Source of the DNA: a virus
Reading direction: 5' to 3' (one strand)
Length of the DNA stretch: 30,666 bases
IMG/VR virus record: IMGVR_UViG_3300042884_000444
Coordinates: 1-30,666 of that record
Shown in pieces: positions 1-30,666 of the stretch (positions within the stretch are counted from its first letter, which is position 1; the number at the start of each line of letters is the position of its first letter). A model generated the notes under the pieces. That model did no database searches, had not been told where the DNA came from, and was given only the letters and a program-made list of their open reading frames with translations. A program made the translations under genes and the position numbers.

Positions 1-361
1 CCGGCTCGGCCAGTAGGCGGCCGGCAACTGGATGTTCACGGACGGACTTAACCATGCGCTCGACAGTCTCGATCGCGTCCTGCTTAAACACGGTGACCCG
101 GCGGTACTCCTGGTCCTCTCGCCAGGCGCGTGCTTCCTTGGTTCTGAAGTCGTCGTAGGGAGATGTGGTCCAGAGGTACGGCGTCCCGAGGACCTTGTGA
201 TCCAGCAGGGAGCCGATCGCCATGGCCTCGGACGGTTCGCGCTCTTCCTCAAAGCCGACCTCAGCGTGGGCCGGCGACCGGCTGAACGCCTTGAGGCTGG
301 AGATGTTGATCGCCGGGTGACTGCGATACTGATGCACGTCGATGGGGTGGACTAAATTCAC
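1..361 (-). CDS. RecE-like exonuclease, N-terminal part (cut by window edge)
   Basis: The frame is open from a GTG at 361 to the left edge, giving about 120 residues. Residues 18-28 read INISSLKAFSR and are followed by SPAH and then by AMAIGSLLDHKVL. This is the typical opening of the RecE / YqaJ-like PD-(D/E)XK exonucleases (exodeoxyribonuclease VIII type), which resect double-stranded DNA ends to give single strands for an annealing protein. The catalytic D, E and K residues would lie outside the window, so activity cannot be judged. The GTG overlaps the TGA of the upstream recT-like gene in a GTGA, which implies translational coupling and a RecE/RecT pair. No Shine-Dalgarno sequence is visible. 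The family call rests on the N-terminal motif and on the recT neighbour. Another PD-(D/E)XK nuclease is the main alternative. Confidence 0.75.
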   Translation of the reverse strand, partial: MNLVHPIDVHQYRSHPAINISSLKAFSRSPAHAEVGFEEEREPSEAMAIGSLLDHKVLGTPYLWTTSPYDDFRTKEARAWREDQEYRRVTVFKQDAIETVERMVKSVREHPVAGRLLAEP

Positions 362-1344
362 AGCGCACCTCCCGCCTTCACCACTGCACGGCCGATACCC
401 CGCTTGTTCCGGATGATCCAGTTGCAGATATCAGGAGGAAGGTCTGCCACCGTGGGATAGGCTTCAGGGTTTTCCCACCACTTCAGGTCTATGACCAGCT
501 TCACCAGCTGCTCGTAGGTGATCCCAGCGGATGCTAGCGTGCCTTCGACGGTTTCAAGCTCAGGCTCCGGCGCGGGAACGGGTGCGACCGGGGCGGGTGC
601 GGTCTCAACGATCTCCGGTGCGGGTTCAGGAGCGGCGGGAGCGGGCGGCTCCACGATTGCAATAGCCTCGGCCTCCTTCTTCTTGCGCGGCTTGGGCTCA
701 ACAGGCGCAGGAGGCGTCGGAGTCACGTCCATGATGGATGAACTCACGGTGACCGACTGGACCACTTGCTGGGCCGCAGGGGTGTCCTGGACCTCTTCCG
801 AGGTGTGCATACCGAGTGCGATCTCAGGCGCGTAGGTACGACACCAGAAGGCGCCGGCCCGGTACTGGAGCATCTGCTCCGGCATGGTCTTCCACTTGGA
901 GCCAGACTTGCCGTACCAACCCTCGACCTTAGCCATGTTGATGTTCACGAGGGCGCCCACGAGTTCGAGGTTCGAGTCGCGCTCGACTGCGAATGCGCGG
1001 CAGCCCCACTCATCTGTCCCCTCTTTTCCAACCCAGCGGAAACGCATCGGACTGAACCGACCGCAGCTGTTGACGGTGGCGATCAGGAACGAAGCAGACC
1101 AGGTGGGCTTGCCGTGGATGGGAACCATGGACTGCATGACAGCCATGACCGAGGCGCCAATGCGTTGGGATAGTTCCAAAGCGATGATGCAGTTCCCGAG
1201 GTTAGCCTCGCCCCGGTAGGCGTCGGGAACGAGGGTGCTGGACGCAAGGGCCTTGGCCATGCGTTGGACTGATACGAACGCGTTCTCTGAAGAGAAGGCG
1301 CTGAGAGGTTGTGCTTGCTGTGTTGCGACTGATAGGTTGCTCAT
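358..1344 (-). CDS. recT: RecT-family single-strand annealing protein
   Basis: A 328-residue protein. Residues about 20-200 form a RecT-like core: an N-terminal ENAFVSVQRMAKAL segment, then GNCIIALELSQRIG, KPTWSASFLIATVNSCGRF, and the conserved MLQYRAGAFWCRTYAPEIAL block ahead of TSEEV. RecT proteins bind single-stranded DNA and anneal complementary strands, working with a RecE exonuclease. That partner is encoded immediately downstream with a GTGA overlap. A Pro/Ala/Glu-rich linker of about 65 residues follows the core, and a C-terminal segment of about 65 residues rich in Trp and basic residues comes after it. This makes the protein longer than a typical RecT of about 270 residues. I chose ATG 1344. 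An in-frame TTG at 1365 would add MPYVAIR but falls inside a 10-bp repeat. The giant virion gene ends 45 bp upstream. Confidence 0.85.
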   Translation of the reverse strand: MSNLSVATQQAQPLSAFSSENAFVSVQRMAKALASSTLVPDAYRGEANLGNCIIALELSQRIGASVMAVMQSMVPIHGKPTWSASFLIATVNSCGRFSPMRFRWVGKEGTDEWGCRAFAVERDSNLELVGALVNINMAKVEGWYGKSGSKWKTMPEQMLQYRAGAFWCRTYAPEIALGMHTSEEVQDTPAAQQVVQSVTVSSSIMDVTPTPPAPVEPKPRKKKEAEAIAIVEPPAPAAPEPAPEIVETAPAPVAPVPAPEPELETVEGTLASAGITYEQLVKLVIDLKWWENPEAYPTVADLPPDICNWIIRNKRGIGRAVVKAGGAL

Positions 1345-1365
1345 ACGTATGGCAACGTATGGCAA
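1342..1365. promoter_or_regulatory. Tandem repeat plus palindrome at the recT start
   Basis: Two exact tandem copies of cgtatggcaa lie at 1346-1355 and 1356-1365. The first overlaps a perfect 10-bp palindrome, catacgtatg, at 1342-1351 that contains the recT ATG. The element fills part of the only gap (45 bp) between the giant virion gene and recT. A tandem element over a start codon could be a repressor or translational operator that lets recombination genes be controlled separately from virion genes. That role is inference; only the repeat itself is observed. Confidence 0.4.
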
Positions 1366-1389
1366 GTGCCACGCAACGTCAATACAGGA

Positions 1390-4300
1390 TTATCGGATTC
1401 CCACTGATTTTTTCGATTTTTCGTTCGCGATATCTTCGATGCGGTCCAGCTGCCTCTTGGTCGCCGTAGCTGGATCGAGTTGCGAGATGCGGGTCTTAAG
1501 CTCGACCGCTCGCACCTCTTGCATCTTGGTCAGCTCTTCTGGTGTGGCCTGGCGCTGCACGCGCCCGAACTGAAAGAACTTGTTGCTCTGAGGGGTGGCC
1601 GGCGTCCATCCAGTCTTGTCTAGCACCCGGTAAGCGCGATCAGGGTCTTCGCCGCCCACGATTGCGGTGCCGCCGGTCAGGATAGACATGATGCGCTCCT
1701 GGGCGCGCGGTGTACCCACTGGGTCTCCCAGGAAGTTTCGGTCAACCTTGCCGCTCCACGGTGTTGGCGCCAGAAGGTTAATGAACGTCTGGTTCTTGGG
1801 ATTGAACTGCGCTCCGGACATAGCGGTTGCCTCGCGCAGAAGAGGCTGGAACGGAATCAGGGGGCTCACGGTAGCAGCGGCGATCTTACCCATGTCGGGT
1901 GCTCCGCGATACATTCCGGAGCCGATCAGACCGGAAGCAGTGCGGCCTTGAGTCACAGCAGAGAGGGCTCCAAAAGCCAGCGACTCTCCGATTTCCTTTC
2001 CGGTCAATTCGCGGGGCTCGAACTTAAGGCCCTTCTTCTTAGCAGCGGCCTCGGCCTTCTGGTTGAGCCGGTTGCGGCGCATTACAATGTAAGATGCTTC
2101 TCCCAAGGCGTACAGCACGGGCCGGGCGATCTGGATTGGTCCAGTGTTAAGCGACACTCGGAGTATTTTTCCATTCCCAAGGTCAAGCTCCATGGTGTTC
2201 GGCTTGTGGCCCTCGCGCTCCCAGAGGTCAGCCTCTTCCTTGTCATCAGGCCACCTTGTGAAGACTCGCAATGCTCCGGACAAAACTAGCGCACTAAGCG
2301 CCCCTGCGAGCCCAAGTCCAGTAGCAGCCTCGATCTTACGTTGAACCTTGTCGGCCTCAGTATTGTACCACGCAGACCCCTCGAAGGCTTTTGGCACAAA
2401 CCCACCGCCGGCAAACGTCAGGGACCGATTGATGCCGATTGCGATCGCGTTTGAGAACCGACCGACAGGATTAGGAATACCAACTTTAGCCATCAGATCG
2501 CTGGCGTTCTTCATACCCTTACCGATCAAGCCACCAAAACCTGAGGTCTCCTCGATGTTCCAACCGATGGTTGACCGGAGGTCCTGTGTGATCTCCTTGA
2601 GCGCGCCTGCATCTAATCCAGCGGCGGCGATCCGTTGGTACTGCCGGGAACGCACGACGTTCCATGCGGCGGCGCGGCGCTCCTTCGGTGAGATATTAGG
2701 GTCGTCTGCGATAACAGCCTGAGCTAACGCGTACTCAGCTATCGCGTCTCCAATGATGGTCTTGGCGGTCTTGCGAGCCAACTCAGGCGCCATCCCTTGA
2801 AGACGCAGCTGGGACTCTGTCCACGCGCCGATCTCTTGCTGCTCGGCCAGGACCCCTTGAAACGCGTCGAGGGATGAAGCGAACCGGAAAGCCAGCTGTG
2901 TGAGTCCGATAAGGCGAGCCACAGTAGCACGTGCGTAGTCTCCGTTCTTGTAATACTCGGTTGCCTGCGCGTTAACGCGGTCTAGCGCTCGGATGCCGCT
3001 CTGGATACCCATGATGGTATCCTTCTCAGCTCGACCTTTGGCAGCCTCTAGTGCTGACGTCAGCGCCATGTTGAGCGCCTTGAAGCGCGCTTTGTAGGCG
3101 TCTTCGAGCGCGTTACTGGTATCCTTCCACAGACGAGTTGTTCGGTTTGGATCACGGCTGGTCTTGAATCTCTCCCATGCCGCCCCTACTGCACGTGTCG
3201 GCGTGTAGTAGAACATCTGCGTAGCAACGTCCATCAGCTGCTTGGAAATGAAGCTCGGCTTGAACAGCAGGTTAGCTGAGGTGACCTCGTTGATCGCCCT
3301 GGCCAGGTTCTGCTTGTTGCCACGGATTGGCATAGTCATCCGCGCCCAGCGCATCTGGATCTCACGCATGATGTCTTGACGTGGGCCCGCGTTCTTAGCA
3401 GCAACATCTTCGTCGGTCTGGCCTGACTTAATCTCCTCCTCACTAGCCGTGCTGAGTTCCTGCTCCAGGCGCGCAAGGTCCCGAAGGCGGGAAACCTCTT
3501 CGTCGGTCGGCACCTTCCAGCCTGATTTCTTGGCGATGCTTTGCAGTAGCGCCGCTGAGTTCATGCCTCCTGCATTCACGAACTCTTCGATCTTCTGCCA
3601 CAGGGGGCGACCCGGGCCAACTTCCTCACGCTGTTTCGGGGTGAGATTCTTCACCGCCAAGTCGAGTGCCTGGATGCGAGCCCGCTCAAACTTCACCTGG
3701 AATGCCTTGGCTAGCGCGAGGCCCGTCTTGTCGGCCAGCGCCTGGTCGATTGCGAGTTCAGCCAGTAGAGCCTCTGAGAACGCCTGGGCCAGTTTTGCCT
3801 GGCCAGCCTGCGGGGTGTTCAGGACCCGCTTCACCAGGTCACTCATCTTGGGAACCAACCGCTGCAACGCGGGGTTCTTAGCGACACTCTCAGCGATGCG
3901 CTGGTCCAGCAGGCCGGCACGGATACCGCCTGCTAAACGATCGACAGCCTTAGCCCGGTCGGCCGCCAGCTGCGCGTCGGTCTTCGGCTGAGCTGGATCG
4001 AAGCTAACGTCCTTGGCGCCCACGATCTGGGATACCGCTGCGTTCTCAGCTTCCATCATTCGCTCAGTCAGGTAAGTCCAGACCGCACCCTGCATCCACT
4101 CATCGGTCAGCTTCTCAGCTGCCGTGATCTGGTTGAGCTTGCCGGTGAGGAACGCGAGCTTCTCGGCGCGAGTCCTGGTCGCCATGCCTGAAAGCTCGTC
4201 GGCCTTCAGGTAGGTCTTAGCGACGCGCTTTAGGAGTTTACGGGTGGGCTCAGATTGGTAGCGCGGGTCGTTTGCAATCCCAGCGTTAATCAACTTTCGG

Positions 4301-7300
4301 AGTCGCTCTCCAGCTGTTGTCGGTTCCGGCTTTGGTGTTAAATCAAAGAACCTACCCGTAATTTCTTTTTCAGTCTGCTGCAACCGCTCGGTGAGGTAGG
4401 TCCATACCGCCCCTTGCATCCATTCGTCCGTTAGGTTTTCAGCGCCAACAATCGCGTTGAACTTAGCGGTAAGGGCCGGAATTTTTTCATCCTGAGGGCT
4501 GGTGGCGATATTTTTGAATTCATCGCTGGTGATGTACTTGCGTGCAACACGCTTGAGGAGTTCGACAGTTTTCTCACCTTTGTAACGCGGGTCTTCGATG
4601 ATTCCGGCGTTGATCAGCCGCTGGAGACGCTCACTTGCACCAATCGGAGCAGTCTTGGCCTTCACGTCCAGGAAGTTATTCAGCACGCGCTGGCGGGCCA
4701 GCTGGATCTGAGAACCCACATTGGCTGTAACCATCTGCATCACGCGGGCCTTAGCCTCGGGGGACGCGCCGGCCAGGTCCATCACTCCTTCGATGGCGGC
4801 CAGCTGCTCTCCGATCACGCGGCTCATCTCGGCATTGGGAGACTGCACCAGGCGAACGAGGTTGATCTTGGCAGGCGCCGGAGGGGTGACCTTCTTGGTT
4901 CCGAACTGCGTCCCCTTGAACCGGCCACGGATTACGTCCTGGGCGAGTTTCAGGGTGGTCGGCGAGTAGTTCAGGAACCCGTCGCGGATCGTGCGCCAGT
5001 GGGCGTACTTCGGGAGGTCGAGACCCTCCTCGATCGCCTCTGGATCGGGCTCTTCTCCGGCGTCTTTAGCTTCCTGATACTGAGCACTAAGCTCCTCGTT
5101 GCCGGCTGCGCTAGCCATCATAACCGCCCATCCAGCGTTGAACTCGGCCTGCTTGACTGCATCCTCGGTGGCTTTCTGGACCTTGGCCTGGGTCGCAGGC
5201 TTAGTCATCAGCGCGAGGCGCTCGTCGGGAGTGAGCTTTCGATTCGGAGGCTGGGGAGGCTCGGTAACCCCGAGGGCTAAAGCGTTCTCGATAATCTGCT
5301 CAATAGCTTCATTCTCAATCTCGCGTTGTTCCTTCGCCTTCTGGGTTGTCGGCTTCTTGGTCGTCAGACGCGCCTGGACAGTGCGATACACACGGCCTCC
5401 GGTATCGGCTAACGCCAAGATTCCAAACCGATTCAGCATCTCCTGGAGGTCAGGCTTCTCGCCAACGATCTTCTGGATCTCCGCTTCAGTGAACTGACCA
5501 CGGAACTCGGTCATAATCTTATCCATCACGCCTTTGATGCTCTCACCATTAAAGCTGTCGTAGATGGCCGATGTCAGGAATCCGCGCACGTTGCGAGCAA
5601 CGGCCACGAAGTCCTTCACCGATGCCTTCAGGCTCGCCAGGTTGCGGCCGAACTCAGACGCCTCAGACTGACCGATCAGGTAGAGTTCATCTCGGGTATC
5701 AGGGCTGAATGCCTCAGAGACTCCGAAGTCGTTGCGTAGCGACTGAATCAGTTCCGCTATGGTATCGCTGCGGCCTTGCTTCTTAGCCTCTGTGATCTTT
5801 GTCTTAGCGATCTCGATCAGCTTTCTTCCAGCATCCTCCTGGTTAACCCCATCGACAGGCGCGAACAGGGTGTCTCCCACCTGGCGGAATTTAATCCCCG
5901 CCTCGTTGAACGCATCAACCGCCAACTGGATACCAGCGTTTACAACCTCAGGAGTCCTAGACCGTCGGCCGGCGACAGTGTCCTCGTATGCGCCACGCTT
6001 GGTGGTTACAGGCTTGCCGGGCGTACTGTAGATCATGCCGAAGTCGCTGCTATTCGCACGCTCCGGCAAGGTGGCTACATCAGCGATAACCTCTGGTGTG
6101 GGCTCGACCGTAGATCCTTGAGCGCGGTCCCAAGCGTACTGCAACGCCGGACTGAGCTTCATTTGCAGGCTGGTCGCCCATCGTGAGGCGCTCTGGATGC
6201 CGGAGAGGATTGCTTTGGACGCCAGATTGGTAAGGGTTTCAAGAACCCGGCGCGCAGAATCCTCGGGCGTCGGGCCTTCAGTGATGCCAGCCTTGGGAGT
6301 GATAGACTCGACGAACTGGGCGATAGCGTCGGAGACTTCGGCGACGGCGTCGCTGAGGTCTATCTGCGTCTGCGCCTTGTCCTGGGCAGCCTTAGCTTCA
6401 GCAGCAGCACGTGCGGCGGCCTGGGCCTTTTGCTTACGAGCTTCGAGGTCTACGCCCTTCTCTCCAACCAGGGCAAAGTCTTCGACCTGTGTGCTGGAGA
6501 TTAAGTCTCCCTGGTTCTGTCCAGCTGCGAGACGTGGCTTACGCTCGGTGGGCGCAGCCGGCCCTTCGGTAGGAAATTCAAACGCATCTCCACCTCCACG
6601 ATCAGGAGGTTCATCGACAAACAGCGTGTCGTATTCGGTCAGCTGTTGAACTCCGAATTTGTCGCCATCACGAATCGTGTACTCTCCATCTGGAGTGACA
6701 GCTGTAACCTCAAACGACTCGCCCTGGACAGAAAACTTGTCTCCGATCGCAAGGCTTCCGACAGAGATTTGAACGGGTCCATTTGGTTCTCCAGCATTCT
6801 GCCTCCCCTCGGTTTGAGAATCTACGAACGCATCATCCTGCGCCTGTAAGAACGCGTCGAGGCCCATCGCCTCTTCGGCGCCGGCAGCGGCGGCTTTAGC
6901 TTCTTCCTTTGCGGCAGCAACATCTCCTTTGCGGCCGCGTGCTGCCTTCTTAACTTCATCCCAGAACTCAGACACACTCATGTCTCCGTACTTGCCAGGG
7001 TTTTGCATGGCGAGCCCCTGGAGCAATATGTCTGGTAGATTCCGGCTCGTTGTTCTACGTCGCGCTCCTGCAAAGATTTTATTGAAGTACGGGTCCAATA
7101 CAGGCGCGTCGTCGTAGAGGTCATTAATCCTCTCCAGGCGCCCTTCAGCCCTGGCTTGTGACTTAGACATGACGCCACCTGCTTCGATAATGTCATCAAG
7201 GATGTCTCCTTTGTACGCCCACGCGCGGGCTTTGTAGCGCTTCTTAGGAGCGGCAGGTGTAGGCGCGACTGGAGGCGTGGGGACAACCGGAGGCGTAGGT

Positions 7301-10300
7301 GCAACCGGAGGTGTCGGTTCCTTCTTAGTCAGGTCCTTCTTGGCCGCCTCAGCAGCGTTAGCCTCTGAGAACGACTCATCCTCGAAATTGAAGTTCTTGA
7401 TGTTGGTGGCAGTAGCTCCTACTTCCCCTTGAACCAGCGCGCCCATGTCCCTCATGCGGCCGCCAACTCGGGTCGCCAGTTCGCGCTCAAACGGAATGTT
7501 GTCCGCGAAGAGCCACATCATCTGGGCTTTACCTCTGAGTCCGTAGCGCGCAGACCGCAGCGACACCTGCTCCACCTGAGATGCGGTCCACGGCAAGTTG
7601 ACGTTGATCTGGGTTGTCTGGTGCGTTCCAGTCTTGTCGTGCAACGATAGCCCTGTGCCGCCCTTGGCCATCGTGGCGACCAGGACCATAGGCTTGTCGC
7701 CGCGCCAGAGTTCGAGATTCTTCTGGGCCCGCGCATCTGGCACCGAACCCGTGAAGATCGCGACATCGTTGGCGCCAATCTCGTTTTTGATCACGTCTTC
7801 AGCGGACGGTATCGAGATCACGGTCGTGCCAATTCGCTCCATCGTCGCTTCCAGCACGTTAATTATGCCGTCTGACAGCAACCCTTCGTAATCCGAACGC
7901 TTCGGCTTTTCGCCTCCCGTCCTATCTGCTATGGCTTTGGCTCGCTTGAATTGCTCCTGGAGCCTCAGCTGCTCTTGGATGTCGATGCTTCTCTCTGCCT
8001 TGGTCTCAACGAATATGATCGGCCATCTTCCGGCACTGAGGGCCCGGCGTGCTTCGCTGATTGCGTTCTTGATCTTAGACGCTTCCAGCAGGCGCTTCTT
8101 GTAGTTGATGATCCACATCTTTTCAGTGCCATCGAGGGAGCTCTTTTGAGCCTCGGCTTCAGCCGCAAACGCATTGTAGGTGTTGGTCCATTCTTCATCC
8201 CCTTTGATGGGCACCAGGCGCGAATCAACTTGGCTTGCTGGCAGCCGGGTCTTTCGGGCCGTAAAGATACCCTCCTTGCGGAAGAAATTTCTCGCCGCAA
8301 TTTGATCCTGCTCGTTGGTTTTAGTTGGGAACCAAATGGTTCGGACGATGTTTCCTCCGCTGTCCCTACTCGGTGTCGCACCGTACGCAAGAGCGAACTG
8401 TTTGTAATCACCATTGAACGAATCAAAGATTCCAGTGTTCAGTAGGTAGGCTGTCTGAGTCGGGTTCTCGAACGGCGTCGCGGTTGAGAAGATCGGGAAC
8501 TTGGTCTTAAGAATCCACTCCTGAGCCTTCTTGGCCTGCTCTGATCCGCTTCCAGCCAGGTTCTTGATCGCGTGCGCTTCGTCGAAGATTATCACGTCTG
8601 AGTCTTCCGCTGTGAGATCCTTCATCTCCGAGTAGGTGATAAACTTCACGGGGCCGATATTGTAAGCCTTGAGATCCTGTTTGATCTGCTTAATCAACCC
8701 TTGATTGAGGGTCACGTAGATGATCTTGCGGGCGAAATAATTATCCTTTATCTCGCGAATAGCAGCCCCCAACACGAAGGTCTTTCCGGTTCCAGGTGCG
8801 CTGGAAAGCATGAAGAACGGCCGGGTGTCTCGTTCCGCAAACGCTCGCACTATCATGGCCGCGTCTTCAATCTGCTCATCTCCAACTTCTCTCGGGATGC
8901 CAAACTCTTCGCCTTGGCGGATAAGCTCCTGAGTTTCTACGCCAAGATACTTGTCAACGCCTCCGTCCAATCCGCTTCGGTCGGGCCGGTTGTCCGCATT
9001 CTCTCGGAGTTTTCGGAGTTCAACATCACGGGAATAAGCCGGGCTACTACTTCTTTGTCCGCCAGCAGCTCCCGAATCAGCTCTTGATCGCTCGATAAAC
9101 TGCCCAAGACCGGCGGCAGAGATGGTGTAGAACTTGTCATTCCCGATTTGGGAATATCGTCCGCCGGCATTGGTGAGTTCTTCTTTGCGGTCGTAAGTCT
9201 TACCCCGGAGGGTGATGCTACCATCTGGGTTCTGCCGGGCGTTAATCTTGAGGCCATTGAGGAAGGATTGGTTTTCATCGGTAAGGATTGCTTCGGCTTT
9301 CGCTCTCTCTTCTGTGACCGCGTTCTGGTATTCCGGCAGTGAGTTAATGTAGTCGCCAACTTGGCGCGAGCGCGACCCAGGGGCGGCGCTCCTGGTGCTT
9401 CGGACCAGCCACATGGCGTAGTCCGGCTGTTGCGCGAAGAGGTCTTTGACTAAGAGGGCGGCGTACTTCCCGTGGTCAACGGTTTGGTTGGCGATTGCGG
9501 GGGTAGCAGCTGGGGCGGGGCGGGGTGCGGGGGCGGCGGTGGGTGGTTTTGCAGGAGCCGGCGTCACCGGCCCTGGCTTATTGAAATCCAACGTCACGCC
9601 TTTTCCGGCGTTCCGGAACACGCGAACTGGAGCGCCGCTGGAAATCTTCTGAAGAGCATTGTCGAGTGACTTTTCGGACTGCGCTTCAATCGTGACGTCC
9701 TCATCAACCTTGATGGTGTACTTAGGTATCGATCCGCGCTCATTAGGTGTACCAACGATCGACTTAGCGAAGGCAACGATGTCGCCAGTGTCACGATCAA
9801 TCATCCCATCCACGGTGCGGTTCTGGAACGGGAACGTGCGTGAGGTGGGTACAGCAGCGGGAGTGGGAGTCGTAGTCGGCGCAGGAACCAGCGCGGCCCT
9901 CAAGGCTTTGATGGTCCCAACGGGATCTACCTTTAGACCACTATTAACACCACTCATCTGACCGCTGTCCATCCGCCTTCCGATTTCAGATTGAGCAAAC
10001 CTTTCTGGGGTTAGGCGACCTTTTTCTGCCTGGGCTTCAAGGACCTCCAACTCGAAGTCCGCGTCTTCGTATAAAAGTGGGCTTAATCCGTAATTTGGGA
10101 CCTCCGTGATCGTGTACCGGAAATCAGGCGCCGCTTTGAACGGGGTTGGCTCCTGTGGCGCAGCTGGCGTTTCTGCCACGGCGGGGGTTTTTGCCACGGC
10201 GGGGGTCGCCGCAGCCCCAGGCTTAGTCCACCCCGTAGTCTCATCGAAATCAAAGCCCGCCCGCTCCAGCTCGCTAACACGGCCGGCGAGTTCCTTGAAG

Positions 10301-11697
10301 CGATCCAGTTGCTCCTCCTCAAGCATATCGGACGCAGACGCTCCATCAAGGAAGTCAACGATCCCGTTGTACTCGTTGGTCTCCTCAACCGTCAGCGGCT
10401 GGACTTCGGTGGGAGTGGCGGAGACCGATGTCTCGGAGGCAGCGACCGTCTCAGGAGCAACAGCGGTAACTTCAGCTGGGGTCTCCTCATCAGCTACGTC
10501 CGTCTCCAGCTGCATCTCTGGAATCACGGCGGCCTCTTCGAGAGGCACAACGGCCGCACCTGGAGGCACGATCCTTATCGACCCAGAAGGCGCGCCGCCG
10601 GAGTTGATGCCAGCGAGAGTGGCGGTGGCGTTGGGTAGTGGGAGGTTGGGATCGCCGCCGATAGCAGCGACGCCGGCTGCTTGGCGGTCGATGATTTCCT
10701 GAAGGCGCTGCCCTCCAGGTGCAGGCCCTTCGACAAGGCGTTGCTCCTGGATCTGGCCCATCCTACGAACTCGTCCATAACGGCCTGCTCCGCCAGTCAC
10801 TAATCCAACCAGGCCACCTACCGTTCCGCCGACTGAAGTCGAATCATAAACGCCTTCGCTTAGTTTCTGATCGGGGTTGTAAGTCTTCCTGGCGACTGCG
10901 TTGCCAAGCCATTGCTCTGACCCCTCCTGACCAGCTTCTCCGACCAACGGTTTTAAGATATCTTCTAGGAGGTTTTTTCCTGCCTTGCCCGCTATCGCCT
11001 GATTGATTGCCGGCACCGCTCCGATAGCTCGCTCCGTAAGCCCACCAATCGGCGCAGTGTAAAAAGCCGCTTGGTACTGTTTGGTAGGCTTTTCAGCTTG
11101 TAGGCGATTGACCTCTGTTATGTTCCCTTCAGCCAATGCCTGCGCGATCTTGGCGTCGTAAAACTGGCCAGCGCGTTGAGCCGCATCTTCTGCGGTGCTG
11201 AATGCGTAAGCCGCTTGCCCGACACCAGGCACTATCGACACAGGAAGTGACCCTAGTCCGCTGGCGACCTGGGTGAGAAAATCATCTTCTCGAAGGGGAT
11301 TGACTGGGAATGCTTCTCTTGCGCCCTCTTGAAGCGCCTTGCCCATCTGGAATGTCGGGCTGGCCTCAAGCATCGCTGCACGAGCCATGGTTTCCTCCGG
11401 CGACACCTCCTTGACGCGCTTTTCCCAGGCTGCCTGCCTACGTTCGTAGGCCGCCATCGCAGCTGGGCTTTCAGCCTGTGCTGCTGAGATTAATGGCGCT
11501 GGCTCTTCGAGGCCTACACGCGTCAGGCCCATCATACCTCCACCGACCATGCGGCCACCTTCGCGCATCAGCGCGGATCCTGCGGCGGGTAGCGCGCCTT
11601 GATCTAACGTACCAACGAACTCCAGAAGCTCGTTTTCACCCATGTCATCGGGCACTTCGATCAACCCGATATTCTCAACGTCAACGAGCTTAGGCAT
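1390..11697 (-). CDS. Giant polyvalent virion protein with strawberry-notch-like SF2 helicase
   Basis: A 3435-residue protein. Residues 1-330 are Ala/Gly-rich with hydrophobic or glycine-zipper stretches (about 140-163 and 290-307), as in ejected internal virion proteins. Pro/Ala linkers follow. About 733-766 (DHGKY..DLF..DYAMWL) resembles the ExoX C-terminal module, and about 825-857 (LRGKTYDRKEELTNAGGRY) resembles DUF5710. The helicase spans roughly 915-1430: Walker A SAPGTGKT (~968), DEAH (~1038), STATP (~1071), AKGGTGLSLHD (~1347), and SLRSARYGLRG (~1383) followed by a FERELATRVGGRMRDMGAL segment typical of strawberry-notch proteins. A TPPVAP linker, a small beta-rich domain (GDKFSVQGESFEVT), an Ala-rich coiled coil, a duplicated 108-residue unit (2358-2573) and a long alpha-helical C-terminus with a hydrophobic segment (~3123-3143) follow. 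It is the last gene of the virion operon. By analogy with injected polyvalent proteins it probably enters the cell with the DNA. No RNA polymerase, methylase or lysozyme motif was seen. The start has no Shine-Dalgarno sequence and follows the preceding stop by 6 bp. Confidence 0.8.
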   Translation of the reverse strand: MPKLVDVENIGLIEVPDDMGENELLEFVGTLDQGALPAAGSALMREGGRMVGGGMMGLTRVGLEEPAPLISAAQAESPAAMAAYERRQAAWEKRVKEVSPEETMARAAMLEASPTFQMGKALQEGAREAFPVNPLREDDFLTQVASGLGSLPVSIVPGVGQAAYAFSTAEDAAQRAGQFYDAKIAQALAEGNITEVNRLQAEKPTKQYQAAFYTAPIGGLTERAIGAVPAINQAIAGKAGKNLLEDILKPLVGEAGQEGSEQWLGNAVARKTYNPDQKLSEGVYDSTSVGGTVGGLVGLVTGGAGRYGRVRRMGQIQEQRLVEGPAPGGQRLQEIIDRQAAGVAAIGGDPNLPLPNATATLAGINSGGAPSGSIRIVPPGAAVVPLEEAAVIPEMQLETDVADEETPAEVTAVAPETVAASETSVSATPTEVQPLTVEETNEYNGIVDFLDGASASDMLEEEQLDRFKELAGRVSELERAGFDFDETTGWTKPGAAATPAVAKTPAVAETPAAPQEPTPFKAAPDFRYTITEVPNYGLSPLLYEDADFELEVLEAQAEKGRLTPERFAQSEIGRRMDSGQMSGVNSGLKVDPVGTIKALRAALVPAPTTTPTPAAVPTSRTFPFQNRTVDGMIDRDTGDIVAFAKSIVGTPNERGSIPKYTIKVDEDVTIEAQSEKSLDNALQKISSGAPVRVFRNAGKGVTLDFNKPGPVTPAPAKPPTAAPAPRPAPAATPAIANQTVDHGKYAALLVKDLFAQQPDYAMWLVRSTRSAAPGSRSRQVGDYINSLPEYQNAVTEERAKAEAILTDENQSFLNGLKINARQNPDGSITLRGKTYDRKEELTNAGGRYSQIGNDKFYTISAAGLGQFIERSRADSGAAGGQRSSSPAYSRDVELRKLRENADNRPDRSGLDGGVDKYLGVETQELIRQGEEFGIPREVGDEQIEDAAMIVRAFAERDTRPFFMLSSAPGTGKTFVLGAAIREIKDNYFARKIIYVTLNQGLIKQIKQDLKAYNIGPVKFITYSEMKDLTAEDSDVIIFDEAHAIKNLAGSGSEQAKKAQEWILKTKFPIFSTATPFENPTQTAYLLNTGIFDSFNGDYKQFALAYGATPSRDSGGNIVRTIWFPTKTNEQDQIAARNFFRKEGIFTARKTRLPASQVDSRLVPIKGDEEWTNTYNAFAAEAEAQKSSLDGTEKMWIINYKKRLLEASKIKNAISEARRALSAGRWPIIFVETKAERSIDIQEQLRLQEQFKRAKAIADRTGGEKPKRSDYEGLLSDGIINVLEATMERIGTTVISIPSAEDVIKNEIGANDVAIFTGSVPDARAQKNLELWRGDKPMVLVATMAKGGTGLSLHDKTGTHQTTQINVNLPWTASQVEQVSLRSARYGLRGKAQMMWLFADNIPFERELATRVGGRMRDMGALVQGEVGATATNIKNFNFEDESFSEANAAEAAKKDLTKKEPTPPVAPTPPVVPTPPVAPTPAAPKKRYKARAWAYKGDILDDIIEAGGVMSKSQARAEGRLERINDLYDDAPVLDPYFNKIFAGARRRTTSRNLPDILLQGLAMQNPGKYGDMSVSEFWDEVKKAARGRKGDVAAAKEEAKAAAAGAEEAMGLDAFLQAQDDAFVDSQTEGRQNAGEPNGPVQISVGSLAIGDKFSVQGESFEVTAVTPDGEYTIRDGDKFGVQQLTEYDTLFVDEPPDRGGGDAFEFPTEGPAAPTERKPRLAAGQNQGDLISSTQVEDFALVGEKGVDLEARKQKAQAAARAAAEAKAAQDKAQTQIDLSDAVAEVSDAIAQFVESITPKAGITEGPTPEDSARRVLETLTNLASKAILSGIQSASRWATSLQMKLSPALQYAWDRAQGSTVEPTPEVIADVATLPERANSSDFGMIYSTPGKPVTTKRGAYEDTVAGRRSRTPEVVNAGIQLAVDAFNEAGIKFRQVGDTLFAPVDGVNQEDAGRKLIEIAKTKITEAKKQGRSDTIAELIQSLRNDFGVSEAFSPDTRDELYLIGQSEASEFGRNLASLKASVKDFVAVARNVRGFLTSAIYDSFNGESIKGVMDKIMTEFRGQFTEAEIQKIVGEKPDLQEMLNRFGILALADTGGRVYRTVQARLTTKKPTTQKAKEQREIENEAIEQIIENALALGVTEPPQPPNRKLTPDERLALMTKPATQAKVQKATEDAVKQAEFNAGWAVMMASAAGNEELSAQYQEAKDAGEEPDPEAIEEGLDLPKYAHWRTIRDGFLNYSPTTLKLAQDVIRGRFKGTQFGTKKVTPPAPAKINLVRLVQSPNAEMSRVIGEQLAAIEGVMDLAGASPEAKARVMQMVTANVGSQIQLARQRVLNNFLDVKAKTAPIGASERLQRLINAGIIEDPRYKGEKTVELLKRVARKYITSDEFKNIATSPQDEKIPALTAKFNAIVGAENLTDEWMQGAVWTYLTERLQQTEKEITGRFFDLTPKPEPTTAGERLRKLINAGIANDPRYQSEPTRKLLKRVAKTYLKADELSGMATRTRAEKLAFLTGKLNQITAAEKLTDEWMQGAVWTYLTERMMEAENAAVSQIVGAKDVSFDPAQPKTDAQLAADRAKAVDRLAGGIRAGLLDQRIAESVAKNPALQRLVPKMSDLVKRVLNTPQAGQAKLAQAFSEALLAELAIDQALADKTGLALAKAFQVKFERARIQALDLAVKNLTPKQREEVGPGRPLWQKIEEFVNAGGMNSAALLQSIAKKSGWKVPTDEEVSRLRDLARLEQELSTASEEEIKSGQTDEDVAAKNAGPRQDIMREIQMRWARMTMPIRGNKQNLARAINEVTSANLLFKPSFISKQLMDVATQMFYYTPTRAVGAAWERFKTSRDPNRTTRLWKDTSNALEDAYKARFKALNMALTSALEAAKGRAEKDTIMGIQSGIRALDRVNAQATEYYKNGDYARATVARLIGLTQLAFRFASSLDAFQGVLAEQQEIGAWTESQLRLQGMAPELARKTAKTIIGDAIAEYALAQAVIADDPNISPKERRAAAWNVVRSRQYQRIAAAGLDAGALKEITQDLRSTIGWNIEETSGFGGLIGKGMKNASDLMAKVGIPNPVGRFSNAIAIGINRSLTFAGGGFVPKAFEGSAWYNTEADKVQRKIEAATGLGLAGALSALVLSGALRVFTRWPDDKEEADLWEREGHKPNTMELDLGNGKILRVSLNTGPIQIARPVLYALGEASYIVMRRNRLNQKAEAAAKKKGLKFEPRELTGKEIGESLAFGALSAVTQGRTASGLIGSGMYRGAPDMGKIAAATVSPLIPFQPLLREATAMSGAQFNPKNQTFINLLAPTPWSGKVDRNFLGDPVGTPRAQERIMSILTGGTAIVGGEDPDRAYRVLDKTGWTPATPQSNKFFQFGRVQRQATPEELTKMQEVRAVELKTRISQLDPATATKRQLDRIEDIANEKSKKSVGIR
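4060..4626 (-). repeat. Tandem duplication inside the giant protein, 324-bp period
   Basis: Residues 2358-2438 (nt 4626-4384) and 2466-2546 (nt 4302-4060) align without gaps over 81 positions. I count 50 identities, including LINAGI, DPRY, LLKRVA and TDEWMQGAVWTYLTER. The period is exactly 108 residues, and the similarity reaches back into the preceding ER-L motif. The DNA of the two copies differs at many third positions, so the duplication is old and held by selection on protein. A weak third copy may follow near residues 2590-2630 (DRLAGGIRAGLL). Confidence 0.9.
7262..7315 (-). repeat. Three 18-bp units encoding a TPPVAP linker
   Basis: Three imperfect 18-bp units at 7262-7279, 7280-7297 and 7298-7315 encode TPPVAP, TPPVVP and TPPVAP on the minus strand. 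They lie just after the helicase domain of the giant protein and probably form a stiff extended linker between it and the next domain. Unit number may vary between relatives through slippage. Confidence 0.7.
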
Positions 11698-11703
11698 GGC
11701 TGG

Positions 11704-12651
11704 TTATCTTTGAATGGATCTGTTTCCGGCGCCACCGATTACTCTTAAAATAGCCGCATTCGTGGAGGCAGGTAAAGCAGGCGGCGCAACGAGCCTATCA
11801 AGTCCAGCATCTACCTCCTCCTTTGTGTACTTCATTTCAGTTTCGTTTCCTTCAGCATCTTTCACCTTGACGGTTTTAACGAAAACCGGCCGATCTGACT
11901 TCGTTGCTTTAGGTATCTTTATAAGGGCTGTTTTGCCTCCTCCAATGTCAATATATTGATATCCTTCTGGAGGTTTTTTAAGAGAAGTCCTTGCAGGCGG
12001 TTGAACTAAAGTTTCAGGGACACCTTGTGTTTGCCTAATCTCATTCAACACGTTTAACTCGGTGTCTTGTGACGGCCCACTGATTGCTGGCTCAAGATCT
12101 GCCGGTATCGCTTTCGGTTGCAGTAACATCCCCCCTTGCGACGCCAGAACCTTTTGAAGCGCGGTATCGTTCTTCAGATTTTCCACCATCCCTAGCGCCA
12201 CGCCCCTCTGATATGATTTGGATTTAAGGATATTAGGGTCAATTCCCTCTAGAGGTTTTCCAAGGGCTGCGGCTAATCCAGCGGTCTCGTTGAATTTGTC
12301 TTGACTTTCAGATTCTTCTAATTTGGCGGCAGATGCAATCAGGTCAATGTTTCCTTTTGCATCACGGACAAGGCTTTTTCCAAATTTAAGTCCCAGCGTG
12401 TCGTCACGCTGCTTTGCTGCTAACACGTCTGCGTCAGTTCGCCGTTTTAACTCATCCGCGCGCCCTGTTGCCGCCAACGCCGCCGCCTCTCGCCGCTGGT
12501 CAACCAGATCCTGATAATACTGCCCTCGCATCCGCGTATCTTCACCACGCTGCGCTGCTGCTTCCTCCCTGGCCTGGCGTTGATTCGCCAACTGCACGCC
12601 TTGAAGGTACGATTGCCCGATGTTTTCGAGTCCTGAGAAGGGGTTTGCCAT
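11704..12651 (-). CDS. Probable internal virion / ejection protein, coiled-coil
   Basis: A 315-residue protein with no family I can name. It opens with MANPFSGLENIGQSYLQGV, and residues about 15-80 are rich in Gln, Arg, Glu and Ala, as in a long helical coiled coil. The middle is mixed helical. The C-terminal part is Pro/Lys-rich with a beta-like stretch (PEGYQYIDIGGGKTALIKI). It lies 6 bp upstream of the giant protein and 6 bp downstream of another Gly/Ala-rich small protein. In T7- and N4-like phages this position holds internal core or DNA-ejection proteins, and that is the basis of the role given here. The start is preceded by an A/T-rich stretch (aaaatttt in minus-strand sense). No signal peptide was seen. 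Confidence 0.6.
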   Translation of the reverse strand: MANPFSGLENIGQSYLQGVQLANQRQAREEAAAQRGEDTRMRGQYYQDLVDQRREAAALAATGRADELKRRTDADVLAAKQRDDTLGLKFGKSLVRDAKGNIDLIASAAKLEESESQDKFNETAGLAAALGKPLEGIDPNILKSKSYQRGVALGMVENLKNDTALQKVLASQGGMLLQPKAIPADLEPAISGPSQDTELNVLNEIRQTQGVPETLVQPPARTSLKKPPEGYQYIDIGGGKTALIKIPKATKSDRPVFVKTVKVKDAEGNETEMKYTKEEVDAGLDRLVAPPALPASTNAAILRVIGGAGNRSIQR

Positions 12652-12657
12652 AAAATT

Positions 12658-13428
12658 TTAGCTTAGTCCTTGGCGACCGTAACCTGTCGGCATTCCGGTT
12701 GAATAATCCCAATCACCACCTGTGCCAGCATTAGCGCGAGTTTGCGCCCCCAGCTGAGCAAATCCAAGATTGGTCAACCCTGATCCGAGCGATCCCAACG
12801 CCTGACCCGCGACACCAGTTCCGCTTGGCATACCGGCAACACCAAGCAGCGCCTGTTGCTGGGCGCCACGCTCACCGCCTCGCAGGGCTGCTATCTGTTG
12901 CGGAGTGAACTCGTAGTTGGCCAGCGGTGCCATTGGTGTGGTTCCGATGATGTTGGCGAATTGTTGTTCACCGAGTCTTGCGGCTTCATAAGAACCCCGA
13001 CCGAGGTCTCGAAGAACCAAATTCTTTCCGGCTCCGCTTCCAGCAAACCCTTTCTCAAGAGCTTGGCTGGCCGCCCTACGTTGAATCTGCGCCGCGACAT
13101 CAGGTGGCAATTCCCCTCGAAGCAGTGCTAGCGCGTTCTGCGTGCGCTGAGCTTGGCCTTCCTGATAACCAGGAATCTGAATACCGAGCGACTCCAGAAG
13201 CTGGGCGCGACTAATCGCATTTCGCTCAGCCTCCATCTCACGGGCACGAGGCGCGTTTAGGGAGGATTCTCCCATCACTGAGCCAATGTTGATTCCCGGG
13301 AGGTTAGCGGCGTCACGGGCCTGCCGGCGCGAGGCGCTAGCAGACGATGCCGACATACCGGCACCAATCCCTGCCGACACAATTCCGCCTGCGATTACTG
13401 GCCCAACTGCTGATGCGAATATTGACAT
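12658..13428 (-). CDS. Probable internal virion / DNA-ejection protein
   Basis: A 256-residue protein. Residues 1-33 (SIFASAVGPVIAGGIVSAG...) are small, hydrophobic and glycine-rich, like the membrane-interacting ends of ejection proteins. The middle is Gln/Ala/Arg-rich helix (ISRAQLLESLG, DVAAQIQRRAASQALEKGFA), and the C-terminus is Gly/Ala/Gln-rich with low complexity. Composition and position, between the cupin-like and tail genes upstream and the coiled-coil and giant proteins downstream, fit the podovirus internal proteins that pass into the cell before DNA. I do not recognise a specific family. The ATG lies 34 bp inside the end of the upstream cupin-like gene, and no Shine-Dalgarno sequence is visible. 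Confidence 0.6.
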   Translation of the reverse strand: MSIFASAVGPVIAGGIVSAGIGAGMSASSASASRRQARDAANLPGINIGSVMGESSLNAPRAREMEAERNAISRAQLLESLGIQIPGYQEGQAQRTQNALALLRGELPPDVAAQIQRRAASQALEKGFAGSGAGKNLVLRDLGRGSYEAARLGEQQFANIIGTTPMAPLANYEFTPQQIAALRGGERGAQQQALLGVAGMPSGTGVAGQALGSLGSGLTNLGFAQLGAQTRANAGTGGDWDYSTGMPTGYGRQGLS

Positions 13429-13889
13429 AGTAAGTATTGATTTTCCCTCACGGACGCAATGTCGTTCAGGATGTCTTCGTGATCCGTCTTATTGCTGGGG
13501 TTTAAGTGGACCGTCGTCCAAGTGGTATCTTCATGGATAAACAGCACACGGCGGGTTCCTGGCTTCGTGATGCCAGAATACGGCGCTACGTAGGTAACTA
13601 GACCTTCGTTCTCGCTGATGACTGTGACCCTGCCTTTAGTGATGAAGAACGGGTTGTCGAACTTATGGATGCGACTGGTTACGATTGACCCAGCCGGCAT
13701 GAAGATTTCACGCACGTACATCCCCTCTGGGAACGTGTGCTTCAGTGGGCACTCCTGCTGCGGAAGATTCGCCACGAACGCTTCCCACCTGTCCAGACGA
13801 TCGTCGAACGTGATGGTCTCATCCGTCAGGATGTCGAGCCACGTAACGGGCTGAACGGCTACTGGAAGCTCCTCAGTCATCAGAGTCAT
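13395..13889 (-). CDS. Cupin-like phage protein
   Basis: A 164-residue protein. Residues about 55-135 look like a small double-stranded beta-helix (cupin): KHTFPEGMYVREIFMPAGS, then SRIHKFDNPFFITKGRVTVI, then TRRVLFIHEDTTWTTVHLN. A single His-rich strand pair is present, but the full metal-binding set (two His, a Glu and a third His in the usual spacing) is not clear, so it may be structural rather than enzymatic. It is coupled to the upstream adaptor-like gene by a TGATG overlap and overlaps the next gene by 34 bp. Cupin-like proteins occur in podovirus tail operons, but their role is unknown to me. Confidence 0.6.
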   Translation of the reverse strand: MTLMTEELPVAVQPVTWLDILTDETITFDDRLDRWEAFVANLPQQECPLKHTFPEGMYVREIFMPAGSIVTSRIHKFDNPFFITKGRVTVISENEGLVTYVAPYSGITKPGTRRVLFIHEDTTWTTVHLNPSNKTDHEDILNDIASVRENQYLLCQYSHQQLGQ

Positions 13890-14986
13890 CAGATGAATCC
13901 ACCGAACCGATATTGAATCTTGGCAGACCCGAAAGGTTGCACGTTGATTACGCTGCGCTCGTTGGGGCTGTACGCCTCAAGCTCATTCCGAAGCGACCGC
14001 AGTGCTAGCTGGATCTCGCGCTCAGCCTCGGTGTACTGGTTGCGATCCTCCTTCTGGATGGCTTTCATCATGTGCTTGATCGCCTGGAGGTTCCCGATAA
14101 ACAGCCAGTCTGAATCAACGATCGCCGGTATGAAGTCCAGACGAACGATCGCTTCCACGACCGTGTTGGTGCAAGCCTCGTCTGCTGGCACGCAGCCGTC
14201 TCCGTTGTCGATGCAGCAGTTGTCCTGGGTTGTGCTGCACGAGTTGGTCCCACCGCAGACCTCGGGCATCCCGACAAGGTAGGTGCGTCGGTACTCAGGG
14301 TTCTGCTCGCTCGGGCCCCAGATGGCGATCTGGGTCTGTACGCCGGTCGTCGTGTTAACCGCGTTGATCGTTAGACTCCCTTGGGTCAACGGCTTCTGGG
14401 CGCCAGTCAGACCTGGCATCTTGAAGATGTTTATTGCGGATGTCTCGACGTATGCGACCACCGATGGGTTGGGCAGCGTCACGTACTCACCCCAGACGTA
14501 CTCTCCAGTTACCGCATCTAAGGTCCGGATCGGCTGGTTGGTGGCAGTATTCAAACCCTGAAGTAGCACGCGCTTACCTGCATCAGCTGCTAGCTGCGGG
14601 TAGATACGAATCTTGGACGCGCCTGTGAAATCCCGAAACTGCGTCACCATGCCGCGATCCAGCAACTGATCTTGCTCGCATCCTTCACGGCCACATCCGG
14701 TGCGCGGTGCCCGGGTGTCCGTCTGGAACTCGTACCACTGGTTCTGGATGGGAATGTTGTAGCCGCAGAGGTTCATCGCCTCGATCGTCTTAACCTCGCG
14801 AGGCCAGGTGATGCAGCCAGCGGTGACGCAGACGCGCAGCTTTTTGTACGTACCCCACCACTTGCCCATGTCCGCCAAGCGAGCCTGAGCCTCGTTGAGC
14901 AGCTGGACGAAACGCTCGTCGCAGGTGGCCAGACCGACTGCCTGCGGGATCGTGGAGTTCTTGGCTTGGGCGAGGGTTTTTCTCAT
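13889..14986 (-). CDS. Probable head-tail adaptor (T7 gp11-like position), Cys-rich
   Basis: A 365-residue protein. The N-terminal part (RFVQLLNEAQARLADMGKW) is helical and resembles the start of podovirus tail-tubular/adaptor proteins. The C-terminal part (about 300-350) is again helical (YTEAEREIQLALRSLRNELE), and the middle is beta-rich. It has about 12 cysteines, six of them packed near residues 240-275 (CGGTNSC, DNCC, DGC, EAC), which suggests disulfides or a bound metal. Position supports an adaptor between portal and nozzle: the nozzle-like gene and the tailspike are in the same operon. It overlaps the upstream fibre gene by ATGA and the downstream cupin-like gene by TGATG. The specific role is inferred from order and from helix-beta-helix layout, not from a clear motif. 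Confidence 0.55.
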   Translation of the reverse strand: MRKTLAQAKNSTIPQAVGLATCDERFVQLLNEAQARLADMGKWWGTYKKLRVCVTAGCITWPREVKTIEAMNLCGYNIPIQNQWYEFQTDTRAPRTGCGREGCEQDQLLDRGMVTQFRDFTGASKIRIYPQLAADAGKRVLLQGLNTATNQPIRTLDAVTGEYVWGEYVTLPNPSVVAYVETSAINIFKMPGLTGAQKPLTQGSLTINAVNTTTGVQTQIAIWGPSEQNPEYRRTYLVGMPEVCGGTNSCSTTQDNCCIDNGDGCVPADEACTNTVVEAIVRLDFIPAIVDSDWLFIGNLQAIKHMMKAIQKEDRNQYTEAEREIQLALRSLRNELEAYSPNERSVINVQPFGSAKIQYRFGGFI

Positions 14987-15966
14987 GGGACGTAAGCCGG
15001 GTTTAGTGCGGTAGCGTAGACTTTGATTCTGTAATCTGACGCGTTGCTTGAGGTTCCAAGCGGCGGTGTCATGTAGGGAAAAATGATGCCGCCAAGAGTC
15101 GAATTAAACGCAACCGCTTGGACATTAACTTGAGCTGGATCGCAAAGATATTTGAAGGCCGGCAAGTCGCTTGTTCGATCCGCAACGAAATTTAAGCAGT
15201 CAACCTCTTGGCCTTCGTACCAAAGAAAAGTCACCGCAGGGCTTGGCAGTGAATCGGTAAAGGTACTAAACGAACCCGGGACACCAGTTTGACGAATTAG
15301 CACGGCTCGAACCATGAACGGCATCACGCCAAAACCATGGTTGAACGGCATTAAATCGCCATTCTGAACGATTGGTATTGGTGCTGAAGCATACGTCAAA
15401 AACTGCTTTAAACTCAGCCGTGTAAAATCTCGCTTCTGCGTAAGCAACTGGAAATTCACCCCGTCGTACAGCACTGAAACCACCTGCCCAATCAGGATGT
15501 CATTTGCTATTAGCGCCGCTGTGCCGTCCTTTGTGATCGTCTTGGCGCCCTGAGCATCGACGTTCAACGTACAGCCGGCAGTGTTGGTGTGATTCGCAAG
15601 GAAGGTGTAAATCTGGCCGGTCCGATAGGCGGACCCTGGGCTTGGATATGGCGGCGAGTTTATGACTGCGTAAGCTCCAGCGGCGCCGCTAGCAGTTCCG
15701 GCAAACACCACTTCACTCGACAGTCGAATGAACTGAGCATCTCCGGCCGCCGACGAAAACTTCAACACCTCAACTGGGCGATTACTGATGTCGGTACGAA
15801 GCCAGTAGAGTCCAGTGTTCCCGGGCACGGTCTGAGAGCTTGCCCACTCTGCTCCAGTGTTCAGGTTGCCAATCAACGCGGCGGCGTAGGCGTCAAGCCG
15901 ATCCTGTTCCGAGGCGTAGCAGGTTGGTGGCGGCAGTGTGCCAGCGGAAATGTCAATGGTTGGCAT
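14983..15966 (-). CDS. Tail fibre / receptor-binding-type protein
   Basis: A 327-residue protein with a short N-terminal head (MPTIDISAGTLPPP), then helix and beta segments. Near residues 120-180 it has a phrase common in tail fibres: CTLNVDAQGAKTITKDGTAA, then a VVSVLYDGVNFQLL element. The C-terminal third (about 200-327) is a Ser/Pro/Phe-rich beta domain, likely the distal tip. It lies between the tailspike and adaptor genes, starts 2 bp after the tailspike stop and overlaps the adaptor start by ATGA. Role: part of the adsorption apparatus, probably trimeric. No enzymatic motif was seen. Confidence 0.7.
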   Translation of the reverse strand: MPTIDISAGTLPPPTCYASEQDRLDAYAAALIGNLNTGAEWASSQTVPGNTGLYWLRTDISNRPVEVLKFSSAAGDAQFIRLSSEVVFAGTASGAAGAYAVINSPPYPSPGSAYRTGQIYTFLANHTNTAGCTLNVDAQGAKTITKDGTAALIANDILIGQVVSVLYDGVNFQLLTQKRDFTRLSLKQFLTYASAPIPIVQNGDLMPFNHGFGVMPFMVRAVLIRQTGVPGSFSTFTDSLPSPAVTFLWYEGQEVDCLNFVADRTSDLPAFKYLCDPAQVNVQAVAFNSTLGGIIFPYMTPPLGTSSNASDYRIKVYATALNPAYVP

Positions 15967-15968
15967 GG

Positions 15969-18935
15969 TTAGATGCGGTAAAGGTAGTCGTTTGGCTTAC
16001 ACGGGCCTGGGTCGCATTCAAGCGCCAAACAGCCCTCGGGACAATCGAAATAGAAAAACTGCTCAAGAGGCGCAACACAGCGGTTCGGGCGCCCTGTGAG
16101 AAATGCGTTACCGAACTGGCCTCCGTTATTGCGGACCAAACCTTGCCCACTGAGCCTTCGGACGTCGTTGCATCCAATCTGAATGTTATCGACGTACCGG
16201 AAGAAGTTGCCGATCGAGGAGGTGAACGCTACGTCTGGCCCAGGACTCGCGCAGGTAAACGTCGTGGCCGTCGGTGTTCCGGTCACGATCACCTGGTCGT
16301 TGAACGAAGCGTTGCTGAGCCCCTCAACGGTTACGTGGTATCCAAGGAGTATCTGGTGCGCCTTGTTCGTCGTGTACGTGGCGACTCCGGCGGTGCGCTG
16401 GAATCCGATGGGTTTGATTTCCCACGGGAAGTTGATCGGGCTGTTGATGCCGAGGAATCCGCTTCCTGACGTAACTGGCGTATTTGGAAGCGGACCCACC
16501 GGGTTGTTAACCGTAAACTGCGTGGTCGAAGGTGTTGAAAGGACGGTAAACACGCCGTTAAACGTGCCGTCTGCCACGCTAACCATCGAAATTTCCATTC
16601 CCACCTGAAGTTCATGCGGGGAAACCGTGGTGAACGTCGATATACCAGCTGCGTCTCTTGACGCCCCTGTCGGAAATGGGGCCGGCGGAGCCAGTGGCCT
16701 AATCGGTATCTGGTAGTCCGTCGGATAGTACCAGGTGGACTTGTTGACATCATGGTTGTTGACCAGGAAAACGGCGTCCAAGGGGGTGTACGCGGTCTGG
16801 TAGAACCACGATCCCGGTCCTGTCAGGAGAACATCGTTGTTCTCGATCAACATATCCTTGTGCCCTGAAATCAAGGTTGAGTAAGCCTCTGGATTAGTGA
16901 TAGTTGGAACACCTGAAATCAACGTAAACCAATCTTGCACAACCAAGGCGATAAACGCTGATATGTTCAGTGCCGAGTTGTGATGGATATGCGTTCCCTT
17001 GTGCTGGTAGGAATCGACGTAGAAGCAGGTGCCACGGAACCCGTCGAAATTGTTGTAGCTGATATCCGCACCGTTGGCTTCACGAACGGTGATAGCAGTA
17101 ACCGGACTCTGCTGGTCAACTGGATTAGGGCCACCCTGAACCCGGTTGTATTTGAACTCACATCCTGATGCAAAGATGCGCTGGCTTCGGAGCATGATTA
17201 CCTGGCCGTCGAGGTAGAGGCCAGGGAGTACGTCTGGTCCACCTGTGCTAGCAGTAAATCGAAACGCGTCTGGAGTCGAGATTACGGTCAGAGTTCCGTT
17301 GAAAGTGGGGTTTGAAAAAGAATTTACGATCACTACATCCCCTACCCTCAACGTGTGCTTCATCACGCAGGTGTACGTCGCAATTCCACCAACGCGAGAA
17401 ACCACATTGATCGGGTTAATCAGACTCGAAAACCCGCCAACCACACACTGAGTGTTCGATTCTGCGCTACCGGGGTACAGGGTGCTTTGAATCGAGTTGC
17501 GTCCTTGGTAGCTGAAATCGTTGTTCAGCACTCTTGCTCCCTGAGTGTTGTCAGGAACATTCATCGGAAGAAACGACTTCACGATAAACGTCTCGGCATC
17601 CGCAATTCCAACTCCAAAATCGTAGAACTGGTTGTTCTGAATGAGCGCGTTCTCGCCGACGTGGTTGATTCCCGCGACGGTGAATGACGAGTTTACGCCA
17701 GCTGTTGATTGAGCCGTCAACAAGACATCTGGGTATTGTGTCGGAGAGTAGACGCGTCCGTTTTGAGCGGGAAGCGTAATGGTTGGATTTGGTGCAGTAT
17801 CAAGAAAGTAAACTTCGTTGGCTGAAACAAACCCTGCAACCGTAAAAGTTCCGTTGAATGTTGCATCCGTCATCCCCGTGACAATGATTGAATCACCAAC
17901 GGTAAATCCAAAGTTCCAAGACGGGTGTTTTGTTAGTGTTATGTAGCTGAAAGTAATGTAATTTACCCTAAGTGCACCAATAATTACAGCCCTGAGATCG
18001 CGTTGAAAAGACATCGAGGTAATGTTTTCAACCTGACCAAATCCAACAAACGAAGAATCGTTTCCTGGTCCAACTGTAATTACATTACTTATGTACTGGT
18101 TGACTGCGCTAACATTGGTGTACGGAGCAGGAACAACCGGAGGAGTGTAGGCCGGTGTTGTAGTCGGTGTAATGAAGTGTGGATACGCCGTATTGTAAGT
18201 GTTTACACCGCTTGTTCGTTGAATGGAAATTATCTTAGTGTCTGCGACCGAATTGTTGGCGTAGTTGCCGTCAAACGTGATTCCTTCGATTAGAGTGTTT
18301 TTACAGTTGATGCTGTCTAGCGGCGCACCTGCATAAGCTCCAGGTGCCCCTACAACTCCAAACCCTGGGTAATTCCCTAAGGTCTTCAGCATTTGAATGT
18401 TGAAGCCGTAAGTGTCCCCTCTTTTCGTGGAGGTGTGGTCGGCAAACTTCAGGGTGGTCTTACCGATGCCCTGGCCGGTGAATGCGATGTTATTGATGAC
18501 GCCCGTCAACGGTGGGTATCCCATCACAAGTGACGAGGTGTAACCGCCGCCGATCAGGTTGATCCAACCATCTTCGGTTACCAGAGGTGCATCAGCTCCA
18601 GGAACCGCTGCTGTAAATTGCGTCGGAGTAGGTATACTGAGAACCGCAAACCCAAACTGTAACGGCCCGGTACCGTTGAAGCTAGCGTCCGTAAACCCGT
18701 ACAAGGTGATCTTCTCGCCGACAACGAGCCCGTGCGGTGTGGACGTGTTGAACGTCGCAACGCCTGCGGTGCGGACACGGTCGATGATCTTCGCCCCAGG
18801 ACTCGATCCAAGTAGGAATGTCCCCACTGGAAAATCGCAGCGCAGCGCAGCGAATAGGCATTCATTGATCGCCCACGCGCTGTTTCTTAGTCCACAGGGA
18901 TCGGCGCCGTAATCGACTGGGTTTGAAGAAGGCAT
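15969..18935 (-). CDS. Tailspike with pectate-lyase-type N-terminus and beta-helix
   Basis: A 988-residue protein from ATG 18935, one base after the stop of the upstream gene. An upstream in-frame start would overlap that gene by 71 bp. The protein opens directly with NPVDYGADPCG, then a short helix and PVGTFLL, the signature of the pectate-lyase-like tailspike fold (Pfam Pectate_lyase_3 type). Many parallel beta-helix phrases follow (IEGITFDGN, LIQNNQFYDFGVGI, ADISYNNFDGF, LIENNDVLL). Between them sit repeated ~65-residue modules, listed separately. The C-terminus is Cys-rich (CPEGC, ECDPGPC). Such spikes bind and often cleave surface polysaccharide. Catalytic residues cannot be assigned from sequence alone. 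Gene order after the nozzle fits attachment to a short tail. Confidence 0.8.
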   Translation of the reverse strand: MPSSNPVDYGADPCGLRNSAWAINECLFAALRCDFPVGTFLLGSSPGAKIIDRVRTAGVATFNTSTPHGLVVGEKITLYGFTDASFNGTGPLQFGFAVLSIPTPTQFTAAVPGADAPLVTEDGWINLIGGGYTSSLVMGYPPLTGVINNIAFTGQGIGKTTLKFADHTSTKRGDTYGFNIQMLKTLGNYPGFGVVGAPGAYAGAPLDSINCKNTLIEGITFDGNYANNSVADTKIISIQRTSGVNTYNTAYPHFITPTTTPAYTPPVVPAPYTNVSAVNQYISNVITVGPGNDSSFVGFGQVENITSMSFQRDLRAVIIGALRVNYITFSYITLTKHPSWNFGFTVGDSIIVTGMTDATFNGTFTVAGFVSANEVYFLDTAPNPTITLPAQNGRVYSPTQYPDVLLTAQSTAGVNSSFTVAGINHVGENALIQNNQFYDFGVGIADAETFIVKSFLPMNVPDNTQGARVLNNDFSYQGRNSIQSTLYPGSAESNTQCVVGGFSSLINPINVVSRVGGIATYTCVMKHTLRVGDVVIVNSFSNPTFNGTLTVISTPDAFRFTASTGGPDVLPGLYLDGQVIMLRSQRIFASGCEFKYNRVQGGPNPVDQQSPVTAITVREANGADISYNNFDGFRGTCFYVDSYQHKGTHIHHNSALNISAFIALVVQDWFTLISGVPTITNPEAYSTLISGHKDMLIENNDVLLTGPGSWFYQTAYTPLDAVFLVNNHDVNKSTWYYPTDYQIPIRPLAPPAPFPTGASRDAAGISTFTTVSPHELQVGMEISMVSVADGTFNGVFTVLSTPSTTQFTVNNPVGPLPNTPVTSGSGFLGINSPINFPWEIKPIGFQRTAGVATYTTNKAHQILLGYHVTVEGLSNASFNDQVIVTGTPTATTFTCASPGPDVAFTSSIGNFFRYVDNIQIGCNDVRRLSGQGLVRNNGGQFGNAFLTGRPNRCVAPLEQFFYFDCPEGCLALECDPGPCKPNDYLYRI
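16200..18773 (-). repeat. Repeated ~65-residue FNG modules in the tailspike
   Basis: Five full modules lie at about 18560-18773, 17750-17975, 17200-17410, 16450-16665 and 16200-16405, with a stub near 18175-18225. The shared pattern is R..GVATYTT, a His two residues later, L.VG..V.V.G, then a FNGT/FTV hairpin, TP..T.FT and PGPDV. The pattern is reminiscent of the small beta modules annotated FCCH-like in phage and bacterial surface proteins. They appear inserted between beta-helix coils, probably as side decorations or adhesion knobs. Boundaries are approximate. Confidence 0.75.
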
Positions 18936-18936
18936 A

Positions 18937-20976
18937 CTATTCGGAGAGTAACGGGCAGGCGACGCGGCTGAGGTCGCCGTAAATATCCTCTTGGAGTCGC
19001 TGGGCAACCATCGCCACGCGCTTGAGTCGGAAGCGGCCAGTGTTCACGTAGCGCAACTGGAACTCATAGCCATCGCGGGTAAATCCGCCGGTCTGCACGT
19101 CACACTTGTCCGGAGGCTGTGGGAGGGCAATTCGCGATCTGGCTGGAGGCTGGTAGTATTTGACCTCTTGGCAGTTAATCACCGCAGGAGGGCAGGAAAT
19201 CTCGCCTGGCTCGCAGTTGCGGTACTTGGCGCAATCTTTGATCTCGGCCCATGGTTGCCAGCACTCGCCCTCGTTAGCCTTGAAGTAGACCTTGGCCTCG
19301 ATGTTGCCCATCACCTGGTCATACCACTGCTCGGCGCTAACAAGGCGCTTCTTGTTTGTGGGTTCACCAAACGTCAGTGAGCGGGTCTCAATGGTCCAGT
19401 CGATCGGTACATCATCGAACCCATCGAAGTCAAACTGGCCGTTCTTCGTGACCTCAAACAGACCGATGTCCCCTTGATTCAGTCCAAACATGAAGCAGCG
19501 TTCTTGCTTCTGGATTCGGATTGTCAGCATCTGGAACACATCGACTCCAGTCCAGACCCCCTCCCATGCCGGCGGGAGTTTTCTGCCTATGCCAGAGACA
19601 AGATCGAAGTCCAGCACCACGACTCCTCGGTGTACGATGCCTCGGTTGTTGACCTTCTGAGGCTGAATGGTCATCAGCATCCGATTGTCGAAGTTTACGG
19701 AGCTAGCAGCCGTCAGGTAAAAATCCGTGTCGTAAGCTATCGCACGAGTAACCTGCCGGCTGATCGGTGTATTTCCAAGCTCAGTAAAGTCGCGCCTGGC
19801 GTAGATCAACGAGCGAATACCGTCCTGAGCGCGGAAGAATAGATCGCCGTTCACCGGCACGATGGATTCGTGGTTGAACGATCCGAAATTCAGGAGTGCA
19901 AATCGCTGGATAGGATAACTGAGATCCTTCCAAACATCCCGGTCCACAGGCGCGTTGAACGCGTAAGTGGCGGTCGGGGTGAAAACCAGCAGGTCGCCGT
20001 CGCCAAGGGACGTGTCCAGGTTGGCCGCGAATGCCAGCCCTGTAATTGGACCGTTTGAGACCGCAAAGGCGCCGCCTTCATTGATAAACGTGTTTTCCGT
20101 AAATCGAATCACGCTGTCTCGACCAAAAGCAGGATCGCCGTAGACTAGGTCTCCGCCGTAGTATTCCGATCCATTGGCAACCCAGAGCCGGCCTTTTCCA
20201 TAAGCCATCGGGCCTCCAACGGGAACCTCATTGCTTGCAGCTCGTCTAAACGAAGTTCCGTCGTAGAGATATGGCGCATTCTGCTCGTCTTGAATGATTA
20301 ACCAGTTCTCTGCCTGCTGAAAGTAAACGTGATCCGCATTCGGATTATTTGCCGCTAGCAAATATCCGGTGAAATTCGGCCCCAGAAGAGGTCCGGCATC
20401 AACTCCTGGGCTGTAGGTCGTGAAAGTTGTTGGGCTGGGAATCGTCTGGACAATAAAGTCTCCGAAAAATCCTGCGGAAAAACTTGCTCCGACAGGTTCC
20501 GGAAGTCGCACCACCATTCCTGGAAATAATCCATGCGGCGCTCCGCAGACGTAAGTCGCAACATTTGACACGCGGCCGCGTGTGCTTACGGAAAATGTGC
20601 TTGTTTGCGGAGTTTGATCTGTGACTAGGAAATTATTTCCTATGTCGATCTGGAAGACTTTGCCTCCGATTGAAGCGTAAATGTAGGGGTCTCCGTTGTC
20701 GTTGGTGTAAGATCCGCACCCTTGAAAAAACCCCTCTTTAAACGCCGATTGCACCGCAGCGTTGTAGTAACCTCCGTTGTAGAGAACGGCGGGATCGTTA
20801 AACGTCAGCAGCTTGGTCCAAATCCCCGGCCGCGCTTTCGGGAATCCTCCGCGCACCGTCGTGTTCACCGCCCATGCTAGCTGGTTCGGTTGAATGAGTG
20901 AGGGCGAAAAACCGCTATCCACCCCACCTTCAGCGGTGAGGAGGCCATCTACTATGCGATTTTTTTCTGCGACCAT
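18937..20976 (-). CDS. Probable tail nozzle protein (T7 gp12-like)
   Basis: A 679-residue protein from ATG 20976. A TTG at 21018 would add a Cys-rich leader and is less likely. Near residues 15-55 it has the layout GGVDSGFSPSLIQPNQLAWA, then N..VRGGFPKARPG, matching the opening of T7 gp12-type nozzle proteins (GG, a string of positions, Asn, then RPG). The rest is beta-rich with propeller-like blades (YIYASIGGKVFQIDIG, PYLYDGTSF, GDLFFRAQDGIRSL). An FNG-type module like those in the tailspike sits at 20360-20590. A Cys cluster lies at about 19097-19275. The protein probably forms the hexameric lower tail tube to which the spike and fibre attach. Its start overlaps the divergent terminase start at a single CATG. 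Confidence 0.7.
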   Translation of the reverse strand: MVAEKNRIVDGLLTAEGGVDSGFSPSLIQPNQLAWAVNTTVRGGFPKARPGIWTKLLTFNDPAVLYNGGYYNAAVQSAFKEGFFQGCGSYTNDNGDPYIYASIGGKVFQIDIGNNFLVTDQTPQTSTFSVSTRGRVSNVATYVCGAPHGLFPGMVVRLPEPVGASFSAGFFGDFIVQTIPSPTTFTTYSPGVDAGPLLGPNFTGYLLAANNPNADHVYFQQAENWLIIQDEQNAPYLYDGTSFRRAASNEVPVGGPMAYGKGRLWVANGSEYYGGDLVYGDPAFGRDSVIRFTENTFINEGGAFAVSNGPITGLAFAANLDTSLGDGDLLVFTPTATYAFNAPVDRDVWKDLSYPIQRFALLNFGSFNHESIVPVNGDLFFRAQDGIRSLIYARRDFTELGNTPISRQVTRAIAYDTDFYLTAASSVNFDNRMLMTIQPQKVNNRGIVHRGVVVLDFDLVSGIGRKLPPAWEGVWTGVDVFQMLTIRIQKQERCFMFGLNQGDIGLFEVTKNGQFDFDGFDDVPIDWTIETRSLTFGEPTNKKRLVSAEQWYDQVMGNIEAKVYFKANEGECWQPWAEIKDCAKYRNCEPGEISCPPAVINCQEVKYYQPPARSRIALPQPPDKCDVQTGGFTRDGYEFQLRYVNTGRFRLKRVAMVAQRLQEDIYGDLSRVACPLLSE
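20360..20590 (-). repeat. FNG-type module shared with the tailspike
   Basis: This stretch encodes R..NVATYVCGAPHGLFPG, then a FSAGFFGDFIV hairpin, PSPTTFTTYSPG and VDAGPLLGPNF. It is the same module pattern found five times in the downstream tailspike, with a slightly longer hairpin. It lies in the N-terminal third of the nozzle-like protein. Sharing between neighbouring genes points to module exchange within the tail operon. Confidence 0.7.
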
Positions 20977-22792
20977 GACGCTTGAACGTATTGAAAGGCC
21001 GCAGCAGCATTCCCGCAAGATGAATGAAAGCCCAGATTACCTGTCTATACCGTGGCGTACAAAAGACCGCTTTCTCATCGAAGCCGAAATGGTTCGTCGC
21101 GGCGGTTACATAATGTCCGGCGGCGTCAAGTACGGATGCGGGAAATATCATCACTTTAAAGCAGCCATGACGGCGCTTTGGCCTCACTTCGATTGGCACA
21201 TCTGGTCTGACCTGCTGATTAAGACTTTCGCGGAAAATCAAGAGGTTGGAATCATGGGCCCAGGATCATCTGGGAAGACCTACACCTCCGCAGCATTCGG
21301 GCTCTGCACGTTCTACATCTACCCGACTGGCACCTCGATCATCATGTCGTCAACGACGCGTGAGGGTCTCCAGCTGCGAATCTGGGGCTCTATCAAGGAG
21401 TTGCACAACAAGGCCAAGGCCCGCCGGGAATGGCTTCCTGGGCGCGTTATCGAGAGCCGGTTCATCCTGACTAGTTCTGACCAAGACGCCGAGGCGCAGG
21501 ACTTCCGCGACGGAATCATCGGCGTGGCGTGCAAGGTTGGCGGTACGTTCGTTGGTCTCTCGAACTACGTCGGGCTCAAGAACGACCGAGTGATGCTGAT
21601 TGCAGACGAGGCGTCTCTAATGAGCCGGGGGTTCCTTGATTCAGTCGCAAACCTTCGCAAGAATCCGGAGTTCAAGCTAATCGCGATGGGGAATCCCAAG
21701 GACCGGAACGATGCGCTTGGGGTAGTCTGCGAGCCGCACTCTACGATGGGCGGCTGGGAAGGCATTGAATACCTTGAGCAGACACGCACCTGGAGAACGC
21801 GGGCGCCAGGAGGGGTTGCTGTCCAGCTGTGCGGGTACGACACGCCGAACGCGAAGTTTCCGAAAGGAACCAATCCGTACCGAGGCATCATCACGCCAGA
21901 GCAGATTCAGGCGGACTTGGATTACTACGGCCGAGACTCGTTGCAGTTCTCGATGATGAACCTCGGTTTACTGCCCCGAGACGGCGGTACGCGACGCGTG
22001 GTAACCATGTCGCTGTGCGAGCAGAACCAGGCGTTCGATGAAATTATTTGGCAGGGCGCCGACAAGATCACACGAATCATCGGGATCGACGCGGCGTACT
22101 CAGGCATCGGTGGTGACCGATGCGTTATGATCGACCTTCAGTACGGCCCGGACAGCACTGGGCGAATCGTGCTAGCATTCGCTGAGGCCCCGATCGTAAT
22201 CCCTGTGACGGCCGTCAAAGCGCAGCAGGCGGAGGAGCAGATTGCCGAGTACGTGCTTCTGTACTGTAAGCAACGCAACATCCCGCCTAATCAGGTGGGA
22301 TTTGATTCCACCGGACGCGGCACGCTAATGTCTGCGTTTGCCCGCCTGTGGTCGCCTGAGGTTGTGCCAATCGAGTTTGGTGGTCGCCCGACGGATCGCC
22401 CTGTTCGGAAAGGTGATCCAAAGACCGAGCGTGAAGCCTACGGTAAGATGGTCACAGCCCTCTGGTATTCGTCGCGCCTGCTGATCGAATCCAAGCAGCT
22501 GAGGAAACTTCCCCGGGAAGTCGCGGAGGAAGGGTCAATGCGCGAATGGGGAATCTCCCGCACTGGTTTGATCGACGTGGAGCCCAAGCACAAAACTAAG
22601 GAACGCATGGGCCGATCCCCTGATTTATGGGACTCTTTCGTGGTCGCACTCGAAATGGCTCGCAGAACGGGATTTGAGATTGCAGGCGGGCAGGGGGTTG
22701 GTATTGTCAAGCGACAGACACCAAAGTGGCTGACACGTCTGTCAGATAAGCGTCGCACGATGGATACTGAGCATTCGCTAACCTATTCCTAA
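20975..22792 (+). CDS. terL: Terminase large subunit (DNA-packaging ATPase/nuclease)
   Basis: A 605-residue protein from ATG 20975. The Walker A motif is GPGSSGKT (residues about 95-102) and the Walker B is VMLIADEAS (about 205-213), followed by a coupling-type segment KLIAMGNPKDRND. The C-terminal RNase-H-like nuclease shows IGIDAAYSG (about 369), VGFDSTGRG (about 442) and SPDLWDSF (about 548), supplying the expected acidic residues. It translocates DNA into the prohead and cuts concatemers. Alternative in-frame starts are 20894, which overlaps the divergent gene by about 80 bp, and 21020 (MNESPDYLS), which would leave a 43-bp divergent gap. The true start is uncertain by up to 42 residues. 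No small terminase was recognised nearby. Confidence 0.92.
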   Translation: MTLERIERPQQHSRKMNESPDYLSIPWRTKDRFLIEAEMVRRGGYIMSGGVKYGCGKYHHFKAAMTALWPHFDWHIWSDLLIKTFAENQEVGIMGPGSSGKTYTSAAFGLCTFYIYPTGTSIIMSSTTREGLQLRIWGSIKELHNKAKARREWLPGRVIESRFILTSSDQDAEAQDFRDGIIGVACKVGGTFVGLSNYVGLKNDRVMLIADEASLMSRGFLDSVANLRKNPEFKLIAMGNPKDRNDALGVVCEPHSTMGGWEGIEYLEQTRTWRTRAPGGVAVQLCGYDTPNAKFPKGTNPYRGIITPEQIQADLDYYGRDSLQFSMMNLGLLPRDGGTRRVVTMSLCEQNQAFDEIIWQGADKITRIIGIDAAYSGIGGDRCVMIDLQYGPDSTGRIVLAFAEAPIVIPVTAVKAQQAEEQIAEYVLLYCKQRNIPPNQVGFDSTGRGTLMSAFARLWSPEVVPIEFGGRPTDRPVRKGDPKTEREAYGKMVTALWYSSRLLIESKQLRKLPREVAEEGSMREWGISRTGLIDVEPKHKTKERMGRSPDLWDSFVVALEMARRTGFEIAGGQGVGIVKRQTPKWLTRLSDKRRTMDTEHSLTYS

Positions 22793-22796
22793 CCTT

Positions 22797-23216
22797 ATGG
22801 CATCATTCAACAAAGTCATCCTGATCGGCAACCTTACCCGAGACGTAGAACTCAAACACCTTCCAAAAGGGACTGCTGTTTGCAACCTGAGCTTGGCCGT
22901 CAATCGCCGCTGGAAGAACGAGGCCGGTGAGGAAAAGGAAGACGTGTACTTTGCTGAGTGCAAGGCGTTCGGGAAGCAGGCTGAAACGCTCGCTCAATAC
23001 GTCAAGAAGGGTCACCCGCTAATGGTTGAGGGACGCCTGACCCGGGAAGAGTGGGACGACAAGAAGACCGGCGACAAGCGGTCTACTACGCGGATTATGA
23101 TCGAAACCTTCCAGTTCCTTAAGGGACGTGATGAAGGTGCCGCTCCTGCGCCGCGTCAGGAGTCCGCGCCTACCGCGCCGAAGCCTGATCTCGACGCCGA
23201 TGATCTGCCGTTTTAA
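22797..23216 (+). CDS. ssb: Single-stranded DNA-binding protein
   Basis: A 139-residue bacterial-type SSB. The OB-fold spans residues 1-105 (FNKVILIGNLTRDVELKHLP, VCNLSLAVNRRW, YFAECKAFGKQAE, MVEGRLTREEWDDK), then a Pro/Ala linker and the acidic tip DDLPF that docks host SSB partners such as PriA or RecO in bacteria. It binds single-stranded replication and recombination intermediates and would work with RecT. It lies 4 bp after terL and before the portal cluster, an unusual place for an SSB. No Shine-Dalgarno sequence is visible before the ATG. Confidence in family is very high. Confidence 0.95.
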   Translation: MASFNKVILIGNLTRDVELKHLPKGTAVCNLSLAVNRRWKNEAGEEKEDVYFAECKAFGKQAETLAQYVKKGHPLMVEGRLTREEWDDKKTGDKRSTTRIMIETFQFLKGRDEGAAPAPRQESAPTAPKPDLDADDLPF

Positions 23217-23228
23217 AAATCAGGCAGC

Positions 23229-23507
23229 ATGAATTACAACACGTTTCCAAACGGTGGATGGCAGTTCTACGAACCCGCAACCAAGTGGACCGCGCCAAAC
23301 CCGATGAATTACGATTTTCATTCGATGGCGCGATTGATCCAGCAGCACAGGATTGCCAACCACCTTCCATCGTCATTTGAACAAGCGGTGAGTGATCTGG
23401 AAGCCTACACAAAAGCTCGTTTTCCCCAGCAAACAACAACTCAATCCACTCAAACCAATGCTCAACCAAGGGTATCAGGCTGTCGCTCGTGCGGTGGAAA
23501 GGGTTAA
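23229..23507 (+). CDS. Small conserved-looking protein, function unknown
   Basis: A 92-residue protein that opens with NYNTFPNGGWQFYEPATKW, followed by a helical segment (SMARLIQQHRIANHLPSSF, AVSDLEAYTKARF) and a low-complexity Gln/Thr tail ending CRSCGGKG. The C-terminal CxxC is a possible half of a metal site, but there is only one pair. I do not recognise a family. It lies 12 bp after ssb and overlaps the next gene by 50 bp, so it is probably co-expressed with packaging and portal genes. Confidence 0.65.
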   Translation: MNYNTFPNGGWQFYEPATKWTAPNPMNYDFHSMARLIQQHRIANHLPSSFEQAVSDLEAYTKARFPQQTTTQSTQTNAQPRVSGCRSCGGKG

Positions 23508-23850
23508 AAATACGGCGCAAGGGGTAAGGATTCTTGCGGAATGGCTGGGCGATGGCGGTATTCCCGTTGATCGCTCAGTAGCGCAGCATCGTCTTGATAC
23601 GTGTCTGCACTGCCTGCACAACAAACCCACCAAGCCAGATGCGATCGAGAAGACTGTCGCTGAGGTTATTATTGAGCAGGAGCAACTGCGCCACGACATG
23701 GCTATGATTCTTCAAGGTGAGTCTAATGCTGGCACCTGCGAAGTCTGCGGCTGCTACCTGAAGCTCAAGGTCTGGGTGCCATTGAGTTACCTAGGCGATC
23801 GTGAAATGCCTGATAAATGCTGGATTTCGCAGGAACGGAAAGCAATCTGA
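23458..23850 (+). CDS. Small zinc-ribbon-like protein
   Basis: A 130-residue protein from ATG 23458. An earlier in-frame ATG at 23392 would lie deep in the previous gene. Helical residues 1-70 are followed by CLHC near residue 49, then a helix, then CEVCGC with KLKVWVPL near 100-115 and a final Cys in PDKCW. Two CxxC pairs about 50 residues apart suggest a zinc ribbon with a long inserted helix. The function is unknown. Small Cys-pair proteins of this kind recur near portal genes in environmental phages as I remember them; that is memory, not a search. It stops 7 bp before the portal ATG. Confidence 0.6.
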   Translation: MLNQGYQAVARAVERVKNTAQGVRILAEWLGDGGIPVDRSVAQHRLDTCLHCLHNKPTKPDAIEKTVAEVIIEQEQLRHDMAMILQGESNAGTCEVCGCYLKLKVWVPLSYLGDREMPDKCWISQERKAI

Positions 23851-23857
23851 GATCAAT

Positions 23858-26131
23858 ATGAGTTTCAAAGAACCAAGTAGAGTCTGGAATGTTGTTAGTG
23901 CGATGCTAGAGGCTGAACAGCCTCGTTCTCGCAATCGCGCTCGCATTAACGCTACCTTTAACGGTAATCCTCCATACAGCGAAGAGGAGGCTCGCGACAA
24001 TAAGATCCAGACAAACGTCAACTTCCTGGAAGGTACACGCATCATTCATGCGGCACGCCAGCAGTTTACGAACGCGTTCCTGAAGCCTCAGAATTACTTT
24101 TCTGTGGGCCTCGATACCGGCCCTCGGGATAAGCGCACTGAGTGGGGCAACATCATCACGAAGCAGTTGAACCGCGTGATGAAGCGGTCTCCGAAGTATT
24201 CCACGGTCCTGGAATCTCAGTTTGCCGCGACGGTTCTTCACGGCATTGGTCCGGTGACTTGGCTGCGTGATCGTGAATGGTGCCCGTCGGCCCGTGGAAC
24301 TGAAGACATTCTGGTTCCTACGAACACGCTAACCACGATGGAGAATATGTCGCACTTCGCGATCTACACCTCCTTCACAGCTGCGGACCTAATCCGCATG
24401 ACTCGCGGTGAGAACGTCGATCCCGGCTGGAACCTAAAGCTGGTGAACGAGCTGCTGGCCGCGATGATCCAGCGCGAGGCATCGAGCCTCCAGGTCAACG
24501 ATTGGTCCGGCCAATACTTCCCTGAAAAGATTGAGGAAGACTTCAAGGAGAACTCTGGTTACTGGGGTTCCGATGCGACTCCGGTGCTGCGGTGCTACGA
24601 TTTTTACTTCCTAGACACGACCAGCGACGATCCTTCTTGGCGCCGCCGCATCATCGTTGACCAGTACAACAGCGGGATCGGTAATATGCAGACCGCTGGC
24701 CAATGGCTCTTCGATGCCGGCGACCGCTGCTACGGCCGGGATATCTTCGAGCTGATGCACATCCAGTTCGCTGACGGCGCTGTGGTTCCGCCGTTCCGCT
24801 GGCACTCGGTGCGTTCCCTTGGCTACCTGCTTTATGCGGTGTGCCACCTCCAGAATCGCCTGCGCTGTAAGTTCACCGACTCCGTTTTTGAGCAGATGCT
24901 CTGGCTCTTCCGTAATGTCGCTGATGGTGACATGGAACGGATGGAGAAGATCGACCTAGTGAACATGGGCGTGATTCCCGAGGGCCTCTCCTGGGTTCCG
25001 CAGTCTGAGCGTCACGTTGTCGATTACCCGATGCTGTCTGGCGCTATGGCGATGCACCGACAGATCATGTCTGAGTCGAGTGCTGCCTACACGCAGGACG
25101 TGAATGACGGATCATCGAAGGAGCTGACCGCTACCGAGGTTATGGCTCGCGTGAACAACGCCAACGCGCTGATGGGCTCAATGCTTACACGCGCCTACAC
25201 GCAGCAGAATTTCCAGTACCGCGAGATTGCTCGCCGGTTCTGCACGATCGACCATCCCGACTGCAAACAGTTCCGCCGCAAGTGCGAGGCTGACGGTGTT
25301 GATCCCTCCGTCTGGAACAACCTCGACGCGTGGGACATCATGCCTGAGCGCGTCATGGGTTCCGGCAACAAGATGCTGGAGATCGCTCAGGCTGACCGCC
25401 TGATGGCTATCCGACCGCTGCTAGCTCCGGATTCTCAGGCCGAGGTCGTGCATATGTACGTCGAGGCCAACACTGATGATCCCCTTCTGGCAAATCGCTT
25501 GGCTCCGATCGACAACAAGCCGGTCTCCCCGGCTGTCGAACGCGCTACCCTGGCGTGGGGCACGCTTATCGACGGTCAACCTGTCGTTATCGCAAGCGCA
25601 CTCAATCGCCCCGAGTACATCCAGACGCTGCTTCAGATGCTTGGTGGCGCCATTGGCCGCATTGAAAAGGAAGGTGGCGGCATGACCACGATGGATCGCG
25701 TGCTGGGATTGGCCAACGTAATCCAGCATATCCAGGAGCAGATTCAGTTGATCTCTCAGGACCCGGGCCAGGAGCAGAACATCAAGCTCTACAACGACGG
25801 CATCGGCCAGGCTTCAAACTACATCAAGGGCTACGTGCAGCGCCTCCAAGAGCAGGCTCAAGCTCAGGCCGAAGCCGGCGCAGCTGGCAACGGAATGGAT
25901 CCCGAGACGGCTGCAAAGATTCAGGCGATGCTCATCACCGCGCAGTCCAAGTCGCAGATCGCTGCCGCAAACTCCGAACAGAAGCGGATTCAAAAGCAGG
26001 TCGCGTTCGATCAAGATCAGCAGCGCAAGAATGCTAGCACGATCGCTGAGGCTCAGCGTAAAGGCGCTCTGACTCGCGCAGACATTGCTGCCATGGATCT
26101 CAAGACTCAGGCTAATATTCTCAACCAATGA
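23858..26131 (+). CDS. Portal protein (T7-like podovirus type)
   Basis: A 757-residue protein. I chose ATG 23858 (MSFKEPSRVW) rather than the in-frame ATG at 23801, which lies in the preceding gene. The layout is that of large podovirus portals: an N-terminal helical region, a middle with LHGIGPVTWLRDREW and phage-typical aromatic segments, a DGSSKELTATEVMARVNNAN motif near residue 415, and a long helical Gln/Ala-rich C-terminus (barrel) ending DIAAMDLKTQANIL. It forms the dodecameric ring through which terminase loads DNA. The stop overlaps the next gene as ATGA. Confidence 0.88.
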   Translation: MSFKEPSRVWNVVSAMLEAEQPRSRNRARINATFNGNPPYSEEEARDNKIQTNVNFLEGTRIIHAARQQFTNAFLKPQNYFSVGLDTGPRDKRTEWGNIITKQLNRVMKRSPKYSTVLESQFAATVLHGIGPVTWLRDREWCPSARGTEDILVPTNTLTTMENMSHFAIYTSFTAADLIRMTRGENVDPGWNLKLVNELLAAMIQREASSLQVNDWSGQYFPEKIEEDFKENSGYWGSDATPVLRCYDFYFLDTTSDDPSWRRRIIVDQYNSGIGNMQTAGQWLFDAGDRCYGRDIFELMHIQFADGAVVPPFRWHSVRSLGYLLYAVCHLQNRLRCKFTDSVFEQMLWLFRNVADGDMERMEKIDLVNMGVIPEGLSWVPQSERHVVDYPMLSGAMAMHRQIMSESSAAYTQDVNDGSSKELTATEVMARVNNANALMGSMLTRAYTQQNFQYREIARRFCTIDHPDCKQFRRKCEADGVDPSVWNNLDAWDIMPERVMGSGNKMLEIAQADRLMAIRPLLAPDSQAEVVHMYVEANTDDPLLANRLAPIDNKPVSPAVERATLAWGTLIDGQPVVIASALNRPEYIQTLLQMLGGAIGRIEKEGGGMTTMDRVLGLANVIQHIQEQIQLISQDPGQEQNIKLYNDGIGQASNYIKGYVQRLQEQAQAQAEAGAAGNGMDPETAAKIQAMLITAQSKSQIAAANSEQKRIQKQVAFDQDQQRKNASTIAEAQRKGALTRADIAAMDLKTQANILNQ

Positions 26132-26385
26132 CCCCAAAACAAGAGTTTCAAAAAAATCAACAGCGCCTCAACGAGCTTAAGCGCCTCCTGGATAATCAGG
26201 ACTTACAGGCTGCCCTACTCGTTGCGTTCAATAATTTCTGCTGGAACCTGCCAGCCTCAGAGAATCCTCAACACGGATGGAATGCAAACTGTCGCAGACA
26301 GGGCGCAAAGGCGTTGATTGATGAACTCAACGGGCTTGCAGAGATGCGGAAAGAAAAACCGACTACCACTCAAAACCTCGAATGA
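26128..26385 (+). CDS. Small protein between portal and scaffold, function unknown
   Basis: An 85-residue helical protein (EFQKNQQRLNELKRLLDNQD, then AALLVAFNNFCWNL, HGWNANCRRQGAKALIDELN). It has two Cys but no clear motif. It overlaps the portal stop (ATGA) and the scaffold start (ATGA), so it is translationally coupled to both and probably acts in head assembly. No family is recognised. It is short but has intact start and stop and normal neighbour spacing, so it is likely real. Confidence 0.65.
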   Translation: MTPKQEFQKNQQRLNELKRLLDNQDLQAALLVAFNNFCWNLPASENPQHGWNANCRRQGAKALIDELNGLAEMRKEKPTTTQNLE

Positions 26386-27629
26386 GAATCCTATTATCAC
26401 CTGATGCCCCAACTGATCGCGGGGCGGATTACACTGACGCATTTGCAGGAATCGACGCCATCGAAGGCAGCGGGCTGGACAACCCAATGGGATCACCGTC
26501 CCAGCAGGCTCCTCAAGAGGTAGCACCTGCGCCTGCGGTATCCGCTCCAGAGGTTCAGGCGGCTGCCCCCGCTGACCTTGCTAAGCCCAAGAACGAGGAT
26601 TTCTTCAACCTCGATAAGTTCACCCCCAAGAAGGATGAACCGGCACCGACCGCTAAGGCTGAGCCCGCCAAGCCTGAGCCCACGTCCATCAAGCAGTTCC
26701 GCGAGCAGTACGACTTGACCAAGAAAGAGCGCGATGATTTCGCGGCCAAGGTCTCTGAGCTTGAGCGTGCTAGGTCTGAAGGCACTAGGAAGGAAGTCGA
26801 AGAGGCCACCAAGTCACTGAAGGCCGAGATGGATTCCATCCGAAAGAACGCCGAGGAGCTGGACACCGAGGTGCGGTATCTAAACTACACGCGTTCCGGT
26901 GAGTACAAGCAGAAGTACGAGACCCCTCTGCGCGAAGCCTGGCAGACCGCCCTAGGCGATATTGACGGAATCCGCGTCACTGATGCCGATGGCACTGAGC
27001 GCGACGCCAGTCACCATGATATCATGGCGATCTTGAATGTGCCGGTCGCCAAGGCCGCGATCATTGCTCAGGAGACGTTCGGGCCAGCTGCGCCCGAGAT
27101 CATGGCCCACCGCCGCCGGTTACTCGAACTCACTCAGTCTCGCGACAAGTCCATCGCTGAATGGAAGGAGAAGGGAGCGCAGCGTGAAGTTGAACGATCG
27201 AAGCAGGTAGAGGGGCGTCAGTCTCGTTCGCGTGAGCTGTTTGAATCGCAGTTCTCGGATTACGAAAAGAGCCACCCGCAGCTCTTCGGCAGGGAAGATG
27301 GTGACGATGATGGCAACAAGCTCCTGGACGAGAGCGATCGGCTGATCCGAATCGCGCTGAAAGGCGAGGGCGTCGATGCTGACATGGGCTACGAGGACAA
27401 GGTTGACCTTATTACGAAGGCTCAAGCACAGGTTGCCCTACGTGCTCGGGCCTACGGCCGTGAGCGCCTGCGAGTAATCCGGCTCCAGCAGAAGGTGGCG
27501 GAGCTGGAGAAGAAGGTTGGAAAGGTCCGATCCTCGGAACCCGGTCAAGGTGAGGGGACTTCTACTGCGACGCGCATAGCTCCTAAGAGTGCTGAAGACG
27601 CGATCGACGAGTTGCCGTCGGCGTACTGA
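26382..27629 (+). CDS. Probable scaffolding protein
   Basis: A 415-residue protein. The N-terminal 110 residues are Pro/Ala/Glu-rich and disordered-looking. A long charged coiled coil follows (ERDDFAAKVSELERARS, EEATKSLKAEMDSIRKNAEE), with a further helical Glu/Lys/Arg-rich region (RVIRLQQKVAELEKKVG) and an acidic, low-complexity C-terminus. This charge and helix pattern, directly after the portal gene, is what scaffolding proteins of podoviruses look like. They have little sequence conservation, so the call is from architecture and order. No major capsid gene follows. The stop forms TGATCA with the stop of the convergent gene. Confidence 0.65.
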   Translation: MRILLSPDAPTDRGADYTDAFAGIDAIEGSGLDNPMGSPSQQAPQEVAPAPAVSAPEVQAAAPADLAKPKNEDFFNLDKFTPKKDEPAPTAKAEPAKPEPTSIKQFREQYDLTKKERDDFAAKVSELERARSEGTRKEVEEATKSLKAEMDSIRKNAEELDTEVRYLNYTRSGEYKQKYETPLREAWQTALGDIDGIRVTDADGTERDASHHDIMAILNVPVAKAAIIAQETFGPAAPEIMAHRRRLLELTQSRDKSIAEWKEKGAQREVERSKQVEGRQSRSRELFESQFSDYEKSHPQLFGREDGDDDGNKLLDESDRLIRIALKGEGVDADMGYEDKVDLITKAQAQVALRARAYGRERLRVIRLQQKVAELEKKVGKVRSSEPGQGEGTSTATRIAPKSAEDAIDELPSAY

Positions 27630-27875
27630 TCACCAAGCCTTACACGACCAATACTTCGCAGATAACTTCGTGCCCGGTGTGTCACAACCATGCCGGGCAT
27701 GAAAACTTTTACGGTTCTTCGGGATGTGCTTTTTGATGCTCATGTTCGGATCACCAAAACGCACGAGCTTCACTTGCCCGCCCTCCTTAGCCAAGACAGC
27801 GGACTTCTTCGAGGCGCCTGGCGTAGACTTCGGCTTGTTGTACCCGGCAAATTTCTGGCCTCGGTAGGTAATCAT
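27630..27875 (-). CDS. Small basic protein with RARH-type motif, function unknown
   Basis: An 81-residue protein from ATG 27875. An upstream GTG at 27899 would lie in the previous gene. It is basic in its C-terminal half and ends with KSFHARHGCD, then a Pro/Gly/Lys stretch and KYWSCKAW. I recall similar C-termini (ARH..CD...YW.C..W) in small proteins of environmental phages and large viruses, but no function is known to me. The two Cys and two His could bind metal. Its start overlaps the lipoprotein gene stop (ATGA), and its stop abuts the scaffold stop with no space. The DNA includes a GC-rich hairpin at 27671-27699. Confidence 0.6.
   Translation of the reverse strand: MITYRGQKFAGYNKPKSTPGASKKSAVLAKEGGQVKLVRFGDPNMSIKKHIPKNRKSFHARHGCDTPGTKLSAKYWSCKAW
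27671..27710. terminator. Possible terminator hairpin after the scaffold gene
   Basis: A 7-bp perfect GC-rich stem (tgcccgg at 27671-27677 with ccgggca at 27693-27699) has a 15-base loop and is followed by tgaaaactttt. It lies 41 bp beyond the scaffold stop, inside the convergent gene, and could end rightward transcription. The loop is long and the T-run is short, so it may be only coding sequence. Confidence 0.3.
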
Positions 27876-28096
27876 TTGGCTTTCGGCAGTACGTACCACC
27901 CAGCTGGAAGGGTGACCCGACTAGGACCAGAGAGCTTACCGTCCTTGTCAAACGCGTAGACGCGGGCGCGGACGGGCTCTGCTAGCATCACGGGATCACC
28001 GCTAGGAACGAGGATTACCTTTGTCTGCTGGCAACCCAGGCAGATTGGCAACACGAGCAGCCAGATCAGATTTGAGGGGTTGAGGTGCTTGGCCAT
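27872..28096 (-). CDS. Small lipoprotein, candidate outer spanin
   Basis: A 74-residue protein from ATG 28096. An ATG at 28105 would add three residues. Residues 10-22 (LIWLLVLPICLGC) form a hydrophobic signal segment ending in a relaxed lipobox, with Gln after the Cys, which fits outer-membrane sorting. The mature part is short and beta-rich (KVILVPSGDPVMLAEPVRAR, TLPAGWYVLPK). It sits after the membrane-protein genes of the right arm, where lysis genes are expected, so an o-spanin or accessory lysis role is possible. It overlaps the upstream 55-residue gene in a different frame over 95 bases. It stops as ATGA with the next gene. Confidence 0.65.
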   Translation of the reverse strand: MAKHLNPSNLIWLLVLPICLGCQQTKVILVPSGDPVMLAEPVRARVYAFDKDGKLSGPSRVTLPAGWYVLPKAK

Positions 28097-28169
28097 GTTG
28101 CACATCGGTGGGTGGTGTTTCTCGGAACCAGTCGAGCAGAGCCTTGAGGATCTGGTAGATCCAGTTCAC
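28002..28169 (-). CDS. 55-residue protein overlapping the lipoprotein gene in another frame
   Basis: A GTG at 28169 forms a GTGA overlap with the holin-like gene stop. The frame runs 55 residues to TAG at 28002. It opens VNWIYQILKALLDWFRE, an amphipathic helix, then PP.DVQHGQAPQPLKSDLAA. About 95 bases overlap the lipoprotein gene in a different frame, the arrangement seen in overlapping spanin pairs such as Rz/Rz1. It lacks a clear transmembrane helix long enough for an inner spanin, so that role is doubtful. The coupled start and an otherwise unfilled gap of about 70 bases argue that it is real. The family is unknown. Confidence 0.55.
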   Translation of the reverse strand: MNWIYQILKALLDWFRETPPTDVQHGQAPQPLKSDLAARVANLPGLPADKGNPRS

Positions 28170-28363
28170 GCCTTGGGGTCGATGGTAGCGGTCTTGTCGG
28201 CATCTTTGGCCATAATCAGGCCGAGGCCAGCAGTGACCGCGGCAATGGTCGAGGCAATGTCGATGTTTGTCGCAGGATCACCGTCGAAGGCAGCCCGAAG
28301 GGCACCACCAACAGCGACGAGGATTGCACCTACACCGGCGAGAGTTGTTTTCGTGTTTTTCAT
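28166..28363 (-). CDS. Small two-helix membrane protein, holin candidate
   Basis: A 65-residue protein with two hydrophobic helices: TLAGVGAILVAVGGALRAAF (residues about 7-26) and STIAAVTAGLGLIMA (about 38-52), joined by a short polar loop with DGDPATN. The C-terminal tail is charged. Size, topology and position next to a second small membrane protein and a lipoprotein fit a phage holin, which opens the inner membrane at lysis. Holins share little sequence, so this is a structural call. It overlaps the gene upstream (ATGA) and downstream (GTGA). Confidence 0.65.
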   Translation of the reverse strand: MKNTKTTLAGVGAILVAVGGALRAAFDGDPATNIDIASTIAAVTAGLGLIMAKDADKTATIDPKA

Positions 28364-28530
28364 TTGGATTTGAACAGCCTATAGGCTCCGTAACAGGCGC
28401 AGGCTAAGCCAATGAGCGCGGTGATAAGCTGAACCCAGTCGGTAAGCCACGGAATAAACGAAACAGCGGTGGCACCTGCCGCTGCTGCTAGGCTGAGTCC
28501 AGGGCTGGTGCTGCTGTTCGTTGGTTCCAT
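28360..28530 (-). CDS. 56-residue membrane protein, holin-like
   Basis: I read a 56-residue frame from ATG 28530 to TGA 28360. The polar start MEPTNSSTSPG is followed by a hydrophobic Ala-rich helix (LSLAAAAGATAVSFIPWL), a short DWVQ turn, a second helix (LITALIGLACACYGAYRLF) and a KSK tail. The ATG overlaps the TAA of the upstream gene as TAATG, and the stop overlaps the next ATG as ATGA, so it is coupled on both sides. Two small membrane proteins in a row suggest a holin and antiholin pair or a holin with a partner. The direction of each role cannot be told from sequence. Confidence 0.6.
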   Translation of the reverse strand: MEPTNSSTSPGLSLAAAAGATAVSFIPWLTDWVQLITALIGLACACYGAYRLFKSK

Positions 28531-28790
28531 TACTCAGTAGGCTGTACGGCTTCAACCACCGGATTCGCCAGCTTGTAGGCCGCGACAACCGCAGGAGTCC
28601 ACAGCGCGTTGGCAATCGAGACAACCTCGGTGGGCTGACCAGTAAGGTCGTCACCGGGAACAAGCGTATACTGCGAGGTAATCTCAGAACCGACAATCGC
28701 GCCATCGCTGTCGTAATCAATTCCGGTCGTAACGAACAGCGAGTTGTTGGCGTTGACCTGAACCGAGATAATATCAACTGGTACGATCAT
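28530..28790 (-). CDS. Small protein, paralogue of the upstream gene, function unknown
   Basis: An 86-residue protein. The N-terminal half is beta-like (VDIISVQVNANNSLFVTTGI). The C-terminal half has PGDDLTGQPTEVVSIANALW, then TPAVVAAYK. The same C-terminal pattern occurs in the gene just upstream (PGSDLTGQPEQVVAIANAVW). No family is recognised. Its position between fibre and holin-like genes suggests a minor structural or fibre-associated role, but this is only context. It starts within ATGA and stops within TAATG. Confidence 0.65.
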   Translation of the reverse strand: MIVPVDIISVQVNANNSLFVTTGIDYDSDGAIVGSEITSQYTLVPGDDLTGQPTEVVSIANALWTPAVVAAYKLANPVVEAVQPTE

Positions 28791-29038
28791 TGAATAGAGG
28801 GGCTAGGGGTTTGAGCGGCGGCGTAGGCTGCGACAGCGGCAGGAGTCCAGACAGCGTTTGCAATCGCGACAACCTGTTCAGGCTGACCCGTAAGGTCGGA
28901 GCCGGGAGCGAGGCAATAGCGGCGGAATGTGGAGGCTTTGACAACCTCGCCATCGACGATCTGGTCCGCAAGACGAACCTGAAGGACGGTTGAAGGGAGA
29001 ACCTCGCAGAGCGAGAAAATGGTGCGTTCTGTTAGCAT
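28787..29038 (-). CDS. Small protein, paralogue of the downstream gene, function unknown
   Basis: An 83-residue protein. It starts MLTERTIFSLCEVLPSTVLQ, with a beta-rich N-terminal half, then C.APGSDLTGQPEQVVAIAN and WTPAAVAAYAAAQ. The last 45 residues match the downstream protein closely while the N-terminal halves differ more, so this is an old tandem duplication. It lies 4 bp after the fibre gene stop. Function is unknown; co-expression with the fibre is likely. Confidence 0.65.
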   Translation of the reverse strand: MLTERTIFSLCEVLPSTVLQVRLADQIVDGEVVKASTFRRYCLAPGSDLTGQPEQVVAIANAVWTPAAVAAYAAAQTPSPSIQ

Positions 29039-29042
29039 ATGA

Positions 29043-30086
29043 TTAGACAGAATAGGTGTAACTGCAAACCACTCTGTTTAAGTTAGTAATCGGTGTTAAG
29101 TTATCATAGAATCGAACAGCTACTGTTGTGGCACTCTGTCTAAAAACTTGGCACATATTACCTGTAAGTGAGATTTCTCGACCTGCTCCACAGGCTTCTG
29201 TACCAGAATTAAAAGGAAGAGTAACCACTAAACTACCAGTACCAGTTCCTGCTGTGATTATTGCGATGTCAAAATTTATAGTAACAACTCGTCCGATTTT
29301 TGTGTAATTCGCGCTTGCTACAGTGGTCGTGCCAATCGTGCCAAATTCTGAAGTCACAGTCGGCGTAAACGTCCCCTCCTCGTAATCGTTCAGCAGTTCG
29401 GAGGTCATCGTTCCGCTGCCGCTTGCAGTCGCGGAGAAGTCGATGCCTTTGCCGGAGGTGCCTATTACGAGGTTGCCACCGACCACATTGACGTTACCTG
29501 AGCTATCAATCGTCAAACGATTGGCAGAAGCTGTTCCATCATAAATCGAAAATCCATCATTTGAAACACCGGGAATCTGGCTGTTGAGCGTAAACGGGAT
29601 GTTGGCCGCAGTTTGCAATTTGATTGCAGCGGTGCCAGCAGCAGAATAAATATCGAGTTTCTCGGCAGGAGTCGCCGTCCCAATACCCACCTTGCCGGTA
29701 TAGCCAGCCGCATGAGCAACCAGCGTAGTGGTTCCAGAGGTTAGAGCGCCGGTAACAACGGCGGAGGCAAGCGTCGAAACACCCGTCACACCCAGCGTCG
29801 TCCCCACCGTAGCCGCGCCGGTGATGGCGGCGGAGCCAGCGGTGACGAGTCCGGCAACGGTCAGTGCATCAGTTGTCTTGTTGTAAACCAGACCGGCATC
29901 GCCTGCCAGATTCGTTCCGCCATCATTGAAGATGACCTGAGTCGTCGCACCGGGAAGACCAACGCCGCCTCCAAGAGCCGTGTACAGCTCGGTGAAGTTC
30001 TGGTTGGTATAATCGAACGAAGTCCGCAGCGGCGTCCCCGTTCCGTCGTTCGGCGATGCGCCGATATTGATGGTTTGCTTTGACAT
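29043..30086 (-). CDS. Trimeric tail or head fibre protein
   Basis: A 347-residue protein. The N-terminus (INIGASPNDGTGTPLRTSF, then NFTELYTALGG) is a common fibre-attachment opening. Residues about 75-140 are short beta repeats rich in Thr, Ala, Gly and Val (AAITGAATVGTTLGVTGVST), as in a triple-beta shaft. The VGIGTATPAEKLDI phrase recurs in many phage fibres. The C-terminal part after EEGTFTPTV is a beta sandwich-like tip (ANYTKIGRVVTINFDIAI), probably the receptor-binding end. DNA for the tip (about 29043-29370) is visibly richer in A/T than the shaft, which suggests exchange of the tip. It lies between a small protein and the paralogue pair, all on the minus strand. Confidence 0.8.
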   Translation of the reverse strand: MSKQTINIGASPNDGTGTPLRTSFDYTNQNFTELYTALGGGVGLPGATTQVIFNDGGTNLAGDAGLVYNKTTDALTVAGLVTAGSAAITGAATVGTTLGVTGVSTLASAVVTGALTSGTTTLVAHAAGYTGKVGIGTATPAEKLDIYSAAGTAAIKLQTAANIPFTLNSQIPGVSNDGFSIYDGTASANRLTIDSSGNVNVVGGNLVIGTSGKGIDFSATASGSGTMTSELLNDYEEGTFTPTVTSEFGTIGTTTVASANYTKIGRVVTINFDIAIITAGTGTGSLVVTLPFNSGTEACGAGREISLTGNMCQVFRQSATTVAVRFYDNLTPITNLNRVVCSYTYSV

Positions 30087-30113
30087 ATATGACTAAATGA
30101 ATGTTACGTTGAC

Positions 30114-30323
30114 CTACAGAAATTCGGTCATGTCCGCCGTGATGCTCGTCACGTCCGCGCTTATCACCGTGTTATCCGCCGTGATATCCGCCGTTCCGCC
30201 AAGCGTCGCCGCCTCCCAGAGTAGGCCAATCTCCAGCAGAATGCGTTCACGCGGACTCATGCACGAAGCTCCCTGAGCCTCCGCAATTAGTGTGGCCGCA
30301 TCGGCGCAAGAAATGTTTGCCAT
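30114..30323 (-). CDS. Small Cys/Thr/Asp-rich protein, function unknown
   Basis: A 69-residue protein. The helical N-terminal half (SCADAATLIAEAQG, SPRERILLEIGLLWEAATLG) is followed by a short Thr/Asp/Ala repeat (TADITADNTVISADVTSIT). It lies 1 bp after the upstream fibre-type gene and 27 bp before the next fibre. The repeat tail may be extended or part of a fibre interface. No family is recognised. It is probably real because start and stop fit the operon and no other frame is good. Confidence 0.55.
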   Translation of the reverse strand: MANISCADAATLIAEAQGASCMSPRERILLEIGLLWEAATLGGTADITADNTVISADVTSITADMTEFL

Positions 30324-30324
30324 A

Positions 30325-30666
30325 TCAATGATCAGCTAATTTGAACCACGCGACACCGTTGGTCATAATAATCAGGCTGTTCCACTGCGGAGTCATTGAA
30401 TGGGTTGTCGCCCCATCAATCGTCTCGCTCGCGTAGCCATCGATAATGACATGATTCCCACCGGAATTGATGCGCTTGAAAGCATAGATACGACCCGGAA
30501 CCAGCGCCGCCGGGGGCAATGTCATCGTAATCGCTCCCGCCGTGGCATCGGCGATGATCAGATAATCACCGCTCACCACGCTGCCGCTGGTCGTCACCGA
30601 CCGATACGCACCGCGTGTCGCGCCGCCGCCCTGAAGATACGTCGCAATGCGGTTCTCCAGCGCCAG
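30325..30666 (-). CDS. Fibre-type structural protein, C-terminal part (cut by window edge)
   Basis: The frame is open to the right edge and covers the last 113 residues. A GTG at 30597 is in frame, but the sequence upstream (LALENRIATYLQGGGATRG) is convincing coding, so the gene continues beyond the window. It has beta phrases typical of fibre ends or shafts (GDYLIIADATAGAITMTLPP, GRIYAFKRINSGGNHVIIDG) and ends NSLIIMTNGVAWFKLADH. It is probably a virion fibre or decoration protein; the N-terminal attachment part is not visible. It lies 1 bp upstream of the next gene start. Confidence 0.65.
   Translation of the reverse strand: MALENRIATYLQGGGATRGAYRSVTTSGSVVSGDYLIIADATAGAITMTLPPAALVPGRIYAFKRINSGGNHVIIDGYASETIDGATTHSMTPQWNSLIIMTNGVAWFKLADH

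Follow-up and report, generated by a model that had tools for sequence, protein, structure and literature searches.

An overlapping, co-conserved gene pair behind exchangeable holins in uncultivated phages, a possible spanin-like module

Organization of the locus

The window, that is, the whole stretch of DNA analysed, comes from a tailed phage that has not been cultivated, of which it represents a fragment (IMG/VR record, 30,666 bases). It carries a short operon on the minus strand in which the genes follow each other in the order P4-P3-P1-P2-P5. P4 (28360-28530) encodes a small membrane protein of 56 aa and is probably the second gene of a holin module, the other being P3 (28166-28363), whose holin-like product of 65 aa has two hydrophobic segments. 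P1 (28169-28002) encodes 55 aa from a GTG start, P2 (28105-27872) a lipoprotein-like product of 77 aa, and P5 (27630-27875) a phrog_7595-like protein of 81 aa. Overlaps of start and stop codons by 4 nt join P4 to P3, P3 to P1 (the GTG of P1 overlaps the TGA of P3, forming GTGA) and P2 to P5 (ATGA). P2 is read in the +1 frame of P1, and the two genes share positions 28002-28105 of the minus strand, 104 nt including the P1 stop codon.

The GTG-started frame of 55 residues, coupled to a holin-like stop and overlapping a lipoprotein frame, is present on the minus strand as the first-pass annotation of this DNA had described it. The overlap of "about 95" bases given there corresponds to 95 nt counted from the second ATG of P2 (28096), and to 104 nt counted from the first. 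The first ATG is present in most relatives, the second is missing in many, and one subgroup is limited to the second or a later ATG; because the choice of ATG varies in this way, the start of P2 is not certain.

Some relatives, L135 and L142 among them, have no P5 behind the pair, and therefore it is not an obligate part of the arrangement. P5 also matches weakly a part of phrog_220 ("minor head protein and DNA pilot"), and is perhaps a free-standing copy of a virion-protein domain. Just upstream of the holin module two adjacent minus-strand genes with a 4-nt overlap (28790-28530 and 29038-28787) both match phrog_6228 and look like tandem paralogues. Elsewhere in the window a single minus-strand frame of 3435 aa (1390-11697) adjoins probable virion genes, and comparable places in related contigs hold large frames of 3150, 2237, 2033 and 1897 aa.

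Conservation and selection in both frames

Scans of IMG/VR (tblastn, E <= 1e-3) detected relatives of P2 at 350 loci and relatives of P1 at 305, and 153 relatives, representing 90 distinct protein pairs, were read out. P1 and P2 co-occur with both frames open in all 153, and the pair is never split. The P2 frame is offset from the P1 start by 64 nt in every one of them, the overlap is 104 or 110 nt long in nearly all, and almost every relative shows the 4-nt coupling of the P1 start to the stop of the gene before it. Stops breaking the 55-residue frame in close relatives, which had been named beforehand as the refuting observation, were looked for in these sequences and none occurs.

The codon-level check proposed at the same time was also carried out. 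Nucleotide diversity by codon position shows the expected third-position excess for each gene outside the overlap, whereas inside the overlap the third-position diversity of P2 is suppressed (0.164 vs 0.42). Substitutions on a tree of 85 distinct sequences were compared with the neutral expectation; when they are counted by parsimony and recombination, which phages do undergo, is ignored, changes that are nonsynonymous in P1 and synonymous in P2 reach 0.27 of neutral in the overlap against 1.07 downstream, where P1 is noncoding, changes that are synonymous in P1 and nonsynonymous in P2 reach 0.48 against 0.83 upstream, where P2 is noncoding, and overlap changes silent in both genes stand at 1.09. 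No P1-silent change in the overlap produced a stop in the P2 frame (15.8 expected), and no P2-silent change produced one in the P1 frame (18.4 expected). In a remote clade of 42 sequences the values are 0.69 for P1 and 0.40 for P2, so that in this clade the constraint is clear for P2 and weaker for P1. We consider the difference between regions too marked for recombination to account for it.

P1 and P2 are both real, co-conserved genes, and the pair is more than a product of chance: the frames are open in every relative examined and under purifying selection where they overlap. It could be argued that the 55-aa frame is open by accident and the lipoprotein the sole gene, given that short frames arise by chance in GC-rich overlaps and that P1 matches no database family. 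Against this, P1 is under selection both within the overlap and beyond it, stops are missing, and P1 is retained in every relative examined; the probability of such a reading is negligible, and a chance overlap is ruled out by the selection tests.

Distribution and remote versions of the pair

The pair is kept in hundreds of uncultivated freshwater-type phages. In L175 and L179-L182 P1 is 47-62% and P2 about 60% identical, and the arrangement is the same. A scan with the holin of L142 yielded 75 loci, 74 of which were examined: P1/P2 lies downstream in 45, a diverged P1' in 20 and a third version, P1''/P2'', in one, while two loci are cut short, one carries Rz/Rz1 and five carry other genes. 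P2' accompanies P1' wherever the contig is long enough, and nearly all of the 80 loci found in a scan with P2'' have a P1'' of 66 aa overlapping P2''. The homology of P2' and P2'' to P2 is not confined to the signal peptide: a profile of the P2 clade built without signal peptides detects both, with E values of 1e-13 to 1e-16. P1, P1' and P1'' are weakly similar (best hmmsearch E about 0.1; hhalign probability 72-78%); the best non-family hits of the P1 search among 35,507 frames are exactly the P1' and P1'' genes, and an N-terminal helix and an LKxDLxxR-like segment are common to all three. The +1 frame overlap is likewise found in all three versions. The first-pass annotation had left room for two unrelated lysis genes, which is less likely now that three remote versions of the pair are seen to stay together with the same overlap.

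Some observations concern individual contigs. The 42,273-base contig G013 (L172/L174) carries two non-identical P3-P1-P2 cassettes near its two ends (around 1646-2140 and 41703-42191), reflecting duplication, recombination or chimeric assembly. A 59-aa ORF (MFGxLSSLxKATxGVV...) is located between the holin and P1 in L181 (3776-3955; P1-type) and in L238-L241 (P1'-type), and may move as a module. L175 (RFPZ01000057.1) is a 7.2-kb contig in a Chloroflexota MAG, Candidatus Aquidulcis frankliniae; it looks wholly phage, with genes related to those of the window, and is possibly a host link or a case of mis-binning. A second match of this kind was sought in 301 genomes of Chloroflexota and none was found.

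Homologues of P1, P2 and P3 were searched for in isolated phages, as was a homologue of the pair with a tested function, and none was found. Three candidates were rejected: a match to Rz of Escherichia coli phage JEP4 (E = 8) is due to chance, a match in Pseudomonas phage Lauda is part of a large unrelated gene, and a Parcubacteria hit (L176) consists of 21 residues inside an unrelated frame. In Chlorobiaceae phage CV-1-33 an unannotated lipoprotein-like frame (L262:1956-2192) overlaps gene 31 in +1 within the endolysin gene cluster; its score against the P2 profile is not significant (E = 0.13), and the two frames may be a lysis pair that has gone unrecognised in this isolated phage.

Properties of P2 and P1

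The n-region, the h-region, Cys25 and the Gln in position +2 of P2 are conserved among relatives. According to the general +2 rule Gln in this position directs a lipoprotein to the outer membrane, and from its sequence P2 is expected to be sorted there. The lipobox-like CLGC, which follows the signal helix and ends in Cys25, misses the strict consensus [LVI][ASTVI][GAS]C; non-consensus lipoboxes exist among o-spanins, and AWAC has been verified (PMC6139136). The remainder of the protein contains a small beta domain (residues 39-71), predicted with pLDDT in the 80s. The sole significant match in the fold library is A0A6J7WFE6 (BFVD), an uncharacterised protein of an uncultured Caudovirales phage that shares 62% identity with P2. 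The PDB, searched by sequence and by fold, gave nothing significant. A unimolecular spanin was considered and rejected, the only hydrophobic segment of P2 being the signal peptide and its C-terminus a beta domain with no C-terminal transmembrane domain (TMD).

P1 has neither a transmembrane segment (maximum KD19 0.09; WW-octanol +1.1 kcal/mol) nor Cys, and no export signal was found in it. Its N-terminal stretch (helix 3-17) is strongly amphipathic (hydrophobic moment 0.78; interfacial transfer -4.7 kcal/mol), and the first-pass annotation was right in assigning it an amphipathic helix only. The LKxDLxxR-like motif is conserved in a second helix (30-41); both helices come from an AlphaFold model of low confidence (mean pLDDT 65.7). 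The helix of P1' is more hydrophobic and borderline for a TMD (about 1.4; about -5), and P1'' is negative. Searches of PHROGs, Pfam and NCBIfam with P1 and P2 returned no significant match, including none to a known spanin family.

These features recall disruptins, short amphipathic helical peptides that replace spanins, with phiKT as the archetype (PMC12819732). P1 is likewise short and without a TMD, and its N-terminal helix is strongly amphipathic; it could disrupt the outer membrane alone after holin triggering, P2 would then be an independent or auxiliary lipoprotein, and the overlap would reflect compaction. The net charge, however, is near neutral, at +1 to +2 (+1 for the P1 of the window) and -1 in P1'', conserved C-terminal sequence beyond the amphipathic helix makes up half of P1, and the pair persists together in three remote clades. 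We regard an explanation by P1 alone as unlikely.

Holin context

The gene immediately 5' of the pair is of the P3 type in 149 of the 153 relatives. In other relatives the upstream gene is a holin of family PF23987 (Phage_holin_10, Pam3 gp28 type; 62.7 and 68.0 bits, cut-off 27), which directly precedes the pair in dozens of them, and upstream of P1''/P2'' it can be a phrog_2359 holin (1.4e-13) together with a further membrane protein. Holin modules (P3/P4, PF23987, phrog_2359) are exchanged while the pair keeps its place. The earlier designation of the region as a probable lysis locus gains from this, since holins recognised by Pfam and PHROGs stand directly in front of the pair in relatives.

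Coupling to the stop codon of the holin gene raises the question of whether P1 is a holin regulator, an antiholin-like peripheral protein of the inner membrane, with P2 served by another membrane partner, for which P4 and an XhlA-like protein, both membrane proteins of the same cassette, would be at hand. Such a role is improbable: P1 stays with P2 through complete holin exchange, which is unexpected for the partner of a single holin, and the P4 and XhlA-like genes change while the P2 family stays.

In L258 the genes behind a PF23987 holin encode an Rz-like i-spanin (phrog_1152, 2.4e-7) and, overlapping it in +1, a lipoprotein (phrog_456, 1e-3), which puts a canonical Rz/Rz1-like pair in the same slot in a single contig; a scan for L258-like holins gave no usable second locus of this kind. 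In addition, eight related contigs of 38-47 kb each contain a single strong lipoprotein candidate, namely P2; the few other matches to the lipoprotein pattern are frames that look non-coding, and no other linked protein fitting an i-spanin was found. The likeness to overlapped spanins that the first-pass annotation had pointed out is strengthened by both observations, the second of which covers eight contigs and the first only one.

Phage-encoded lipoproteins of the outer membrane with exclusion functions are known, Llp of T5 among them. P2, with or without P1, might similarly be a non-lytic late lipoprotein of the outer membrane, serving for example superinfection exclusion or receptor masking and standing behind a holin by chance, and its lytic activity is something that we only infer. 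However, its position behind interchangeable holins is stable, Rz/Rz1 occupies the same slot in L258, and if P2 is set aside the contigs offer no clear candidate for an o-spanin, so that we regard a non-lytic role as quite improbable.

Six of the eight contigs encode an SLT-like protein of 110-140 aa, at a distance of many kilobases from the lysis genes. It is 41% identical to the "lysozyme" of Cellulophaga phage Calle_1 and, with a score below the Pfam cut-off, is a plausible endolysin candidate. No recognisable copy was found in the window fragment.

Interpretation

The evidence leans, if only somewhat, towards P1/P2 being an overlapped two-component, spanin-like module for disruption of the outer membrane, carried in their lysis cassettes by a large group of phages known only from uncultivated material. 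Two lines of evidence are brought together in this reading. First, both frames are under purifying selection, the pair is unsplit in 153 relatives, and its remote versions keep the +1 overlap; second, the pair sits behind exchangeable holins, and Rz/Rz1 is found in the same slot in L258. On the one hand, P2, judged by its sequence features, would fit the role of an o-spanin. On the other hand, P1 fails the defining feature of an i-spanin, the N-terminal TMD. Owing to this and to the lack of any match to spanin families the pair is not filed as a two-component spanin, even if it probably works like a spanin pair.

The mechanism that we infer extends to the lipidation and localization of P2, to its interaction with P1 and to the lytic role of the pair. 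P2 would be exported, lipidated and set in the outer membrane, its beta domain facing the periplasm, while P1 would be made by translational coupling to the holin and would bind the membrane via its amphipathic N-terminal helix. After opening of the inner membrane by the holin and removal of the wall by the endolysin, P1 could meet P2 in the envelope, and the pair would then disrupt the outer membrane. A more specific version is offered tentatively, and we give it less than even credence: a two-component system in which an inner partner released by the holin, carrying an amphipathic helix and not integral in the membrane, engages a lipoprotein of the outer membrane whose gene overlaps its own in another frame.

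Several points count against the reading as an outer-membrane module. Because P1 has neither a TMD nor an export signal, its route to the periplasm is unexplained; furthermore, CLGC is off consensus, the Rz/Rz1 locus is a single contig, and the endolysin candidate lies outside the cassette. The reading fails if the host has no outer membrane, and the link of one relative, L175, to a Chloroflexota MAG is possibly a product of mis-binning.

Comparison with known systems

Within the lipoprotein family of P2, A0A6J7WFE6 carries no functional information. Cassettes with Phage_holin_10 (Pam3 gp28, PF23987) share the position of the holin directly before the pair, whereas in the window this place is taken by P3/P4, a holin-like module of another, unclassified type. 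The phiKT disruptin resembles P1 in being a short amphipathic-helix protein of a phage without a recognisable i-spanin; in contrast to it, and as far as a comparison of descriptions goes, P1 is not strongly cationic, and its gene is always accompanied and overlapped by that of a lipoprotein.

The closest parallel in gene arrangement is with overlapped two-component spanins, in which the genes overlap in +1, the lipoprotein comes second and the pair lies behind a holin (PMC6139136). As in the P2 LysB/LysC class and in Rz/Rz1-like pairs, a small gene behind the holin is overlapped in +1 by a lipoprotein gene that extends past it, within a lysis cassette that bears a holin and, in L258, has an Rz/Rz1-like pair in the identical slot. 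Unlike those spanins, P1 has merely 55 aa and no N-terminal TMD, and neither protein matches a spanin family in sequence.

Searches of the openly licensed literature brought up no title or abstract on such a pair. The criteria of the spanin survey exclude, by its own statement, other anchors and topologies, and 31 genomes in it have a lipoprotein but no linked i-spanin candidate (PMC6139136); a survey of lytic proteins from 2025 removed I-spanin candidates without transmembrane regions (PMC12596118). If the more specific version given above is right, P1/P2 would be an additional way of breaching the outer membrane, common among uncultivated aquatic phages but overlooked by any survey that requires a TMD in the i-spanin. 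With a construct of 300 nt the pair makes alternative outer-membrane disruption directly testable. Compared with the known spanins, a widespread, co-conserved overlapping pair that occupies the spanin slot without a TMD is what filters demanding that feature miss.
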